IMG/VR virus record: IMGVR_UViG_3300032229_000759
Span: 48,255-112,254 of that record
Source: a virus
Reading direction: 5' to 3' (one strand)
DNA length: 64,000 nucleotides
Shown one piece after another: positions 1-64,000 of the stretch. The notes below the pieces were generated by a model, which saw only the letters and a list, made by a program, of their open reading frames with translations, ran no database searches and was not told the DNA's origin. Made by a program: the position numbers and the translations under genes. Each line of letters opens with the position of its first letter. Position 1 is the first letter of the stretch.

Positions 1-3000
1 TATGTAAAAAACTCTTGGTCTTTTACTATTTCTAATTTTAATACTAATCATGCGGATGTTTGGGCAGAAATTCTAGAAAATGTTGATTTATTCAATCCTA
101 ATAATTATAGCGAAAATGAATACGGAGAAACCGAAGCTAGTACTAATGTTGGCTATCAAAGATTTGCAAATAAAGTAGAAATTAATAATAAAACATTATA
201 TGATAAACAAAAAAAGATTATCTCTACTAAAAATGATTCAATTGGAGCTATTAATGTTGTTTTAACTAATCCATATTTAGTTTCTCTTATGGGAAATAGT
301 ATATATTTATATCCTCCAAGTGGCACGTTTTGTTCTAATGAAACAGTATACGGCGGTCGCGGAGATGAACTAACTATAGTTCCTATTAAATTTACCAGAA
401 TACCCAGAAAACAAATATTAAATTTTGGTATACATCCTATTCAACCCATGGGTACTTTAAGCGCCGGGGCTTTTCATCCAAACAAAGGATTAGAATACTC
501 TAATACTACCTCACCTTTTGGCCCTTTATTTACTAATTATTCCTATGTTCGTGATGAGTATTATTTTGATTATGATCGAGATATTTTTCCTATTGAAAAT
601 ACATATACCGATCCAATAACGGGTGTTGAAACAACTACTACTTCTCCGCAAAGATTCCAAAGCTATGTATTCATTGGAGATCTAACTAAAAAAGTTAAAG
701 ACGTATTAAACCAAATTCAAAATTTAAATAACGATGTTTCTAAGCTTAGGTTGTATTTAAATATTAATAATCAATGGTATATATATAATACTTCAAATTT
801 ATTTGGTTATATAGCCAATAATAAAGCTTATAGTGGTCCACCACTAGCTTTTGAATATACTCATAAAGATTATAAACAAACTTGTCCTATATTAATACCT
901 AGTTCTCCTAAAAAACATATTACTTTTAATTATTTGAGATCTCCTTTAGATAATGACGTGTTCGAAACAAGACGCTTCAACGACTTTCCTTTGTCAGTAG
1001 CTGTAGCAAAAAAATATGATCTATCATATCCATTTATTCCTGAAATTTTTAATATTGAAGAAGTTAACAACAAAGTAATTCGTATAGAAGGTATTCGTCC
1101 ATATTTTATGTTCGAAGAAGAGTTTTTACCCACACAGTCTAATGCTACATCTATAGCCGGCTTAGAAAGCACCGTTATAGAAAAAATTAATGAGACTAAT
1201 CCTTATGTGCATCTTGTGAATAAAGAACAAATTTGGATGTATAAAGGATACGGAGATAAAAGAGTCGTAGCTTCTTATTTATTAACCGGTCGAGGATCAG
1301 ATAGTTATTATGATTTTTTGTATACTAATTTTAGCAATCTTAACATAGATTTATTAGCTACTAATTCAGATGGATATATACATAATTCTTATAAAAAGAT
1401 TAGCTCTATACCGTCTATATTTATAGAAGAATCTTATAGTAAAAATTCATCCCCATTTATTGCTAAATATTTAAAAATAGAATATGTTGATACTTATGGT
1501 AATATAATAAAAAAACAAAATATAAGAAATAACGCTCGTCCTAAAGCCTATACATATTTTGTGCTAGATGGTAGGAGAAGAGATCTGGGGGATTTACCAG
1601 AAAAAATACAACAGATCACGTTGTATCAGTCTCTTCAACAAACACTAAAGAAAGAATTAGATCCCTATTTGACTAGCATAAATCCAGAACTGCGATCAAT
1701 ATCTTTTGAAGAAAAAATTAGACAAATACTCAGCAATACATATAGCGACTCTTCTGCTAATGTGCAATTTTTAAAGAATCTTCCTGACAGAGCTAAATGG
1801 TCAGATATTTTAAATTTTGACGGCAATATTATTAATGATATTACAAAATATAATTTTACTATCCATGACCATAAGCGTATCTATCCTAGTAGTTTATATC
1901 TAAATAATTTTTATAAATTAATTGTAAATTCTAATAGTAATCATTATAACTTTCGTGCTTTATTTAATGGTGAGGATGACTGCAACTATAATGGCAATGT
2001 GTATTATTGTATACATCAAAAATATAATACAGAAAATCAAGATAACTATAATATTAACAATAATTTATTATCTAATTTTAATAATTATTTACCATATATA
2101 GATATAAATATATTTTCTAATCGCTTTAGTTTCAGCGCCCCAACACCTTCGGGTACGGTGCAAATAAGTGGTATCCACCAATACTTAGACATTGACCATG
2201 ACTGGGAATCATATCATAATCCAGTAACAGGATCAGCATTATTTTGGATTAATATAGACCCAGCATTTGACCTAAAGTCTTGTTTAACTTTTGATCAAAA
2301 AATGTATTCTGATACATTTAGAATAGATGATGTGCCATATCAATTATATGATATTGATTGTACTACTAATTATAATGCTGATGGATGCCGTCAAACATTT
2401 TTCCCAACCGTTCCAAATTCAGAGATTACATCTTATAATGTTTTTAATTTTGAAACTGAGTATTTGACAAGAGTTACTGGAACGTCTCCATTTGTAAGAT
2501 TTCCTGTATATTGTGATTCAGACGCTTTAGATACTTGCGGAAGCAAATCGTGTGGTATTAAAACCGTTGGTTCAACATCTTGTAGCGGCATATATAAAAT
2601 CTATGAAGAAAAAAATATCCCCATTACCGGCATACCAGAAAGTGTGCCATATATTATATCTTATGAAGGAGGTAATTATAACCCTCTAGGTAATAATCAA
2701 CCTCACTATATTCAGCGCTTTGAATTATCCCCAGAAAATCCTTTAATTGTTAGTTCGGGTTCTTCTTGTTCATTATTGCCATTAAGACCCAAAAGAGATT
2801 CCCTAAACAATAATAATAGATTATCTGTTTTAAACGAAGACTATCAAGCAGCATTAGAAAGCTCAATAGTAAATGATCATTCTGCTACTGTAGTGGACAC
2901 AGATATATTTGCTAATGAAATGTTATTTAGATTAATGTATGGAGAAAAACAAAAAATTAATTTAAATACATTAAATAATCAAAATCAAAACATCACATAT

Positions 3001-5340
3001 ATGGATTTATTAAAGCATACAGACCCCAAAGTTACTGCCAAAGATATATATAAAAATATTCCATATGAATATGATACAACCGCCCCAGTAGAAAACAGAA
3101 TAATCACCGGATCCATATCTGTACAAGGAACCTTAAAAGTTGGTAAGTCAGTTAGTATAAGAATAGGCTCCCATAATCTTTCTTGTGGTGTGATTAAAGA
3201 GAATGGAGATATAAAAATTCAGGCCAACTATAATGGTGAATCTATTGAGGGAATTATACATCAAGAATATGTGGATAATAATTCCATTGCGGTATGTGGA
3301 GGACCGTGTTCTTCTCCAGATAGTAATACTACATATAATTTAATTAAAACATGTCAAGAATTACAACAATATAGTCATTCTTTATCAAGAGTTACTACCG
3401 GAGCTACATTGTTTAAACAGTGTCCCAAGCCGTGTGACCAAGGTTGTACCGAAGACGAATTAACAGACGTATCATTTCCATATTGGTCAGAACCATTACA
3501 AATAGGATTAGGGCCAGTGGGTAATGGGCCATGTGTTACTTATGTTGTATACAGTCCTTGCGCCGGAAACCAGGGCGGATGGTATCAAACTAATCATAAT
3601 GTTGCTCGGTCTGTAGAAGACGGAATACCACAGGGATGTAGTATTATTGCGAGTAATGAGGCAGAAATTAGTTTTAGCACCTACGCTAGAGGAGCGTTTG
3701 GAGGATGTTATCCTAAACCAATGAGAACACAAGTATCAGCAGATGGACTCTTTAATACAGGAGAAGTAGAAGATTTTAATGGTGGGTTAATGATAAATCA
3801 GCCTGGAGCGATAGGAGACGGCATTAATATCACCCAGCCTTCATGCGGCACGTGTTTCACTCTAGATTATGAAGATCCATTAACTAAAAATAAGTTATAT
3901 AATGTTTTTGGAGGAGGTTCTTATCCACCTTATCCTGGTAATACTTCCCAAAGTTGTGAATGCGCTAATTGGGAATATGGCTATTGTAGAAATACCAATA
4001 ATGCATCTTTATGTGTGTGTAACGGCTTGCAATATGACTATAACGAATTTGATTATAATTTTGAATATTGTAGATATAATATTACTTTAAAAGGTTATAA
4101 GAGACGAATAAACTATCCTTCTAATAATAGAATAATCACTATTTCTAAAGCTTGCTCATCAACCTCTGCAGGAACCACTAATGATCCTGGAGAGATTATG
4201 GGAGGAGGATCTGGCGGCCGGTCTACTGAAAACTGTATATGGATAGAATGTCCAGGTGCTATTCCTACAAAATGGCATATTTATGATGTAAAATCTAGAA
4301 CTCAAAATAATGCATATAATCCTTTATGTCCACAACAATTATGCTCTGTGAACTATACTAATACCAGCATTACAATAAACCTAGCTTCTGGACAAAGTAA
4401 ATGTTGGTATTTTACAGAATTAACGAGCAACAATGCTTGTCCATTAATCAGTGTATCGGTTCCAGATAATAGCTTTACAGTTAGCGACACCATAGATAGC
4501 TATTGTGGATCTTGTTTAAACCAAGAACCAAAATTAACAATGAATCCTCAACAGCAACCCTGGGATATTATAGAAGAACAAAGAACTTGTGTCTTAGGAT
4601 ATATATTAACAGACGGTAACCCTAACATCGATGGTCCTGTTGGTATGGGTGGTAGTGTGTGGTTGGCAGGATATTGCGGCATAAGAGCCTCTTTGTGTTA
4701 TCAAAGAGAAGGCACAGGCGGCGGTGGACAATGTGGTAAAAATGCTCCAGATTCTTATCCTTGGAGCACCTGTATTTCTTATTCAGAACCGTCTGTTTGC
4801 GTAGGAGGTAATGATTCATCTATTGTGGGAGGCTGTAATATTCCGGTTAGTTTTCCATATTCTAATGGTAAAGCTGGCGAACGCATAGTATCTTTATGGA
4901 AAAAACAAATGTCTCAAATTTGGCTAAATACCGCACCGTGTCATAATAATAAAAATAAATATACGGTGGGCGACATTGTGGAGGGGGTGGTGCCTGATTC
5001 GTGTAGTGAAGTTAAGTATACTAAAATTAATTATCCTTCTATGTCTTACAGAGCAACTTTTGGTGATCCGGTGGTTACACAAGGCACGATAGGATTTACA
5101 GTAGCATATTATACTTATACTTATCGTAGACCAAAAACTATACAAGACGTATTTAAGGGAGAGGCATTAGTAGAACAATGCAATCAGGTTACATCACATA
5201 ATCCTATAGGATCACTAAATATATCCGAAAAACACAAGACTTTTGGTTGCAGCAATGTAGCTCAGTGTTATGATACTGATGTTAATGGTTGTGATGATAC
5301 CAATTATTGTTGTAGATACGGGAAAACTAACTATGAATAA
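1..5340 (+). CDS. Giant cysteine-rich protein, probably virion surface (5'-truncated)
   Basis: The frame is open from base 1, so this is the 3' part (1,779 codons) of a longer gene. The ATG at 289 is internal: the 96 codons before it have no stop and the same Asn/Tyr/Ser-rich composition, and no Shine-Dalgarno precedes it. The first half is Asn/Tyr/Ser/Ile-rich. From about base 2300 the protein becomes cysteine-rich, with clusters such as CGSKSCG, CGGPC, CPKPCDQGC and CECANWEYGYC, suggesting many disulfides or metal knots. I see no signal peptide (the start is missing), membrane segment or known enzyme motif. Size, composition and opposite orientation to the replication genes suggest a tail-fibre, adhesin or other virion protein; this is inference. 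Its stop overlaps the next gene by 8 bases. Confidence 0.85.
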   Translation, partial: YVKNSWSFTISNFNTNHADVWAEILENVDLFNPNNYSENEYGETEASTNVGYQRFANKVEINNKTLYDKQKKIISTKNDSIGAINVVLTNPYLVSLMGNSIYLYPPSGTFCSNETVYGGRGDELTIVPIKFTRIPRKQILNFGIHPIQPMGTLSAGAFHPNKGLEYSNTTSPFGPLFTNYSYVRDEYYFDYDRDIFPIENTYTDPITGVETTTTSPQRFQSYVFIGDLTKKVKDVLNQIQNLNNDVSKLRLYLNINNQWYIYNTSNLFGYIANNKAYSGPPLAFEYTHKDYKQTCPILIPSSPKKHITFNYLRSPLDNDVFETRRFNDFPLSVAVAKKYDLSYPFIPEIFNIEEVNNKVIRIEGIRPYFMFEEEFLPTQSNATSIAGLESTVIEKINETNPYVHLVNKEQIWMYKGYGDKRVVASYLLTGRGSDSYYDFLYTNFSNLNIDLLATNSDGYIHNSYKKISSIPSIFIEESYSKNSSPFIAKYLKIEYVDTYGNIIKKQNIRNNARPKAYTYFVLDGRRRDLGDLPEKIQQITLYQSLQQTLKKELDPYLTSINPELRSISFEEKIRQILSNTYSDSSANVQFLKNLPDRAKWSDILNFDGNIINDITKYNFTIHDHKRIYPSSLYLNNFYKLIVNSNSNHYNFRALFNGEDDCNYNGNVYYCIHQKYNTENQDNYNINNNLLSNFNNYLPYIDINIFSNRFSFSAPTPSGTVQISGIHQYLDIDHDWESYHNPVTGSALFWINIDPAFDLKSCLTFDQKMYSDTFRIDDVPYQLYDIDCTTNYNADGCRQTFFPTVPNSEITSYNVFNFETEYLTRVTGTSPFVRFPVYCDSDALDTCGSKSCGIKTVGSTSCSGIYKIYEEKNIPITGIPESVPYIISYEGGNYNPLGNNQPHYIQRFELSPENPLIVSSGSSCSLLPLRPKRDSLNNNNRLSVLNEDYQAALESSIVNDHSATVVDTDIFANEMLFRLMYGEKQKINLNTLNNQNQNITYMDLLKHTDPKVTAKDIYKNIPYEYDTTAPVENRIITGSISVQGTLKVGKSVSIRIGSHNLSCGVIKENGDIKIQANYNGESIEGIIHQEYVDNNSIAVCGGPCSSPDSNTTYNLIKTCQELQQYSHSLSRVTTGATLFKQCPKPCDQGCTEDELTDVSFPYWSEPLQIGLGPVGNGPCVTYVVYSPCAGNQGGWYQTNHNVARSVEDGIPQGCSIIASNEAEISFSTYARGAFGGCYPKPMRTQVSADGLFNTGEVEDFNGGLMINQPGAIGDGINITQPSCGTCFTLDYEDPLTKNKLYNVFGGGSYPPYPGNTSQSCECANWEYGYCRNTNNASLCVCNGLQYDYNEFDYNFEYCRYNITLKGYKRRINYPSNNRIITISKACSSTSAGTTNDPGEIMGGGSGGRSTENCIWIECPGAIPTKWHIYDVKSRTQNNAYNPLCPQQLCSVNYTNTSITINLASGQSKCWYFTELTSNNACPLISVSVPDNSFTVSDTIDSYCGSCLNQEPKLTMNPQQQPWDIIEEQRTCVLGYILTDGNPNIDGPVGMGGSVWLAGYCGIRASLCYQREGTGGGGQCGKNAPDSYPWSTCISYSEPSVCVGGNDSSIVGGCNIPVSFPYSNGKAGERIVSLWKKQMSQIWLNTAPCHNNKNKYTVGDIVEGVVPDSCSEVKYTKINYPSMSYRATFGDPVVTQGTIGFTVAYYTYTYRRPKTIQDVFKGEALVEQCNQVTSHNPIGSLNISEKHKTFGCSNVAQCYDTDVNGCDDTNYCCRYGKTNYE

Positions 5341-5809
5341 TACTGCTTACTGTGATTTAAAGAGCACGGGCTCTTCGTTTAATAATAAGCCATTATATAA
5401 ATGCGAGTATTGTGGTTTAACTGTTGGCTTAGAAGATCCTAATACCAAAATTATGTGTTTTAAAAAGATAGAGGATCTAGCACACGACATACATAAAAAT
5501 CATTTACAAGACCCTAATACTTTTAAACCCACCCACCTATCTGATAAAAAAATACCAGAGCTTATATTAGAGGAAGCTAAAAAAGAAGCTATCAATAATG
5601 TCGTTACAGAAAATCAAACAGAAGAATTATGCACCCAAGAAGAGATTAACAACAGATTAGCTATTTGCAATACTTGCGAATACTTTAAGGATAGTTCTTG
5701 CTTACTATGTGGCTGCGTAGTAGTTAGAGAAGCTAATCATAAAAATAAGCTAGCCCATCGTAATCAAAAATGCCCTGCGGATAAATGGGGTCCTATTAAT
5801 TTACCTTAA
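5333..5809 (+). CDS. Small protein with two zinc-binding modules
   Basis: 158 aa from ATG 5333, which overlaps the stop of the giant gene; an in-frame start at 5270 would add hydrophobic residues read from inside that gene and is less likely. An N-terminal module has YKCEYCG followed by a C and an H (KNH), like a C2H2-type finger. The C-terminal 45 residues carry CNTCEYF, CLLCGC and a final KCPADKWG, a small zinc module I know from phage proteins of unknown role. The same C-terminal module recurs in the 82-aa protein at 56507-56755. Function unknown, perhaps a structural chaperone or assembly factor for the upstream protein. The 3' end overlaps the convergent gene at 5796 by 14 bases, with no visible terminator. 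Confidence 0.8.
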   Translation: MNNTAYCDLKSTGSSFNNKPLYKCEYCGLTVGLEDPNTKIMCFKKIEDLAHDIHKNHLQDPNTFKPTHLSDKKIPELILEEAKKEAINNVVTENQTEELCTQEEINNRLAICNTCEYFKDSSCLLCGCVVVREANHKNKLAHRNQKCPADKWGPINLP

Positions 5810-6776
5810 AACGCAAAACCTCTGTTGGTTCTAATCCATATATAGCAGTATATTGATTAGTGGTGATTTCTCCTTTGTTGTTAATTAACACAGTAACAGG
5901 AACCCTGCTATTACCAGACCAACTTTTGAAAAAATGTAGTCCAATAACAACCTCTCCTTTAGGCTGGCTGTTTTTGGGCCAAAAAATATTTTCTACCGGC
6001 TTATCAGTTAAGTCTGTTGGAAACGCGTTTTTATCAACGTCTAAGAACACCCCGTCTATACCATTTCTATACATCCAGCATATATAGCTGTATGAGTTTA
6101 TTTTAGTAGACTTATAATTAACATGCAAATCTATATCGTCTGTGGTATTCCAGGCTATAGAAATTTGTAAATCTCCAGTGCCAGCATTAGATTTTTTGAG
6201 ACGTTTTTGTATTTCTCTAATATGGCCATTATCACCAGTACCTTGGTCACCAGTCCCAAGCCCCCTAGATGCTGTATAAGAGCCCTGGGTTGGCTTTGCT
6301 GCGGGTTGTTTAATATTTTGGGGTGTCTGATCGGGTACTAACTTATTTAAAATTTGAGGATCCAAAGAGGCGACATATGCTGTTTCAGAACTATTGTCCG
6401 CAACATCAAGTTCGGGGAATTTAACATCAACCGATTCTTCATGAACTACAGCATCAACCATCTTAGAACTTGCGCTTTGACCGATTAGAGATTCTTGTGC
6501 TTGATCCTCTAATATTTCTATTGATGGAAATTCTTCATGAGATACTTGCTGGTCTGTTTGAGTATTAAATGACAAGGTTAATACTATGGGCTTAGTATCA
6601 TTTTCGCCTAAAGATATCAGGGCTAGTATTAATAGTAATACTGTATGAAAAATGGAGCTTTGTAAAACACCACTATCGTATAGAGTTAAAACCCAATTGT
6701 CCCAGTAACTAAAGGAGTTTAACCTTTGTCCTGCTGATTTTTTTGCCATTTGTGCCAACCGTTGTTTGGTAACCAA
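5796..6776 (-). CDS. Membrane-anchored protein with DUF2135/YfaP-like domain
   Basis: 326 aa. One hydrophobic segment at residues 41-57 (SSIFHTVLLLILALISL) follows a basic N terminus. A long acidic, then Gly/Thr-rich linker (to about 195) leads to a C-terminal domain starting GDLQISIAWNTTDDIDLHV, with DGVFLDVDKNAF and PVENIFWP further on. This W..xDDxDLHV signature is that of DUF2135/YfaP-like domains, which I associate with Planctomycetes proteins having the same TM-linker-domain layout. Probably an inner-membrane protein with the domain outside the cytoplasm. The start is uncertain: GTG/ATG-type starts at 6776 and 6749 both overlap the upstream gene and neither has a clear Shine-Dalgarno. 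Role in the phage unknown. Confidence 0.75.
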   Translation of the reverse strand: MVTKQRLAQMAKKSAGQRLNSFSYWDNWVLTLYDSGVLQSSIFHTVLLLILALISLGENDTKPIVLTLSFNTQTDQQVSHEEFPSIEILEDQAQESLIGQSASSKMVDAVVHEESVDVKFPELDVADNSSETAYVASLDPQILNKLVPDQTPQNIKQPAAKPTQGSYTASRGLGTGDQGTGDNGHIREIQKRLKKSNAGTGDLQISIAWNTTDDIDLHVNYKSTKINSYSYICWMYRNGIDGVFLDVDKNAFPTDLTDKPVENIFWPKNSQPKGEVVIGLHFFKSWSGNSRVPVTVLINNKGEITTNQYTAIYGLEPTEVLRFKVN

Positions 6777-7051
6777 TTATTGTCATCATCTTTACGCTTA
6801 GGAAAGAGCGTTCCGCCTTTCTTATGCTGTCCAAAAGCTAATACTGCGCCACAATCAGCACATCTTAACTCATAATAATCATTGCCCTCTACGTTTCTTA
6901 CTATAAATCTTAAGTTTTGACTCTTACATAGTCCACACTTTTCTTCAGAAAAAATCTCTTGAATCAAAGCTAATTCTTTAAAAATTTCTTTTTGTCCAGA
7001 TGCTTCCAGCTCAAAAGACAATTTATCACTAGCTTTGTAAAAGACTTTCAT
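6719..7051 (-). CDS. Zinc-ribbon protein linked to recombination gene
   Basis: 110 aa, ATG at 7051 three bases after the upstream stop. A four-cysteine ribbon is visible: CGLC at about residue 39 and CADCG at about residue 65, followed by GQHKKGGTLFPKRKD and a Trp-rich tail. Small proteins with this ribbon plus a GG(T)LFPKRK tail occur in phages next to single-strand annealing proteins, and the upstream neighbour here looks like one. Likely nucleic-acid binding; exact role unknown. It overlaps the downstream DUF2135-like gene by 58 bases if that gene uses its first start. Confidence 0.7.
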   Translation of the reverse strand: MKVFYKASDKLSFELEASGQKEIFKELALIQEIFSEEKCGLCKSQNLRFIVRNVEGNDYYELRCADCGAVLAFGQHKKGGTLFPKRKDDDNNWLPNNGWHKWQKNQQDKG

Positions 7052-7054
7052 AAG

Positions 7055-7786
7055 TTATTTCCATTGTGGGTTATAGCCTAACATATCTGTAGTAAGTTTT
7101 GATGTATCTTGCTGATAAGCGGTCAATTGTTGTATTACGCTAATAGCTTGATCATGTGATATATTATATATGTTATCATGGTCGATAGCAAGTGATTTTA
7201 TTAAGTTATGCACATTAACGTTTAGCCTTTGTGCAATCACATCAATAAAATTAATTTGATTAACGCTAATTTTAGAAACACTATTTTCATCAGGATGGTC
7301 TTCTATTTCCTTTGCTAATTCTTCTGCTGCTACTACCTTTCTTAGCTTTAGCGCTCTTCTTAAAGCACGACCTTCTGCTCTGGTTTCCGCTACTGCAACA
7401 GGATGATTTCTATAGATTTTATCACAATTCCCCCAATAAACATCTGCTGCTCCGTCTATAGTAATATGTTGCTCATTAGCTAAATATGTAATCGAATGTA
7501 CTACCGTGGCTCTTTTTTCGTTACCGGGCTCAGGGGACTGAGTAACATTAGAAGTAGAACTGATGAGTATACAATTTAATGCTTCTTCAAATATGCGTCT
7601 TAGTCCGTCTGTTGTAGGATTGCCTTGTATTTTTTCGTCATCTGAAAGCAGACCAAGTACATAGTCTGTCCATGACAAATCACTAGTCTTGGGCTTATCA
7701 GTAGTTACCACGACCTCAGCATTCTTGACAACTCCATTTGTTTCATTACTAACCACAGACGATTTCTTTTCTTTGTCCTTCGCCAT
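7055..7786 (-). CDS. Putative ssDNA annealing / recombination-associated protein
   Basis: 243 aa, ATG 7786 with AGAGGA upstream. After a Lys/Val-rich low-complexity start (about 35 residues) the core has DGLRRIFEEALNCI, a RATVVHSITY strand, GAADVYWGNCD and the strongly basic motif ETRAEGRALRRALKLR. These features match a phage family I know beside annealing and recombination genes and that resembles Rad52/Sak-type proteins in layout. The C-terminal third (KISVNQINFIDVIAQRL) looks like a helical, possibly DNA-binding tail. Assignment to annealing is inference; the family membership is more secure than the biochemical role. It sits between a homing-type nuclease and a zinc ribbon in the same transcription direction. 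Confidence 0.65.
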   Translation of the reverse strand: MAKDKEKKSSVVSNETNGVVKNAEVVVTTDKPKTSDLSWTDYVLGLLSDDEKIQGNPTTDGLRRIFEEALNCILISSTSNVTQSPEPGNEKRATVVHSITYLANEQHITIDGAADVYWGNCDKIYRNHPVAVAETRAEGRALRRALKLRKVVAAEELAKEIEDHPDENSVSKISVNQINFIDVIAQRLNVNVHNLIKSLAIDHDNIYNISHDQAISVIQQLTAYQQDTSKLTTDMLGYNPQWK

Positions 7787-7790
7787 TTAA

Positions 7791-8579
7791 TTAATCCTCT
7801 ATTTCTATAAGACTATTTGTTTGATAAAGCTTATTATTGAGTACTTCTAATAATTTCTTATATAAGACGTTGCTACGAGCTTGTGAAAAATCATGAGTTT
7901 GTTTAATTCTAATTAGTTTAAGTCCTTTACCAATAATTAAACCGTTTTTCTTCTCGTCATATTTTTGATTTTTCTTCAAGGCATCTTCGCCCCATATGGG
8001 CAAAAAGTGTGATGGTCCATCCACCTCAATAGCCAAATTTATAGTAGGCAGAAAAAGGTCTATTTGCAACTTGGTATTTGATAATATTTGCTCTTTGTGA
8101 AAATCTACGTGCCAACCATCCACTAGTAACTTGTTTAATAGAAATTTTTCTAGCTTAGAACCAACCTTGCTACTAAGTCTAGCAGCATCATTCGCTGCTT
8201 TAACAATATTTTCTTTGTCTTCGATACTTAATTTTTCCCAGTTGGTTTTACTTTTTTGTTTTCTTTGTTTCAGTTCCTTTGCAGACAAACTCTCCCACGA
8301 CTGCATCACCCCATTACCTATCTTATTTTTGGTGTCTTCACTTCTGGACATTCCTTTTGTGGGATGTTTATGCTTACCTGTAGATAGAGCGTTTTTTTGA
8401 GCAAGACTTTTGTCTCTGATCGGAACTTTGAATTTTTTTGCATCTCTTCTAATTTTATTAGCATATGTGTTATACTGTTCAGCAATATCGCCAAAGCTCA
8501 TTTTTTTATTTAAATAAGTATCTAATATTAGCTGTTTTTTAGTCTTATCATTCAGACTATCATAGTTTTGTGATGACAT
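7791..8579 (-). CDS. Homing-type endonuclease, NUMOD3 plus PD-(D/E)XK/Vsr-like domain
   Basis: 262 aa, ATG 8579 with a strong GAGGAGA ribosome binding site. Residues 1-55 look like a helix-turn-helix DNA reader (SFGDIAEQYNTYANKIRRDAK). A NUMOD3-like stretch follows (GMSRSEDTKNKIGNG). The C-terminal half from about 145 has KLEKFLLNKLLVDGW, then LQIDLFLPTINLAIEVDG and a distal LKLIRIKQ, the pattern of the EDxHD/Vsr-like nuclease fold, with D and E of the catalytic core visible. Such free-standing enzymes cut DNA and spread in phage genomes. It interrupts the boundary between glycan cluster I and the recombination genes, which fits an insertion. Confidence 0.75.
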   Translation of the reverse strand: MSSQNYDSLNDKTKKQLILDTYLNKKMSFGDIAEQYNTYANKIRRDAKKFKVPIRDKSLAQKNALSTGKHKHPTKGMSRSEDTKNKIGNGVMQSWESLSAKELKQRKQKSKTNWEKLSIEDKENIVKAANDAARLSSKVGSKLEKFLLNKLLVDGWHVDFHKEQILSNTKLQIDLFLPTINLAIEVDGPSHFLPIWGEDALKKNQKYDEKKNGLIIGKGLKLIRIKQTHDFSQARSNVLYKKLLEVLNNKLYQTNSLIEIED

Positions 8580-9027
8580 TATATATCTCCTCGCTATTGA
8601 ATTCCGACATGAGAGACAGCGGCTGTTTCCAACATATGTTGCATAGTTCGTAGGTGTCTTTATTATTGGTGATTACTTCCAAGTTATTTTGCATATAAAT
8701 GCTGTGCCAAAAACCATACGGCAGCCCGGGATTCTTTGACCATTCAGGTTCTGAAATATATAAGACCTGTTTTTTGGGACCCGGAAAAGTTTTAGTCAAC
8801 ATGGCACTTTTAGTATCAAATATAAATAAGATACCATCAAAATATTTAGCTTGTTGAATATGTAGTATATAGTATTTATGATTTAAATCTATATTATTAA
8901 ATTGATTATTAAATAATACAATATTGCTATATGGTAATTTTTTGCACAGCTCGTTTATACTATTCAGTATATTTTTTTGTTGCTCGTTGTCGGCAGCAAT
9001 GTCTAACAAATAAAAGCCAATATCCAT
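8560..9027 (-). CDS. Unknown protein of glycan cluster I
   Basis: 155 aa, ATG 9027 with AAAGGA upstream. No motif I can name with confidence. It has an alternating hydrophobic strand/helix pattern (DGILFIFDT, KKQVLYISEPEWSK) that resembles a Rossmann-like or GT-B N-terminal half, and it lies in a run of glycosyltransferase-type genes with overlaps of a few bases. It may be a degenerate or partner subunit of a glycosyltransferase. Its 3' end overlaps the nuclease gene by 20 bases. Confidence 0.6.
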   Translation of the reverse strand: MDIGFYLLDIAADNEQQKNILNSINELCKKLPYSNIVLFNNQFNNIDLNHKYYILHIQQAKYFDGILFIFDTKSAMLTKTFPGPKKQVLYISEPEWSKNPGLPYGFWHSIYMQNNLEVITNNKDTYELCNICWKQPLSLMSEFNSEEIYNVITKL

Positions 9028-9030
9028 GTT

Positions 9031-9819
9031 TTAATTTCCTTTCAGAGCTTTTAAGAATATGTTTTTTATAAATGCTCCATATGAAGATTGTGTTGAATCA
9101 AATGGCGCTAATGACCTTAGCTTAACAGACTTTATATTCTCTAGAATGTCGCCTTCTATAGATATGTTTTGAATGCCACAAATTTGAGATTCTATATTAT
9201 AGGAGTTGTCCAAATCTAGTAAATAAGAATAGCTATTAAATACTAAATTGATATCTGGAGGAGATAACACACCCACATTTTGTGGGTTCTGATAATTAGC
9301 AGAATTAAATAAAACTATTTTTTCTTGACACTTAGGATATAAAACATCAGACAGGACAGTGTCGTTTATTTCGTTATCGCTAGACAACATCACTGCTGTT
9401 TTATTATTTCTAGTCTGATTACTGAGCATAAAGATTTTATCATCATATAGTCTATCATATAGGCATTCATAGTCTGCAATCCGATCTGTGGCCATATTAC
9501 TTCGTTTACCAACACACAGAATCTTATGCTTGTTCCAAAAGACTCCAATTTCATCATTTTTAATAGGAACATTAAGAAAAATACTAATCTTTACGTTGGC
9601 AGCATGATCTGTAATAAAATCATGCATTTCTTGAGAATACTCATTGGCTGGACCAATAATAATATCTGGTTTGTTTTGATGATAAACCTCAAATAAATTG
9701 CCGTGAAAATTCACAGCAGAAATATCATATTCATCAGAACTTAAACTGAATAAGTTATGTAAAAATGACTTATATTCGTTTTCGTGGTTTAGATGTGCTA
9801 GTATTTTCTTTTTGGTCAT
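9031..9819 (-). CDS. Putative GT-B-like protein of glycan cluster I
   Basis: 262 aa, starting in a TAATG junction with the upstream gene. The N terminus (MTKKKILAHLNHENEYKSF) and the KPDIIIGPANEYSQEM stretch look like the first Rossmann half of a GT-B fold, and a central IFLNVPIKNDE segment could be the interdomain linker. No catalytic E-x7-E or similar motif is evident. Context (flanked by a nucleotidyltransferase-like and other sugar-transfer genes) supports a role in sugar transfer. Function is not established by sequence alone. Confidence 0.6.
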   Translation of the reverse strand: MTKKKILAHLNHENEYKSFLHNLFSLSSDEYDISAVNFHGNLFEVYHQNKPDIIIGPANEYSQEMHDFITDHAANVKISIFLNVPIKNDEIGVFWNKHKILCVGKRSNMATDRIADYECLYDRLYDDKIFMLSNQTRNNKTAVMLSSDNEINDTVLSDVLYPKCQEKIVLFNSANYQNPQNVGVLSPPDINLVFNSYSYLLDLDNSYNIESQICGIQNISIEGDILENIKSVKLRSLAPFDSTQSSYGAFIKNIFLKALKGN

Positions 9820-10520
9820 TATGCGTACTCTTTAATTTTATTTTTATCTTTTAAGCCGGTTATATGTATTAATTCGTCGTGGTTTAAAGCTAGTTCTTTA
9901 TAACAAATATTGTGTCCAATAGATTTATTAATAATTTCAAATAAGAACATATTGTCATAATATGTATCTATGTTATTGGCAATCGTTGTCAAGTCTTTAT
10001 TACATAAATATACCATTCCAGACCAAATATGGGCGCCAATATCATAAAAGATATATTCTATATTGCCATTAGAATTGGATACTGAACCTAGAAATTTATG
10101 TTTCGTTTGATTTTTTTTTATTTTTTGAGACACAATCCAAGACTGATCTGTATTTAAAATTTTATTTTTTTTACATCTAATCATAGTATCTATAGAAGTA
10201 ATAAATAGTCCATCATATTTAGTATTGTCGTAGTGATCAATAATTAGCTTAAAAGCGTATCCTTGATTAGTAGTTAAAAAATAATTATTTAATATGATAT
10301 TAATATGAGAAGGAATTTTTTTTTGTAGTTTTTCGTAACCAAAACCGGCAACTATGCTAATGTCGGTAGCTTCGCCCATAAACTTAACAACGTTATCTAT
10401 TTGATGTAGTACTAATTCTTTGGCGTTATTATTAGGTTTAAGCAGTCCAATAGGCCCAAAAGACTTCATGCCCTTAGTAATTTCATAAGATAATATATAT
10501 GACGCTATTTTATTTTTCAT
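9819..10520 (-). CDS. Nucleotidyltransferase-fold protein (NDP-sugar synthase-like)
   Basis: 233 aa. The N-terminal half reads like a sugar-1-phosphate nucleotidyltransferase: SFGPIGLLKPNNNAKELVLH in place of the GxGTRxxPLT..KP loop, then ISIVAGFGYEKL and a central YDGLFITSIDTMIR where the family has its metal-binding Asp. The classical G-x-G-T-R loop is not present, so the enzyme may be degenerate or use a different substrate. It overlaps the upstream methyltransferase-like gene by 11 bases and abuts the next one through TAATG, so it is translationally coupled in glycan cluster I. Confidence 0.55.
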   Translation of the reverse strand: MKNKIASYILSYEITKGMKSFGPIGLLKPNNNAKELVLHQIDNVVKFMGEATDISIVAGFGYEKLQKKIPSHINIILNNYFLTTNQGYAFKLIIDHYDNTKYDGLFITSIDTMIRCKKNKILNTDQSWIVSQKIKKNQTKHKFLGSVSNSNGNIEYIFYDIGAHIWSGMVYLCNKDLTTIANNIDTYYDNMFLFEIINKSIGHNICYKELALNHDELIHITGLKDKNKIKEYA

Positions 10521-10932
10521 TAATCTTTTGAATAACGGCTATGGAATAAACATCATCTTGCATATTTTTGACAACCTCGAAGCCCGACACAGCATGAATA
10601 AAGGACAAGAAATCTGTATTAGTCCAACAAGACTTTAGTCCCAGCACCAACTTAGCAAAATGCTCGCCATTAAAAGTACCAAACTTGATCTTGTGACAAA
10701 TATTTTCTGGATTTAAAAAACGAACAGTTAATGTTCCACCCCTAGTCAATTTTTTAAGAGCTTCTATAAATATAGGATTTCTATCTTCTTGGGGTAATTT
10801 GTCGAGGGTTATAAAATTAATATTTTGAACATAGCCATTAGTAATTTGATTGAGATTACTAACATTAATATTAGAACAACCGTCTACTGAATCTTCTTTA
10901 TCGTCTATTGTGATATTGATTTGATGAATCAT
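10510..10932 (-). CDS. Short methyltransferase-like protein
   Basis: 140 aa, start in an ATGA overlap. The segment FITLDKLPQEDRNPIFIEALKKLTRGGTLTVRF matches in pattern the post-motif-II part of class I SAM methyltransferases (acidic strand, helix, then a K..GG.L.I strand); no more than a remnant of the GxGxG SAM-binding loop is present at the N terminus. The protein is about half the usual length. It may be a partial or partner domain, or inactive. Lies in glycan cluster I. Confidence 0.5.
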   Translation of the reverse strand: MIHQINITIDDKEDSVDGCSNINVSNLNQITNGYVQNINFITLDKLPQEDRNPIFIEALKKLTRGGTLTVRFLNPENICHKIKFGTFNGEHFAKLVLGLKSCWTNTDFLSFIHAVSGFEVVKNMQDDVYSIAVIQKINEK

Positions 10933-11855
10933 AAAATAAATGCCTTGTTGTTGGTTTGTACAATAACAGAATTAAATACCTTTGCAAAAGATTCGAAACT
11001 AAATTTATTTTTTATACTTATTGAACCATCTTCTGTGTTCTTTGGGTCAAGATTCTGAGTAACAATATTCATTAATTCATTTGGCTCATTAACAAAAACT
11101 AAGTTATCAATATCCCCATACTCTCTATTCACTGCTGGATGAGACATAGTGACGCCCACACAACCAGCAGCCACAGCACATAAAAGATTAATAATATTAT
11201 GTTCAGCTAAATCTATAACTACTTTATAGTGATTGAAAATCTCGTTAAGAGACTTTGTGGACATGCTGAGATTAGTTATAATGTCTCCTGACAAACCAGC
11301 ATTTTTTGCTACGGCAGCAATTTGTTGAGCATACGGCAATCCTTCTGTGTTTATAACTAAAATGTCTTTTGTTCGTTCGTTGAACGGAGATAAACTTTTA
11401 AAGTTTGCTGGTATGCCATAATTGATTAGATAACTATTATCTAGTTTCCATGATTCTTGAGCAGCGCCGGTGAAGAATATTTTAACATCTTTTTTAAGTC
11501 TTTGATTAATAAGTGCTAGATCTTCTTTTTTAATATACGGAGGTCTGATTGAATGAGTGCATAAAATACCGTTTAAATGAAAATTTTTAAATGTATTATT
11601 TTGACTATAACCAATAATATTATTACTTATAGTTAAGTTGTAATTATACAATGTGAGGTCTTTGGGCTCTAGATTGATTAGGTTGGGTATTGATATTGTG
11701 GGCTTGGCCTGAGCATTTACAATATTAAAATACTTATGATGATCTAATGATACCAAGGTATGATCAAAACAATTATTTTGTGGAGCATATAGAATATTAT
11801 ATGGTTCCTGAGTAAATTTTTGTAGTATATTACCCGTAGTAAAACCTAGATACAT
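10929..11855 (-). CDS. Putative GT-B glycosyltransferase-like protein
   Basis: 308 aa, ATG 11855 overlapping the upstream stop by 10 bases. The C-terminal half has the layout of a GT-B nucleotide-sugar domain: TKDILVINTEGLPYAQQI, ITNLSMSTKSLNEIFNHYKVVIDLAEHN and AVAAGCVGVTMSHPAVNREY, which parallels the E(A)LA.G.PV region of GT4 enzymes although the acidic residue is absent. The N-terminal half is Asn-rich and poorly conserved. Probably transfers or binds a sugar nucleotide in a surface glycan or DNA modification pathway; the acceptor cannot be read from sequence. Confidence 0.6.
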   Translation of the reverse strand: MYLGFTTGNILQKFTQEPYNILYAPQNNCFDHTLVSLDHHKYFNIVNAQAKPTISIPNLINLEPKDLTLYNYNLTISNNIIGYSQNNTFKNFHLNGILCTHSIRPPYIKKEDLALINQRLKKDVKIFFTGAAQESWKLDNSYLINYGIPANFKSLSPFNERTKDILVINTEGLPYAQQIAAVAKNAGLSGDIITNLSMSTKSLNEIFNHYKVVIDLAEHNIINLLCAVAAGCVGVTMSHPAVNREYGDIDNLVFVNEPNELMNIVTQNLDPKNTEDGSISIKNKFSFESFAKVFNSVIVQTNNKAFIL

Positions 11856-12973
11856 AGACGCTCTCCAATACTATGGTAACTAAATTGATCTATAATACTT
11901 TTACCGACTTCTCTTTTATCGGCAAGTTTTTGTTTCTCTGATTTGTGCATAGCGTAGACGGATCTCATATGCTCTATTAAATTGTACATATCTATTTTAT
12001 ACCAATATTCATGGGCATTATATAAATCAAATTCATTTGTTAGCGGCCTATTATTCAATATAACAGGTGTTTTATGACTTTTGATCAACCAGCCGTTATC
12101 GTTATTAATATAGTCGGTCATACCAGTATTGTTTGTCACAATAGGGGTTTTACCTAGAACCAGTGCTTCTGCTGCTGGTCTACAAAATGCTTCGCCCATA
12201 GAGGGCATTACAAAACAATCTCCAGAGTTATGTAATCCCACGATATCTTTATCGGATAGTCTTTCTGTAATAATTAATTCTTTTTTGTATTTAGTACTAA
12301 TATTAAGTTTTCTTTTTAAATTATCTATGTCTTTTTCGATAACTCGATGAGATTCTGCTGGGCTCATGCCCCCAATACTACTTTTAATAATCAAAGACAC
12401 CGGTTGTGTAATATCAAAAGCCAAATGAAAAGCTGTGACTAAATCCAAAACATTTTTACGTTCATTATATTCCCCTATAAAATAAAATTTAAAGGTTTTA
12501 TCTATAGCAGGATGCAGAGTTAATTTATGAGTTTGATTATTTTTAATAAAGTCTATGTCAAGAGGCTGGGATATAACCCTGATGGGCTTAATGACTCCAG
12601 ACTTTTGTAGACACAATTTTTCTCTGTTGCTAGGTACCCAAACTTCATCCATTTGATTGATATTATTAATACAGGTAGACTGTCCTATGTTATTGGTTTC
12701 TAAGACAAAGAGGCCTATATTTTTTGCATATTTTTTATTGAGAAATAAATTATGGGGCAATACTTTTTGTATAACCACATCGTATTGATCAAAATAAGCA
12801 TTCTCATACGCCAAGATTTGTTCATCTGGTTCGTATTCTGATGGAGCGCTGGTGAAAAAAATGGGCCTAGTAGTGAGATTGTTATACTTAGTGCCCAGGG
12901 CTTTTATATAGCTTTGTGTAGCTAAACCCCACCCATCATTTTGCCTATACGGTCCTACAAATAAAATATTCAT
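11846..12973 (-). CDS. Glycosyltransferase family 4 (GT-B)
   Basis: 375 aa, start in an ATGA overlap with the upstream GT4. Canonical GT-B features are visible: an N-terminal ILFVGPYRQNDGWGLATQSY loop, FYFIGEYNERKNVLDLVTAF in the second Rossmann domain, and DCFVMPSMGEAFCRPAAEAL followed by GKTPIVTNNTGMTDYI, the nucleotide-sugar binding E-x7-E region. It retains the activated sugar and transfers it to an acceptor in the cytoplasm. Tight coupling with the 559-aa GT4 upstream suggests successive sugar additions to the same product. Confidence 0.85.
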   Translation of the reverse strand: MNILFVGPYRQNDGWGLATQSYIKALGTKYNNLTTRPIFFTSAPSEYEPDEQILAYENAYFDQYDVVIQKVLPHNLFLNKKYAKNIGLFVLETNNIGQSTCINNINQMDEVWVPSNREKLCLQKSGVIKPIRVISQPLDIDFIKNNQTHKLTLHPAIDKTFKFYFIGEYNERKNVLDLVTAFHLAFDITQPVSLIIKSSIGGMSPAESHRVIEKDIDNLKRKLNISTKYKKELIITERLSDKDIVGLHNSGDCFVMPSMGEAFCRPAAEALVLGKTPIVTNNTGMTDYINNDNGWLIKSHKTPVILNNRPLTNEFDLYNAHEYWYKIDMYNLIEHMRSVYAMHKSEKQKLADKREVGKSIIDQFSYHSIGERLCI

Positions 12974-14649
12974 TCTTTTATATTTTCTTTCATATGAGCA
13001 TATTGAATAAAGTCTTCATTTTTTAATTCTGGCAAATGATGCTTTGCGTTCTGAGCTAAGTTATTATTATTAATCATATTGTTAAGTACGGCTGTGGCCT
13101 TATCTAGACCGTAGGGTTCTGTTTGTATACCATTAATAGCGAATCCATAGTCTAGGTCACGTATCATATTTAATAGCAATATAGAAGATGCGAACTGGTG
13201 ATGGGGCATATGAGCTGATACCATCTTGGTAACAATATCGTATGGATTTCTATTATTCACAGGTAAAGACTGTAAATCAATACTGTTCAATACGGGAAGA
13301 TTTTCTGCCCATTTTCCTTGTAAACCAACCAATTGTACATTATCAAAATATTTTTCCCATTTTTCAGCAATATGGTCCCAATTATAGTGATCTTCTGTTA
13401 ATTTTCTGGTTTCAAACCGTTTCTGTTCTTTCAGTACGCTGGGCATAGCTTGGTATTCAGATAAAATTTCTATTAAATGGTTATTGTCTGGATATACTCT
13501 AATAGCTTTTGTCTCTAGTTCTTTAAAGCCTTGTCTAATTTTAATCGGATATCCATTGATTTTTCTGACAACATCACTCATCGCACTATAATCAACAGAT
13601 GCTACTGGAACTCCACAAGAGGATGCTTCTACTTGAGGCATGCCGAAGCCTTCGCAAATAGCATATTGCACATAGATATCAAAAAGATTAATCACAACAG
13701 ATAAATTTTGTGAAGAAATGCCTGAACTTACATTAGGCATAGAAAAAGATTTTTGACTACATTTTGGGCAATATGAAACAGGGTGCTGGTATAGGCTGGG
13801 TGCAAAGTATCCACAATTTTTACAACTATAAGTAAATAGTACTCTGTTGCCTACTTTATATTCTTTAAGTAGTTGAGGAATATCCCAACCCGCATCCGGA
13901 TAGCTCGTATGCAAATACAGATAAGTCTTTTCTCCAATAGGATTTTTTTCTCTTTTGAATTTATGGAGTAATCCCTTAAGGCTGGAGAATAATTCTGGTA
14001 CAAGTTTGCGTTTTTGATTACGCATAATACTGCCAATAATAAAGCTGTCCGGATCAAAACCAAAATGTTCTTTAAGACCCGATCTGTTGTCTATAGCTTT
14101 GAATGTATTAAGATCTACGCCGGGAGACGTAGTATCTATGTATCTAATTTTATTATTGCTTTGTTCTAGCAGAGTATCTCTGCCGAAATCTGAGTAAGTA
14201 AAAATAGCGTCGGCGTGTAAGAATGTATCGAGCCATTCTTCTTGTTGTGGGGCAGAATCTACCGTGGGCATCAAGACCCAGTGATAAAATGGTCTTAATG
14301 GAGAGAATTGTTGGTATGAACTCATCCAATAATCTCTGACATCGACTACTATATCGGGCTGAAAATCTAGAAGAACTCTTTCAAATCTCCATCTGCCGAA
14401 TTGATTTTCCATAGAGCTATTATATTCTGAAGCCCTAGGGTCTTTATCGTCAACAGCATTTGCATAATATCTCCAGTGAATACCCACGTCTTTAGGGTCG
14501 TTCACCTTTCCATAAGAAGCAAATTCTGCGATTTCGTACTTACCAGTACGATGCAGCCTTTGCAGTATTTCCCTAGCATAAGTACCAAAACCAGAATTTA
14601 AAAAACTAGCTTCGGAACACATCAAAATTTTAAGTTTGGTTTTAGACAT
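12970..14649 (-). CDS. Large glycosyltransferase family 4 with inserted zinc ribbon
   Basis: 559 aa from ATG 14649. Upstream in-frame codons to 14679 lie inside a terminator hairpin, so the longer form is unlikely. The N terminus (KILMCSEASFLNSGFGTYAREIL) is a GT-B acceptor domain; residues about 290-320 hold a four-cysteine ribbon (CKNCG ... CPKCS) inserted in the second domain, followed by FDIYVQYAICEGFGMPQVEA and SCGVPVASVDYSAM, the GT4 sugar-nucleotide site. The C-terminal 130 residues are an extra helical region. The ribbon insertion is unusual for GT4. It is the first gene after the terminator and thus the head of glycan cluster I, although no promoter is obvious. Confidence 0.85.
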   Translation of the reverse strand: MSKTKLKILMCSEASFLNSGFGTYAREILQRLHRTGKYEIAEFASYGKVNDPKDVGIHWRYYANAVDDKDPRASEYNSSMENQFGRWRFERVLLDFQPDIVVDVRDYWMSSYQQFSPLRPFYHWVLMPTVDSAPQQEEWLDTFLHADAIFTYSDFGRDTLLEQSNNKIRYIDTTSPGVDLNTFKAIDNRSGLKEHFGFDPDSFIIGSIMRNQKRKLVPELFSSLKGLLHKFKREKNPIGEKTYLYLHTSYPDAGWDIPQLLKEYKVGNRVLFTYSCKNCGYFAPSLYQHPVSYCPKCSQKSFSMPNVSSGISSQNLSVVINLFDIYVQYAICEGFGMPQVEASSCGVPVASVDYSAMSDVVRKINGYPIKIRQGFKELETKAIRVYPDNNHLIEILSEYQAMPSVLKEQKRFETRKLTEDHYNWDHIAEKWEKYFDNVQLVGLQGKWAENLPVLNSIDLQSLPVNNRNPYDIVTKMVSAHMPHHQFASSILLLNMIRDLDYGFAINGIQTEPYGLDKATAVLNNMINNNNLAQNAKHHLPELKNEDFIQYAHMKENIKE

Positions 14650-14650
14650 A

Positions 14651-14680
14651 GAAAAATGGGGGTGTGTTCGCACCCCCATC
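14651..14680 (-). terminator. Intrinsic terminator after ssb
   Basis: On the - strand a 9-bp stem ATGGGGGTG/CACCCCCAT (14656-14679) with a 6-base loop is followed by TTTTTC. It lies 23 bases after the ssb stop and ends immediately before the ATG at 14649. It would end transcripts of the replication operon and separate them from glycan cluster I, and it fixes the start of the downstream gene. Confidence 0.85.
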
Positions 14681-14702
14681 TCTTTTTAGTGCATCTGATG
14701 GA

Positions 14703-15074
14703 TTAGAAACTTACAACTTCTTCATTAACTTCTTTGCTCTTCTTAGATAGCTTAGTAATCTTAGAAAAGTTATTAACTCTAACCTTCAACGAGTTATGCT
14801 TAACTCCATCCTTTTCCCATGAATCATTACGTAATGATCCTTCTACTAGAACCAGATCGCCCTTCTTGAAGGACTGTCCGATAATTTCTGCGCCACTATC
14901 CCATGCTTCACATGGTACAAAAGTTGTTACCTTGTCCTTTTCTCCATTGGACTTGGTATACTCACGAGAAACAGCGACGGTAAAATTAACTACCGCAGTC
15001 TGCTTACCATTAGTATTAACAACACGCATTTCTGGATCACGAGCAAGATTACCACGTAAGATATTAATATTCAT
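14703..15074 (-). CDS. ssb: Single-stranded DNA-binding protein
   Basis: 123 aa, ATG 15074 with an AAGGAG site nine bases upstream. A bacterial-type OB fold is clear: MNINILRGNLARDPEMRVV, VVNFTVAVSREYT, FVPCEAWDSGAEII and KKGDLVLVEGSLRNDSWEKDG. The tail after about residue 105 is short and ends EEVVSF, a reduced form of the acidic tip through which SSB recruits partners. Coats single strands during phage replication and recombination. It has its own promoter (15113-15140) and its own terminator, so it can be made in excess of the rest of the replication operon. Confidence 0.95.
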   Translation of the reverse strand: MNINILRGNLARDPEMRVVNTNGKQTAVVNFTVAVSREYTKSNGEKDKVTTFVPCEAWDSGAEIIGQSFKKGDLVLVEGSLRNDSWEKDGVKHNSLKVRVNNFSKITKLSKKSKEVNEEVVSF

Positions 15075-15112
15075 TTATTTCTCCTTGAAAAAAATAACCA
15101 ATGTACTACACT

Positions 15113-15140
15113 ATTATAGGAACCGACGGCCAAGCGTCAA
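15113..15140 (-). promoter_or_regulatory. Sigma70-type promoter for ssb
   Basis: On the - strand TTGACG (15140-15135), a 16-base spacer and a perfect TATAAT (15118-15113). The -35 box overlaps the stop codon of the DnaE C-terminal gene. Predicted start is about 30 bases before the ssb ATG. Host-type consensus suggests early expression by unmodified host RNA polymerase. Confidence 0.85.
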
Positions 15141-16762
15141 GTTTTCGGAATATACGTTTTTTCAACTATGAGAGAGTCTCCAGACTTCGATCTGTTACCC
15201 TTTACTATAACTACGTTGCCTTCAAACAACGTATTTCTATATAGTTTGTACGACTCTGGAAAGAAAACAACAGAATCAACAGAGCCTGTGCCGTCACTCA
15301 TTGTTACGAAAGCCATCTCTAGTCCAGGAGTTTTGCCCGACTTTGTTTTAGTAACACTGATGGCTTCTATTTCTCCGCATAATATAAGATTGTCTTTAAT
15401 CATGCCATTCTTAAAATCTTTACACGTAATATTAGTCATACTTATATCATACATGTCTACCTTAGAGCAGGTCATACTGCACCCTAAAGTTTCATCCTCT
15501 ATATCGGATATCCAATCAGGATTATCTTCTAGAGCGTATGGTGGCTTATTGAAATTATTAATTAAGCCTAAAATTATATTTTTACGATTCTTGTTTGATT
15601 TACCATTATGATATAAATCATATAGTGCATCCCCCAAACTTTTGTATTTATGTGTTTTATCTGTGATAAAAGAACATTCTTTTTTAGTTAGTTCTGACAT
15701 TAAATTAAATTCAAATAACATAGAAGATCTATTTTTATTGAGATAAGAAAGAGCTCCTGCTTGTATGAGAGCTTTTGCCGATGTAGAATTAATGTTTAAT
15801 AATACTTTCATCAGCATATCTATCCATGTCATAAGATCAAAATCTAAAAATTGTTCATCTTTTAATTTAATGAGTTTGTCGAATACGGACTTACCGAAAC
15901 CTTTAATATCTGTTAGTCCAAAATAAATTTTTTCATTCTTTAATATAAAATACTGATTCATGTTTCTAATGTCTGGCAGCCGCACAGAAACATCCATCTC
16001 ATTAGCATTCTGTACTAATTCCTTGATTTCTGCTTTTGGGTCTATTTTATCTTTAGCAAATCTCAAATAGGCCGCAAAAAAAATTCTTGGAAAGTGAGCT
16101 TTTGTGTAAGCTGATAAATAACTATTAACAGCATAACTAACCGCATGACTTTTATTAAAGGAATATCTTTGAGATTTTTCTATCCATCCGAAAATTTCTT
16201 CTGCTTGTGACGATGATACTAGATTTGCTTTTTGTGAGCCCTCTATAAATTTAATTTTAATTTTAGCCATTTCTTCTGGTTTTTTCTTACCGATGGCCTT
16301 ACGCAACATGTCTGCTTCTTGCAAATTAAACCCGGCTACAACTCTGGCAATTTCCATCGCCTGTTCTTGATAAATCATCTCTCCGTATGTAGTTTTTAAA
16401 ACAGGTTCTAAAACTGAGTGGTAATAATCCACTGATTCTAGTCCATTCTTTTTATCTATATAATGATTAGAAACTGTTTTTCCATCTCTAACAGCCTCTA
16501 AACATCCGGGTCTCAAAATACTAATAAGAGCAGAAAGCTGCTCCATGTTTTGGGGTTTTAATTTTTTAGCCATAGACTTACCAAGCCTAGACTCTAGCTG
16601 AAAACACCCCTTGGTATTACCGTCTGATATAAGATCCCAAGTTCTTTGACAATCTAGATCAATGTTTTCTATTTTTGGATCAAAAATCAATTGCGTGATC
16701 TTATCTCCATCCAAAGACACATTAAAAGAACATCCGCAAGGATACTGAAATTTTTTCGACAT
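15137..16762 (-). CDS. dnaE: DNA polymerase III alpha, C-terminal polypeptide (fingers to OB)
   Basis: 541 aa, own ATG at 16762 three bases after the exonuclease stop. After about 38 novel residues containing PCGCSFNV, it continues DnaE exactly where the other polypeptide stops: WDLISDGNTKGCFQLESRLG, LRPG, TYGEMIYQEQAMEIA, ADMLRKAIGKKKPEEMAKIK and FNKSHAVSYA (fingers), then a helix-hairpin-helix region near residue 295 and an OB fold from about 440 to the end. The palm aspartates are absent here because they are on the 17647-19521 product. Cys9 and Cys11 may form part of a small metal site. No intein C-terminal motif precedes the polymerase sequence. Works as one subunit of a two-chain replicase, by inference. 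Confidence 0.93.
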   Translation of the reverse strand: MSKKFQYPCGCSFNVSLDGDKITQLIFDPKIENIDLDCQRTWDLISDGNTKGCFQLESRLGKSMAKKLKPQNMEQLSALISILRPGCLEAVRDGKTVSNHYIDKKNGLESVDYYHSVLEPVLKTTYGEMIYQEQAMEIARVVAGFNLQEADMLRKAIGKKKPEEMAKIKIKFIEGSQKANLVSSSQAEEIFGWIEKSQRYSFNKSHAVSYAVNSYLSAYTKAHFPRIFFAAYLRFAKDKIDPKAEIKELVQNANEMDVSVRLPDIRNMNQYFILKNEKIYFGLTDIKGFGKSVFDKLIKLKDEQFLDFDLMTWIDMLMKVLLNINSTSAKALIQAGALSYLNKNRSSMLFEFNLMSELTKKECSFITDKTHKYKSLGDALYDLYHNGKSNKNRKNIILGLINNFNKPPYALEDNPDWISDIEDETLGCSMTCSKVDMYDISMTNITCKDFKNGMIKDNLILCGEIEAISVTKTKSGKTPGLEMAFVTMSDGTGSVDSVVFFPESYKLYRNTLFEGNVVIVKGNRSKSGDSLIVEKTYIPKT

Positions 16763-16765
16763 ATA

Positions 16766-17455
16766 TTAGGACCCAAAAGAATCTTTAAACTTTATTTTTT
16801 GACTCAGATTTCTGTGCAACTTAAGGAAACGAATTAATATTTCTGCACAATCTTTTACATCTTTTAGAGCGTCGTGAGCCCCTAATTTAGATATGCCTAA
16901 ATAATCTCTAAGAGTATCTAGTGATAAATTTTTGACATCATTATTGTTTTCAAACCAATAAAAGACCAAATTCATAATATCTAAAACATCTCGTGGATAA
17001 AAAATATCTGATCTGTCTTCTTTATTCACATTACCATATTTACGACTCAAGCGATCTATAATAGGCAAATCAAACCTATTGATATTATATCCCGCAGCGA
17101 TAGGAGCGCTGAACTGACTCTTTTTAGATGATCGAGTATGATGCATCATTAAATAATTGGTAAACAATTTCCATGATTGATCTTGTATTGGATATTCTTT
17201 CCACTCAGATAAAATTTGTTCTTTGGTTGATCCTCTGACCTTAGCATGAAAATCCAGAATATCCGTTTCATAAACATAATTATCATTTTTTTCTAACACT
17301 TCTGGCTTAAAAAAGATATTAAATTCTGAATTAGGCACAATTTCCAACTTAATAGGATCAACAATAACAGCGGCTATTTGTACTGGACTACAACCCCTGG
17401 GATCCGAGCCATCAGTTTCAAAATCAAAAACACATATTTTATTATAGTTAATCAT
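16766..17455 (-). CDS. DEDDh 3'-5' exonuclease (DnaQ-like proofreader)
   Basis: 229 aa, start overlapping the upstream 62-aa gene. Exo motifs are intact: FDFETDG at residues 10-16 (D and E), AGYNINRFDLPII (second Asp) and HDALKDVKD (His and fifth-position Asp of Exo III). It lies between the two halves of the polymerase gene, so it is very probably the proofreading subunit of that polymerase. No clamp-binding sequence stands out. Length is close to E. coli epsilon (243 aa). Confidence 0.93.
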   Translation of the reverse strand: MINYNKICVFDFETDGSDPRGCSPVQIAAVIVDPIKLEIVPNSEFNIFFKPEVLEKNDNYVYETDILDFHAKVRGSTKEQILSEWKEYPIQDQSWKLFTNYLMMHHTRSSKKSQFSAPIAAGYNINRFDLPIIDRLSRKYGNVNKEDRSDIFYPRDVLDIMNLVFYWFENNNDVKNLSLDTLRDYLGISKLGAHDALKDVKDCAEILIRFLKLHRNLSQKIKFKDSFGS

Positions 17456-17643
17456 TAAGCATTCTCTATTTTTTCTACTTGAATTAGCGGCAGCACCTGT
17501 ATTTTTTGGTCAGAATTAGCAGTTACACAAGCATTAAAACATGTACAACAACTTACTCTTTCTTCTGGTGTTTTAACATATTCTATACCATTCATTTTAA
17601 ATTTAGAACCAACTTCTAGGTCCATAAACTTAACCGTACTCAT
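17455..17643 (-). CDS. Small cysteine-containing protein between polymerase genes
   Basis: 62 aa, ATG 17643 three bases after the DnaE N-terminal stop; the stop overlaps the exonuclease start. The start MSTVKFMDLEVGSKFKMNGIEYVK looks like a small beta-barrel (SH3-like) opening, and CCTCFNAC gives three to four cysteines that could bind zinc. No family recognised. Its place inside the replicase cassette suggests an accessory role, but nothing in the sequence proves it. Confidence 0.65.
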   Translation of the reverse strand: MSTVKFMDLEVGSKFKMNGIEYVKTPEERVSCCTCFNACVTANSDQKIQVLPLIQVEKIENA

Positions 17644-17646
17644 ATT

Positions 17647-19521
17647 CTATTCTCCTTTATTAAGCATGTCTGTTATTGTCATAATTTTATCCAACATCGC
17701 TACGCCAAGAATATCGAATTTTATAATTCCCAGAGATTCTAGGTCTTGCATCTCCATTCCGGCTATCATCTGATCGTTTTTTGAATCGTATACCATAGGA
17801 CATAGGGTGTTTAGTGATTGGGCACTTATTGCTATGCCAGCGGCGTGTTTGGATTGATTAGACTTGGTGCCCTCTAATCTTATAGCCTGTTCAAATCTTT
17901 TAGCAAGCGGCCCCTGTAGTTCATTATTATCGTCAATATAACACCATTCTTTGAGTTTTTCTGGCTCATTCTCTAAAGCCCACCTAATAATAGAGGCTTC
18001 CCCAGTCTCCTCTTTCATTTCTTGAAGATCGTCCGCTATTTTAGCTTCGTCTGGAATTCCCTTAGTAATTTTATTCATTTCTTCAAATGAGATATTGCCG
18101 TAAACTCTAAGAACATCTTTTATAGCGCCTCGGCCTTTAATAGTATTGAAAGTAATCATTTGAGATACTTTGTCATGACCATAACACGTTTTAATATATT
18201 CAATAATGTTTTCTCTTTTATTGATAGGTACGTCTACGTCGATATCGGGCATGGAAATATGATCTTTACTATTTCTACCAGCATTATAAAATCTATCAAA
18301 TAAAAGATTATACTTTAATGGGTCTATACTGGTAATACCAATAAGATATGAAACTAAACAACCAGCAGCACTACCTCTACCTGGGCCGGGTAGCCAATTA
18401 TTTTTTCTTACATAGTCCACTATATCTTGCACAATTAAAAAGTAACTAGACAGCCCGGCTCCTTGTAGTACTTCTAGTTCATATTTAATTCTATCGACAT
18501 AAGATACTTGTAATTCTTTATCTATGGCTGGCGCTATTTTATTCTTCCATCCGTGGCGACATAGTTCTCTCAAGTATTCATCAGCAGACATATTATTAGG
18601 ACAGGCAAATGGGGGCAGATTTGGCTTACTGAGTATGTTGTATTCTTCGCACATATCAGTTATAATTCTGGTATTTTCTATTTCTTCTTCTGTGTGCAAA
18701 AAATTCATTTCTTCTTGGGATAGTATATGAAAATTATCCGAAGTAAAAAAACAGCCTAGCGGAACTTCTTCGTCATTACTAATTTTTCTGCTAATTTCCG
18801 GAAAAGTTGTTTTAAGATTATTGCATAATAAAACTCTTTGATCCACAGCATCTTCTTTACGACAATAATGGGCGTCTGGGGTGCCGATAATTTTTGTATT
18901 AGTAAGCTTACTTAGCTCTCTAATAGCATCCGTTAAAATAATCTGTAATGGAGTATTTTCTTTATCCATTAATTGGGCTTCTAGAAAGAAATTCTCTTTA
19001 CCAAATACATTTTGTAACTTACCGATTTCTGTTAATCCAACAGTCTTCCAATCGGGTATAAGCTGATTCTCATGTGTTATTTTATCTGCTAAGTAAGAGC
19101 CTAGATGGCCACAAAACCCAATAATATTGCCAGTTAATAATGAGCCCAAAGTTTCTAAATTAATTCTAGGTTTGTGATAGAAAAAATCTGGACGATTACT
19201 TTCTGAAACTATTTTAATGAGATCCTGCCAACCGGCGTAATTTTTTGCTAAAACAAGAAAGTGACTTAGGTTTTTGTTTTCTTTAGATTGATCTGTAGGG
19301 TCTCCATCACACAAATATAACTCACAACCCAAAATAGGTTTAATATTTTGTTTCTTCATTTCTGCATAGAACTTAACAGCTCCGGCTATATTTCCGTGGT
19401 CTGTTAGGGCACAAGCTGAGGCCCCTATCTCTATGCATCGTTGTGCAATATCTTTGGGTTGTGGTAGGCCGTCCAATAAGCTGTATGTAGAGTGACAATG
19501 GAGGGGATTATAGGTTTTCAT
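17647..19521 (-). CDS. dnaE: DNA polymerase III alpha, N-terminal polypeptide (PHP and palm)
   Basis: 624 aa, ATG 19521 overlapping the upstream nuclease stop. PHP domain ligands look intact: HCH (residues 8-10), TDHGN (40-44), GTPDAHYC (213-220), with CGH near 137. The polymerase part has GPGRGSAAGCLVSY (379-392), the catalytic PDIDVD with D426 and D428, KHAAGIAIS, and the third aspartate in KFDILG (D603). It then stops 21 residues later at LNKGE. The fingers, HhH and OB regions are encoded separately at 15137-16762. The tail shows no intein N-terminal cysteine or motif. E. coli DnaE is 1,160 aa; the two chains together give 1,165. Confidence 0.95.
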   Translation of the reverse strand: MKTYNPLHCHSTYSLLDGLPQPKDIAQRCIEIGASACALTDHGNIAGAVKFYAEMKKQNIKPILGCELYLCDGDPTDQSKENKNLSHFLVLAKNYAGWQDLIKIVSESNRPDFFYHKPRINLETLGSLLTGNIIGFCGHLGSYLADKITHENQLIPDWKTVGLTEIGKLQNVFGKENFFLEAQLMDKENTPLQIILTDAIRELSKLTNTKIIGTPDAHYCRKEDAVDQRVLLCNNLKTTFPEISRKISNDEEVPLGCFFTSDNFHILSQEEMNFLHTEEEIENTRIITDMCEEYNILSKPNLPPFACPNNMSADEYLRELCRHGWKNKIAPAIDKELQVSYVDRIKYELEVLQGAGLSSYFLIVQDIVDYVRKNNWLPGPGRGSAAGCLVSYLIGITSIDPLKYNLLFDRFYNAGRNSKDHISMPDIDVDVPINKRENIIEYIKTCYGHDKVSQMITFNTIKGRGAIKDVLRVYGNISFEEMNKITKGIPDEAKIADDLQEMKEETGEASIIRWALENEPEKLKEWCYIDDNNELQGPLAKRFEQAIRLEGTKSNQSKHAAGIAISAQSLNTLCPMVYDSKNDQMIAGMEMQDLESLGIIKFDILGVAMLDKIMTITDMLNKGE

Positions 19522-20561
19522 TCAGAGCTTCCGGGTGCTTTGTAGTGTCCTATACTATAGCCTGGAGTTTGGTATTCGTCAATCACAGCTTTTATCCCCT
19601 TTAGGTCTGTGTCGTGTTTTACTTGTTCACACTTGGTCATATATTGGTCTTTAGGGATTAGTTGACCATCTCTATATTCTAGAATTGGCAGTATGGAAGT
19701 ATTGGCAAAAGTGGTTTTACCAAAATGACACAACTTGTTACATTTCCAGCTTTTGTTTAATTGTGGTCTTTGTGTATTTTTAATAATTTCAAATTTTTCT
19801 TTAATCATTAATTCTGTTTTATATAAGTCGCTCTTATCAAAACAAATAGAAAATACTCCGCCATCATTAATGAAATTAATAGATATCATCACATGATCTA
19901 TTTCTGGATACAAATGCTGTATAGCATAATGATACATTCTTAACTGTGGATCATTTTGTAGTTTTTGATGTGTTTTTTCTTCTCCGGTTGCCCAGTCTAA
20001 TCTTCTTCCTGTTTTCCAGTCTATTACTTCTAGAGTCTTGTCGTTAACCTTGGTAATTAAGTCTATAGTGCCCTTAATAGCTAAATTACCCTCTAGTATA
20101 CCTTCTTTAGTATCATATTTATAATATGACCATGGTTTTTTAATTTCTATATCAAAATGTTGTTCAGGCTCTACGATATGTCGATTTCTCGGATCAAACA
20201 TTCCATTGTTATACGTTAGTGCTTTGTGTACCCAGGTATGACAATCTTTATAGTCTTTAATATCCCATTCGTGATGTGTAAACTTGCTAGTATAATACTT
20301 ATATATTTTTTCTGTAATAGTATCTAAATTATATTTTTCAATATTAACCTCTCCAATAATATCGTCTACAAAACTTTTATTTTTATTTTGTTCAGTCAGT
20401 TTGATAAAAGCTAAAATCTCTAAAACCTTATGGCATATGGTTCCCTTGTCTGCTTTTTTATTGGACGGCGATCTTATTCCTAATATATATTCGAAAAAAT
20501 ATTGTTGTGGGCACATAGAGTGGGTGCCATAACTAGATGATCTAAGATAGGTTATTATCAT
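19518..20561 (-). CDS. RecB/Cas4-type PD-(D/E)XK nuclease, probable Fe-S protein
   Basis: 347 aa, start overlapping the kinase stop by 4 bases. RecB-family motifs are visible: SSYGTHSMCPQQYFFEYILG at the N terminus, GTICHKVLEI (motif with His), GTIDLITK (Asp) and LEVIDWKTGRR (D and K of the active site). Cysteines at about residue 17, then CNKLC and TKC near the C terminus could ligate a 4Fe-4S cluster as in Cas4 and AddB; the spacing is not the canonical one. Likely resects DNA ends for recombination or processes replication intermediates. Lies between dNMP kinase and DnaE. Confidence 0.85.
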   Translation of the reverse strand: MIITYLRSSSYGTHSMCPQQYFFEYILGIRSPSNKKADKGTICHKVLEILAFIKLTEQNKNKSFVDDIIGEVNIEKYNLDTITEKIYKYYTSKFTHHEWDIKDYKDCHTWVHKALTYNNGMFDPRNRHIVEPEQHFDIEIKKPWSYYKYDTKEGILEGNLAIKGTIDLITKVNDKTLEVIDWKTGRRLDWATGEEKTHQKLQNDPQLRMYHYAIQHLYPEIDHVMISINFINDGGVFSICFDKSDLYKTELMIKEKFEIIKNTQRPQLNKSWKCNKLCHFGKTTFANTSILPILEYRDGQLIPKDQYMTKCEQVKHDTDLKGIKAVIDEYQTPGYSIGHYKAPGSSE

Positions 20562-21151
20562 ATATGGTTTTTATTCACGAGGGTGGACAGGAAGGAAAAG
20601 ACAATTTGAGTTTGTTGTTTTATGTCTATGGTATTATTATCTATAATAAGATCAAAATTGTTAGAGTCATAATTTTCTGGATCTAATGCAATTTCGCTCG
20701 AATGAGTAGAATGATAAGGATTACGAGTTAATTTGATAACATATCCCCCTGCTGATTTGACCGCTTCAACCTCGTTGGGGAACCTACAATCTGCAATAAT
20801 AGCGACCTCTGGCTGTTCTAAAACGATTTTTTTAATGGTTGCGCCTGCCCACACATCATTTTTTAATGTGCGGAAAATATCGGTTCCCACGAATTGCATC
20901 ACTTCTCTCGCCGTAAGGTTGGTATTATTCCAATACATATTGGTCAATGTGTTTTTATCTATATCATCTCCATAACACTGACTATGTGTCATCCCCAATA
21001 TATTCATACATATATCTTGTTTTAGCGGATCGGCAAAGTTGTAAATTTTACCAGATAAATTTATCTGTTCTTTAAAAAAATATAGACTAGCTTCTGCACA
21101 AGTTGTTTTGCCAGATTGTTTTCTTCCGGCAAAAGCTATAATATATGTCAT
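20558..21151 (-). CDS. Deoxynucleoside monophosphate kinase
   Basis: 197 aa, ATGA-type overlaps on both sides. P-loop GRKQSGKTT at residues 9-17, then IYNFADPLKQD, TAREVMQFVGTDIFR and IIADCRFPNEVEAV, as in phage T4 gp1-like dNMP kinases. Phosphorylates dNMPs to dNDPs so that host DNA breakdown products and dCMP/dUMP products re-enter the dNTP pool; acts with the ribonucleotide reductase and dUTPase upstream in the operon. Confidence 0.88.
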   Translation of the reverse strand: MTYIIAFAGRKQSGKTTCAEASLYFFKEQINLSGKIYNFADPLKQDICMNILGMTHSQCYGDDIDKNTLTNMYWNNTNLTAREVMQFVGTDIFRTLKNDVWAGATIKKIVLEQPEVAIIADCRFPNEVEAVKSAGGYVIKLTRNPYHSTHSSEIALDPENYDSNNFDLIIDNNTIDIKQQTQIVFSFLSTLVNKNHI

Positions 21152-22299
21152 ATAATACCTTTTAAAAACTCCTTAATTTCTGTGTTAATTTGTTCACAGG
21201 ACATTTCTCCAACATCGTTGGCGCTAATTGTTGGTACAAAAATACGATATGTGTTTTTGCATTTGTTTTTTATTTGTTCTGCTGCTTTACGCCCCGCTTC
21301 ATCATTATCGGTCAAGATTACTAGTGTCATTGCTCCAGAAGAATCCAAAATAATTTTTTGTCTATCGCTTAAAGAAGAACCAAACATAGCAACACTATTA
21401 TGTATGCCATTTTCTTCTAGTCTCCACACATTGCCAGGGCTTTCTACAATAAGTGCTGTGGCTGTCGCTTTAATATTCTCTTTAGCAAACCAAAAATTAT
21501 ATAAACAATTTTGGCTTTTAAAGTTAGCACTATGTTTCCATTTTGGATTTTGCCATCTTTTTTCTTCATCGGGACAAACATTGTTGCTGTCATGATAACA
21601 ATCGCAGTTATTACATTTGTCAAATAAACTCCTACCAGAACAGCCTATCATATATTTATAGTCGTTGTCATATATAGGCACAACTACTCTATTATACATT
21701 TCTTTATCTGGCTTGTTGCAAACCCCGACGTCGTATTTATCTAGTGTGTCTAGCGAATAATTTCTATTAATATAATATTCTGCGGGCCTGATTAAAGAAT
21801 TTCTAACCTGATTTCTGGTAGGAAATTTAGTAGAATTTTCTTTAGGGGTAGTATTAATATAATTGACTACGCTAGTAAACAGTCTTTTATCTTTTTCTAC
21901 CTTAGAAATTTTGATGTGTGATATGTCTTTTTTAATAAACGCTAGAGCAAAATCTATGGCTTCATCAAATGAACACGCTTTGTCCCCATTTTTTTCCCAT
22001 TTATACTTTTGATGAGAAATAATACCTCTTAAAAAACCGAGCACGGAACCCTTAAAAATTTTCTCACAGCCATGTGTTCTGCATTTCCAGTTACCCCTAT
22101 AAGTATCGCCCTCTGGATATAAATTCACAGCAGATATATTATCTCCACCGTGTATGGGACAAGCCATAGAAATCATTTTATTATTTGATCTATACTCTAT
22201 TTCAAACAAATCTAAAAGAGCGTGTATATTGTCACACACTTCGTCGCAAACTATCTTAAGTTTTGCTTGATCATTCAAAAGGGATTTCTTCACTTGCAT
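21148..22299 (-). CDS. DnaG-type DNA primase
   Basis: 383 aa from ATG 22299, which overlaps the helicase end by 29 bases; an in-frame start at 22386 would overlap by 116. The N terminus has a CHC2-like zinc module (CPIHGGDN ... CRTHGCEKIF). The TOPRIM domain is clear: ALIVESPGNVWRLEENGI (metal-binding Glu) and LVILTDNDEAGRKAAEQI (DxD). A cysteine-rich insert CNNCDCYHDSNNVC lies between them and may bind a second zinc. Makes RNA primers on templates unwound by the adjacent DnaB. Translationally coupled to the helicase. Confidence 0.9.
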   Translation of the reverse strand: MQVKKSLLNDQAKLKIVCDEVCDNIHALLDLFEIEYRSNNKMISMACPIHGGDNISAVNLYPEGDTYRGNWKCRTHGCEKIFKGSVLGFLRGIISHQKYKWEKNGDKACSFDEAIDFALAFIKKDISHIKISKVEKDKRLFTSVVNYINTTPKENSTKFPTRNQVRNSLIRPAEYYINRNYSLDTLDKYDVGVCNKPDKEMYNRVVVPIYDNDYKYMIGCSGRSLFDKCNNCDCYHDSNNVCPDEEKRWQNPKWKHSANFKSQNCLYNFWFAKENIKATATALIVESPGNVWRLEENGIHNSVAMFGSSLSDRQKIILDSSGAMTLVILTDNDEAGRKAAEQIKNKCKNTYRIFVPTISANDVGEMSCEQINTEIKEFLKGII

Positions 22300-23728
22300 T
22301 TTGTTCTTCAACAATAAAGCCATCTGATGTTCTTCCTCTATTATTAGCAACTTCCAATTTAGTTCTACCTTCGGTAATCTTGGCACACCAGCCTTGCATA
22401 TGACAATTTATATAATCGTTGTCATCCAAGCCTCCGCCATGCCTACTAATTAATGGTATTAGTTTACGATTGCCATTATCCGGACCATCTTCCGCAATTT
22501 CCTCTGGCGTTTTTCTTTTAAATATACTGAAATTACTACACAGCCATATAATTCTATCTGAGCCACTCGCCGTATCGGTGCTTTCTTTGGTTATACCGTC
22601 TCTGTTTAACTGTATAAAGGCTACTATTGGCACTTTGTATCTAACAGCAAAGTTATGCAATGATGTCATCATAAAACCAAGAATTTGATATTCCTTTAAG
22701 TCTTGGCTCATACCAGCACTATCCATAAGTTTAAGATAATCATAAAAAATAACGCAGTCTTTAGCTGTTCCATCATCTTTAAGACCAACTTCTTTTAGAA
22801 GCCAGCGTCTCATAATAGCTAGCTGATCTTCAAAGGGCTTGCCCGCTATGCTTTTGTGATATAGGGGCGTTTTGGCTAATAGACGAGAAGCTGATATTAG
22901 TTTGTTTTTTTTGTCTGGAGAATCTGCAAACTTACCAGTTTCTATAGTGTTGATTTCAATCTCTGTCATCATTGCTAAGATACGATTAATATGGTCCTCT
23001 TTATTCATTTCGGTATCCATATTAAGTACAGGTACGCCCAGTTTTGCTATATTATAACCTAAATTATCCGATAATAAAGTCTTACCAGTTTTGGGTCTAG
23101 CTGCTATTACATTAACCGTGCCTCTTCTTAGACCTCCGCCAATAGATTGATCATAGGCCGGAAATCCAGTGGGAATACCCACTTGATCAATGGGATTAGA
23201 TTCCAAAGCCAGAATATATTCCTCTATGTTTTCGCCAATAGTTACCGGATGATTATCTGTATCATTTAACAAGGAGGTGAAATTAAAAATAGTTTCTTCT
23301 GCTATTCCTAAAATAGACCCTACAGGCTCTGTGCCATTAACATCCAAGATTTTTTCTTGTGCTAGTTCCAGCTGTTTACGCAATAGCCTAGCAATTTCTA
23401 ATTTTCTGATTTTAGCTGCAAATTTTCTAACATTATCTAGACTAACAGGAAAATCCATAATAGCCTTCAAGTGTTGGGTTTCTTCTTTTTTTGTAATTAT
23501 ATGAGAAAAACCCAGCTCTTCTGCCACAGAAAATATAGTTGCTATATCTATACTTGGCTTTTGTTCTCTTTCACAAACTGTTTTTAGACATTTAAATATA
23601 ATAGCATTACTATCTATAGTAAAAGAGGTGTCTTGAATAATATCCGCTATGTCCAAATACGCCACTTCGCCATAATTGCAAATGCCAGATAAAACGGCGC
23701 GTTCTGCGGCCACATCACATAAAATCAT
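22271..23728 (-). CDS. dnaB: Replicative DNA helicase, DnaB-like
   Basis: 485 aa, ATG 23728 with AAAGGA upstream. A DnaB N-terminal helical domain (AAERAVLSGICNYGEVAYLD) is followed by the RecA-like motor: GLRRGTVNVIAARPKTGKTLL (Walker A), VLNMDTEM (H1a Glu), DCVIFYDYLKLMD (Walker B) and a VPIVAFIQLNRDG motif H3. Hexameric 5'-3' helicase that opens the fork and activates the primase encoded directly after it. Length is typical for the family (about 450-480 aa). Confidence 0.95.
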   Translation of the reverse strand: MILCDVAAERAVLSGICNYGEVAYLDIADIIQDTSFTIDSNAIIFKCLKTVCEREQKPSIDIATIFSVAEELGFSHIITKKEETQHLKAIMDFPVSLDNVRKFAAKIRKLEIARLLRKQLELAQEKILDVNGTEPVGSILGIAEETIFNFTSLLNDTDNHPVTIGENIEEYILALESNPIDQVGIPTGFPAYDQSIGGGLRRGTVNVIAARPKTGKTLLSDNLGYNIAKLGVPVLNMDTEMNKEDHINRILAMMTEIEINTIETGKFADSPDKKNKLISASRLLAKTPLYHKSIAGKPFEDQLAIMRRWLLKEVGLKDDGTAKDCVIFYDYLKLMDSAGMSQDLKEYQILGFMMTSLHNFAVRYKVPIVAFIQLNRDGITKESTDTASGSDRIIWLCSNFSIFKRKTPEEIAEDGPDNGNRKLIPLISRHGGGLDDNDYINCHMQGWCAKITEGRTKLEVANNRGRTSDGFIVEEQNASEEIPFE

Positions 23729-23752
23729 ACAAATATTCCTGTATCCTTTTTA

Positions 23753-24133
23753 TTAACCCGCTGTTCCTGAACACCTGTTACACTTATATCTATCTAGAGA
23801 ATCGGTAATCAAAACAGGATTAACTTCTTCTTTTTTCCCGCACACCCTGCAAGAAACCTTAATTAGTTTAAATTTTCTAGCCCTTGGCACAGGAGGCTGA
23901 GTCGCTAATTTTTTATCAACTTCTACATCTTCTTTGTGCATTCGTCTTTCTGGCATATCGTCAAACTTATTACGACTATGTGATACGTCGTTGGTTTTTA
24001 TATTATTGTTTGTAGGATTAGTCACGGCTTCATGATCTTTTGTCTCAGTTTTAGTTTCTTGGGGAGGAAGCATAGACTGTAACATTTGAATCATTTGCTG
24101 AATTTGCTGAGGATTTAAACTTATATTATCCAT
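23753..24133 (-). CDS. Small protein with C-terminal zinc ribbon
   Basis: 126 aa, start overlapping the upstream gene by 8 bases. The N-terminal 80 residues are Gln/Met/Pro/Thr-rich and probably disordered; the last 35 hold CRVCGKKEEV and YKCNRCSG, a four-cysteine ribbon. No family recognised. Position between the annealing/recombination genes and DnaB suggests a nucleic-acid or protein-protein adaptor, for instance a helicase loader, but this is only positional. Confidence 0.65.
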   Translation of the reverse strand: MDNISLNPQQIQQMIQMLQSMLPPQETKTETKDHEAVTNPTNNNIKTNDVSHSRNKFDDMPERRMHKEDVEVDKKLATQPPVPRARKFKLIKVSCRVCGKKEEVNPVLITDSLDRYKCNRCSGTAG

Positions 24134-24617
24134 ATTTAGTACTCTTAATTTTTTGAATTGATAATAAAATGTCCGATAGATTCTTCATAGAATTAGCTAA
24201 ATAAGACAGTCTATCAGTTCTCTGTTTAGCATAGATTTTTATTTTATTGAGAGCCTGGGCCTTATCATTATGCTTAATAGCCTGATTAGATTTTTCTATG
24301 TATCCATAGCCTTTATAGTTGTTGATATCATCTGCTATAGCAGCTTTAGTGTTTTCGTCGGCCCAATTGTGTCTGGCTATTTCTCTATTAATGGTTCTTT
24401 GTATATGAAAAGAAAATTGACCAAGCCTATAGGAAATTTGTCCACAGTCTTCTGGTGTTAATTTTTCCAGCTCGTCCCTGCTCATCGTCAAATAACCATT
24501 GAGTTCCTGTTCAGATAATACGCCGGGATTGTATTTGGGCAAGCCGAGTTGATTTTCGTACTCGTCTAATAGAACATCCCAATCCTGTAGTTCTTCTTTA
24601 GCTGTTTTGGTGCTCAT
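24126..24617 (-). CDS. Helical protein of replication operon, unknown
   Basis: 163 aa from ATG 24617 (a start at 24641 would lie deeper in the upstream gene). Predicted almost wholly alpha-helical and charged, with a long stretch (QISYRLGQFSFHIQRTINRE, then AKQRTDRLSYLANSMKNL) that looks like coiled coil. Similar helical proteins occur beside UvsX-type recombinases in phages. Function unknown. Confidence 0.65.
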   Translation of the reverse strand: MSTKTAKEELQDWDVLLDEYENQLGLPKYNPGVLSEQELNGYLTMSRDELEKLTPEDCGQISYRLGQFSFHIQRTINREIARHNWADENTKAAIADDINNYKGYGYIEKSNQAIKHNDKAQALNKIKIYAKQRTDRLSYLANSMKNLSDILLSIQKIKSTKYG

Positions 24618-25017
24618 TTTTAATTCTGTCCTTCCATTCATCTAGTTTTTCGTGAAACGGCAACTCTATATAGCTGATACTATTGACATGGCACCACTCT
24701 TGTTTTTCTTGGTCTCTTTTTTTGTGTTTGATAAAACCTAATAAATTATTATGATAAAAAGGCACAAACTTATAGTGTTGTTCACCATGTACTTCTATGC
24801 ATCTCTTTAAAAGGGGTATATAAAAATCTAAGTATAATGTTTCAGACCTTCTTAAGGGTATCGCTACTTCTTCCAAAACCTGCATAGTTGGAAATAGTTC
24901 ATGTATTAAATTTCTAGCGGTTAGATGAAATGAAGATTTATTTTTTATACTTCCATGGGCGATACCGCCTATTAATTGCCATTTTACGGTATTGCCATCT
25001 AAATCTTTGACATTCAT
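24598..25017 (-). CDS. Vsr-like PD-(D/E)XK nuclease
   Basis: 139 aa, ATG 25017 in an ATGA overlap with the RecA-like gene. The core LYLDFYIPLLKRCIEVHGEQHY shows the D..(x)n..E-V-x-G-x-Q-H pattern of Vsr/very-short-patch-like nucleases, followed by KKRDQEKQEWCHVN and a final YIELPFHEKLDEW. Small enough to be a stand-alone nuclease without a DNA-reading domain. Coupled to the recombinase, so it may cleave branched or recombination intermediates; a mobile nuclease origin is the alternative. Confidence 0.75.
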   Translation of the reverse strand: MNVKDLDGNTVKWQLIGGIAHGSIKNKSSFHLTARNLIHELFPTMQVLEEVAIPLRRSETLYLDFYIPLLKRCIEVHGEQHYKFVPFYHNNLLGFIKHKKRDQEKQEWCHVNSISYIELPFHEKLDEWKDRIKNEHQNS

Positions 25018-26033
25018 TTGATACCCATGGTGCTTTTAACTTCTTTTAATAAGCTATGATAAACTTTGGGATTATCTACTAAATATTGTCTTAGCTTTTC
25101 TGTTCCTTGAAATTTGGGTTTGTCTTCTACAGAAGTAAGCGTGTACCATGCTCCGCCCTTATGTATGAGTCCAATATCCACAGCCAACATCAATAACTCC
25201 ATTTGCTTATCTATGCCTTGTCCATATCTGATATAGCTGGTTATAGTACCGCCAGGAGAACCTAAAGCAGAACAAATAACTTGCCATTGTATTTCTTGTC
25301 CAATTTGCTGACCATCTTCTGATGAACCAACTTTCCACGCTTTATGAAATTGTGCTCTCAGTTTAATATCTGTTTGGTAGGCAATAGCTTGTCCACTTTT
25401 TTCTTTCCATTCAACGTGACCAGTGCCGGGATTGCCCATTAAATGAGTAATACCAATAACAATATTTCTATTTACCGGAATAACGTTTGCTACTTTACGA
25501 CAAAACTTAGCTAATAATTTAGCTCCGTCTGCTCTTTGCATCTTATTCATATCCGATGTAATCTCGGTTTCTGTACATAAAGCAGAATACGAGTCTATGA
25601 TTAAAACTGATCCTGGTATTTCGTTTATAATTCTTTCGGCGATCTGTAGATATTCTTCTGCGTGTAATATTTTTCCTTGTTGAGATCCTATGACATGAAA
25701 ACGCTCTAGATTTAATCCTGGTATACCTTCCAAATCTCTCTTTTTTAATCTACCTTCTATATTTAGGTAATACACTTCTCTGCCTTCTTTAAAGCCAGCG
25801 TAAGCATATTCGGGTTTTTGTGCTGTTGCGGCAAAATCTAATGAGGTTGTGGTTTTTCCACACTTAGGTTGCCCTGTTAAAATCATGAAACTTCCTTCTG
25901 GTACTCCTCCATTTAAGATAATATCAAGAGAAGGACTTACTGGGATTGTAATAAGTTTTTTATCAACAACGGCACTAGCAGTTAGCATAATTTCTGTGCC
26001 GAAATTTTTAATTACGTCATCTTTTAAACTCAT
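25014..26033 (-). CDS. RecA/UvsX-like recombinase
   Basis: 339 aa, start overlapping the upstream gene by 4 bases. RecA core: SPSLDIILNGGVPEGSFMIL, Walker A GQPKCGKTT, EVYYLNIEGRL, GSVLIIDSYSAL (Walker B) and NIVIGITHLMGNPG. It lacks the full N-terminal polymerisation helix and C-terminal domain of bacterial RecA, as expected for the shorter phage UvsX type. Forms filaments on ssDNA and drives strand exchange in recombination-dependent replication together with SSB and the nucleases of this operon. Confidence 0.9.
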   Translation of the reverse strand: MSLKDDVIKNFGTEIMLTASAVVDKKLITIPVSPSLDIILNGGVPEGSFMILTGQPKCGKTTTSLDFAATAQKPEYAYAGFKEGREVYYLNIEGRLKKRDLEGIPGLNLERFHVIGSQQGKILHAEEYLQIAERIINEIPGSVLIIDSYSALCTETEITSDMNKMQRADGAKLLAKFCRKVANVIPVNRNIVIGITHLMGNPGTGHVEWKEKSGQAIAYQTDIKLRAQFHKAWKVGSSEDGQQIGQEIQWQVICSALGSPGGTITSYIRYGQGIDKQMELLMLAVDIGLIHKGGAWYTLTSVEDKPKFQGTEKLRQYLVDNPKVYHSLLKEVKSTMGIK

Positions 26034-26464
26034 TGATCTAATCCTTTTAGTTTAGAAATAATATTTTTACCTGAAGAAATTTCTGTAGGCCCAAATGTCT
26101 TATTTTGATTTCTATTAATGGCCAGAGTAAGATTTTGATTTTCTTGTGTCATTAGAGTGATTTGTTCTTCTATTATAGAAGGTAAGTGAGGAGCCCGCAA
26201 AGAGTAAATTTTTTTACCCTGTGGTGTCTGTAGAGCGCGAACTATAGCTTTGGGCTCGTATTGTTTAACTAATTTATTAGCAGATGCTATTTGATTTCTA
26301 TAAAAGGCTGCCCATTTTTTTTGAGTCCAAAATTTATAATGAAGATCTGCTTTATCCAAAATAGCCTTGCGTTCACAAATCAATTCCGTAATGAACTGAG
26401 CAGCGGTGACTTGTTTGCCGTTAGAATATTTAGAAAGATACTTGTCTGGAGAATTATCCATCAT
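26030..26464 (-). CDS. Unknown protein preceding recombinase
   Basis: 144 aa from ATG 26464, an 11-base overlap with the upstream gene; a longer form from 26518 would be buried in it. Basic and helical, with LHYKFWTQKKWAAFYRNQ and a loop AIVRALQTPQGKKIYSLRAP that looks nucleic-acid binding. I recognise the type as recurrent in phage replication regions but not its function. Confidence 0.65.
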   Translation of the reverse strand: MMDNSPDKYLSKYSNGKQVTAAQFITELICERKAILDKADLHYKFWTQKKWAAFYRNQIASANKLVKQYEPKAIVRALQTPQGKKIYSLRAPHLPSIIEEQITLMTQENQNLTLAINRNQNKTFGPTEISSGKNIISKLKGLDQ

Positions 26465-26867
26465 TTTTTGTATTAAAGTTTTGACAAGTTTTTTCCAAAG
26501 AATCGTGAAAGATTTCAAAAAATTTATTCATATATTGTTGATAATCTTCTTTGGCCTTAACAGGAATATGATAAAATTTTTCTAATACCTCTATATTATC
26601 TGATAAATATCCTTTACTATCAACCTCTGAGACTTCTGCTTTGATGGTTACTGTAATCTCATATGGTCCTACAGTCAGTGTTTTAGGATGTAAAACCTCT
26701 GGATGTTTACTACTAAAGTCGGGATTGTCAGACATCTTATCCCAATGATCAAACTTATGTGTCTTAGCATCATGCAGCACAGAGGATAGTTTAGTCTCTA
26801 TTTTTTCTAAGAGAGCCTTTTCTTCTGTGCTTAAATCTTTAAAGATATCTGTATGATCTTGATTCAT
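26454..26867 (-). CDS. Unknown protein of replication operon
   Basis: 137 aa, ATGA overlap with the upstream HTH-type gene. Acidic N-terminal helix (EEKALLEKIETKLSSVLHD) then two beta strands (TVGPYEITVTIKAEV) and a helical C terminus. No motif recognised. Conserved spacing with its neighbours supports a real gene. Confidence 0.65.
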   Translation of the reverse strand: MNQDHTDIFKDLSTEEKALLEKIETKLSSVLHDAKTHKFDHWDKMSDNPDFSSKHPEVLHPKTLTVGPYEITVTIKAEVSEVDSKGYLSDNIEVLEKFYHIPVKAKEDYQQYMNKFFEIFHDSLEKTCQNFNTKNDG

Positions 26868-27205
26868 TTTTGATTAGGCCTAAAGATTCCCTTTTCTCTT
26901 TTTGGTATATTATGTGATGCTTTTTTAAATTCATCATTTAATTGAGAGGCTTCTTTGGTCATTATCGACACGTTTCGTGTTTTACCAGCGCTCTCTGTAA
27001 TCATTAGATTTTTAGAACTGGGCTTTTTAACTGGAGAAGACACTGTTTTAATTTTTGAGGTTTCCTCGTCTTGAGTATTAGTTTTAATAACATTAGACAC
27101 CTGAGTATCTGTTAAAGACAATTCACCAGAAATTTTAGACAGAGACCATCCTTGACTATGTAGCCAAAGAGTCGCGTACTTTTGTGTTTTATTAACTCTA
27201 GACAT
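26864..27205 (-). CDS. Small helix-turn-helix protein
   Basis: 113 aa from ATG 27205, preceded by GAGAGGATGAG, a good ribosome binding site; earlier in-frame ATGs overlap the upstream gene. Residues 5-38 (KYATLWLHSQGWSLSKISGE then LTDTQVSNVIKT) form a clear helix-turn-helix of the resolvase/sigma-4 type. The rest is basic and low-complexity. Likely a DNA-binding regulator or replication accessory. No direct target visible. Confidence 0.7.
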   Translation of the reverse strand: MSRVNKTQKYATLWLHSQGWSLSKISGELSLTDTQVSNVIKTNTQDEETSKIKTVSSPVKKPSSKNLMITESAGKTRNVSIMTKEASQLNDEFKKASHNIPKREKGIFRPNQK

Positions 27206-27206
27206 T

Positions 27207-27608
27207 TCACTCATCCTCTCTTTCTGCATTAGATAACCAAGCCGTATTTTTAGTAGACAAAAACTTTACATACCACTCAAATACTTTTTGACTTACTTCC
27301 TTGTGTTTATTGTTAGATCTGCACACACGATCCAAAAAACTCTTTGGGTGTTCTTGACCATAAATAGACACAGGATTATAAAACTTGCCACTAGTATTAA
27401 GTCTAACAATATATTTTATAGTATTATCTTTGCGTATAATTTTTTTAGCAAAGACGCTCTCAGAATCTAATTTCACTCTAGGATTACCTTCTGTATCTAT
27501 AAAGTCTTCTAATCCAGCGAGTGTATAATAGTTATCTTCTGATGATGCATCGGTGCTTTCTGCGGTATATCTACTTTCTGGTTTATAAATAAAACTGTTG
27601 TCGCTCAT
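27207..27608 (-). CDS. Unknown protein of replication operon
   Basis: 133 aa from ATG 27608, preceded by AGAGAGG; the longer in-frame start at 27635 overlaps the zinc-ribbon gene. Beta-strand-rich middle part (KLDSESVFAKKIIRKDNTIK) with a YIVRLNTSGKFYNP segment and a Trp-containing tail. No family recognised. Confidence 0.65.
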   Translation of the reverse strand: MSDNSFIYKPESRYTAESTDASSEDNYYTLAGLEDFIDTEGNPRVKLDSESVFAKKIIRKDNTIKYIVRLNTSGKFYNPVSIYGQEHPKSFLDRVCRSNNKHKEVSQKVFEWYVKFLSTKNTAWLSNAEREDE

Positions 27609-27622
27609 AATAAGTAGCCTCT

Positions 27623-27976
27623 CTATTTGGACCAACGATATTTAAAATTGGGTTTTTGTATTCTAGACATGCCAGACGGTAATTCTTTGGTAGATTTTTG
27701 TTCTTTGTATTCGTTATGTTTTGATTCTAGATTAGCTTTATGGTCACTGCTCATTTTATCTCTATTACGATTGGCTAAATCTCCAATAGTTTTTAGATCG
27801 CTATCATTTTTTATGACGGACGTATTTAAACTACCCAAATCCTCTAAATAGTTTCTAGATACAAAATCTATACTTTGGCATTGAGGACACATAGTTTTTT
27901 CTTTATATTCACGAATAGAACATACTATACTAAATACGGTATTACATTTATCGCAAGAATATGTGTATTCAGGCAT
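27623..27976 (-). CDS. FmdB-type zinc-ribbon protein
   Basis: 117 aa, start overlapping the HNH gene stop by 8 bases. MPEYTYSCDKCNTVFSIVCS and MCPQCQS give the four-cysteine ribbon at the extreme N terminus typical of the FmdB regulatory protein family; the remainder is a charged, probably disordered tail. Such proteins are common as small ORFs in phage genomes; molecular role unknown, presumably nucleic-acid or protein binding. Confidence 0.8.
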   Translation of the reverse strand: MPEYTYSCDKCNTVFSIVCSIREYKEKTMCPQCQSIDFVSRNYLEDLGSLNTSVIKNDSDLKTIGDLANRNRDKMSSDHKANLESKHNEYKEQKSTKELPSGMSRIQKPNFKYRWSK

Positions 27977-28556
27977 TATAATAAGACTCGGGTAGATAAA
28001 CAGACCATTCCTCCGGTATGTCTGATCTTATCTTAAGGAGAAGGTTCGATACTGGCAAGTACTTTAAGCTTCTATTCGGGACTATAGGAAGATTTCTTAG
28101 TGGCATATTGGCCTGTGATGGTGTTCTATTACCCTTTTTTCTATTACAGGCTACGCAGGCCGTAACTATATTAGTCCAACAAGTAGGTGAACCACTTTTA
28201 TTTTTCCACACAGACTTAGGAATAACATGATCGTAGGTTAATTCTGCTGTGTCTTTTTGAATCCCACAGTATTGACAGCTATAACTATCCCTAATAAATA
28301 AATTTTTTCTCGAAAAATTCACACTTTGATAATTTATCTTAAAATACTTAACAGTTTTTACTACTGCCGGGATGGGTATTTTTTTATTATTTGTGCCCTG
28401 TATATAATCGTTTTTATAGAAGTCAATAATATCAACGCCAAATTTAGAATTTAGCTGATGTTTACATGACCAAATAATAGCTCTTTTCCAACTAATAATA
28501 CCCAAAGGAGAATAATCAGCATTTAATACCAAGCATTGACTATTTATCTGTCTCAT
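27969..28556 (-). CDS. HNH endonuclease
   Basis: 195 aa, start overlapping phoH by 17 bases. The HNH core is intact: CQYCGIQKDTAELTYDHVIP (zinc Cys pair and the DH of the catalytic motif), then WTNIVTACVACNRKKGNRTP (Asn and second Cys pair). The N-terminal 85 residues (CLVLNADYSPLGIISWKRAI) match the 5-methylcytosine-restriction/HNH phage family. Could act as a homing nuclease, in DNA packaging or in recombination; position in the recombination operon favours the last or homing. Confidence 0.88.
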   Translation of the reverse strand: MRQINSQCLVLNADYSPLGIISWKRAIIWSCKHQLNSKFGVDIIDFYKNDYIQGTNNKKIPIPAVVKTVKYFKINYQSVNFSRKNLFIRDSYSCQYCGIQKDTAELTYDHVIPKSVWKNKSGSPTCWTNIVTACVACNRKKGNRTPSQANMPLRNLPIVPNRSLKYLPVSNLLLKIRSDIPEEWSVYLPESYYNA

Positions 28557-29274
28557 GTTCGAAATTGTCTAATCTACTAATAATTTTTGCAATAATGGGA
28601 TTTCTAACGATATCTGATAACTCTAATTTAGATATACCTATACCATCAACACCAGACAAGGCTCTAATAACATTATAGAATCCACCTTGTATATGTTTAT
28701 GTAAATCAGACTGACTGGTATCCCCAGTTAAAACCATTTTGCTACCATTACCAATACGTGTCAATAACATTTTTAACTGATCATACGAAGCGTTTTGACA
28801 TTCATCAGCAACAATAAATGCATTATGAAAATTACGACCTCTCATTAATCCTAATGGAACAATTTCTATTTTATTATTTGTTTTTAGGCTGCTATACATA
28901 GCAGAAGATATGAAGTGATTAACCTCATCAAATAATGGCAATAAATACGGGTGTAGTTTTTCTTCTGCTGTACCGGGTAAATATCCTATTTTTTCTCCTG
29001 ATTCTACTACTGGTCTAGTAATAATAATCTTAGCTACTTTATTATCTAATAAATATTCTAAAGCCATGCCAATAGCAATGTGTGTTTTACCACTACCGGC
29101 AACTCCTTGACAAAAAGTAATCGTGTTTTCTGCTACTGCTCTGATATATTCTTTTTGATTTTCTGATCTTGGTCTTAATCTATTCCTGTAAATTTGACTA
29201 GGCGACGAAATTTCGTTTGTAGCATCTATAGTTCTGGATTTTCTCTTGGCGCTTTTGTTATTTTTTTTTCTCAA
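28540..29274 (-). CDS. phoH: PhoH-like ATPase
   Basis: 244 aa. PhoH core: NQKEYIRAVAENTITFCQGV, Walker A GVAGSGKTHIA, IIITRPVVESGEKIGYLPG, AFIVADECQNASYDQLKMLL (Walker B) and GDTSQSDL. PhoH is widespread in large phages and possibly an RNA/DNA helicase-type ATPase; its role in infection is not established. First gene of the long replication operon, following a recurrent promoter-like element at 29314-29327. The start codon near 29274 sits after a run of Lys/Arg codons; no strong Shine-Dalgarno is visible. Confidence 0.9.
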   Translation of the reverse strand: MRKKNNKSAKRKSRTIDATNEISSPSQIYRNRLRPRSENQKEYIRAVAENTITFCQGVAGSGKTHIAIGMALEYLLDNKVAKIIITRPVVESGEKIGYLPGTAEEKLHPYLLPLFDEVNHFISSAMYSSLKTNNKIEIVPLGLMRGRNFHNAFIVADECQNASYDQLKMLLTRIGNGSKMVLTGDTSQSDLHKHIQGGFYNVIRALSGVDGIGISKLELSDIVRNPIIAKIISRLDNFEHETDK

Positions 29275-29313
29275 TGCGTACCCTTTGACTATAAAGACAG
29301 GTATACCAATTTA

Positions 29314-29327
29314 CATTAATATACACC
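29314..29327 (-). promoter_or_regulatory. Recurrent promoter-like element before phoH
   Basis: On the - strand GGTGTATATTAATG, about 40 bases before the phoH start. The same GGTGTAT(A/T)nTAAT pattern precedes the 67-aa gene at 44090 and the protease at 58988, and a variant precedes 42860. No TTGACA-like box lies upstream, so it may be recognised by a modified polymerase or as an extended -10. Confidence 0.55.
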
Positions 29328-29343
29328 ACTTATATAGCATTTC

Positions 29344-29805
29344 TTATTGTAATCCACTAGATCCAAAGCCTTTATTGGATCGACTAGTTTCTGACAAATC
29401 ATTGGATTCCTCAAACTCAAAATTATAGTGTTTTTCGATGATTAATTGGGCTATACGATCCCCTCCCTTTAATTTAATCGACTCATAGGGGTCTGTATTA
29501 TGTAGCACCACTCCTAGTTCTCCTCTGTATGAAGAGTCAATCACTCCTGCTAAAACATCTAGGCCATTTTTAAAAGCCAAACCGGATCTTGGCGCTATTC
29601 TGCCATAATAGTGTTTGGGTATCTCCACCATCAATCCTGTTCTAACCAATATTCGACCCAGAGGAGGAATATGTATATCGTCTAAACATCTAAGATCTAC
29701 CCCGGCATCGTCTGGACTATTTCTAGATGGCCTGGATGCTCTAGAATCAACAATTTTAAATTTAATGAAATGTGTGCCCTTATCCCCTGATATAGTTTTG
29801 ATCAT
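29344..29805 (-). CDS. dut: dUTP pyrophosphatase
   Basis: 153 aa from ATG 29805, in an ATGA overlap with the ribonucleotide reductase stop. All five trimeric dUTPase motifs are present: DDAGVDL, APRSGLA, GVIDSSYRGELGV, GDRIAQLII and the C-terminal RSNKGFGSSG. Hydrolyses dUTP to dUMP, keeping uracil out of phage DNA and feeding dTMP synthesis. Length is typical. Confidence 0.95.
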   Translation of the reverse strand: MIKTISGDKGTHFIKFKIVDSRASRPSRNSPDDAGVDLRCLDDIHIPPLGRILVRTGLMVEIPKHYYGRIAPRSGLAFKNGLDVLAGVIDSSYRGELGVVLHNTDPYESIKLKGGDRIAQLIIEKHYNFEFEESNDLSETSRSNKGFGSSGLQ

Positions 29806-32000
29806 AGCAGACAAGCCCCTCCAGCACAACTGATTTCTTCAATACCCACAGTATTATCTTCTGTTTCAGACAACTGGGTATAGTCTACTTTCTTAAACGA
29901 ATCATATAAATCACAATATATTTTCCAGTTATATGCGTCTTTCATACAATATGTTAATCGTCTTAAATCATCAGCAAAATATTTATTAGCAAATCTTTTC
30001 ATTTTTGTTAAAAACAATAGTTTGTCTTGAGAATCTGCTTCTTTGCTTTGGTTAAGACTTACATAGTCACATGCTGCCCACAGATTATTATTGAAGGCAT
30101 TTAAACCCAGCTCTATAAGTCCAGAACACCACAAAGCAGCGTCTCCATATTCTTTAACTATTTCACGACTAGTGTAAACTGTAGTGAATGGGGCTTGAGG
30201 ATAATCTTTGTCTCCACTTTGAGGTATTAAAGAAATGCCTGCAAAATACTTACGATTATCATATATAAACTGAGTTACATCATCCCACTCATCTGGCTTT
30301 ACTGTCACTGTATTGCTTACATTATGACTCAAATATTCTTGAGTACATAAAGATCTGTTCTTTCCGGACTGCACCCAATTCTTTTGGGTTTCTTTTACTA
30401 CTTTTAACATCTCGACAGCGGGAAGCTGATTCTTTAATTTAGCTCCGTCTGGCACTTCAATAGGAAACTTAACCACCTCGTCTGTATTGTTCGCGGACCA
30501 TACAGACTTTGCACACGCTTGAGGATTAACTTTCTTAAAGTGTTGATATGGTGCTTCTAAAACATTTGCCTGTACATGGCGAATATATCTTTTTGCATGA
30601 TGGGGATGTATGCCAGAACTTGTACCCAACATACTAGAAGATGTTCCTTCTGGCTTTAGGCATGTAACTCTAGCAGCCTGATTGATTTTGATCTTGGTCG
30701 CAATTTTTTTATTGGTATCTACTGCTATTTTTGCACCCTTGGTCAAAACCTTTTCAGATAATACTAATTCATGCTTTTCCATAGTACCGGTCAATGACAC
30801 ACCAAGCAAAGCTTCTCTATTAAAAATTCTTTCGCTAATTTCTCCTAAATAGTCTAGCTTAGTAAAACCTGCTTGTAGTGTACCTATAATAGCTGCGGCT
30901 TTACAAGACTCAAAAAAATCATCTTCATCTACTACAGAAGAACAATTAATAGTAGATAAATTACATCCTTGCCATCCGCTTTTACCTGTCACTTCATCTA
31001 CTGGCCACATACCTATTTCTACACAAGGATTAAAAATCATAGCATCAGATTCGCTCCAAATAAATCCGGGTTCTCCGAATTCTTTCACTGATTGCATAAG
31101 CTTGGAAAAATCTTCAAACTTCGTAGACTCTTTAATTAATAGTGCAGAATTATTGCTTCTGGCTCTTTGTGGATTGTCCATGTACCAGTTGCCGGTCTTT
31201 GCTTTAGCCATTTCTTCATCATCATGACTAAATAGTGCTAATGATGCACTTCTACGAACACCGCCTGATAGTACAGCATCACTACTGTGCATAACAATAT
31301 CGTATGCATCAATCGGCTTTAATTTTTTTTGCCCATTATTAATACATCTATCCAATAATGCTCGAATTTTTTCTAAACCATTTGCTAAAGGCTCATGTCC
31401 TGGTGCTTTACCTACGCCCGAAGCTAACGAAGAACCTTTTGGCCTAATATTAGAATAATCAAAAATAATATTGGTATTTTTATATTGCTTGAATTCATCC
31501 ACGGGCTTACTAAAATATGAGCTTAATAAAACACCCAGAGCATCAGACCAACCTTCGATACTATCTTCTATAGTATATGTAATAGTATTTTTTATAGTAT
31601 TTTTTGGATTATGTTCTAATTCTGGTAATTTAGCGACGTGATGCTTTTGTACGCTAAAACCAGTGCCGCTACCACACAACAGCAACCAGAAACATTCTTG
31701 AAAAAATCTGAGACGATCACAATAACTAGCAGTACAATTATAAATTTTAGCGTTACGTTTTAGAATGGGATCTCCACCAAACTGTAAGGCTCTTTGACTA
31801 CCTAATACTTTTCTTTTATACATCATATCATAAGCCCAGTCGATATCTTCGGCTATGCCAAACTCATCGTACTTGAGATGCATCATATTCCTAACTCTGT
31901 CTACCGCTTCTTTCCACGTTTCTCTGCGATTTTTGTCTTCTAACCAACGAGCATATTTGCTAACGAATGTATAATTTTGTAGCTCTTGAATAGCAGACAT
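29802..32000 (-). CDS. nrdJ: Class II (adenosylcobalamin-dependent) ribonucleoside triphosphate reductase
   Basis: 732 aa, ATG 32000 with AAAGGAGA. Fits the monomeric Lactobacillus-type RTPR: VLGSQRALQFGG, YNCTASYC (N-terminal redox Cys89), LLLCGSGTGFSVQKHH, NPCVEIGMWP followed by GCNLSTINCSS, and a C-terminal cysteine pair CAGGAC (725, 730) with the same i/i+5 spacing as the reducing pair of the family. No class I small subunit or class III activase is nearby. Makes dNTPs from NTPs using B12, so it works with or without oxygen but relies on host cobalamin. Promoter at 32048-32074. Confidence 0.93.
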   Translation of the reverse strand: MSAIQELQNYTFVSKYARWLEDKNRRETWKEAVDRVRNMMHLKYDEFGIAEDIDWAYDMMYKRKVLGSQRALQFGGDPILKRNAKIYNCTASYCDRLRFFQECFWLLLCGSGTGFSVQKHHVAKLPELEHNPKNTIKNTITYTIEDSIEGWSDALGVLLSSYFSKPVDEFKQYKNTNIIFDYSNIRPKGSSLASGVGKAPGHEPLANGLEKIRALLDRCINNGQKKLKPIDAYDIVMHSSDAVLSGGVRRSASLALFSHDDEEMAKAKTGNWYMDNPQRARSNNSALLIKESTKFEDFSKLMQSVKEFGEPGFIWSESDAMIFNPCVEIGMWPVDEVTGKSGWQGCNLSTINCSSVVDEDDFFESCKAAAIIGTLQAGFTKLDYLGEISERIFNREALLGVSLTGTMEKHELVLSEKVLTKGAKIAVDTNKKIATKIKINQAARVTCLKPEGTSSSMLGTSSGIHPHHAKRYIRHVQANVLEAPYQHFKKVNPQACAKSVWSANNTDEVVKFPIEVPDGAKLKNQLPAVEMLKVVKETQKNWVQSGKNRSLCTQEYLSHNVSNTVTVKPDEWDDVTQFIYDNRKYFAGISLIPQSGDKDYPQAPFTTVYTSREIVKEYGDAALWCSGLIELGLNAFNNNLWAACDYVSLNQSKEADSQDKLLFLTKMKRFANKYFADDLRRLTYCMKDAYNWKIYCDLYDSFKKVDYTQLSETEDNTVGIEEISCAGGACLL

Positions 32001-32047
32001 AAAATCTCCTTTAATGATATTTATTGTTTATTAGAATTTAAATTTTT

Positions 32048-32074
32048 AGGATAGTAAACCTATACACCAGTCAA
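32048..32074 (-). promoter_or_regulatory. Promoter for ribonucleotide reductase-dUTPase
   Basis: On the - strand TTGACT (32074-32069), a 15-base spacer and TATCCT (32053-32048). The spacer itself reads GGTGTATAGGTTTAC, similar to the GGTGTAT element found before other operons. The -35 box overlaps the stop of the upstream glycan gene. Leader about 40 bases with a strong Shine-Dalgarno. Confidence 0.65.
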
Positions 32075-32940
32075 ATAGTATGCTTCTGCTCATTCAAGAA
32101 ATGCATATGACATAAATTTCCAAGCTCAGAATAAGCGATGTTTTTGTGACTACCATCATGAATCTGGTTAATGTATATCCAATTAATAATTTTTTTTGTG
32201 CTATCTTCTGATAGCAAATATTCCATACTCAAATTATTTTTATCTACGGTAGCTTTAATCATATGCTCACAATCACAACCCTGGATTGCATGCCATGGCT
32301 GAATACCCGGGTTTTGTTGACATATTTGATCGTATTTATTTTTTAAATCATAAATTTCATCACGACTAGGAATAAAATTGATTGCTTTTTTGATAATATA
32401 AAAATTAGTCTGTGGATAACAATATTTTGTATCTAATATGGCTTGACATAATTCGTTTTGGTTATAATCAGAAAAAGCTCCGTAGCCGATATTATTGATA
32501 TAATAAAAGTCTTTGTTGGCAGACACCTGTTTATTAAAAATAGATGCTTCTACTAAAACATCATTAGATAATTTCCATACATAGTCATAATCCAAAGACT
32601 TAACATAATCAAAAATTATCGAGTCAGATAAAAATGTACCAAAAGTATGTCCTAAATTTTCCGTGACCACAATATGTATTTTACTATTGGGTATAAGTGG
32701 AGACAGCGTTGCTTCTACCTTATTGATCAGGTCTTGCTGTCCATTTAATGAGAAGACTAAATCCCTAAATCTGCTTAAAAATGATCTATTAATAGATACA
32801 TATGTAGACAAAATATCGAGATCACCAGTACTCTTGAGCGTTCCTACGGAACCATATATAGACCTATCAACAATTTCACCTAGGGTTATTGAACTTTCCA
32901 AAATGAATAAATCCCCTTGTCTAACTCGTAAGAATCCCAT
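32071..32940 (-). CDS. Putative GT-A glycosyltransferase, glycan cluster II
   Basis: 289 aa from ATG 32940, overlapping the epimerase end by 55 bases; another possible start is a non-ATG codon near 32900 preceded by AAGGGG, so the N terminus is uncertain. A central FDYVKSLDYDYVWKLSNDVL resembles the strand-DxD region of GT-A enzymes, and the C-terminal GIQPWHAIQGCDCEHMIKAT could be an acceptor site. Last gene of glycan cluster II. Sugar and acceptor unknown. Confidence 0.6.
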   Translation of the reverse strand: MGFLRVRQGDLFILESSITLGEIVDRSIYGSVGTLKSTGDLDILSTYVSINRSFLSRFRDLVFSLNGQQDLINKVEATLSPLIPNSKIHIVVTENLGHTFGTFLSDSIIFDYVKSLDYDYVWKLSNDVLVEASIFNKQVSANKDFYYINNIGYGAFSDYNQNELCQAILDTKYCYPQTNFYIIKKAINFIPSRDEIYDLKNKYDQICQQNPGIQPWHAIQGCDCEHMIKATVDKNNLSMEYLLSEDSTKKIINWIYINQIHDGSHKNIAYSELGNLCHMHFLNEQKHTI

Positions 32941-33890
32941 ATAAACTGCTGTCTGGATGGTTGTGCTTGAGCCCACGACCACATATCAGACAAGCCATCC
33001 TGCAAAGATGTTATATGTCTAAATCCAAGAATGTCAACAGATTTTTGATACGTGGGAAAAGCATATTTAACCTCGTGTCTACCTTCTAGATAAACTTTAC
33101 TGCCTCCGCCCATCACTTGAATTAAAACATCTGCTGCGTTATCAATAGTGCATTCGTGTATGCCTCCCAGATTAATAATTTGTTTGGAAGCCGAGGGTAA
33201 AACAGCAGAAAGGAATAATGGCTCTAGGCTATCATCAATATAGCTGAAAGCCCTTTGCTGTTGTCCGTCTCCAAAAATAGTAATAGGTTTATTATTCAAG
33301 TGTTGGTTCATCCATATGCCTAGAACATTACGATACTTATCCCAAATATTCTGTTTTTTTCCATAGACATTATGAGGTCTAATAATGCACCAATCCAAGT
33401 TGTGTTGTTGACCAGCTGATTGTATATCCATCTCACAAGCAAACTTGGCTATTCCATACGGATCAATGGGCTGAGGAATCATCGCTTCATCAAATGGTGT
33501 TGGATTATTTCCATAAACAGCCATACTAGAAGTGAACACCAATCTTTTTACGTTATGCTTAATGCAATTATTGATTACGTTCGCTGTGCAAATTAAATTA
33601 TTTTTGTAGTTAAATTTTCTAATAAATGGACTCAAGCCTTCCGCCGCATATGCCGCTAAATGAAACACATAATCCGGCTGTGTTTGTTCAAAAATTTCAT
33701 CCACTTTACGATCTAGCAAATTAATTGGATAAAAGTTTACTTGAGGATGTATATTTTCAATATATCCTCCGCTCAGATCATCTATGCCATAAACATTATA
33801 TTCATTAAAATATTTAGTTATAATATAGTCAGCTAAATTAGAACCCAATAATCCTGCGGCCCCGGTAATTAAAATATTTTTTTTATTCAT
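32886..33890 (-). CDS. NAD-dependent sugar epimerase/dehydratase (SDR)
   Basis: 334 aa, overlapping the upstream GT2 by 8 bases. Extended SDR signature: ILITGAAGLLGSNLADYI (NAD-binding GxxGxxG), DYVFHLAAYAAEG, a VFTSSMAVYG serine and YGIAKFACE (Tyr-x3-Lys), then RPHNVYG and GDGQQQRAFSYIDD. Closest in pattern to UDP-glucose 4-epimerase-type enzymes. Supplies an NDP-sugar for the surrounding glycosyltransferases. Length is as expected. Confidence 0.9.
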   Translation of the reverse strand: MNKKNILITGAAGLLGSNLADYIITKYFNEYNVYGIDDLSGGYIENIHPQVNFYPINLLDRKVDEIFEQTQPDYVFHLAAYAAEGLSPFIRKFNYKNNLICTANVINNCIKHNVKRLVFTSSMAVYGNNPTPFDEAMIPQPIDPYGIAKFACEMDIQSAGQQHNLDWCIIRPHNVYGKKQNIWDKYRNVLGIWMNQHLNNKPITIFGDGQQQRAFSYIDDSLEPLFLSAVLPSASKQIINLGGIHECTIDNAADVLIQVMGGGSKVYLEGRHEVKYAFPTYQKSVDILGFRHITSLQDGLSDMWSWAQAQPSRQQFIWDSYELDKGIYSFWKVQ

Positions 33891-34698
33891 AAAAATTAAT
33901 ACCTCTAATTATTTCTTTTGCATTTGGCTTGTGAGAATTTGAGGGCCTGTGTATATATGGAGCAAATCCCCATTTTTGAGCAAATATTGTGGATGCTATC
34001 TGCTCGCTGCCGATAAAGGTGCTAGCATCATTTGTATCTGTAGATTTTTTAGTTGCTATACTACCAAAATGATAAAAATTTAAATTTCTAGTACGCATAA
34101 ATGTTATGTTTAATAGTTCTAGTTTGAGGAAAAAATCCCAGTCACAAACAAACGGAGACGGATAAATTAAATCAAAACCACCTACGGCCATAAATAATTT
34201 TTTACTAATGCAGAATGGAAATATCTCTCCGTCGTTCGTTAGTTCTTCTGAGGTTCTAAAAGAGGGTTCTATTTCTAAAAATTCTCTGTATCTGAAATCA
34301 TCTACTGATCCAAAGTCGTGCGTGATAAAATTAAAAATACTATGTTGTTTTTCTATTTGATTTGGGGATATCACCACATTCTGAGTCATCTTATCACATA
34401 AAATGCGATCCCATTCTTTTGGAAAAACATTATCGTCATTTAGAATTAATAACCAAGAATGATGAGCATAATATGCTCCTATATTAATAGAGAACGGCAT
34501 GCCTTTATTTTGTGGATTAATAACAAAATGAACATACGGATTTTCTTGATACGATAGTATGATAGATTCATATAATTCTGGAAATCCATCAATTACACAG
34601 ATGAGTTCGCTTTCGGTTGTTCTGGTTTCTAAAAAAGACTGAATACAAAAGCTTAAGCACTTGGGGTTTTTAAACGATGGAACAATCGCTGAAATCAT
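33883..34698 (-). CDS. Glycosyltransferase family 2 (GT-A)
   Basis: 271 aa from ATG 34698, in a TAATG junction with the upstream gene. GT2 features: ISAIVPSFKNPKCLSFCIQS, INPQNKGMPFSINIGAYYAH and LLILNDDNVFPKEWD (metal-binding DD), then VGGFDLIYPSPFVCDWDFFL, the acceptor-side motif. Inverting sugar transferase of glycan cluster II. Confidence 0.87.
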   Translation of the reverse strand: MISAIVPSFKNPKCLSFCIQSFLETRTTESELICVIDGFPELYESIILSYQENPYVHFVINPQNKGMPFSINIGAYYAHHSWLLILNDDNVFPKEWDRILCDKMTQNVVISPNQIEKQHSIFNFITHDFGSVDDFRYREFLEIEPSFRTSEELTNDGEIFPFCISKKLFMAVGGFDLIYPSPFVCDWDFFLKLELLNITFMRTRNLNFYHFGSIATKKSTDTNDASTFIGSEQIASTIFAQKWGFAPYIHRPSNSHKPNAKEIIRGINFYE

Positions 34699-35513
34699 TA
34701 TTTTAATCCTAGCTTTGGGCAAGAAATGGTGGACGGCTTGTCTATTACCCTATTATAAACAAGATTGTACCAAAAGTCATATTTATATGGATTATCTGTC
34801 ATCGCATCGAATACAGAATAACATTCTTCATCTGTTGCTACGGTATTAGGCCACATCTCTAAACCCAGAGCATGATCGACACCCCTATTGTATTTTGTTT
34901 CCGGGCTTAGTAGTTCGGAGTTAAACCAAAAAAATGTACCAGCATAATGAAATTTAACACCAAACATATTACCATATATAGTTTTTAAGCATCCAATAAA
35001 TTTATATTTATGAGTTAAAATTATTGGCTTGATATTATTAAAAAATAAATCTAGATTATATTTATATAATGTATTTACCCATGCTGTTATCGCATAGTCT
35101 TTTTCTGAATGAGTACATCCTTTGCTATGACCATAAAAAGTATAGCTAGATTTGATATTATTAGCTTGTAGTAATTGAAATAATAGTGGTGATGCTTTAT
35201 CAAAAAAGTGAAGGGTTTCACGACTATCGACGTTATTGATAACTGGTATAAATTGCACACCATGTGACTCAAATGTTTTGATAATTAAATTAAAAATTTT
35301 ATTATTGTCAAATTTATTGTCTGGACTAGAAAGAGTAAATATTTTATAGCCATTAAAAATTTCAATATGTTCTTTTATTTTGGATATGGCATAGCAAATC
35401 TTCTCATGCTCTATACAATGAAAATGAAAAATTAGATTAAATTTGATTTCATTATCTTCTACTGGTGTTTTTTTATTTATAACATTTTTATTGCCAAATA
35501 GCCAATTAAGCAT
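34698..35513 (-). CDS. Glycan cluster II protein, glycosyltransferase-associated
   Basis: 271 aa. Contains SSYTFYGHSKGCTHSEKDYA, then YKFIGCLKTIYGNMFGVKFH and YAGTFFWFNSELL. The HSKG plus H-Y-x-G-x-F-F-W combination is one I associate with a poorly characterised sugar-transfer family in which the latter is YSGNFWW-like. No DxD of the usual type stands out. Context supports a role in glycan synthesis; mechanism unknown. Confidence 0.6.
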   Translation of the reverse strand: MLNWLFGNKNVINKKTPVEDNEIKFNLIFHFHCIEHEKICYAISKIKEHIEIFNGYKIFTLSSPDNKFDNNKIFNLIIKTFESHGVQFIPVINNVDSRETLHFFDKASPLLFQLLQANNIKSSYTFYGHSKGCTHSEKDYAITAWVNTLYKYNLDLFFNNIKPIILTHKYKFIGCLKTIYGNMFGVKFHYAGTFFWFNSELLSPETKYNRGVDHALGLEMWPNTVATDEECYSVFDAMTDNPYKYDFWYNLVYNRVIDKPSTISCPKLGLK

Positions 35514-36204
35514 AAGAGCCCCAATCGGCTAGTGGAGACAACCACTCTGTTTCACCATGAGTGCTATAGCCCGGAATAGAAGAAATTAAAAAAGCTTGAT
35601 TTTGCATAAGTTCTATAAACATTTGAAAGTCGTTAGGGTGTGTAGAGGATGTCCATTTCCTTAATATTTGCTCGTATTTTTTTATGTTTTCTCCTGTACT
35701 AGCAAATGTCATGGTTGTGGAATTAGTAATTTTCCAATGACATGACGATGTTAAATACACCCTAGTATTTTCAGCACCCCCTTTACAGAATTGATTTCCT
35801 CCTAATTCTGGGTCAAGATATTTATCTGGATGATCATATAGAGTAATAAAAGGAAAATTAAGGCCAAAGCCTTCTAATAAAATTTTATCAGCCAGAGGCT
35901 TATGTAGATAATCGTTCTCTACAAAATATATTTGGGCTTCTGAAGGCAGCTTGAGAGCCATATCTAGGGCGATATTAAAAGTACCGGCTCCGTGCCCAAC
36001 AGAAACTAAATGAATATTTTTATAATCAACTTTGCTACTTAAAAACTCTAGTGTTTGTCCACTAACGTTATCGGCAATAATATATAAATTAGCCAGATAG
36101 TTATGAAAAATATTACAAAAATTATGAAAACAGGAATAGTTATTTATGTAATTTGGTTTATTTTTTTTGTAACCATTATTAGATATTCTGTATATAATGT
36201 GCAT
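35506..36204 (-). CDS. GT-A-like protein of glycan cluster II
   Basis: 232 aa, overlapping the next gene by 8 bases. IYFVENDYLHKPLADKILLE provides an acidic E-N-D at the expected end of a GT-A strand, and ITLYDHPDKYLDPE, HWKITNSTTMTFAS and GYSTHGETEWLSPLADW are sharply defined blocks typical of a conserved enzyme. I believe this is a sugar transferase-like family found in phages and bacterial surface clusters, without an assigned substrate. Confidence 0.6.
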   Translation of the reverse strand: MHIIYRISNNGYKKNKPNYINNYSCFHNFCNIFHNYLANLYIIADNVSGQTLEFLSSKVDYKNIHLVSVGHGAGTFNIALDMALKLPSEAQIYFVENDYLHKPLADKILLEGFGLNFPFITLYDHPDKYLDPELGGNQFCKGGAENTRVYLTSSCHWKITNSTTMTFASTGENIKKYEQILRKWTSSTHPNDFQMFIELMQNQAFLISSIPGYSTHGETEWLSPLADWGSYA

Positions 36205-36208
36205 AATT

Positions 36209-36796
36209 TTATCTTAAGTCTATAATAATACAGATATCGTCTGATCTATTGATGGATAAGCTGGCGTTATAAATAGATGCTTTACTTCTTAAATGTGTAG
36301 GTATTGAGGAAAAAACATCTACAGCTACTTCATGAGAAATAATGTCTTCTATAATATAGACGCCTTTAGGAGATAAAAATTGAGTACACGTGTTAACCAA
36401 GTGTTTTTGGAGAGAAGACTCATGAGAAGCATCGTCTATTATTAGATCAAATGAATATTGCTTGTTGCGTAACCAGTCTAAAAAAATATCTAAAGAGACA
36501 TCTCCCTCATAAAAATCATCAAATAAATCACACCAAATTAGTTTAGATGGTATATGATGAGAAATAATGCCTTTGGTTAGATCTGCTCCTACTAAAAATT
36601 TACCAATCTTATTGTCTCTTAAAAATTTAGCAAAGCCACAAGAAGCTGTTCCTATTTCTAGTATGGTTTCTGGTTTTGTTATAAAAACAGAATTATATAA
36701 ATTTTTATAGTTATGTCCCGCCTTAGCATCTAATAAAATACTACCTCTAAACTTATCTGTATCTTCTAATGATGATAAATAGTCAAACTCAAACAT
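36209..36796 (-). CDS. Class I SAM methyltransferase (CmcI-like)
   Basis: 195 aa. SAM-binding motif I ILEIGTASCGFAKFLRD, followed by VGADLTKGIISHH, a motif IV FDLIIDDASHESSLQKH and GVYIIEDI. The DD-x-SH pattern resembles the CmcI/rhamnosyl O-methyltransferase group. Probably O-methylates a sugar in glycan cluster II; ends 4 bases before the next gene. Confidence 0.8.
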   Translation of the reverse strand: MFEFDYLSSLEDTDKFRGSILLDAKAGHNYKNLYNSVFITKPETILEIGTASCGFAKFLRDNKIGKFLVGADLTKGIISHHIPSKLIWCDLFDDFYEGDVSLDIFLDWLRNKQYSFDLIIDDASHESSLQKHLVNTCTQFLSPKGVYIIEDIISHEVAVDVFSSIPTHLRSKASIYNASLSINRSDDICIIIDLR

Positions 36797-36804
36797 ATTA
36801 AACC

Positions 36805-37410
36805 CTATAATAGTTTACTTACAGTAATGTCAAAATTGTTATGTTTAATCACTTGATAATTATTTTCTTTTAAATAGTCTATGGTTTTTTGTAGTTTAGA
36901 ACCAGACTTAAATGGACCATCACTATGCACCGCTTCGAAAGTAATATTATTAATATTATGCTTATTAAAATCGATACTTAATATAATGTCACAGTCATGG
37001 CCTTCCGTGTCGATATATAAATGCTCTATTATACCATCTAGTCCATTATGAGCTATAAAATCTGTGAAGCTATAACACAGAACTCTTACTACAGCTATGT
37101 TACCAGAGTGCCCGTGCGTCACCAAATGATCATGGTTGAATGAGCAGTGTTCATCAAGATTATTTATATTGTTTCTTAGTTCTTTTTGATAATATAATTC
37201 TAAGTTTCCGGTATAGTTTGATATAGCACAATTATAAAATTTTATATCGTTTAGTAATGTAAACGGCTCATAATTTTCTTTAAGTCTTTTAAAATTAGAT
37301 TCTAGAGGTTCTATCAAATGTATTTGAGTATTATCAATACGAAGACCAACAGCACTCATTAATTCATCTTTACCTCCACAGGCACCAATTTGTATAATGT
37401 GTTTTTTCAT
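36805..37410 (-). CDS. FkbM-family methyltransferase
   Basis: 201 aa, overlapping the GT2 stop by 4 bases. IIQIGACGGKDE (SAM loop), IHLIEPLESNFKRLKENY, FYNCAISNYTGNLELYY and LYIDTEGHDCDII, the FkbM hallmark D-T-E-G. O-methyltransferase acting on sugar hydroxyls; with the neighbouring CmcI-like enzyme it suggests a multiply methylated glycan. Confidence 0.88.
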   Translation of the reverse strand: MKKHIIQIGACGGKDELMSAVGLRIDNTQIHLIEPLESNFKRLKENYEPFTLLNDIKFYNCAISNYTGNLELYYQKELRNNINNLDEHCSFNHDHLVTHGHSGNIAVVRVLCYSFTDFIAHNGLDGIIEHLYIDTEGHDCDIILSIDFNKHNINNITFEAVHSDGPFKSGSKLQKTIDYLKENNYQVIKHNNFDITVSKLL

Positions 37411-38042
37411 GTTAAAGTCTCATAAAAGGTATTCTGTTCTCTTTGTTTAAGAATATTTTTTTTATGTATGATAGCAAGATCGGGGGAGGCTTTAATTACT
37501 GCGTTCTGTGTATGTCCTGTGATGTGCTCATGAACTCTACCCTCCCATTTAATGGAGGGTGAATTTCGATAGATTCTAGGTTGATAGTCTGGCCAATTAA
37601 CCCAGCCAAACTCGTTGGTTTTCCATGACCATTTTTTTACATCTTCTGGCGTTAATCCTTCAACAATATTAATTCTTGGCAAATGATATAGATCTATATC
37701 CTGTGCTTCTTTAAGTATTTCTCTGTATGTCAAAAGCGTTTTTGGTTCTATAAGCTCATCAGCATCCAAATTAAAAATATATTTTTGTGATGCTAAAGAA
37801 TTCATATAGTTTTTCATTTCAGCAAAATTATTTTCAAAATGAAACTCTGCATACTTATCAACAGACATAGATTTTATTATATCTTGAATTTCAGTATATA
37901 AACTAGACATCTTTTCGAGATCTCTTTGATATGTTTGCAAAACTATGATTTCTTCATTGTCTGTTTTGTGAGTCTTTAATAGACTAAGGAGCTGGGTAAT
38001 TTCATTTTTTTCTTGGTATGTAGAAATACAATAAGATATCAT
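37407..38042 (-). CDS. Glycosyltransferase family 2 (SunS/WaaE-like)
   Basis: 211 aa from ATG 38042, in an ATGA overlap with the dCMP deaminase stop. MISYCISTYQEKNEITQLLS is the GT2 opening, FNLDADELIEPKTL the DxD, and GWVNWPDYQPRIYRN followed by WEGRVHEHITG the product-side motif seen in SunS/LPS-core-type glycosyltransferases. First sugar transferase of glycan cluster II. Confidence 0.87.
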   Translation of the reverse strand: MISYCISTYQEKNEITQLLSLLKTHKTDNEEIIVLQTYQRDLEKMSSLYTEIQDIIKSMSVDKYAEFHFENNFAEMKNYMNSLASQKYIFNLDADELIEPKTLLTYREILKEAQDIDLYHLPRINIVEGLTPEDVKKWSWKTNEFGWVNWPDYQPRIYRNSPSIKWEGRVHEHITGHTQNAVIKASPDLAIIHKKNILKQREQNTFYETLT

Positions 38043-38500
38043 ATAGATATTCCTTGCAGCCAAGATAGATCAGGATTGATATATTCAATACTCATGCCAC
38101 TCATTTTGATAAATAAATCAAATCTGTTTTGTTGTTCTTGGTCAAATAGGTGTGTGCCGTGTCCTTGTTTCATAAAAACTTTAGTAACTCCTTCTTGCCA
38201 CAAAGCCATGATACAATCGTTGCATGACTGGCCAGTAACATAAGCTATTCCATTTTCTGGCCTAATAGTACAATTAGATAGGGCGTTTCTTTCAGCATGA
38301 ATCATCCAAGGATACTTATCTGGTCTGGTTTTAGGTAGCTGTGAATCGTCTAGACCCTTGGGAAAACCATTGTACCCAACGCCTAAAATGCGATTGTTAG
38401 AGTCTGTAATAATACATCCGTGTTTGGTTTGTAGGTCATGACTACGCATCGACACCGCGTGTGCCAAACCAATAAAATATTCTTGCCAGCTAGGTCTCAT
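38039..38500 (-). CDS. dCMP deaminase
   Basis: 153 aa from ATG 38500; a TTG start at 38533 lies within a promoter-like sequence and is less likely. Zinc-dependent deaminase motifs: HGCIITDSNNRILGVGYNGF, HAERNAL (catalytic H-A-E) and SCNDCIMALWQEGVTKV (P/S-C-x2-C). Converts dCMP to dUMP for thymidylate synthesis, balancing pools with dUTPase and dNMP kinase. Oddly placed at the head of the glycan cluster, with which it is translationally coupled. Confidence 0.92.
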   Translation of the reverse strand: MRPSWQEYFIGLAHAVSMRSHDLQTKHGCIITDSNNRILGVGYNGFPKGLDDSQLPKTRPDKYPWMIHAERNALSNCTIRPENGIAYVTGQSCNDCIMALWQEGVTKVFMKQGHGTHLFDQEQQNRFDLFIKMSGMSIEYINPDLSWLQGISI

Positions 38501-38505
38501 ATCAT

Positions 38506-38533
38506 GTAATAGAAAAAAGACAGATCGAGTCAA
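38506..38533 (-). promoter_or_regulatory. Candidate promoter for dCMP deaminase and glycan cluster II
   Basis: On the - strand TTGACT (38533-38528), 16-base spacer, TATTAC (38511-38506). The predicted transcript would begin at or next to the ATG at 38500, so translation would be leaderless or nearly so. Nearly identical to the element at 57188-57215. Confidence 0.5.
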
Positions 38534-38543
38534 GGATCTAGAG

Positions 38544-41267
38544 TTATTCGAGATTGTCTACACAACTGTTATCTGATGTAATTTCACCAGCCACGTTTCC
38601 ATAATTGCATGAGCCGCTTACAAACACAGCATTACCTAGTACAGAACCATAATTATTAGAATAGTTGATAAAATAACCAGAAGATTGAATCGTACCATAA
38701 TTGTTTGATCTTGAAAAAAATCCACGATTTAAATCTCCTTGGTTCGTGCTGGAACTAAATGTACCAAACTGTACCTTACCAAAGTTATAACTATCGCTAT
38801 TAAAATAACCTTCTAGCAAAGCTCCAAAATTATTACTGTTAGAAGTAAAATAAGATGTGGTTTTGGTGTTTCCGGCATTAGTAGCATTATTAAAAGTAAC
38901 GACACCCACATTGTCTAGACTGCCACTATTTGTTCCAAAATAGAATGACACATTACCGGATCCAGTGATATTGCCCTCGTTGTTTGCTAAAACCCCACTA
39001 AATGTAACTGTGCCATTTAATTTAATGTTATCTTTATTTTTACTGGAGTCATTAAACAATAAATTATTAGCATTATTAATACTACCTAAATTAATAGAAT
39101 AATTATAAAATTTAATATTTTTTTGTTGAGACTCAATACTTGATAAGTTTTGACTATAATCAAAAAATTCTATAATAGAACCGTCTATATCTGACTTATT
39201 AGATGAAAAATTATAAAATTTAGCCCTAGATAAAATGTTACCCTCGTTAATTCCACTATTAATAAAAGTACCTAAATCAACTTCTCCTCTGTTGATAGAA
39301 TATAAGCCAAATTGTGCTTCATAACAGGTTTTATAGTTAATAGCATTTTCAGAAAAAAAACTAGCAGATAAACCTGTTCCATAATTTTGACTATTTCCAA
39401 TAAAATTGACTAGGTTCGCCATGCCATAGTTTTTGCTTTCATTTCCAAAAATAGCAGCCTCTATTACGGATCCATAATTCTTACTAACATTATAAAATGA
39501 TCCATTTTTAATTATACCACTATTAACACTACTTCCACTAAAATAACAAAAATCACCCAATCCTTGATTTATGCTGTTGCCATTAAAATACATATTAACA
39601 CCACTGCCATCAACGTCCGACACGGATCTGTCATAAAAATTACCCAGAGACTGTATTTTATTTGAGTTTTTAGATTGATTATAAAATGATCCAGAAAGAC
39701 TGACTATCTTTTTATTAGAACTACTGTCATAAAACAATCCGTGTCTTATGGTTCCAGAATTAATGCCGCTGCTATAGAAATATCCCGAGCCTTGGCTAAT
39801 ATTACCGCTTGCGCCATTATTTGATCCGTTATAAAAATATATTTGTCTACCGTTTATTGTTCCTAGGTTATGTGATTGGTTGTAAAAATAAATTAAATTG
39901 GAACCATTAATACTATTATTATTCAAAGCTTTACTATCAAAAGCGATGTTTTTGGCTTGATTAATACTTCCTTTATTTGGAGAGTTTTGAAAAATACAAT
40001 TAGTAATATCTGTAACATTACCCCTATTTTCACAGCCAGATTGAAATATGCATGTATTAATCTGAGATAGATCGTTTTCATTATGAGAATTATTTAAAAA
40101 TTCTATTTTTATACCGGAGCCGGTAATATGTCCATTGTTTGTAGAAAAATCTGAAAACTGAATATTGCAAGTAGCGTCACTAGAAATGTCACCATTATTT
40201 GAAGACATATTAAAATTGATAATACCGATGCCATCTATTGATCCGCTGCTAGCATTTGCAGAATTTCTGAAGTCGCAGGAGCCACTCGTCAAAGTACCGT
40301 GATTGGTGGAATATTCTAAAATTGAATTGCCTAAAACTTTACCATAATTGTTAGCAAAAATAAATTTAGTATTATTTAAAAGCTTGCCATAATTAGATGC
40401 ATTCCCACTAAAAAGACTTAAGCCATCTACAGCTCCATAATTAGTAGAAGATCCTAAAAATTGACTATAGCCAGAAACGATACCGTAATTATTAGAATCA
40501 ATAAAAATAGTAGGACCCACACAAGTACTATAATTATTACTACCAGAAAAAACAACAGGACCACTTAAAACGCCATTATTAGTACTATTAATAAATAATA
40601 GTTTGCCATCAAGAACTCCGTTATTTGTGCTGTTGTCAAAAGTAAAATTACCATATCCACTAGCAATAGATATCGAGTTGTTAATAAAACTAAATGTGCC
40701 ATCCAACAAAATGCCACTATCTTGAATATCGCAAGCGTCGAAGATGCCAGAGGTGCTTTGTATAATATTTTGAAATTGTTCTCTTCTTTTAGTTATGTCT
40801 GTATTAACAAACTGAACAGTCTCTGTGCTGATATAACAGTCTTCGAGTTGCGAATTCAAGATGAGTCCCGACTTAGCTATATCTAATACAGTATGTTTAA
40901 TAATTCCACTATCTATAGATAAAGATGCAATAGACCACTCACACACGCTGTCTGATTCCCAGTGTTCACATAGTATGTAGGGGTCTATAATTAATATCTC
41001 CCCTTCCATTCTCTCGCACCCAAAAGAAAAATAAACCGGGTCTTCTGGATCAATTAATGTACCAGCTATAATTTTTAAATTAGTAAATTCTAATAAAGGT
41101 ATACGATTAAAACATGAATCAATAGATAAATTTAAAATATAATTAGTCGGTATAATGCTTGCATCATCTATTTCATTTCTGGGAATAGCTCGGTTTGGTT
41201 TTGATAACTGATCGTCTTTGTACCAATTATTAGGATTACAAAAGACTGGAGAAGACGGTTGTGTCAT
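38544..41267 (-). CDS. Repeat protein, predicted beta-solenoid fibre or adhesin
   Basis: 907 aa, ATG 41267. After an N-terminal domain of about 190 residues the protein is built of 15-16-residue repeats of the form (S/T)N(Y/N)Gx(V/L)xGx(S/A)xFxx(G/S)(S/T), e.g. STNNGVLSGPVVFSG and STNYGAVDGLSLFSG, running to the C terminus, roughly 45 copies. Regular hydrophobic positions and Asn ladders indicate a parallel beta-helix. No signal peptide or enzyme motif. Most likely a tail-spike, fibre or host-binding protein; an anti-host decoy is possible. Ends CVDNLE after the last repeats. Lies directly after the dead papain-like gene, same direction. Confidence 0.8.
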   Translation of the reverse strand: MTQPSSPVFCNPNNWYKDDQLSKPNRAIPRNEIDDASIIPTNYILNLSIDSCFNRIPLLEFTNLKIIAGTLIDPEDPVYFSFGCERMEGEILIIDPYILCEHWESDSVCEWSIASLSIDSGIIKHTVLDIAKSGLILNSQLEDCYISTETVQFVNTDITKRREQFQNIIQSTSGIFDACDIQDSGILLDGTFSFINNSISIASGYGNFTFDNSTNNGVLDGKLLFINSTNNGVLSGPVVFSGSNNYSTCVGPTIFIDSNNYGIVSGYSQFLGSSTNYGAVDGLSLFSGNASNYGKLLNNTKFIFANNYGKVLGNSILEYSTNHGTLTSGSCDFRNSANASSGSIDGIGIINFNMSSNNGDISSDATCNIQFSDFSTNNGHITGSGIKIEFLNNSHNENDLSQINTCIFQSGCENRGNVTDITNCIFQNSPNKGSINQAKNIAFDSKALNNNSINGSNLIYFYNQSHNLGTINGRQIYFYNGSNNGASGNISQGSGYFYSSGINSGTIRHGLFYDSSSNKKIVSLSGSFYNQSKNSNKIQSLGNFYDRSVSDVDGSGVNMYFNGNSINQGLGDFCYFSGSSVNSGIIKNGSFYNVSKNYGSVIEAAIFGNESKNYGMANLVNFIGNSQNYGTGLSASFFSENAINYKTCYEAQFGLYSINRGEVDLGTFINSGINEGNILSRAKFYNFSSNKSDIDGSIIEFFDYSQNLSSIESQQKNIKFYNYSINLGSINNANNLLFNDSSKNKDNIKLNGTVTFSGVLANNEGNITGSGNVSFYFGTNSGSLDNVGVVTFNNATNAGNTKTTSYFTSNSNNFGALLEGYFNSDSYNFGKVQFGTFSSSTNQGDLNRGFFSRSNNYGTIQSSGYFINYSNNYGSVLGNAVFVSGSCNYGNVAGEITSDNSCVDNLE

Positions 41268-41282
41268 ATAAATTATATTATA

Positions 41283-42860
41283 CTAGGGTTTAAAATATAA
41301 AGGACCCATATTATCATTTAATAATTTATATTTATGTATAGGATAAAAAGGTCTATAATCTAAATTTTGAGCAGGGAAGCCGTCTACTAGGGACAATGCG
41401 ACTATTAAACCAAATGCTCGTTGTCTGTCTGAGCACTCAAAAGGAACACAAGATCCTTGTTCTGTACAACCTCTGGTCCTGTTTTGATCTTCTGGTAGAC
41501 AGGGCGGTGGGCAATATTGATCTTGACAATCTATAAAATCAGGAGCCCTATTGAATCTTGTTATACAATTTAAGTGACTTTCTGTGATTAAAAAACTACC
41601 CGGAGGAATAGGTCCCCAACTAGGTTCTCCTCCACTATTCCATTCTCCCCAACTATTAGCTATTAAAAAAACACATTCTGGATATTCAATTTTAGTATCA
41701 TCGTATCCTATAATATTATATGTATGATAAATATTTTTATCTGGATAAGTTAAACCTGTTGAGTCCCTCTGGTCTGGAAAACCCACGTTAGTAAATAATA
41801 AAACACCATATCCATTATATAATAAGTCTTTAACACTAGAGATAATATTTGTTGTAACAGCAGATATCGTTCGTGCTCTCTGTACATTTTTAAGATCCTC
41901 TACATTGCCGTATGAATCATAAAAAGATTTTTGAGTGTCTTCTTCGTTTTGTTTTTTAATTTCTATAACAGTATTATTAATATAATCGTAACCATTTAAT
42001 GATTGAAAATGTTTTAGAAACATGTCATTATGACAAGCATAAAAATTAGATCCTGTATTATTAATAAAATTAGCATAACCCCCATAGCTTTTTCTTTTTA
42101 GTATACCTATGTGTTTCAAAATTTTATCAATCCAACCAGACAAAACATTTCCTCCAAATAAATTGTCTTCAGTCGGTACTAAATACGAAAAATCAAACCG
42201 ACTTGTTCCTGGACCTCCACAACATTCATTGATTCTGCGAACACAATCTCCACCACAACAAGGGTTGTCACCAGTATCGTCTTCCGGACAGGCTCCACAA
42301 CTACCGCATATTTTACTCCCATCTTCAGCTAAACCACAGGAGTGCGGCGCTCCAACTGCACCAATAATTGTACCTCCATTTTTTGTATTTTCTATACAAC
42401 TCATATCCCCACAGCCAGTAGCCCTACCAGATAAATTTGTTTCTGATATAATATCTGGTCCTAGCATCATCAAACAATCCCAAAGAGAATTACCACAAAA
42501 ATATTCTAAATATTCCGTCGCCATTCGATGCTCCCATTTAGTATATGACCTACTAGCTTCTATGGCACACGCTCTGGCGAGATCACAGCCGTTTCGTACA
42601 GCATGGGACGTTCCGCTTTTAATAGTGGGTTGAATTTCTGTAAAAGCTCCAGCATCTATAGTGGTCAAAAACTTGTAGGGTAATCCTAATTGGTTAGCTC
42701 CGCTACCATCAATTTTTTGAGAAATTTTATTATAACATGGATACTTCACATGTTTCAAAAATTGTACCATCCTTATCAAGTCATAAGGAGTACCCACACC
42801 CTCATAATTTATACAGGGGTTTAAAGAATATTGATAATATAATTGTTTGGGTGTTAACAT
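41283..42860 (-). CDS. Papain-like protein lacking the catalytic cysteine
   Basis: 525 aa, a paralogue of the 308-aa protease at 44144-45070. Shared blocks are clear: PKQLYYQYS, YPCYNKISQKIDGSG, GTSHAVRNGCDLARACAIEA, YNIIGYDD, ANSWGEWNSGGEPSWGPIP and GSFLI. The His and Asn regions remain, but the residue aligned with the catalytic Cys78 of the paralogue is Gly83 and the oxyanion Gln is Pro78. A long cysteine-rich insert (residues about 145-220, with CGSCGACPEDD and CCGGDC) and a Cys-rich C terminus are extra. Probably not a protease; a binding or structural role in the particle is inferred. Promoter-like element at 42891-42905. Confidence 0.8.
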   Translation of the reverse strand: MLTPKQLYYQYSLNPCINYEGVGTPYDLIRMVQFLKHVKYPCYNKISQKIDGSGANQLGLPYKFLTTIDAGAFTEIQPTIKSGTSHAVRNGCDLARACAIEASRSYTKWEHRMATEYLEYFCGNSLWDCLMMLGPDIISETNLSGRATGCGDMSCIENTKNGGTIIGAVGAPHSCGLAEDGSKICGSCGACPEDDTGDNPCCGGDCVRRINECCGGPGTSRFDFSYLVPTEDNLFGGNVLSGWIDKILKHIGILKRKSYGGYANFINNTGSNFYACHNDMFLKHFQSLNGYDYINNTVIEIKKQNEEDTQKSFYDSYGNVEDLKNVQRARTISAVTTNIISSVKDLLYNGYGVLLFTNVGFPDQRDSTGLTYPDKNIYHTYNIIGYDDTKIEYPECVFLIANSWGEWNSGGEPSWGPIPPGSFLITESHLNCITRFNRAPDFIDCQDQYCPPPCLPEDQNRTRGCTEQGSCVPFECSDRQRAFGLIVALSLVDGFPAQNLDYRPFYPIHKYKLLNDNMGPLYFKP

Positions 42861-42890
42861 AGTTAGCCATAATACGAGATAAGCTATCTA

Positions 42891-42905
42891 TGATATAATA
42901 CACTC
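42891..42905 (-). promoter_or_regulatory. Variant of recurrent promoter-like element
   Basis: On the - strand GAGTGTATTATATCA, about 30 bases before the 42860 start. It differs from GGTGTATTATAAT at a few positions and contains TATTATA/TATATC -10-like bases. Listed because its position before an operon head matches the other copies. Confidence 0.4.
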
Positions 42906-42919
42906 TTGTAATATTTTGA

Positions 42920-43168
42920 CTAATTTGTTGTTAGCTTATTATATAACACTAGTGATAAAACAGCCCCTGCTGCACCAGCAAATAAACCGGCTGGAGACAA
43001 TGAATCGTAACTACCTATTAAATATAGAATAGCTCCACCCATATAGGATCCAGCTACGCCTAAAGCTACGGTTTTTATAAATCCAAAATTCTCTTCTCCG
43101 GGCACTATGCTTTTAGCAATAGATCCCACGAATAAACCATAAACACACCACACTAATAAACTAAACAT
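42920..43168 (-). CDS. GlsB/YeaQ/YmgE-family small membrane protein
   Basis: 82 aa. Three hydrophobic segments with the family pattern: WCVYGLFVGSIAKSIVPGEE, IKTVALGVAGSYMGGAILYL and AGLFAGAAGAVLSLVLY. Members are stress-associated inner-membrane proteins of unknown activity, uncommon in phages. Overlaps the upstream gene by 8 bases; part of the run of small membrane genes up to 47.2 kb, where it could assist holin-type disruption. Confidence 0.8.
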   Translation of the reverse strand: MFSLLVWCVYGLFVGSIAKSIVPGEENFGFIKTVALGVAGSYMGGAILYLIGSYDSLSPAGLFAGAAGAVLSLVLYNKLTTN

Positions 43169-43559
43169 TTGCTGTCTCCACTAGGGTTTGTAGTTCTTCA
43201 TCCGTGAGGGTTTCTCCGTTGTCTAAAAGACTATTAACTATTGACAAAGAATATTTATTATAATCATCAGGCTTCATTTCTCTTCTTAAGAGTTTCTTGA
43301 TTCTCATTTTAGTAAACCATCCTCGGCGAACACTATACTCTTTTACTTGTTCTCCATATAATGAGTATTTCTCGGATAGTGAGCAATCTTTATTCAATTT
43401 ATTTTTATTGCATTCTTGTAGTATTCTTATCAAAGTAAGTATAATACTAATTATCATCAAAATAGTAAAGGGGTCGAAACTATGATTATCATTCTTAGGA
43501 AGATTAGACTTCTCTAAAACTTTTAATGCAATATTTTTAAGTTGTTCTTTATTATCCAT
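43161..43559 (-). CDS. Single-span membrane protein, unknown
   Basis: 132 aa. One transmembrane segment (FTILMIISIILTLIRIL, residues 30-47) followed by a basic, helical cytoplasmic part (TKMRIKKLLRREMKPDD). No family recognised. Small membrane proteins of this layout are common in phage lysis regions. Confidence 0.65.
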   Translation of the reverse strand: MDNKEQLKNIALKVLEKSNLPKNDNHSFDPFTILMIISIILTLIRILQECNKNKLNKDCSLSEKYSLYGEQVKEYSVRRGWFTKMRIKKLLRREMKPDDYNKYSLSIVNSLLDNGETLTDEELQTLVETANV

Positions 43560-43561
43560 TA

Positions 43562-43885
43562 TTATTTACCTTGTGGCTTTTTAATAGGGCAAACACCATT
43601 GGGACAATCATTTTTGACTGGGGCAGCCGCGGCTTGAGTTGACAATCCTTGTTCTGGTTCGCAATAATTACACTCTATTTTTTTAATACCATCACCACTC
43701 ATATACCATCCCTTGCCTTTGCAAACGGGACAATCTTTGCGCTTGTGTTTAACAACAGCGTTGTCTGAATGCTTGCTTTTAATAATAGCTCCAGCAAGTG
43801 TTACTGGAGCGGTCGTAGATCCATAATATGGTCCGCTGAACCATAATAATGAAACACCCAATAAACAAATAATGCTTTTATTCAT
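43562..43885 (-). CDS. Exported protein with DnaJ-type zinc motif
   Basis: 107 aa, ATG 43885 with GGAGAAAA. Signal peptide MNKSIICLLGVSLLWFSGPY, then a CPVCKGKGWYMSGDGIKKIE ... CNYCEPE region like the DnaJ CxxCxGxG zinc repeat, and a C-terminal DCPNGVCPIKKPQGK. Probably periplasmic. Function unknown. Confidence 0.65.
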   Translation of the reverse strand: MNKSIICLLGVSLLWFSGPYYGSTTAPVTLAGAIIKSKHSDNAVVKHKRKDCPVCKGKGWYMSGDGIKKIECNYCEPEQGLSTQAAAAPVKNDCPNGVCPIKKPQGK

Positions 43886-43886
43886 T

Positions 43887-44090
43887 TTATTTTCTCCATG
43901 GAAGAGGAACTATATTGTCTATAGTATCAACCACTTTTTTAAGAGGTCGTGGACGATTAGGTTTATTTACTGGGGGATTGTCAACTTTAGGCTTTGGAGA
44001 TAGTTTGATTATTAGATTAACCAAACGTTCAAGAACACTTACTATCAGATTTACGAGACCTCGTATTTTTAATCGATCTCTAAGATTCAT
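43887..44090 (-). CDS. Small amphipathic, proline-rich protein
   Basis: 67 aa from ATG 44090, preceded by AAGGAG; the longer frame from 44126 would start inside the promoter-like element. An amphipathic helix (LVNLIVSVLERLVNLIIKL) is followed by a Pro-rich linker (PPVNKPNRPRPLKK). Likely membrane-associated. Function unknown. Confidence 0.6.
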   Translation of the reverse strand: MNLRDRLKIRGLVNLIVSVLERLVNLIIKLSPKPKVDNPPVNKPNRPRPLKKVVDTIDNIVPLPWRK

Positions 44091-44110
44091 AGAATACTCC
44101 TTATGGTATA

Positions 44111-44124
44111 TATTATAATACACC
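44111..44124 (-). promoter_or_regulatory. Recurrent promoter-like element before 44090
   Basis: On the - strand GGTGTATTATAATA, containing a perfect TATAAT, ending 21 bases before the ATG. It forms with downstream bases a near-palindrome ATGGTGTAT...ATATACCAT. A weak TTAGAC lies 17 bases upstream of TATAAT. Confidence 0.6.
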
Positions 44125-44143
44125 ATTAATAGCAGTCTAATAA

Positions 44144-45070
44144 TTATAGATAATCATCAAATCCGTAGTCTGGTAGTTTTTGTACAGGAAAGCCGTCAAA
44201 GTTGCTAAATGCGTATGCTCCGTTTTGAGCCAGCATACCTTTTGCTACATCTGCATGGATTAAAAAAGAACCGTCTGGGATAGGACCCCAATCTGGATGT
44301 CCACCGTCGTTCCATTTACCCCAACTGTTTTGAACCAGGAATGCTAATTCTCCATTAGTATCATCGCATGCTGTCCATGCCATAGCATGTGCCCATGAGC
44401 CAGACTGTTTAGCAAAACCTTTTTTATCTCGTGTGCTACTGAATCCATAACTAGAACAAACACTTAATCCATAACCATTAGCTAAAGCGTCTCGTGCTTC
44501 TTCTACTGTTCTTACAAGACTGACTGTTTTTATTTGATGGTCATTTGCTAAATCTATAACGGGGTCTGGCAATCCTCGACCACCCCATCCTGCTCCAAGC
44601 ATACCTTGATACTTAGAAAGATCTACAACGCCCTTATAGTTTTTCCTTACTAAAACACCACCATACTTACTCACAAACTCTGCTGCTCTAGCACAACTCA
44701 TACCCTGTCCGCCGTGTCCACGAGCACCGTAAATCCCCTCTGTTGCGCCCCTGGCTATCCAACTCTCTCTATCTGCATGAACATCAATTTCTACTGCTCG
44801 ACTAATATCACAAGCGTTTCGTGTAGCATGTGAAACACAATCTCCAGTAACTTGTCTTTCATTATAAGGATGTTTATCAAACTTTAAAACACTCTTATAG
44901 GGGGTTGACAACTTGCCTTTTCCTGTGCCGCTTACTCTTCTGCTAGCATCACCAAATAATGGATATTTAGACACCTCCATTAAATGGTCATATACGTGAG
45001 GCTCCCAAAGGCACCCGCTAAATCCTTGACGATACTGATCGTATAATTCTTTTGGAGTAAAACGTGGCAT
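44144..45070 (-). CDS. Papain-like (C1A) cysteine protease
   Basis: 308 aa, ATG 45070 in a TAATG junction. Complete triad visible: RQVTGDCVSHATRNACD (oxyanion Gln73, Cys78), GSWAHAMAWTACDD (His228) and LVQNSWGKWNDGG (Asn248). No signal peptide. Papain-type enzymes are rare in phages. It could process virion or host envelope proteins, or act in lysis, as it sits in the membrane-protein run. The paralogue at 41283 keeps the fold but not the nucleophile. Confidence 0.88.
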   Translation of the reverse strand: MPRFTPKELYDQYRQGFSGCLWEPHVYDHLMEVSKYPLFGDASRRVSGTGKGKLSTPYKSVLKFDKHPYNERQVTGDCVSHATRNACDISRAVEIDVHADRESWIARGATEGIYGARGHGGQGMSCARAAEFVSKYGGVLVRKNYKGVVDLSKYQGMLGAGWGGRGLPDPVIDLANDHQIKTVSLVRTVEEARDALANGYGLSVCSSYGFSSTRDKKGFAKQSGSWAHAMAWTACDDTNGELAFLVQNSWGKWNDGGHPDWGPIPDGSFLIHADVAKGMLAQNGAYAFSNFDGFPVQKLPDYGFDDYL

Positions 45071-45561
45071 TATTTACTAGCCTCATTATAAGCCCAGGCT
45101 AAAGCATTAAAACCCTCTACTGCCTTAACTCTTAGGTTAGAAGTTAAATTAATGTTATCATCCCCGATACTTGCTACAATAACTTCTTTAGCTTCTTTGG
45201 GTAGATCAGCATACTTACCCTTGATGTCTAATCGTAGCATAACACCGGCTATGCTATTAGCTTGACGAATTTCATCAGTATTTTTGATTACTAAATCTTC
45301 ACCATCTAGTTGTACTAATCGGCCCAAATCTATGCTTAAGTCTCGTAATCTTTTGAAATCGTTTTTTGAACCATTAGAAGCTTTTAACAAATTAATTACG
45401 TCTTGTGCTTCTTTCTTAACATTTTCATCTGATGGAGATACCAATTCCATGACATCTATATTAGTAGGATTATTATTTCCTCTTAAAAAATTCAAATCAA
45501 ATTTAGACAAGCCTAATATGATTAGTAGACCAGCAATCGCTAGAATAATTTTATTATTCAT
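45070..45561 (-). CDS. Membrane-anchored protein, unknown
   Basis: 163 aa, ATGA overlap upstream and TAATG downstream. N-terminal transmembrane segment (IILAIAGLLIILGLSKF), helical periplasmic part with SIDLGRLVQLDGEDLVIKNT. No motif recognised. Directly coupled to the papain-like protease and so a candidate anchor or substrate. Confidence 0.65.
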   Translation of the reverse strand: MNNKIILAIAGLLIILGLSKFDLNFLRGNNNPTNIDVMELVSPSDENVKKEAQDVINLLKASNGSKNDFKRLRDLSIDLGRLVQLDGEDLVIKNTDEIRQANSIAGVMLRLDIKGKYADLPKEAKEVIVASIGDDNINLTSNLRVKAVEGFNALAWAYNEASK

Positions 45562-45932
45562 TTGACTTCACCTTCTTTATTGGCACAGATCGTGGGACTA
45601 AGATAGGGAAACATTTGATCAGCAACCTTCACGGCTTCTGCACAACCATTTTGTACTGCTAGGTCTCTGGTCTGTTTCCAGCTTACGACTAATTTAAAAA
45701 ATGTATCTTCGTTGATTTTAGAAGCTACATTATCAAAAGCTACTGGTGGAATGGTAGGAGTTATTGACTTAATGCCCTTAAACTTATCAACCAAATCCGC
45801 TACTAGTTTTTGAACTGGACTGAGTTTATCTTTAAATAAAACCCATAGTACTAAGCCCATACCGGCATATAGGGCTAGGTCTGTGCCACTCACCCTGCTA
45901 CTAAACTCTTGAAAGCTTTCTGTAAAATTCAT
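45558..45932 (-). CDS. Small single-span membrane protein
   Basis: 124 aa. A short periplasmic start, a hydrophobic segment GTDLALYAGMGLVLWVLFKDK (residues 15-34) and a helical tail ending with two cysteines. Spanin-like in size and layout, but no lipobox or known motif. Function unknown. Confidence 0.6.
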   Translation of the reverse strand: MNFTESFQEFSSRVSGTDLALYAGMGLVLWVLFKDKLSPVQKLVADLVDKFKGIKSITPTIPPVAFDNVASKINEDTFFKLVVSWKQTRDLAVQNGCAEAVKVADQMFPYLSPTICANKEGEVK

Positions 45933-45946
45933 TAGATTATTCCTTA

Positions 45947-46375
45947 TTATTTTTCTGATATTCTGGGTTTAACATTAACAAATGCGTTAGCTTTTATAGC
46001 CGGATCAACAAATACGCCAGTATTTCTAAAAGTAGTTACCATCGCGTCAATTGTGGAACTTACCAAAATCATAAGAAATGCTTTGACATACTTATGTATA
46101 ATAGGTTCTAAGAGATTTGGCACAAAGGGAATATCTACTACTATAAAAACACTATCATAGAACTTATTCAATAATTCCATAGCGATAGCTTTTTTATCTT
46201 TACCAGCTAAATCTGACGACGTACTTTCTATGGTCTGAATAATACTAGCAACAGCTAATTGCAAAATTTTCCATGCTTGAGCTAAAGCTACAACTTTAAT
46301 TTCATTCAGAGATATTTTTGCTTGATTTATTAGTTTTTCTAGTTCTAGGTTTATTGCTTCTTTTACTGTTAACAT
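45947..46375 (-). CDS. Helical protein of membrane-gene run
   Basis: 142 aa, ATG 46375 with a strong AGGAGTA site. It overlaps the end of the holin-like gene by 74 bases out of frame, which the ribosome binding site supports. Mostly helical with moderately hydrophobic stretches (SVFIVVDIPFVPNLLEPIIHKYVKAFLMILVSS). Possibly membrane-associated; function unknown. Confidence 0.65.
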   Translation of the reverse strand: MLTVKEAINLELEKLINQAKISLNEIKVVALAQAWKILQLAVASIIQTIESTSSDLAGKDKKAIAMELLNKFYDSVFIVVDIPFVPNLLEPIIHKYVKAFLMILVSSTIDAMVTTFRNTGVFVDPAIKANAFVNVKPRISEK

Positions 46376-46658
46376 CTTTTTTACTCCTATCGTTAATTTT
46401 ATTTGCTATGTTTCGTTCTTGTTGACTTGCTGTATCCCACCAAGTTTTTTTAATTTCTTTTCTACTATTAATATACTTATATAATATTGCTAATTGACCA
46501 CCAATCAAAATCATACTTTCAACACCATGACTGACATCACGAATAAGATCTTCTTTTTGGCTGTTCTCTCCTATTAAACCTATTAGATATAAACCACTAA
46601 AAATAAAGCTTACTGCTGTAAACCAGAATTCGCTTGTACGATAACCCGGCTTTACCAT
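46302..46658 (-). CDS. Putative holin
   Basis: 118 aa, ATG 46658 with GGGAG. Starts MVKPGYRTSEFWFTAVSFIF, a G-Y-x-T-S/T-E-F-W opening found in several phage holin-like proteins, with two predicted membrane segments (residues 10-29 and 46-64) and a strongly basic tail (RSKKDVNSKRSNKPRTRKT). Two-span plus charged tail fits class II holins. Function inferred from topology. Confidence 0.6.
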   Translation of the reverse strand: MVKPGYRTSEFWFTAVSFIFSGLYLIGLIGENSQKEDLIRDVSHGVESMILIGGQLAILYKYINSRKEIKKTWWDTASQQERNIANKINDRSKKDVNSKRSNKPRTRKTNKSSKNISE

Positions 46659-46698
46659 ATTTAATCTCCCAAATGTTACATTATATAATAAACAAAAA

Positions 46699-46896
46699 TT
46701 ATAAAGTATCTACTGATTTCACAAAAATACCATTATAGAATCTGTTGTCATATTTAGCTTCTATTCCACTCATTGCTGGATTATTTTTAACATAATAATT
46801 ATATGTATTATATTTACCTGTAAATGTAGTAGTAGTTACCGAAGAACCATTTTTAACTGGATTACCAGAAACTGCTGTTTTAATATCGTTTGCCAT
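46699..46896 (-). CDS. Small Thr/Asn/Tyr-rich protein, unknown
   Basis: 65 aa, ATG 46896 with AAAGGT. Sequence is Thr/Ser/Tyr-rich (SSVTTTTFTGKYNTYNYY) and ends KSVDTL; beta-structured, no motif. It shares the MA-D/S-K-V-N-type start and composition with the 184-aa protein at 47301, so both may be virion components. Confidence 0.55.
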   Translation of the reverse strand: MANDIKTAVSGNPVKNGSSVTTTTFTGKYNTYNYYVKNNPAMSGIEAKYDNRFYNGIFVKSVDTL

Positions 46897-46901
46897 AAAA
46901 T

Positions 46902-47219
46902 TTACCTTTCTATTCTATCTTCTAGGGCTTCTAAAGTTTTACCAAGAGTTGCTATTTGAATTTTAAGCTCGTTCATGACTTCTGTATTACGTTGTAGTGC
47001 ATTTGCAAAAACTGTTTGATTTTCTTTATTACTATTTAATCTTTCCATAATAAATTGTCTATCGTGTAAATAGGGAGATTGAGTTTCTATCATATGAGTT
47101 ACTTCTGTTTTTGTAGCCATATTTTTACCAATAGACACCCAAAAACCAACCATTGTTACAATAATACCAATGCTTGTTGTTGCTATGTTTTCCCAAAAAT
47201 GTATGATTGTATCACTCAT
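46902..47219 (-). CDS. Membrane protein with coiled-coil tail
   Basis: 105 aa, ATG 47219 with TGGAGA. One transmembrane segment (TTSIGIIVTMVGFWVSIGK) then a coiled coil (LKIQIATLGKTLEALEDRIE). Layout resembles small phage lysis-accessory or spanin-like proteins. Follows the terminator of the 47301 gene, so it is the head of the membrane-protein run. Confidence 0.65.
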   Translation of the reverse strand: MSDTIIHFWENIATTSIGIIVTMVGFWVSIGKNMATKTEVTHMIETQSPYLHDRQFIMERLNSNKENQTVFANALQRNTEVMNELKIQIATLGKTLEALEDRIER

Positions 47220-47234
47220 AAATTTTCTCCATAA

Positions 47235-47275
47235 GAACTAAAAGCCAACGACACTCAAGGCATCATTGGCTTTAA
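47235..47275 (-). terminator. Intrinsic terminator after the 184-aa protein gene
   Basis: On the - strand a 14-bp stem AAAGCCAATGATGC / GTGTCGTTGGCTTT (47273-47241, with G-U pairs) and loop CTTGA, followed by TTTTAG. It lies between the stop at 47301 and the next start at 47219. Confidence 0.75.
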
Positions 47276-47300
47276 GTTAGCTTATTAGTTGTTAATAAAT

Positions 47301-47855
47301 TCAGCCAGTTTTAGCCTTGTAATCATTACCTGTTACTGGGGCGGGTTGGCCTAACTTATAAGTTAATTGACCAGGAACAGCACGACTTGGTGTTGCTGCT
47401 GTGTCTGTTGCTAAAGAATCTGTAGCCACAACAGGGAAACCATTATCAAACTGACCAGTATATCTGTTATACTTGTTAGCTCTAATAGCTGTTGTAAATC
47501 TACGGGTTCTTAACGTTTCTAACTTATGAATACTTCTGACTAAAGCGGGTACATTGGCACCTGATAATAGTGCTGTGTTGCTTACTCCGCCTATTGTAGA
47601 TGTGGTTCTCATAGCGACCCCATCTCTATCTCCGTATGCAAAAGCGCCTCCAGATACAGCTTTATCAGCCGAGCCGTTATCAATTACTGTCGATGCAAAA
47701 ACGCCTGTGTTGTAGCGAGAAACACCTACATTAGTAAGTTTACCAGAAGCTACTGATCCGCCTCTAGCAACAGTTCCTCTATTATTAACAGCCCCACTTG
47801 ATGCGGTATTTGGTGGTACAGAATATGCGTTACCGTTTACTTTTGATATAGCCAT
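47301..47855 (-). CDS. Putative virion protein, Gly/Ala/Ser-rich
   Basis: 184 aa from ATG 47855, preceded by TGGAGA; an ATG 12 bases earlier overlaps that site. The N-terminal 110 residues are Gly/Ala/Ser/Val-rich (NTASSGAVNNRGTVARGG) and beta-like; the C terminus has basic and Pro-rich parts. Own strong terminator and promoter-like GGGTATTATCATAATAG upstream suggest high expression, as for a decoration or structural protein. No family recognised. Confidence 0.6.
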   Translation of the reverse strand: MAISKVNGNAYSVPPNTASSGAVNNRGTVARGGSVASGKLTNVGVSRYNTGVFASTVIDNGSADKAVSGGAFAYGDRDGVAMRTTSTIGGVSNTALLSGANVPALVRSIHKLETLRTRRFTTAIRANKYNRYTGQFDNGFPVVATDSLATDTAATPSRAVPGQLTYKLGQPAPVTGNDYKAKTG

Positions 47856-47898
47856 TTTGTTCTCCATTAAATGATGAAAATGCTATTATGATAATACC

Positions 47899-48567
47899 CT
47901 AAAAGTTTTCAAAAGTGCTATTATTTTGTGTAATCAGCTCTAATCCATTTAATGAGTTTACTTTTAATCCATACAGATTAGCTTTTTTAATGTTCTGAAT
48001 CTGGCTAATATTCCAAATATTGCCGTTGCAGATAATATTAATGGGTACTTTTTTGTTGATAAGGGCGGAAGCTAGGATATTATCGTTGATATCATCTAAA
48101 GCATATCCTGTTGACGGATATATGGTGTTAATATTATGATCAATTAGTATTTGAGCAACTTTGTACAGTAATTCGTATGTAAAAACCCTGTATTCGAGAA
48201 TATATCTGAGTTCTACACTATATTTTTCACAAATTTCTTTATTGTATTTAATATCGTCTCTAAATTTTTCATACTTACGATTACAAAAATTATATGGTTG
48301 TGCTACCACATTAATAATGGTTGCTCCATTTTTTATTGCTGTTTCTATAGCTGCTCCACGAGTTTTAGTATCTAAAATACCAAATGGATAATCTATAGAA
48401 GAAGCTATTTTAATACCAGTAGTTGAACTAGTCAGTGCTTTAACAAGTCTGATCTGCGGAGCGAATACGCCGATAGTGGAGGGCTTAAAAGTTATAGCCT
48501 GCTGAATATTTTTTCTAATTTCATCATCAGATAATGAAATATCATATATGGAATATTCAATAATCAT
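47899..48567 (-). CDS. DeoC-like (deoxyribose-phosphate aldolase fold) protein, catalytic Lys missing
   Basis: 222 aa, ATGA overlap with the ClpP-like gene. TIM-barrel pattern of DeoC is visible: IKIASSIDYPFGILDTKTRG (for TVIGFPLG..TT), AIKNGATIINVVAQ, EICEKYSVELRYILE and NTIYPSTGYALDDIN (for FIKTSTGF). In the last, the Schiff-base Lys is Tyr; the lysine in the next strand (K-P-A-G-G in DeoC) is replaced by ICNGN and the strand-4 Asp by Asn. So the usual aldol reaction is not expected. It may bind a phosphorylated sugar or be repurposed. Confidence 0.7.
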   Translation of the reverse strand: MIIEYSIYDISLSDDEIRKNIQQAITFKPSTIGVFAPQIRLVKALTSSTTGIKIASSIDYPFGILDTKTRGAAIETAIKNGATIINVVAQPYNFCNRKYEKFRDDIKYNKEICEKYSVELRYILEYRVFTYELLYKVAQILIDHNINTIYPSTGYALDDINDNILASALINKKVPINIICNGNIWNISQIQNIKKANLYGLKVNSLNGLELITQNNSTFENF

Positions 48568-49244
48568 TTTTTAAATTTGTGTGACTTAAGTAGTTCTATA
48601 TTAGGATACTTCTTACTACCTAATACACCATCAGCAAAACCATATTCTACTGCTTCATTAGCTTTTAAAATCCAGTCACACTTATTAGCCAATTGAGATG
48701 TAATGTGTTTACGGGCCATCATTTTTTTCCAATTTTTTTGTTTGGCCATTTCACTTTCCATACATCTATCGGTGAAGATATCAATCATTTTATCACACTC
48801 TTCTTCGTTCCATTTAATAGAACTAGCAGCAGCCTTAGAGTGTTCATCATGTAAACTAAATGAACCATAATGAATCAACATATTTGTGTTAGGCATTAAA
48901 ATTCTTAAATGAGCCGCCTGTAATAAAACACTACTTGATGATTCTACTTTAGCATAAGACAATATTATAATTTTAGACTTAGAGTATTTTATAGTGTCGT
49001 ACATACCTAAGCAATCTTGCCAAGCCCCTCCGGGCAAGTGCATATGTACTAAAATAGTATCGGCAGATAGCGTATTGAGATATCTGATATTTTTTTCAAA
49101 CATAACAGAACATCGCCAATCAACGCCGCTTTCTTCTTCATTTTCTGAAATATACGAGTGTAAATATATTTCTCTATTTTTAGGGTCTAAGTTAAAATTA
49201 TGTATATCATTAATATCGCTGTCGTTGCTTGAATTAATTACCAT
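48564..49244 (-). CDS. ClpP-like serine protease
   Basis: 226 aa. ClpP/S14 features: REIYLHSYI start strand, TILVHMHLPGGAWQDCLGMY, KVESSSSVLLQAAHLRILMP (Ser102 at the nucleophile position with a two-residue shorter turn), NMLIHYGS (His125) and ANEAVEYGFADGV. The residue matching the ClpP Asp171 is not Asp (an Asp lies three residues later in CDW). Phage ClpP-like proteins usually process head proteins or act with host chaperones. Located among structural genes, so a prohead maturation role is plausible. Confidence 0.75.
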   Translation of the reverse strand: MVINSSNDSDINDIHNFNLDPKNREIYLHSYISENEEESGVDWRCSVMFEKNIRYLNTLSADTILVHMHLPGGAWQDCLGMYDTIKYSKSKIIILSYAKVESSSSVLLQAAHLRILMPNTNMLIHYGSFSLHDEHSKAAASSIKWNEEECDKMIDIFTDRCMESEMAKQKNWKKMMARKHITSQLANKCDWILKANEAVEYGFADGVLGSKKYPNIELLKSHKFKK

Positions 49245-49246
49245 AT

Positions 49247-49675
49247 TTATTCCGTATCAAGATGATTATATATTTGATCGTTGATTTCTTTCATTACTCT
49301 AGCATCATCAAAAACCTTGCCAATAGCTATACGGAATCTATATCTTGTAAAAATATCCAATGACTCTACTCCATCAACATTCTCCAGTATATCTACTATA
49401 GTAGGAGTAATAGTAAAATTAGTATGACCAACCCAAAAATTAAAAATTTTACTAGAAGCAGTATTTTCGGTATATGGAATAATACCCATAGGAGTAGCAA
49501 TAGCTTTCATGGGTTTTTTAAGATGATCTATAGGGTTGTATTCATTGCCTTCTTCTAGGTCATCAGACTCTTCAATACTATTAGCGTTTAGCTCATTAGC
49601 ATCGTCTTCTCCAAATGGATCAAACCATTTTTGCCAAATAATTAAACTTTCTTCATTATATATATTGGTTGTCAT
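49247..49675 (-). CDS. Unknown protein, likely head- or neck-related
   Basis: 142 aa. Acidic N-terminal half (SIEESDDLEEGNEYNPIDHL) and a conserved-looking C-terminal half: WVGHTNFTITPTIVDILENV then SLDIFTRYRFRIAIGKVFD. I have the impression of a recurrent phage family ending in this FTRYRFRI block, but cannot name it. Located in the structural region. Confidence 0.6.
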   Translation of the reverse strand: MTTNIYNEESLIIWQKWFDPFGEDDANELNANSIEESDDLEEGNEYNPIDHLKKPMKAIATPMGIIPYTENTASSKIFNFWVGHTNFTITPTIVDILENVDGVESLDIFTRYRFRIAIGKVFDDARVMKEINDQIYNHLDTE

Positions 49676-49686
49676 TATACTAATAT

Positions 49687-50061
49687 TTATTTATAATTTT
49701 TAAATACGTTAGAGGGTTTAATAACAGCGTTTTCATTTTTGTCCACCAAGCCGCTCCAATTTTTTAATAAACACTCAATAAACATAGCATCTTCTATATT
49801 ATTTTTTTTATTTACGCTCAACAACGTTTCTATAATTTCTCTTTTCATTTGACCGCTATCTATAAGATAAATAAGAGTGGCATATTTAGACGCTAATGCT
49901 TTAATAGATTCATGAGACAACTTATCTAAATCAGGCCAATAGCATAAAATATTAATAGAATCTTCAATAGTCAATTCTAAATTCAGACTACATATAAAAC
50001 TATGGTTATCCGCCTTATTAGTCGATGAACGAGAAAATAATTGTTTTAAAAACTTATACAT
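49687..50061 (-). CDS. Unknown protein of structural region
   Basis: 124 aa, start overlapping the upstream stop by 8 bases. Helical with LKQLFSRSSTNKADNHSF at the start and a helical repeat-like ALASKYATLIYLIDSGQMKR. No family recognised. Confidence 0.55.
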   Translation of the reverse strand: MYKFLKQLFSRSSTNKADNHSFICSLNLELTIEDSINILCYWPDLDKLSHESIKALASKYATLIYLIDSGQMKREIIETLLSVNKKNNIEDAMFIECLLKNWSGLVDKNENAVIKPSNVFKNYK

Positions 50062-50401
50062 AGGCTAATGATTTTCTTGCGTGACTATCTATAAATGCCA
50101 TGTTGGTACTTATATAATAAGCACTCATGAGTTTGGTGCCAGGAGGTATATTACAAGCATAGAACGCTATAATCTCATTGTCTTCTTTTGCCAAGTCTAC
50201 TAAAATCGGCCTTGTCCAACCAAAAGATAAGTCTATGTGTTGTTCAAAAATGTTCTGTAAACAAACTGGGATAGATTCATCTTCTTCGTTGATCTGAATT
50301 GATATGGGGACATAATTAGTGTCTGATAAAGAAACCACACACCTCTCTAGTCTTTCTATATCATAAGAAGCAACTAATAATTTTAGACTATTAATGAGCA
50401 T
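50054..50401 (-). CDS. Unknown protein preceding sigma-factor-coupled genes
   Basis: 115 aa, overlapping the sigma factor gene by 11 bases. Starts with helix MLINSLKLLVASYDIERLER then VPISIQINEEDESIP, FGWTRPILVDLAKED and FYACNIPPGTKLM. Alternating strand/helix pattern. No motif I can assign. Confidence 0.55.
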   Translation of the reverse strand: MLINSLKLLVASYDIERLERCVVSLSDTNYVPISIQINEEDESIPVCLQNIFEQHIDLSFGWTRPILVDLAKEDNEIIAFYACNIPPGTKLMSAYYISTNMAFIDSHARKSLAYV

Positions 50402-50975
50402 ATGTTCTAATTCTAGCTAGTCCCTTTTGGATATTTTGACGAATTGCTTCTCTCGTCACTCCAAAAATATTACCTATTTCAGATAATGTTTTTTCTTCAA
50501 AATAGTACAGTCTAATTTGTTCTCTTTGTTTATCTGTAATAATACCAGAATTTAATAGATTATTAATGTTTGACTTTAATAATGAGTCAGACTCTTTGTT
50601 TTCTAATAGGGTCGCAGGGTCATACTCTATATTGTCTGGAATATTATTTGTAAAATTTATGTCATAAGCATCTACATTATCTAGAGAATAATGAGTATTT
50701 TGTTTACGATACTTATTAGTCAAATAAGTTTTAATAGCCCATATACCACACTGATTACGATAGGAATATTTAGTTTTTGACTTACCATTAAAGCCTACTC
50801 TATCTTTGTCCCACTTCCAGTCGCCGACCATAATTGCAGATGCTATATCAGCTATCGCATCATCATTATTTAAAAGCTCCTGCCTTAAAGAACCATAAAA
50901 TGTAGGAGCAAATTTAGAAACTATTTTTTTCGCTAAAGTTATATACGTAGACAGACTATCAAACTGTTTTTCCAT
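50391..50975 (-). CDS. Phage RNA polymerase sigma factor (sigma70 family)
   Basis: 194 aa. Region 2-like part with SYRNQCGIWAIKTYLTNKYR (core binding and -10 recognition helix) and a complete region 4 at the C terminus: TDKQREQIRLYYFE, TLSEIGNIFGVTREAIRQNI and a final basic LARIRTYAH. Region 1 and 3 are reduced, as in ECF-like or phage late sigma factors. Would direct host core polymerase to late promoters. The recurring GGTGTAT element is one candidate target; no direct evidence links them. Confidence 0.88.
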   Translation of the reverse strand: MEKQFDSLSTYITLAKKIVSKFAPTFYGSLRQELLNNDDAIADIASAIMVGDWKWDKDRVGFNGKSKTKYSYRNQCGIWAIKTYLTNKYRKQNTHYSLDNVDAYDINFTNNIPDNIEYDPATLLENKESDSLLKSNINNLLNSGIITDKQREQIRLYYFEEKTLSEIGNIFGVTREAIRQNIQKGLARIRTYAH

Positions 50976-51012
50976 TTATGTTTCCTTGTGTTAGAATCCT
51001 AAATACCAATTA

Positions 51013-51582
51013 TTATTTACTGAGCTTTTTCCATGTGTCTGGATCTGGTCTATCTTTATCTCCGGGCTTGGCGGGTCTATATCTTTTTCCCATTTTTTCT
51101 TTTTTTCTGCGGATATTTTCCCATAGTCCAGGTCTTTTGGCTGCTTCTGTATTATCGGCAGCGTCGGACACATACATGACAAAATCATGGATCGTTCTCA
51201 TGTAATCCTCTGTGATGGCGATTTTACCCTGTAGCCAGCTTTCTGTCAAGTTTTCTCTTACAGATGGATTTTCCAAGTTGTTGATAATTTCTTGTGCATG
51301 AGTGGCTATGGCTCTTAAAGATCCGAGACTCATTTCATAGAAATCTTTTTTATATTCCATCATTTCTTGTTCGACGGTTTCTTCTTCCATATTTTCTACG
51401 TCTAGAAAATTTTCTTCTCCCTTAGTTTTTTTAAGGTCTTGAAGTTTCTTTTTTATCATTTCTAATTCTAGTTGATCTTCTAAATCTTCTTTAAGATTTT
51501 CTTCATATTCGTTTGAAGATACGGCTTTATAGCTATTAATATTTTGAGTAATTGAATTTAATAAATCATATAATCTTGACAT
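51013..51582 (-). CDS. Coiled-coil structural-region protein
   Basis: 189 aa. Acidic coiled coil for about 100 residues (KEDLEDQLELEMIKKKLQDL), then a conserved block MSLGSLRAIATHAQEIINNL followed by ESWLQGKIAITEDYMRTIHD and a basic tail with RYRPAKPGDK. The SLRAI..H...I and W..GKI...EDY pattern recurs in phage structural regions (T4-like and cyanophage relatives), often as portal- or head-associated proteins. Function not established. Confidence 0.65.
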   Translation of the reverse strand: MSRLYDLLNSITQNINSYKAVSSNEYEENLKEDLEDQLELEMIKKKLQDLKKTKGEENFLDVENMEEETVEQEMMEYKKDFYEMSLGSLRAIATHAQEIINNLENPSVRENLTESWLQGKIAITEDYMRTIHDFVMYVSDAADNTEAAKRPGLWENIRRKKEKMGKRYRPAKPGDKDRPDPDTWKKLSK

Positions 51583-51584
51583 AG

Positions 51585-52127
51585 TTACACCTGAATACTA
51601 AGGAAGTTGTCTAGACCCATTTGTTCTATAAGCTTAAGATATCCTTCATATAAAATGATGCCGTTCTCGCTACCTTGCAATAGTGGTATCATAATATTGG
51701 CTGTAAGTTCATCACCAGCTGCCCTAGCGGCTAAAATTGTTTCTTTTTCTGCTACTGCTGCTTCTTTTACAGAATTAAGATTGTATTGGATAATTCCTAG
51801 AATGTCATGCCTGGACCATGATACTGGGCTGACTACTAGTGGTTGATAGTCTACATCAAAAAATTCTAATCTTTTCAAATTTTCCATAGCGTGCTGATGT
51901 TCTTCTTCTGCATCTTTTTTGATAACATTCGCTAATTTTGTATATCCCCATCTTTCTAAATGAACAGCCTGTGCTGATAAAGATGTTGTTTGTTGCCAAT
52001 GAATATTTAATGATTTTTTAAGTAATTCTACTACCATGTTATTTGAATAGTTTTCTATCACCTGCGATTCGGTTTCCATAAATTTATTCTCTTGTTCTTT
52101 TAATAGATCAGATATAGGTTTATTCAT
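51585..52127 (-). CDS. Ferritin-like (bacterioferritin/Dps-type) protein
   Basis: 180 aa from ATG 52127, two bases after the upstream stop; the longer form from 52184 lies in that gene. Four-helix pattern with HLERWGYTKLANVIKKDAEE, EEEHQHAMENLKRLEF (the E-x2-H ferroxidase pair), VKEAAVAEKETILAAR and GSENGIILYEGYLKLI. The first-helix Glu is replaced (His at the equivalent place) and the final His is missing, so the iron site is only partly kept. Ferritin-like proteins are known in large phages, where they may protect DNA or be virion proteins. Confidence 0.75.
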   Translation of the reverse strand: MNKPISDLLKEQENKFMETESQVIENYSNNMVVELLKKSLNIHWQQTTSLSAQAVHLERWGYTKLANVIKKDAEEEHQHAMENLKRLEFFDVDYQPLVVSPVSWSRHDILGIIQYNLNSVKEAAVAEKETILAARAAGDELTANIMIPLLQGSENGIILYEGYLKLIEQMGLDNFLSIQV

Positions 52128-52128
52128 T

Positions 52129-52641
52129 TTACCACGCCTTACAAGACCAGTATCTTGCCTTCCATTTAGGTCCGGGATTATCACAATTATGTCTTGCTCT
52201 AAAACTTCTACGACGCTCTGGTATATTTTTTTTAATTTTCATATCTGGGTCGCCAAAGTTAACTTTAACAACATTGCCCTTATCGTTTTTGACATAAACA
52301 CTAAATTTTTTAGGGCCGTCTGGTGTTCTGAATGGTTTATTAAGCTTAACCTTTCTGCCATTTTTTTCAGCAGCAATGAGTCTGTTATCTTCATCATAAA
52401 CGTCTTTAATTTCTACTTCTATAACAAATTCATCCCACTCATCATCATATTCTGCTTTTAGAAAAGCTAAATTGGTTTGAACTTCTTCTATAAGAGAATG
52501 TTCGTTAGATCTTGTCTGACCTAGACAAATAGCTACTCTTTGTTGAGGATTAGAATATTCCTTCTTCATAGTCTCGCTAGACATACATCTAGCAACGAAC
52601 TTATCTTTATCTTCATTGTTATCTGGTGATGGTATGGGCAT
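52129..52641 (-). CDS. Conserved phage head-region protein
   Basis: 170 aa, ATG 52641 with AGGAGATA. Two conserved blocks: N-terminal MPIPSPDNNEDKDKFVARCM ... QQRVAICLGQ, a motif often attached to portal/protease-type phage proteins, and C-terminal NFGDPDMKIKKNIPERRRSF then RARHNCDNPGPKWKARYWSC, shared with cyanophage and T4-like proteins. The latter looks nucleic-acid or metal binding (two Cys, one His). Function unknown but clearly phage-specific. Confidence 0.75.
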   Translation of the reverse strand: MPIPSPDNNEDKDKFVARCMSSETMKKEYSNPQQRVAICLGQTRSNEHSLIEEVQTNLAFLKAEYDDEWDEFVIEVEIKDVYDEDNRLIAAEKNGRKVKLNKPFRTPDGPKKFSVYVKNDKGNVVKVNFGDPDMKIKKNIPERRRSFRARHNCDNPGPKWKARYWSCKAW

Positions 52642-52651
52642 AGTATATCTC

Positions 52652-53716
52652 CTATAGGTTTTCTATACACCGCACAAATTGATTGGCCGCATTTTCCCAG
52701 CTAAATTGTTTGGCCGTGTCTATGCCTTTATTATTAGTAGTAATATTATTTGTATAAACATGTCTCATAAAATCTACTATTTGATCTTTTTCTTTTGATC
52801 CTATTTTAGCCCAACTACCTTCTCCGTGAAACCACTTACCATCATAAGCAAGTTCTTTTTCTGTAATATCTATTAAATAAGAATTTTCTTTATTGCAATA
52901 TTCTGTATGTGCAGAATAATTTGTAGCTATAACCGGCTTATTCATAGCCATAGTCTCTAAAAGTTCTAAATTCCAGCCTTCTGCTCTGGAGAGATATAAT
53001 CCGCAATTAGCATAAGACAGAGCTTCTGCTAAATCTTTTTGAGTAGATAGTCTAGGAAAAATCTTAATTTTATTTTTTAGTTTAGATTTACCAGCTAAAG
53101 ACAACCATTCTTTTTCTTGTGTCTCGTTCAAAAATGGATTATTAGTGATCATCCATAGTTCCACATTGTCATTATTTTCAAAAGCCCTATTGAAACACTC
53201 TATCACTAGATCGTGACCTTTTCTAATTTCCCATTTGCCTATAGTAATAAAAACATAATTATTAGTAGGCTTAGTATTATATAAATCAGCCGAGAAAATA
53301 GATGTATCAACACCCAGATTTACAATATCTATTGGTTTGTGGACTTCATTATTCAATAATACTTCTTTAGCCCATTGACTACTAGCTATTAATTTATCAG
53401 GAAAATTTAGATGATATTTTTCTGTGTCTGTAAAAGTGTCTAATTCAAAAAATGGATATGCTACATATGGTCCGTTTCCTATTCTTGAAAGAAGATCGAA
53501 TTGGTGCCATATCTTTACCGAGACATCATTATATTTGTGAGACGTTTGTTTTTTTATAGCCTCATTGATGATTTCTTGTTCTAGAACACTGTCTATTCTT
53601 GGTTGACCCATAGGAAAAAGAGCTATACTATGATCTTTAGATAAATTTTTTAACAAATTAAGTGCTACGTTACCATAGCCGGTCATACCTATAGGAGCAT
53701 TAAGATTGATATTCAT
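52652..53716 (-). CDS. Glycosyltransferase family 4
   Basis: 354 aa. GT-B motifs: GMTGYGNVALNLLKNL, GKWEIRKGHDLVIECF, EALSYANCGLYLSRAEGWNLE and LETMAMNKPVIATNYSAHTE, with the expected E-x7-E. Belongs to the GT1/GT4 RfaB-type fold group. Isolated from the two glycan clusters, between a GMP reductase and a head-region gene. Acceptor unknown (DNA bases, tail or surface glycan are all possible). Confidence 0.85.
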   Translation of the reverse strand: MNINLNAPIGMTGYGNVALNLLKNLSKDHSIALFPMGQPRIDSVLEQEIINEAIKKQTSHKYNDVSVKIWHQFDLLSRIGNGPYVAYPFFELDTFTDTEKYHLNFPDKLIASSQWAKEVLLNNEVHKPIDIVNLGVDTSIFSADLYNTKPTNNYVFITIGKWEIRKGHDLVIECFNRAFENNDNVELWMITNNPFLNETQEKEWLSLAGKSKLKNKIKIFPRLSTQKDLAEALSYANCGLYLSRAEGWNLELLETMAMNKPVIATNYSAHTEYCNKENSYLIDITEKELAYDGKWFHGEGSWAKIGSKEKDQIVDFMRHVYTNNITTNNKGIDTAKQFSWENAANQFVRCIENL

Positions 53717-53719
53717 ATT

Positions 53720-54838
53720 TTATGTACCAAATACGGGACTGTTGTTAGAATGAATTTTATTGACCATGCAAAAAGAACCACACCTAGCCATGTGTTTAAT
53801 ATTATTAGATCCTATATAGCAACAACAGGATCGTATACCTCCTAATAATTCTTGAATAATTTTCTGGATAGGTCCTTTATATGGTACGGTAATCTTTGTA
53901 CCTTCTGATGCTCTATAGTCTTTAATAGAGTCCTCATATAGTTCTTGAGCCTTATGTGTGCTCATACCATAGTAGGTAAATTTAATTTTTCTTTTGTCTG
54001 TTGGATAGCCAGGATCTAAAGCCTGCCAAAAATTTTGACTACTGGTTCCAGCCTTATATTCGTATTGCCATTCTCCATCACAAGGATCAGACCCGGCAAA
54101 ATATCCTCCTAGCATTACAAAATCAGCGCCTCCGCACAAGGCTTTACATACATCTCCTACTGTTTTATGTCCACCATCTGACGCAATAAGTCCTAATTTT
54201 TTAGGTCCAGACTCTAAGCCATGTGCCACATAAGAATTTTCTAATACACAAGATAATTGTGGAATACCGCAGCCAGTAATAAATCTCGTAGTACAAGCAG
54301 AGCCTCCACCTATACCACATTTAACTATATCTACTCCCCCATAAATAATCAATTCTTGAGTAGAGGCTGTGTTTGTCACATTTCCAGCTACAATAATAGA
54401 TTCTGGAAAATGCTCTCTAACCTTTTGACAATATTTGACAAAGGCTTCCATGTGTCCGTTCGGCACATCTATACATATATTGGGTTGTATACCCGTAATT
54501 TCTTTCAGTTCTAATAGGTGTTTAAGGTCGCTCTTCTTATAGCCTATCGATACAAAGACATAATCTAAATGGTCAGGACATTCTGCAAAATATTTAACTA
54601 AATCGTTTACCGAATGATATTTATGTAAACAAGCTATCATTCGATGTTCTGCTAAACGACGAGCCATATCAAATGAACAAAAGCTCATGTTCGCACACAT
54701 AATAGGTATACCAGACCAAACCCTAGGGGAATGATAAAAATTAAATGTTCTATATAAATTAATCTCTGACCTACTGTTTAGCGTTGATCTTTGGGGAACA
54801 ATCAATACATCATCAAAATCTAGCTTTGTTTCATTCAT
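53720..54838 (-). CDS. guaC: GMP reductase (IMPDH/GMPR family)
   Basis: 372 aa from ATG 54838 (ATGAATGAA, overlapping the SET gene stop); an in-frame ATG at 54853 adds five residues. Typical opening KLDFDDVLIVPQRST, then ICIDVPNGH, VAGNVTNTASTQELI, GIGGGSACTTR (catalytic Cys and Thr), LIASDGGHKTVGDVCKAL and GADFVMLGGYFAG, with RASEGTKITVPYKG and GGIRSCCCYIG as in GuaC. Reduces GMP to IMP with NADPH. Rare in phages; would shift the guanine pool towards adenine nucleotides, or act on another purine nucleotide. Confidence 0.88.
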   Translation of the reverse strand: MNETKLDFDDVLIVPQRSTLNSRSEINLYRTFNFYHSPRVWSGIPIMCANMSFCSFDMARRLAEHRMIACLHKYHSVNDLVKYFAECPDHLDYVFVSIGYKKSDLKHLLELKEITGIQPNICIDVPNGHMEAFVKYCQKVREHFPESIIVAGNVTNTASTQELIIYGGVDIVKCGIGGGSACTTRFITGCGIPQLSCVLENSYVAHGLESGPKKLGLIASDGGHKTVGDVCKALCGGADFVMLGGYFAGSDPCDGEWQYEYKAGTSSQNFWQALDPGYPTDKRKIKFTYYGMSTHKAQELYEDSIKDYRASEGTKITVPYKGPIQKIIQELLGGIRSCCCYIGSNNIKHMARCGSFCMVNKIHSNNSPVFGT

Positions 54839-55271
54839 TATTTTTTGCATCACTGAACTCTATTTTTTCTCTGTCTAAAAAGTATTTATTACCATAATCA
54901 ACAAAAATTTCTTCACCAGCTTTTATGTCTTGTGTAGCGACTAAATCTGCTATAAAATTATTATAATCAAATTTCCATTCTGTATTATTAATATCTTTAT
55001 GATTATACATCATGCCATAACCAAGAATCATATGCAAAATAAAACCATGATTTTTACACTCTAAACATGGACAGAGAGGTTGAGCATATAAGTACCTATA
55101 GATTTGAGGATCTGAATGGTATCTGGATCTAAAGCCTAAAGGCACAGTAGGACATCTTTCTATAAGTTCTCCTTCCGCTATATCTGTTACAGCAAATATG
55201 CCTCTACCATGTACAACAGAAGAACCCAGAGTAATTTTAGAAGGTGGCGTAAATTTTATTTCATTTGTCAT
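54831..55271 (-). CDS. SET-domain protein (putative lysine methyltransferase)
   Basis: 146 aa. SET motifs: SSVVHGRGIFAVTDIAEGEL, YGMMYNHKDINNTEWKF (the NH-x pattern of motif III) and IKAGEEIFVDYGNKYF (catalytic Tyr region). A CPCLECKNH cluster interrupts the middle. Would use SAM to methylate protein lysines; SET domains are uncommon in phages. Coupled to GMP reductase by overlap. Confidence 0.85.
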   Translation of the reverse strand: MTNEIKFTPPSKITLGSSVVHGRGIFAVTDIAEGELIERCPTVPLGFRSRYHSDPQIYRYLYAQPLCPCLECKNHGFILHMILGYGMMYNHKDINNTEWKFDYNNFIADLVATQDIKAGEEIFVDYGNKYFLDREKIEFSDAKNNE

Positions 55272-55293
55272 ATTATTTGTTTTAAATTATAGA

Positions 55294-55827
55294 TTAGTTT
55301 ATATTAAAAAAGTACCAACGCTTATTTCTGTCAATTAATTCTGACTGGTCTATATGTGTGAGATAAGTAATGATGTCATTCCAAGAAGAAAAAATCATTT
55401 CATGAGGTATGGTGCCAAATAGCCAGTCTGGCGTATGTTTTTTACCTTGAACCATATGAAGAATGATGGGTTTTTTCTGTCTATTAGCCCAAAAAATTTC
55501 TTCTAATGTTCCACAAGGATGGATATCTAAGTCTAAGTTCACTACAAGAAAATCGCTGATATCTACCATACGTAAATCTACATTCCTAATATTCTTCATA
55601 AGAAGACTTAATTCATCATATTTTTCTAATGATTTAAGTTCGGTTTTATAGGCATGTGTTTGTTCATCTTCCAATCCTATGTCCGTTGGTTTGATAATAG
55701 GATTTAAAACTGACACCCCCATTTGCTCTAGGTGAGGAGTGATAAAATCTCTCCAAGTAGAACCTCTATCTGGTACTCTATCCATAGGACCGGCTAAGTA
55801 GGCCCTATGTTTATTTAATCTATTCAT
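55294..55827 (-). CDS. Nucleoside 2-deoxyribosyltransferase-like protein
   Basis: 177 aa. N terminus HRAYLAGPMDRVPDRGSTWR is the family's A/Y-L-A-G-P-(M/F) loop; DFLVVNLDLDIHPCGTLEEI carries the catalytic Asp/Glu region (the E in CGTLEEI), and KKPIILHMV follows. Enzymes of this group move the deoxyribose between bases or hydrolyse nucleosides; relatives bind NAD-like ligands. Possible role in base salvage or in nucleotide-signal removal. Overlaps the 57-aa membrane gene upstream by 8 bases. Confidence 0.75.
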   Translation of the reverse strand: MNRLNKHRAYLAGPMDRVPDRGSTWRDFITPHLEQMGVSVLNPIIKPTDIGLEDEQTHAYKTELKSLEKYDELSLLMKNIRNVDLRMVDISDFLVVNLDLDIHPCGTLEEIFWANRQKKPIILHMVQGKKHTPDWLFGTIPHEMIFSSWNDIITYLTHIDQSELIDRNKRWYFFNIN

Positions 55828-55993
55828 GGTTCCTGGGTAATAAAAAGTCTAATAGGTTGTGAGAAAATTTAATGTTCTCAGACGATTTGCGGATAGTCTT
55901 AAGGTATCCATCAATCAAGCCGACCGATAGGCAAAAAATTAATAAGAAATAAAAACCCTGATTTATATTATTTGTTAGCATAAATAAAAACAT
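55820..55993 (-). CDS. Small membrane protein, 57 aa
   Basis: Frame ATG 55993 to TAG 55820. The gene overlaps the end of the macro-domain gene by 26 bases (different frame) and the start of the next gene by 8 bases through ATGAATAG, filling an otherwise empty 140-base gap. A clear transmembrane segment (FYFLLIFCLSVGLIDGYL, residues 14-31) is followed by a basic, helical tail with KTIRKSSENIKFSHN. No strong ribosome binding site; translation could be coupled. No homologue recognised. Confidence 0.6.
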   Translation of the reverse strand: MFLFMLTNNINQGFYFLLIFCLSVGLIDGYLKTIRKSSENIKFSHNLLDFLLPRNHE

Positions 55994-56510
55994 TCATATC
56001 GTGCCAAATATCGTTGATTAAACAAGTAATAAAATTCCAGTCTCCACCAGCTAATCCGCTCCCAAACTTAGGTGCATGTATTTCAATACTACATCCATCT
56101 TTCTGTTTTTGCAAGTCTTTGACATATAACTTTACTTGATTCATACAGTATACTAAAGCCCCATAATTCAGAGGTCTTTTATTATTGTGGCTAATAAGTT
56201 TATTTTGAGCAATCATGTTAGCAAAAGTTATACTGTGTCTATATTGCTTATTTTCTTTGACTGTTATAAACTGTGTGTGTCCTAGTTTAGCTTGTTGTCC
56301 AAGTATATGAAAATTAGCTTTTACTTCTGGATATATATTAGCTACTTGACCAGCAAAACCGGCACCAAATGCGTTAACATTATTACAAATATGAGGTATA
56401 ATAACAGAGCATCCAGCGGCTCCAGCATTAATTCTTTCTCTAGTAATATCAAAAATATTATCGTCTTTTATAAGATTAAATATGTTGTTTTGAGATGTTT
56501 TTGTTTTCAT
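55968..56510 (-). CDS. Macro-domain protein (ADP-ribose binding)
   Basis: 180 aa. Macro features: VIIPHICNNVNAFGAGFAGQ (the adenine/ribose loop), VANIYPEVK, and the second loop IHAPKFGSGLAGGDWNFI. Similar phage proteins are Appr-1''-P phosphatase-like. It can bind or remove ADP-ribose; a role in tRNA-ligation by-product clearance or reversal of host ADP-ribosylation is possible. Overlaps the zinc-module gene by 4 bases upstream. Confidence 0.85.
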   Translation of the reverse strand: MKTKTSQNNIFNLIKDDNIFDITRERINAGAAGCSVIIPHICNNVNAFGAGFAGQVANIYPEVKANFHILGQQAKLGHTQFITVKENKQYRHSITFANMIAQNKLISHNNKRPLNYGALVYCMNQVKLYVKDLQKQKDGCSIEIHAPKFGSGLAGGDWNFITCLINDIWHDMNVFIYANK

Positions 56511-56755
56511 ACTTTATCCCATTTATCTAATGGACATTTTTGATCAGCCCATGCTAATTTGTTTAAAAAAACTTTTTTCTGATTTACATTACAACCACAA
56601 ACAAGACACTGACTCTTTTTAGTATCCAACATTTCACACGATTGACATATACTATATCTATGATTGATTATTGCTTGACTAGATTTGGGCAACCCAGCAC
56701 CAACATGAAACCACAAAGACTTCAAAAATGTTTTGACTCTTATTAGAAAGCGCAT
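56507..56755 (-). CDS. Small zinc-module protein, paralogue of 5333 gene
   Basis: 82 aa. C-terminal module CQSCEMLDTKKSQCLVCGCN followed by KCPLDKW, matching the C terminus of the protein encoded at 5333-5809 (CNTCEYF, CLLCGC, KCPADKW). A short basic N terminus (RFLIRVKTFLKSLWFHVGAG) resembles an amphipathic helix. Function unknown. Confidence 0.75.
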   Translation of the reverse strand: MRFLIRVKTFLKSLWFHVGAGLPKSSQAIINHRYSICQSCEMLDTKKSQCLVCGCNVNQKKVFLNKLAWADQKCPLDKWDKV

Positions 56756-56765
56756 AAGATTATTG

Positions 56766-56987
56766 CTATTTTAGTGGAGAAAAATTATTATTAATATCTA
56801 AATGGTATAGCTGCGTAGGCTCTATCATAATAGATCCCAAAAACCATCTGACTAGTCCATCATTTAAACCTAGACACATGTAAGAAGTTTGCTTATTCTT
56901 AGTCTCTCTATAGTCAGAAGAAAGCACATAAAAATAGTTTTGATATGCAAAAGTATCCCCAGCCTCTATTTCCTCAAGATACTTCAT
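56766..56987 (-). CDS. Unknown small protein
   Basis: 73 aa, overlapping the upstream gene by 14 bases. MKYLEEIEAGDTFAYQNYFY reads like the opening of a small SH3-type barrel (compare the 62-aa protein at 17455, MDLEVGSKFKMNGIEYVK). No motif beyond this. Confidence 0.55.
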   Translation of the reverse strand: MKYLEEIEAGDTFAYQNYFYVLSSDYRETKNKQTSYMCLGLNDGLVRWFLGSIMIEPTQLYHLDINNNFSPLK

Positions 56988-57189
56988 CTTCCCAGTCTTC
57001 CCATTTTTCTTCCTGTATCATTTCTTCTTTGGCTTTTTTGAACTGTTTTTTCAGTTTTTGGGTATCTTTAAAATCTGATACATTGTCCTTTTTTTTGGAA
57101 AACTTTTGTTCTATATTTTTCCTTCTGTTGTTTTTTCTTCTGTCAAAATCGAAATCATTCATTTTGGAAAACACCCTGTTACGTTTCAT
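56974..57189 (-). CDS. Small highly charged protein
   Basis: 71 aa if started at ATG 57189; starts at TTG 57210 and ATG 57162 are also in frame. Very basic N terminus (RRKNNRRKNIEQKFSKKKDN) then Lys/Glu-rich helix and an acidic tail (EEKWEDWEDEVS). If the promoter at 57188-57215 is real, the ATG at 57162 is the likelier start. Possibly a nucleic-acid or protein-binding factor of early infection. Function unknown. Confidence 0.55.
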   Translation of the reverse strand: MKRNRVFSKMNDFDFDRRKNNRRKNIEQKFSKKKDNVSDFKDTQKLKKQFKKAKEEMIQEEKWEDWEDEVS

Positions 57190-57215
57190 AATAGTTAGAA
57201 ATCTGAGCAAGTCAA
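57188..57215 (-). promoter_or_regulatory. Candidate promoter for 57.2 kb operon
   Basis: On the - strand TTGACT (57215-57210), 16-base spacer, TATTAT (57193-57188). Almost the same as the element at 38506-38533 (TTGACT-N16-TATTAC). It would drive genes from about 57.2 kb downwards. The -10 overlaps the ATG at 57189. Confidence 0.55.
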
Positions 57216-57286
57216 GAAAAAAAATAAAAAATTGATGCTTGACGCACGATACATATGTTCATATAACTTATGCAGTGGGTTTGATA

Positions 57287-58219
57287 TTATAGAATGGGTC
57301 TTATTATACCATTACCCTCATATGCTTTCATGTCTTTGTATCTCAAATCCTTTAATCTCCATGTCTTTTTAGCAAAGACAGCGATGTAGTCATTGCTAGA
57401 TTTTAGCATATTTTCTAAAGAAGCAAACTTGATTTTCTTAGCATAACTGAGTAAAAGTGCCGCACAACCAACAGCGAATGGAGTAGCCATACTAGTCCCT
57501 GTCATAGAAGCGTAGCCATTGCCGGGTACAGCACTGACTATATCTTCTCCTGGCGCTAAAAAATCCAACTCTTCTCCACAACAACTGAAATCACATAAAG
57601 ATAAATTTCTATCAATTGCTCCTATACTAATTGTGTGTGGGTATTTAGCTGGATACTGTATTCCTGATTCTATGCCGCTGTTACCAGCAGCACAAAAAAT
57701 AATTACATTTTTTTGACAAGCATAATTAATAGCTTTTTCTATGTGAATGGATGGATATTCTGATCCTAGAGACATGGTTAGCATATCGGCTCCGTGGTCC
57801 ACAGCCCACACAATGCCTTCTGCGACATTTTTATTACTTCCAGACCCCTGACCATCAAGCGCTTTAATAGGCATGATCTTGGCTTTAGGAGCAACTCCCA
57901 CCATACCTATGCCATTATTTATGGCAGCTATTGTGGCTGACACATGAGTGCCATGACCATTATCATCTTGTGGGTCTGATTTTTTATCAATAATATTGAC
58001 ACCACTAATTAAATTATCTTTAATATCTTCATGAGTTAAATCGCAACCAGTATCTATTACTGCTACAGTAACATTTTCTCCCTCAGAATATTTCCATTGT
58101 TTGGCAACATCAAATTTTTGAATAGGCCAACTGTAAAACTGTGTAGAGGTTGTTGATAAACCATAAATATCAGTTCTAATATGTGGTAATAATTTACATT
58201 GTTTTCTATTATATAGCAT
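57287..58219 (-). CDS. Subtilisin-like serine protease (S8)
   Basis: 310 aa, starting 7 bases after the protease stop upstream. Complete catalytic set: AVIDTGCDLTHEDI (Asp56), DDNGHGTHVSATIA (His89), CAAGNSGIESG (oxyanion Asn180) and GTSMATPFAVG (Ser243). No signal peptide or propeptide, only about 45 residues before the catalytic core, so it may act inside the cell or be exported by other means. Subtilases are unusual in phages and could cut host or prohead proteins. Directly downstream of an exported trypsin-like protease. Confidence 0.93.
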   Translation of the reverse strand: MLYNRKQCKLLPHIRTDIYGLSTTSTQFYSWPIQKFDVAKQWKYSEGENVTVAVIDTGCDLTHEDIKDNLISGVNIIDKKSDPQDDNGHGTHVSATIAAINNGIGMVGVAPKAKIMPIKALDGQGSGSNKNVAEGIVWAVDHGADMLTMSLGSEYPSIHIEKAINYACQKNVIIFCAAGNSGIESGIQYPAKYPHTISIGAIDRNLSLCDFSCCGEELDFLAPGEDIVSAVPGNGYASMTGTSMATPFAVGCAALLLSYAKKIKFASLENMLKSSNDYIAVFAKKTWRLKDLRYKDMKAYEGNGIIRPIL

Positions 58220-58226
58220 AAGTATT

Positions 58227-58988
58227 TTACTCTGATTTAGAGGTGTGTTCTAGGATCCATTTATGGAAATTACTTATTCTAGTATGAGAACTTTCATCAC
58301 TATAACTAGAGTTGGGGCTTCCGTCTTTAGAAAGAACAGCAGAATTAATACCCGCTAATTTACCATCTATAAATAATCCTCCGCCACTATCTCCATTTGC
58401 TATCAAAAATTCTAATTCTGTAATTTTATCTTTATGAGATTTGGATGGAGAACAAATTAATGTGCCTTTTTCTATTTTATCAATAAAATTAGAGCCTGCT
58501 CTTTTTTTATTGTCGCTTAAATTAGAACCAGTATTAAATGTGCCAGTATATCCTAATCCAGCAATACTACAAATTTTACCTTCTTCATCATTATCGCAGT
58601 ATAACTCTGGGAAAAATTTTAAATTAATTGGTTCTGTGGTATATCCTAAAGCAATATCGTGTTGTCCAAAAACACTATTATTATAGTCACTGTGACATAT
58701 TATTTTTTTAATCTCGTATTTTTTATCCTCTACAATAATAAAAGAATATTTTTTTGAGTGTACAACGTGAGCAGCTGTTACAATCCAGCGTGGATTAATA
58801 ACTACTGCTGATCCCATATACTTTTGTTCATCCTCATCTATGCAGCAAATTTTAACTACATTATGAAATTTAGATCCATAAGTTACATATTTATGATCTG
58901 GAGTACCGGGGTCTATTGTTCCGGCTTGTAGACGAAAAGACAATAATGATAATGCTATTACCATACCAATAAATAGCAATCGGTTCAT
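58227..58988 (-). CDS. Exported trypsin-like serine protease
   Basis: 253 aa from ATG 58988, with AGGTG six bases upstream; a GTG nine bases earlier is in frame. Signal peptide MNRLLFIGMVIALSLLS with a likely Ala-Gly cleavage site near LQAGT. Catalytic triad visible in the translation: INPRWIVTAAHVVHS (His), GQHDIALGY (Asp) and LIANGDSGGGLFIDG (Ser). CC and other cysteines may form disulfides. Secreted endoprotease, perhaps degrading envelope or surface proteins during lysis or protecting progeny. Preceded by a GGTGTAT element and by an inverted repeat covering the ribosome binding site. Confidence 0.9.
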   Translation of the reverse strand: MNRLLFIGMVIALSLLSFRLQAGTIDPGTPDHKYVTYGSKFHNVVKICCIDEDEQKYMGSAVVINPRWIVTAAHVVHSKKYSFIIVEDKKYEIKKIICHSDYNNSVFGQHDIALGYTTEPINLKFFPELYCDNDEEGKICSIAGLGYTGTFNTGSNLSDNKKRAGSNFIDKIEKGTLICSPSKSHKDKITELEFLIANGDSGGGLFIDGKLAGINSAVLSKDGSPNSSYSDESSHTRISNFHKWILEHTSKSE

Positions 58989-58996
58989 CTGAAACA

Positions 58997-59053
58997 CCTA
59001 TGGAGGTATTAATTTTAAGGCTTATTTTTTACCTTATTAAAATACACCATAGG
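58997..59053 (-). promoter_or_regulatory. Inverted repeat masking the protease ribosome binding site
   Basis: Seven-base arms CCTATGG (58997-59003) and CCATAGG (59047-59053) are complementary. The downstream arm contains the AGG of the protease Shine-Dalgarno; the upstream arm overlaps the promoter-like element at 59035-59048. A transcript starting upstream could fold and hide the site; one starting at this promoter could not. Confidence 0.4.
59035..59048 (-). promoter_or_regulatory. Recurrent promoter-like element before protease
   Basis: On the - strand GGTGTATTTTAATA, about 46 bases before the ATG at 58988. Matches copies at 29314 and 44111 in GGTGTAT and TAAT positions. No TTGACA-like box 16-17 bases upstream. 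Confidence 0.55.
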
Positions 59054-59117
59054 GTCTTTATTATCTCTTTATTATGGCTTTTAAAGTTCGGCTTGTCTTC
59101 TTAGATATAGAAAATAT

Positions 59118-59495
59118 TTATTTGCGCATCCACTGCAAGTATTCTTTCATATTCGAAAATCCTCTTTTATGTTTCTTTTCTATGTTATTTTGTATAATAA
59201 TACTGTGTGGGATTAATGATATTTGATATTCTTTCATTAATTCAGGATTAGTATCAGAATCAACAAAACATATAATATAATTCTCAAATTGATCTTCAGA
59301 ATTTTTAATCTCTTTTTCCAATACCTTACAATATTTGCACCAATCCGCAGTAAATATAACTAATAAATTTTTGTGAGCTTGATTAGATTCTATTACAGCA
59401 TCAATCATAGACTCTAAATATACGGGACTTTCTGCATACGTATGATTTATGCCTGATGTCACTACGATGAATAGTAATAATAAAATAATTTTCAT
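59118..59495 (-). CDS. Exported thioredoxin-like protein
   Basis: 125 aa, ATGA overlap with RuvB. Signal peptide MKIILLLLFIVVTSGINHTY with an Ala-Glu type cleavage near residue 21, then LLVIFTADWCKYCKVLE with the redox CKYC and a following cis-Pro in ISLIPHSIII. Periplasmic disulfide exchange protein, possibly folding the cysteine-rich phage proteins or exported proteases. Last gene before a 129-base gap containing the protease promoter element. Confidence 0.88.
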   Translation of the reverse strand: MKIILLLLFIVVTSGINHTYAESPVYLESMIDAVIESNQAHKNLLVIFTADWCKYCKVLEKEIKNSEDQFENYIICFVDSDTNPELMKEYQISLIPHSIIIQNNIEKKHKRGFSNMKEYLQWMRK

Positions 59496-60391
59496 TTCTT
59501 GTAAGCACCTAAAACCCTTCCTTTTTGAGTTCTGACTACGAATCCTTTTCTAACTAAATATGGCTCAATACTATTTTCAATAGTTTCTATAGCAATACCT
59601 GTCATAGAAGATATGCTTTTTAGACCCAAAGGATTGCCGATAGACTTTTGTAATAGCTGTAAATAGATTCTATCATAGTTGTCTAACCCATCGTTATCAA
59701 TCCCTTGATTTTGGAAAATTTCATCTACGCTCATATTTTTTTCAGCATAGTACGCTTTGCAGTTTTTGTACCACAACAATCTGGCATTTAATATACGTGG
59801 TGTTCCTTTGCTTCTGCGAGCAATTTCTGTCAAATCTTCATCATCAATCATTAGTCCGAACTTTGTAGCGTTCAACCTTGCTAGTTTAGCTAGGTCATCT
59901 ACAGCATAAAAACTTAAGTGTTCTTTAATTTGAAATCTATCGTAAAAGGGTTGGCTTAAACTTCCTCCACTGGTAGTAGCCCCCACTAATGTGAACATTG
60001 GTAGTTCTATATTTTCTGGTTTATTTTCTACTACAATAGATAATACAAAATCCTCTATGACCGGATATAGAAATTCTTCCACCAACTTAGGTAGTCTGTG
60101 GATCTCGTCAATGAATAAAACCGATCTTGGTGCTATACCCATTAAGTAAGGCAAAATATTTTTTACACTACGAATATTTGCCCCGTTCACTGTATACAAA
60201 TTAACATTCAACTCCGTAGCAATAGCACTGGCTATGGTAGTCTTACCCAATCCCGGTGGGCCGTCTATTAAAACATGGGGCATCGTAGCATCAGAGTTTT
60301 TACAGCCGCGAGTTAATACTCGTAATCTGTCAACCACATCTGACTGTCCAACAATATCATCGAAGGTACTGGGTCTAATCGCATTTGCCAT
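59492..60391 (-). CDS. ruvB: RuvB-like Holliday junction helicase
   Basis: 299 aa (bacterial RuvB about 335). Core matches RuvB closely: RPSTFDDIVGQ, DGPPGLGKTT (Walker A), SVLFIDEIHRL (Walker B D95/E96), LVGATTSGGSLS (sensor 1), PFYDRFQI (arginine finger region), RRSKGTPRILN (sensor 2) and a winged-helix C terminus ending RTQKGRVLGA. ATP-driven branch migration. RuvA and RuvC homologues of normal type are absent from the window, but the gene just upstream resembles RuvA domain III. Confidence 0.93.
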   Translation of the reverse strand: MANAIRPSTFDDIVGQSDVVDRLRVLTRGCKNSDATMPHVLIDGPPGLGKTTIASAIATELNVNLYTVNGANIRSVKNILPYLMGIAPRSVLFIDEIHRLPKLVEEFLYPVIEDFVLSIVVENKPENIELPMFTLVGATTSGGSLSQPFYDRFQIKEHLSFYAVDDLAKLARLNATKFGLMIDDEDLTEIARRSKGTPRILNARLLWYKNCKAYYAEKNMSVDEIFQNQGIDNDGLDNYDRIYLQLLQKSIGNPLGLKSISSMTGIAIETIENSIEPYLVRKGFVVRTQKGRVLGAYKK

Positions 60392-60773
60392 GTTCTATGT
60401 CTCCAAGTTTATAAGCCAAAGATTTTTTTACTATATTTGCTACGGTGTCATTTTTTTGAATATTACAGGAAGTTATGAGTTGTTGACATTCTTCTAACGG
60501 AAAACCATAGTTTTCTAGGATAGTAATAGCTTTACCTATATTTAGGTTAGATAAGTCTACATCTGGTTTTGTATATTGTCTGTGATATTTGAGCTTAATA
60601 TTTTGTATTTTTTTAACTTTCAGTATGGTTTTACAATCACAAACAACCTTAAATCCTTTAGTTTTAGTTTCTTCTAAAGAAAGCCAATGATTAATGCCGC
60701 AAGCCGGACACTGATACTTAAAATGTATATCTTGGTCAATCGGTTTTAGGTTTTTTATTATTGTCTGGTTCAT
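60375..60773 (-). CDS. Zinc-ribbon protein with RuvA-domain-III-like C terminus
   Basis: 132 aa, overlapping ruvB by 17 bases and the upstream gene by 38. Residues 18-50 carry a ribbon (CPAC at 22-25, CDC at 45-47). Residues 79-123 (IGKAITILENYGFPLEECQQ then VANIVKKSLAYKL) have the length and three-helix pattern of RuvA domain III, which binds RuvB. The usual RuvA OB and HhH domains are missing, so DNA binding may come from the ribbon. Probably a RuvB loader or activator; the relation rests on motif similarity and gene order. Confidence 0.65.
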   Translation of the reverse strand: MNQTIIKNLKPIDQDIHFKYQCPACGINHWLSLEETKTKGFKVVCDCKTILKVKKIQNIKLKYHRQYTKPDVDLSNLNIGKAITILENYGFPLEECQQLITSCNIQKNDTVANIVKKSLAYKLGDIEHGKCD

Positions 60774-61164
60774 TTTTTATCCAAAATACAAAGTCGTTTT
60801 TCTCGTTGTCAAATGCTGTGTCTAAAATATTCTTGTTTACTAATTGTGCTAAAATATTACTAACTAATCTGCTATTTAATTCTTCCAGAACTTTGTACAA
60901 GATTTCATCTGTAATTTTGAATGATTCTATTTTAGTTTTTGGATTAATACTAATCTTAGTATGATTCCGTATAATTAAAGCGCTTTCATCATGAGATAAT
61001 ACTTTGTCTAGTTCTTCTATTTCCATATCATTTAATACAGATAGTGTGTCGGACAAAGGATCGTCTATTTCATCGTTCATAGTACCAAAGAATTTAAATA
61101 CTAAAGACCTAGCGTGGTCTACGAAACTATCAAAATCTTTGATTAAATACCATTTTTTACTCAT
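60736..61164 (-). CDS. Unknown helical protein near RuvB operon
   Basis: 142 aa. Helical and charged, with DDPLSDTLSVLNDMEIEELD and LNSRLVSNILAQLVNKNILD. No motif recognised. Two-base spacing to the acidic 135-aa gene upstream and overlap with the RuvA-III-like gene indicate co-transcription. Confidence 0.55.
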   Translation of the reverse strand: MSKKWYLIKDFDSFVDHARSLVFKFFGTMNDEIDDPLSDTLSVLNDMEIEELDKVLSHDESALIIRNHTKISINPKTKIESFKITDEILYKVLEELNSRLVSNILAQLVNKNILDTAFDNEKNDFVFWIKNEPDNNKKPKTD

Positions 61165-61165
61165 T

Positions 61166-61573
61166 TTAATTTAGTATGTCAAACATACCTTTGTAGTAGT
61201 GCGGTTGATTCATAAAATGTACAGCGTGTGATTGTATATGATTAATGTACTGATGTTGTAAGGGATCGAGAATAAAATATTTCTTTTTCCAAACCTGACT
61301 ATTCTGATAGTTACTCCCCAAATACTGGAAGGTTTTATTCTTGCCAGTATTGGAGAAATAACTACTCACAGGAAACGACTCTTTCGGTAAATGACCAATA
61401 TACCACACATTTGGTGAATTTTCAACTAAGCCATCTAGAGCATCATATAATATTTTTCCCCAAGCGTCCCATGCTTCTGGATCAAACTTGAAATAATGTT
61501 TATACTGACTCTCTAAATCATCGTGACTATCATCGTAATCATCGTCGCCATAGTTGTCATATTCTTCGTGCAT
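61166..61573 (-). CDS. Unknown acidic-N-terminus protein
   Basis: 135 aa. Asp/Tyr-rich N terminus (DNYGDDDYDDSHDDLESQYK) followed by FDPEAWDAWGKILYDALDGL and a Tyr/His/Asn-rich tail with HQYINHIQSHAVHF. No family recognised. The Asp-rich start resembles the tail of the rIIB-like gene and may be a charge-based interaction region. Confidence 0.5.
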   Translation of the reverse strand: MHEEYDNYGDDDYDDSHDDLESQYKHYFKFDPEAWDAWGKILYDALDGLVENSPNVWYIGHLPKESFPVSSYFSNTGKNKTFQYLGSNYQNSQVWKKKYFILDPLQHQYINHIQSHAVHFMNQPHYYKGMFDILN

Positions 61574-61579
61574 TTTATG

Positions 61580-62650
61580 TTAACCTATGCAAAATTTATC
61601 ACTAAGTTGAGAAGCAAGGTCTTTAGCCGCACTGGCGAGAAACCGATTGTTGCTAAAGTATAGTGCTGTAGACGCTTGGTTGAGGTACTCGACCACCGTT
61701 TTTAAAAGTTTGGTCTGTGACCCATCAAGGTTTATATCCTCGTCTGAGACAGACTCTAGGGTGTCGTTCTCGTCAACAGGAACCACAGGCATAGGATCAC
61801 CATAAGCCTTTGTATACTTTGTAGCAGAACTGTGCTGCAATTCATTTAGAATCTTTGCAGCAACATCTGCTGATACTGGAACACCAGTTTCATCGGCTTG
61901 CTTATAAGCCTTAGCATACCCCTTATACCATTCATCACTACACTTATCGGGAATTATCTGTAGAGTTGCTGGCTGACCAGTAAGAGCACTCTTAAGATCG
62001 GCCACATTAACTACTTGACCAGTACTGCCGGGAAGCAGACTTGTAAAATACGAAGCCTTCTTTTCCCAGCCTTTACGCCACCAAGTATAAGGAACACGAT
62101 AAATCTGGTTAGGCTTAATTGCTCGCGGATCACCACCAAAATAGTTAACCAGTTTCTTTTGCAGGCCATTCCAGAAAGTTTTATTTGAACCAATCATTTG
62201 ACGACTAGCATCATCAAAAATCCAGTAGCACTGATACCCATTACGAGTATCAACAACCCAACTTGGTTTAACAGGAAAGTTATTGATTTTAGCAAGGAAC
62301 TCTTTCTTTTTCTGCATTACAACACTTGGCTTAAAGTAACTACCCTGATCATCACGACCAGCATCCATGTCGCAAAAACAACAAGTAAACTCTTTAATAG
62401 CGTATAGTTTACGTCCGCCATTTACATAAAAATAAACATCAGAACTATTATTGATATTGGCATGAATGGCCTCGTCAAGAGTATTAGTATGATACATATT
62501 ACTAATCTTTTTACGAGGATTGCCATTATGGCAAAAAATATTATTTTGCTTGAAAGAATTCAAGAAACGATTTCTTTCAATAGTATTACCATTAGCAAAA
62601 ACATTGTTATCATTTGAAAACGGGTTAAATCCAAGAACATCATTGAACAT
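61580..62650 (-). CDS. AEP-like (RepB/PrimPol-type) primase candidate
   Basis: 356 aa, ATG 62650 with an AGGAAAG site. Three-motif pattern of archaeo-eukaryotic primases: CCFCDMDAGRD (D94-x-D96), VVDTRNGYQCYWIFDD (Gln140 where sHx has His) and FGGDPRAIKPNQIYRVPYTW (D174, like DPAATDxARVLRLPGT). The second half is helical with STKYTKAYGD and may be a linker or accessory domain. If active it would be a second primase besides the DnaG type; the Gln in motif II makes activity uncertain. Confidence 0.6.
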   Translation of the reverse strand: MFNDVLGFNPFSNDNNVFANGNTIERNRFLNSFKQNNIFCHNGNPRKKISNMYHTNTLDEAIHANINNSSDVYFYVNGGRKLYAIKEFTCCFCDMDAGRDDQGSYFKPSVVMQKKKEFLAKINNFPVKPSWVVDTRNGYQCYWIFDDASRQMIGSNKTFWNGLQKKLVNYFGGDPRAIKPNQIYRVPYTWWRKGWEKKASYFTSLLPGSTGQVVNVADLKSALTGQPATLQIIPDKCSDEWYKGYAKAYKQADETGVPVSADVAAKILNELQHSSATKYTKAYGDPMPVVPVDENDTLESVSDEDINLDGSQTKLLKTVVEYLNQASTALYFSNNRFLASAAKDLASQLSDKFCIG

Positions 62651-62723
62651 ATTAGTTCCAACTTTCCTGTGTACTATCTAGATATTGGGACAGCAACCTT
62701 TACTATCATTAGCAATATCAAAA

Positions 62724-62803
62724 AGATGGTAGAGGAATCGAACCTCTATTGTAGGATAGTAAAAACTATATAGGTACTATCTTACAAGTTCCAAACACCA
62801 CCT
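62724..62803 (-). tRNA. tRNA-like element with abnormal anticodon region
   Basis: On the - strand an acceptor pair AGGTGGT (62803-62797) and ACCATCT (62730-62724) flanks a perfect T-arm AGAGG-TTCGATT-CCTCT with T54, T55, C56 and A58. The 49 bases between show no standard D-arm or 5-bp/7-base anticodon loop; instead TTGTA-A-GATAGTA pairs with TACTATC-C-TACAA around a 13-base loop. CCA is not encoded. Could be an atypical type II tRNA, a degenerate tRNA or a tRNA-like structure. Confidence 0.45.
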
Positions 62804-62816
62804 TGACTATTTAATT

Positions 62817-63686
62817 TTAATAGTTTCCGTAGGGCCCATTGTCCAAATCTGATTCGTCTTCATCCTCTTCTTCATCGTCAAAACTGTTCCAATAAGCATC
62901 ATCATATTCATCATACAGAGCCTCTTCTTCGTCATCATAATCGTCCTCACTAAACTCACTCTTATAGAGAGGCTTAAGAAGTTCACCTTGATACTCGCCA
63001 ACTACTTCATAGCGACAAGTACGAAGTTTTTCACAGTTACAATCATTAGGAACACTAACAACGTCCTTGGGATTAATCTTTACAATCACGATCTTGTCAC
63101 CAGAATCTACGCTACCATAACTAGCAACATAGTTCAAAGCACCAGCATGAAGTCCCTGAGAGCATCCAACACCACGATTATCGTCAACCTTTGCTCGTCT
63201 CATTTCACAAACGCTACCAACACGGTTATCAAATGTGCCAGCGTACTTATCCTTATAATCATTTCGCACAGCCTTATAGGCCAAGAAATGACCATCCTCA
63301 GTAATAGGAAGATACTGATGCTCCAAGAAATCATACAGTTCAGTCTGACTCTGCATACTTGGATTTTCCATCAGATTATCAAGAAAATTAACAAGAGGCT
63401 GAAAAGGCAAGCCCTTGCTCATAAACTCAAGAATACGCTTGCTGATCGCCCCATGAACTTCTTCACCATCATAAAGCACCTGACCATTCTTGACCTCAAC
63501 CCTACCCTGACTAAATGTAGCCACAGCAGTTTGAATATCTACAAGTTCCAGCAACTCATCTTCACTGGCAGATTGCAGACTATCCATAATCAACCTATAG
63601 TTAATATGATCCGGCAATACCTGATGAGCCTTATTCTTAAGGATCAGCGTAAGATTGCCATCAACCCACATAAAAGGAACGCTCAT
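62817..63686 (-). CDS. rIIB: T4 rIIB-like protein
   Basis: 289 aa, ATG 63686 with AGGAGAG. Central block matches rIIB: LYDFLEHQYLPITEDGHFLA, YKAVRNDYKDKYAGTFDN, VGSVCEMRR, VDDNRGVGCSQGLHAGALNY and GDKIVIVKINPKDVVSVPND. The C-terminal 45 residues are highly acidic (EDDYDDEEEALYDEYDD). In T4, rIIA/rIIB block exclusion by a lambda prophage by an unknown mechanism. rIIA is not in the window, but could lie upstream. Confidence 0.9.
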   Translation of the reverse strand: MSVPFMWVDGNLTLILKNKAHQVLPDHINYRLIMDSLQSASEDELLELVDIQTAVATFSQGRVEVKNGQVLYDGEEVHGAISKRILEFMSKGLPFQPLVNFLDNLMENPSMQSQTELYDFLEHQYLPITEDGHFLAYKAVRNDYKDKYAGTFDNRVGSVCEMRRAKVDDNRGVGCSQGLHAGALNYVASYGSVDSGDKIVIVKINPKDVVSVPNDCNCEKLRTCRYEVVGEYQGELLKPLYKSEFSEDDYDDEEEALYDEYDDAYWNSFDDEEEDEDESDLDNGPYGNY

Positions 63687-63711
63687 TATATCTCTCCTGT
63701 TTCCTGTGAAA

Positions 63712-63987
63712 TTAAATTATCGAATTACCAATCAACTCTTTAAACTTATCAACATTATCAAACTTTGTTGACCAAGAACTTTTCTTGCTATAGTAACTAT
63801 TACTAGAACCAAAACTGAGAGGATTAGTTGAACGAAGTTCACGCAAATCGCCTCGACACTCTTGGCTACACACAATATACTTCAGCATCGGCTGTTTGTC
63901 AAGAGCCTCTTTAATACTATTACGCAACTCATCGACTTTTGGAAGTTTATCCTTCAGTGAATAATCTGCCTTGATAAGTTTGGTCAT
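63712..63987 (-). CDS. Unknown small protein
   Basis: 91 aa, ATG 63987. A helical N terminus (ADYSLKDKLPKVDELRNSIK) and CSQECRGDLRELRS with two cysteines, then a Ser/Tyr-rich part (SFGSSNSYYSKKSSWSTK). Separated from rIIB by 25 bases with a good ribosome site between. No family recognised. Confidence 0.5.
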   Translation of the reverse strand: MTKLIKADYSLKDKLPKVDELRNSIKEALDKQPMLKYIVCSQECRGDLRELRSTNPLSFGSSNSYYSKKSSWSTKFDNVDKFKELIGNSII

Positions 63988-64000
63988 AGATTCTTGCTCA

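Follow-up and report, generated by a model that had tools for sequence, protein, structure and literature searches.

An ancient, predicted inactive papain-fold protein and its proposed repeat-protein partner beside a conserved papain-like protease cassette in environmental phages

A gene cluster in the window, a 64,000-nt stretch of the IMG/VR virus record IMGVR_UViG_3300032229_000759 (record positions 48,255 to 112,254), raises the question of how a protease fold is used after its catalysis has been lost. A preliminary description, made from the letters of this DNA, had placed an active papain-like protease and a dead relative of it at positions 41283–45070, and both open reading frames were confirmed there, each on the minus strand. 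We refer to the 308-residue protein as A and to the 525-residue protein as B; their coordinates and those of the neighboring genes are collected in Table 1.

Table 1. Coordinates of the features discussed in the text, numbered from the first letter of the window
Feature	Positions	Strand	Basis or remark
Repeat protein, 907 aa, 15–16-residue repeats	38544..41267	minus	directly after B (gap 15 nt)
Protein B, 525 aa, predicted papain-fold pseudoprotease	41283..42860	minus	homology to A and AF2 model
Insert of B, ~residues 117–328, with Cys-rich stretch C150–C214	41877..42512	minus	hhalign gap, absent from A
Site codons of B	Q77 42630-42632; G83 (Cys column) 42612-42614; H379 41724-41726; N402 41655-41657	minus	
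82-aa three-TM protein, Transgly_assoc PF04226	42920..43168	minus	Pfam E 7.3e-06
132-aa single-TM cassette protein, TM 29–47	43161..43559	minus	143/154 close, 28/85 distant A loci
107-aa protein, hydrophobic N-terminus, CxxCxGxG-like motif	43562..43885	minus	after A
Protein A, 308 aa, papain-like cysteine protease (predicted)	44144..45070	minus	catalytic residues intact
Catalytic codons of A	Q73 44852-44854; C78 44837-44839; H228 44387-44389; N248 44327-44329	minus	
163-aa protein, N-terminal membrane anchor	45070..45561	minus	coupled to A by 1-nt overlap
124-aa protein of the A cassette	45558..45932	minus	145/154 close, 38/85 distant A loci

The Gln73, Cys78, His228 and Asn248 that had been attributed to A all read exactly as stated, and the same Gln, Cys, His and Asn are present in 161 of 161 distinct A proteins, the two exceptions printed in that count being fragments of B from loci without the A region. 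In the AF2 model of A (pLDDT 91.2), the helix at residues 78–98 opens with Cys78; the top 50 Foldseek matches of this model in the PDB are C1A proteases at probability 1.00, with xylellain first (E 8.5e-09), and the sequence profile of A brings the His and the NSWG motif into register with C1A structures. A is a papain-fold protease on the evidence of sequence and model together, and proteolysis is its predicted activity. Measured against the definition of peptidase C1 (papain), it has the papain fold and the Gln, Cys, His and Asn, and it falls below the cut-off of Pfam PF00112: the window's A has no Pfam match, PF00112 included, and PF00112 matches 9 of 32 close family members weakly (best E 0.0015) and 2 of 40 diverse members (best 4.5e-06). 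Direct searches with A and B using Pfam, PHROGs, NCBIfam and phmmer returned nothing useful, and a weak cyclophilin match to A was rejected as chance. The close A family gained 337 relatives in an IMG/VR search and a broader profile at least 545, such that hundreds of IMG/VR contigs encode A; six further relatives lie in bacterial MAG contigs, four of them planctomycete, and no A homologue was found among 50,697 cultured-phage records. Selection on A is reflected in dN/dS of 0–0.07. In two A relatives, independent intein-like inserts sit precisely at the active site, following the His in one protein and the NSWG motif in the other.

The homology of B to A is far beyond chance, which the alignment statistics exclude. 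BLASTP joins the two proteins in two collinear blocks of 42% and 35% identity (E 6e-23 and 3e-15), and hhalign profile–profile comparison places residues 2–438 of B on residues 4–285 of A at probability 100 and E 8e-42. The alignment had been described as running over the whole length; it does cover all of A, but the insert of B and its last ~85 residues have no counterpart there. The cysteine-rich insert is indeed present, with Cys155, Cys175, Cys202 and Cys213 conserved in 24–25 of 25 B proteins, and a second Cys-rich stretch (Cys445–Cys476) lies outside it. One residue assignment requires correction, in that Pro78 was probably wrongly taken to occupy the Gln position: hhalign pairs Gln77 of B with Gln73 of A, the loop after the Gln is one residue longer in B than in A by the same alignment, and the Pro78 reading is an effect of ungapped counting. 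Of the 25 distinct B proteins, 22 have this Gln. The placement of Gly83 opposite Cys78 of A was supported, BLASTP alternatively pairing Ser82, and the His and Asn blocks do remain in the window's B, as His379 and Asn402. Compared with A, the Cys is gone from B together with the GDC motif, but the Gln has probably been retained. The AF2 model of B (pLDDT 77.9, pTM 0.83) likewise has C1A proteins as all of its top Foldseek matches, with probability up to 1.00, although the best E is only 2e-3 and ~110 residues are covered; the comparison of its active-site geometry with that of A rests on alignments and secondary structure. A superantigen-like match (PDB E 0.46; NCBIfam 17 bits against a cut-off of 396) and a weak NDUA8 match to the B profile were both rejected as chance.

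Loss of the nucleophile extends to the whole B family. Profile searches recovered ~31 contigs with B, encoding 25 distinct proteins, and a tree with 24 of these (root not inferred) resolved them as a single fully supported clade apart from all A proteins. Gene duplication followed by nucleophile loss had been proposed as the history of the pair; the loss is confirmed, but the duplication was not recent, B being one deep clade. The Cys column is occupied by Gly in 20 of the distinct B proteins, Ser in two, Ala in two, Thr in one and Cys in none, and a Cys–His pair at the site occurs in 0 of 25. The His is kept in 19 proteins and lost in six, the Asn is kept in 16 and lost in nine, and 16 keep both. 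Asn was lost on the branch leading to L100–L112 and His then in several L100–L112 members, so that decay of the site went on while the gene was retained. Purifying selection nonetheless acts on B, with dN/dS of 0.08–0.18 in close pairs and 0.38 in the deepest pair (L113/L114), which indicates that it is maintained without catalysis and is not decaying as a gene. Since the papain fold is kept and the Cys nucleophile is absent, we class B with the papain-fold pseudoenzymes, whose fold persists and whose gene is selected for although a catalytic residue has gone, and not with the peptidases; it is an ancient, catalytically dead homologue of A, with inactivity as the predicted state.

Another reading of the same columns is that B is still enzymatic but by a different mechanism, acting for instance as a transferase or ligase with Ser82, Thr84 or a Cys of the insert as its nucleophile. 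The proteins that keep both His and Asn include the deep branches L111, L113 and L114, column 84 is Thr or Ser in 19 of 25, and the widely kept Gln77 points the same way; but the family offers no conserved nucleophile column. Ser82, the alternative partner in BLASTP, belongs to a column that reads S/A/H/G/C across relatives and is too variable to supply a conserved substitute, and beside the site column 83 varies among G, S, A and T and column 84 among T, S, V and I. Six members of the same clade lack the His, and L122, the only B protein with a Cys beside the site, has neither His nor Asn. We consider a changed mechanism very unlikely.

A itself sits in a conserved cassette. The anchored 163-aa protein accompanies it at 152 of 154 close and 81 of 85 distant A loci, and the 107-aa CxxC protein at 151 of 154 and 58 of 85; relatives of the latter on the distant planctomycete contigs L117 and L118 have lipobox-like signal sequences, and the L117 cassette has capsid and cement genes nearby. 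The 82-aa three-TM gene is the last conserved backbone gene before the exchangeable module. A TerL search match is present in the window's own record; it is a short P-loop ORF, was taken for a PhoH-like gene and was set aside. Promoter and terminator scans near B gave counts close to chance expectation.

Eight large A genomes, whose records may be incomplete, gave no match to six common families of peptidoglycan hydrolase, whereas a subtilase is encoded by seven of them and by the window's own record (G000), a gene content that fits lysis or entry by proteolysis. A and the membrane-protein cassette may on this basis constitute a lysis unit, with the protease acting as endolysin and B as a relative without lytic action that attaches to the same wall or surface protein. 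The N-anchored protein, A and the CxxC protein, conserved as they are in distant phages, resemble a holin/spanin/enzyme set, and the hydrolase and subtilase results, together with distant A genes in planctomycete MAG contigs, also favor this reading. We regard it as unlikely, however, as endolysins diverge fast, the hydrolase search covered six families in possibly incomplete genomes, the holin match is weak (E 0.006), and the capsid genes adjoining the cassette in L117 would fit a virion or assembly role equally. A bolder version, in which A, with the subtilase, opens protein-rich envelopes in place of an endolysin while a fibre-borne dead B is receptor-binding and holds a like surface protein uncut, strikes us as quite unlikely.

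The distribution of B departs from that of A. A search for other phages with the pair found them: among 27 large contigs, A is present in 27 and B in 11, and all B contigs that span the A position have A. Loci that seemed to have B without A (L001, L085, L094, L106, L112 and the window-derived L083 and L084) were dismissed, since these stretches are truncated ahead of the A position or around it. Between the window and L002, DNA identity is 90% across 42974–45701, and their A proteins are 99% identical; the DNA identity ends at 42974, inside the 82-aa gene and at the edge of the conserved cassette, whereas their B proteins are 45% identical at aligned positions (35% by tblastn) and their repeat genes are unalignable at the DNA level. 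L056 and L072 similarly have A proteins that are 98% identical and B proteins that are 56% identical. On the A tree, the presence of B entails ~9 changes, at least five of which are forced by well-supported branches. In most relatives the variable region past the 82-aa gene is filled by glycosyltransferases, epimerases, or a deaminase together with ribonucleotide reductase; others have B and a long protein there, and tail-like repetitive or 'DxDLxxVVTG' proteins also occupy it in relatives. Exchange against a conserved backbone, as looked for in a fibre or adhesin module, was therefore found, and a patchwork like that of B is characteristic of modules for host interaction, although surface-glycan genes show the same pattern.

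These comparisons bear on whether B regulates A, as a pseudo-inhibitor or an activating partner that binds A or the substrates of A. Pseudo-enzymes often regulate their active relatives, B lies on the same strand and in the same gene cluster as A, and A accompanies B on every contig that covers its position, including 11 of 11 large B contigs. Yet A is highly conserved without B in 16 of the 27 large contigs, B is tied to the repeat protein and not to A, and the near-identical A proteins of the window and L002 occur with very different B proteins, a combination that misfits a co-evolving A–B interface. Regulation of A by B thus seems to us improbable, and the inhibitor role that had been entertained for B is made less likely by the many genomes that conserve A but have no B.

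The partner that B does keep is the repeat protein. Autocorrelation of the 907-aa protein peaks at 15 and 16 residues, and its repeats are rich in Asn, Ser and Gly, which suggests a beta-solenoid. A large ORF, in most cases one for a repeat protein, lies closely 3' of B in 22 of 25 distinct B loci, often overlapping it or within 15 nt, and most of these ORFs share an N-terminal domain with the 907-aa protein, the most diverged being recognized only by eye; the earlier association of B with the adjacent repeat protein therefore holds, and both vary as a module. The repeat protein has no family annotation and matches none of the known fibre families of PHROGs, and homologues of it and of B were absent from the same 50,697 cultured-phage records.

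Given that the nucleophile is lost in all B proteins and that B is kept by selection, a non-catalytic binding or scaffold role is the best reading, and this part of the earlier suggestion stands. The papain fold of B, with its altered active site and Cys-rich insert, would serve the repeat protein as a non-cleaving binding or scaffold part, and the two genes would make up a module, open to exchange, where the conserved A cassette ends. This module is most likely a virion fibre or adhesin, for which we infer virion location, adhesion and a physical complex, and B may serve in it as a connector, cap, chaperone or receptor-binding part. We put even odds on the proposal as a whole, that a dead papain-like B works with the repeat protein in an exchangeable, most likely virion fibre or adhesin, module. 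Glycosyltransferases and other accessory genes share the variable region, so exchange alone is no proof of a fibre or adhesin; the basal B loci L111, L113 and L114, two of whose B proteins have extended C-termini instead, are without a downstream repeat protein, and the retention of His and Asn in the 16 B proteins, the window's included, also counts against the proposal. Alternatively, B and the repeat protein could be secreted or surface effectors in the infected cell, acting for example in superinfection exclusion, and not virion components. The surface-glycan genes that otherwise occupy the variable region and the abundant conserved Cys of B, which fit an oxidizing location, are consistent with such effectors, but neither B nor the repeat protein showed a TM or signal-like hydrophobic stretch, and we see only a slim chance that they are effectors.

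The preferred reading, a dead B working with the repeat protein, gives the locus its wider interest. Loss of the nucleophile in B is ancient and family-wide and was followed by stepwise decay of the His and Asn, while a predicted active relative is encoded five genes away, which makes the A/B pair a clean natural test of the role of a protease fold once catalysis is gone. The A family, moreover, is one that hundreds of environmental phage contigs carry and none of the cultured-phage records searched.

Among known systems, A has the same fold as the C1A peptidases (papain and the cathepsins; xylellain, PDB 3ois; the C. difficile cell-surface cysteine protease, PDB 4d59), and shares with them the Cys at the start of the central helix, the His and the NSWG motif. 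It differs in that members of its family mostly lie below detection by PF00112, in a Gln–Cys spacing of 5, where that of papain is 6, and in its association with a phage cassette of membrane proteins and the lack of a recognizable secretion signal. For B, eukaryotes offer examples of dead enzymes retained for binding, and SERA5 and silicatein are inactive papain-fold proteins with Cys changed to Ser; the literature searched yielded no description of a dead papain-like protein from a phage. Several inactive papain-fold proteins have been mentioned, among them DUF1175, which is described as inactive and peptidoglycan-binding (PMC10318531). Like B, SERA5, silicatein and DUF1175 have kept the fold and lost the nucleophile, with a function that is presumably binding or structural; B differs in usually having Gly and not Ser, in being a phage protein, and in its Cys-rich insert and adjacent repeat protein, and no sequence relation to these proteins was found beyond the fold. 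Phage fibre modules, for their part, combine a fibre gene with an adjacent adhesin or chaperone, as in gp37/gp38 of T4. The B locus resembles such fibre and adhesin modules in pairing a long repetitive protein with a smaller partner and in being swapped between similar phages, and it departs from the gp37/gp38 type in that the partner is a predicted dead protease and is encoded upstream.

None of eight large contigs (170-244 kb; G001, G003, G004, G006, G009, G011, G020 and G024) encoding A, the papain-like protease, yielded in searches an Amidase_2, phage lysozyme, M15_4, SLT, M23 or NlpC/P60 gene, and seven of the eight encoded a subtilase; together, these results suggest that lysis in these phages is unusual or that their endolysins have diverged rapidly.

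At locus L119, a subtilase gene is located within the conserved gene cassette of A itself. The small CxxCxGxG-like protein behind A is kept even in very distant phages. Two relatives of A contain intein-like inserts that differ from each other, one directly behind the catalytic His (SWAH|C) and the other behind NSWG|C, neither of which is present in the window's A.

Features discussed in the text, with their coordinates
Feature	Location	Strand	Match
Subtilase, 310 aa	window 57287-58219	-	Pfam S8, E 2.8e-54
Small CxxCxGxG-like protein, signal-like N-terminus	window 43562-43885	-	
A relatives with intein-like inserts	L096:6710-8728; L104:4998-6944		
Basal B proteins, 729-750 aa	L113:3778-6030; L114:9995-12184		
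DNA polymerase, two ORFs (624 + 541 aa)	window 15137-19521	-	phrog_405
Sigma-70 region 4 protein	window 50391-50975	-	Pfam, E 8.9e-13
RuvB-like helicase	window 59492-60391	-	Pfam, E 6.8e-46

The window also encodes a sigma-70 region 4 protein, a RuvB-like helicase and a split DNA polymerase, between whose ORFs lie a 229-aa ORF and a gap, possibly a homing element. In these two basal relatives of B, the papain-fold pseudoprotease, additional C-terminal sequence occupies the place of the downstream repeat gene of other loci, as if B had undergone a putative fusion with its repeat-protein partner.
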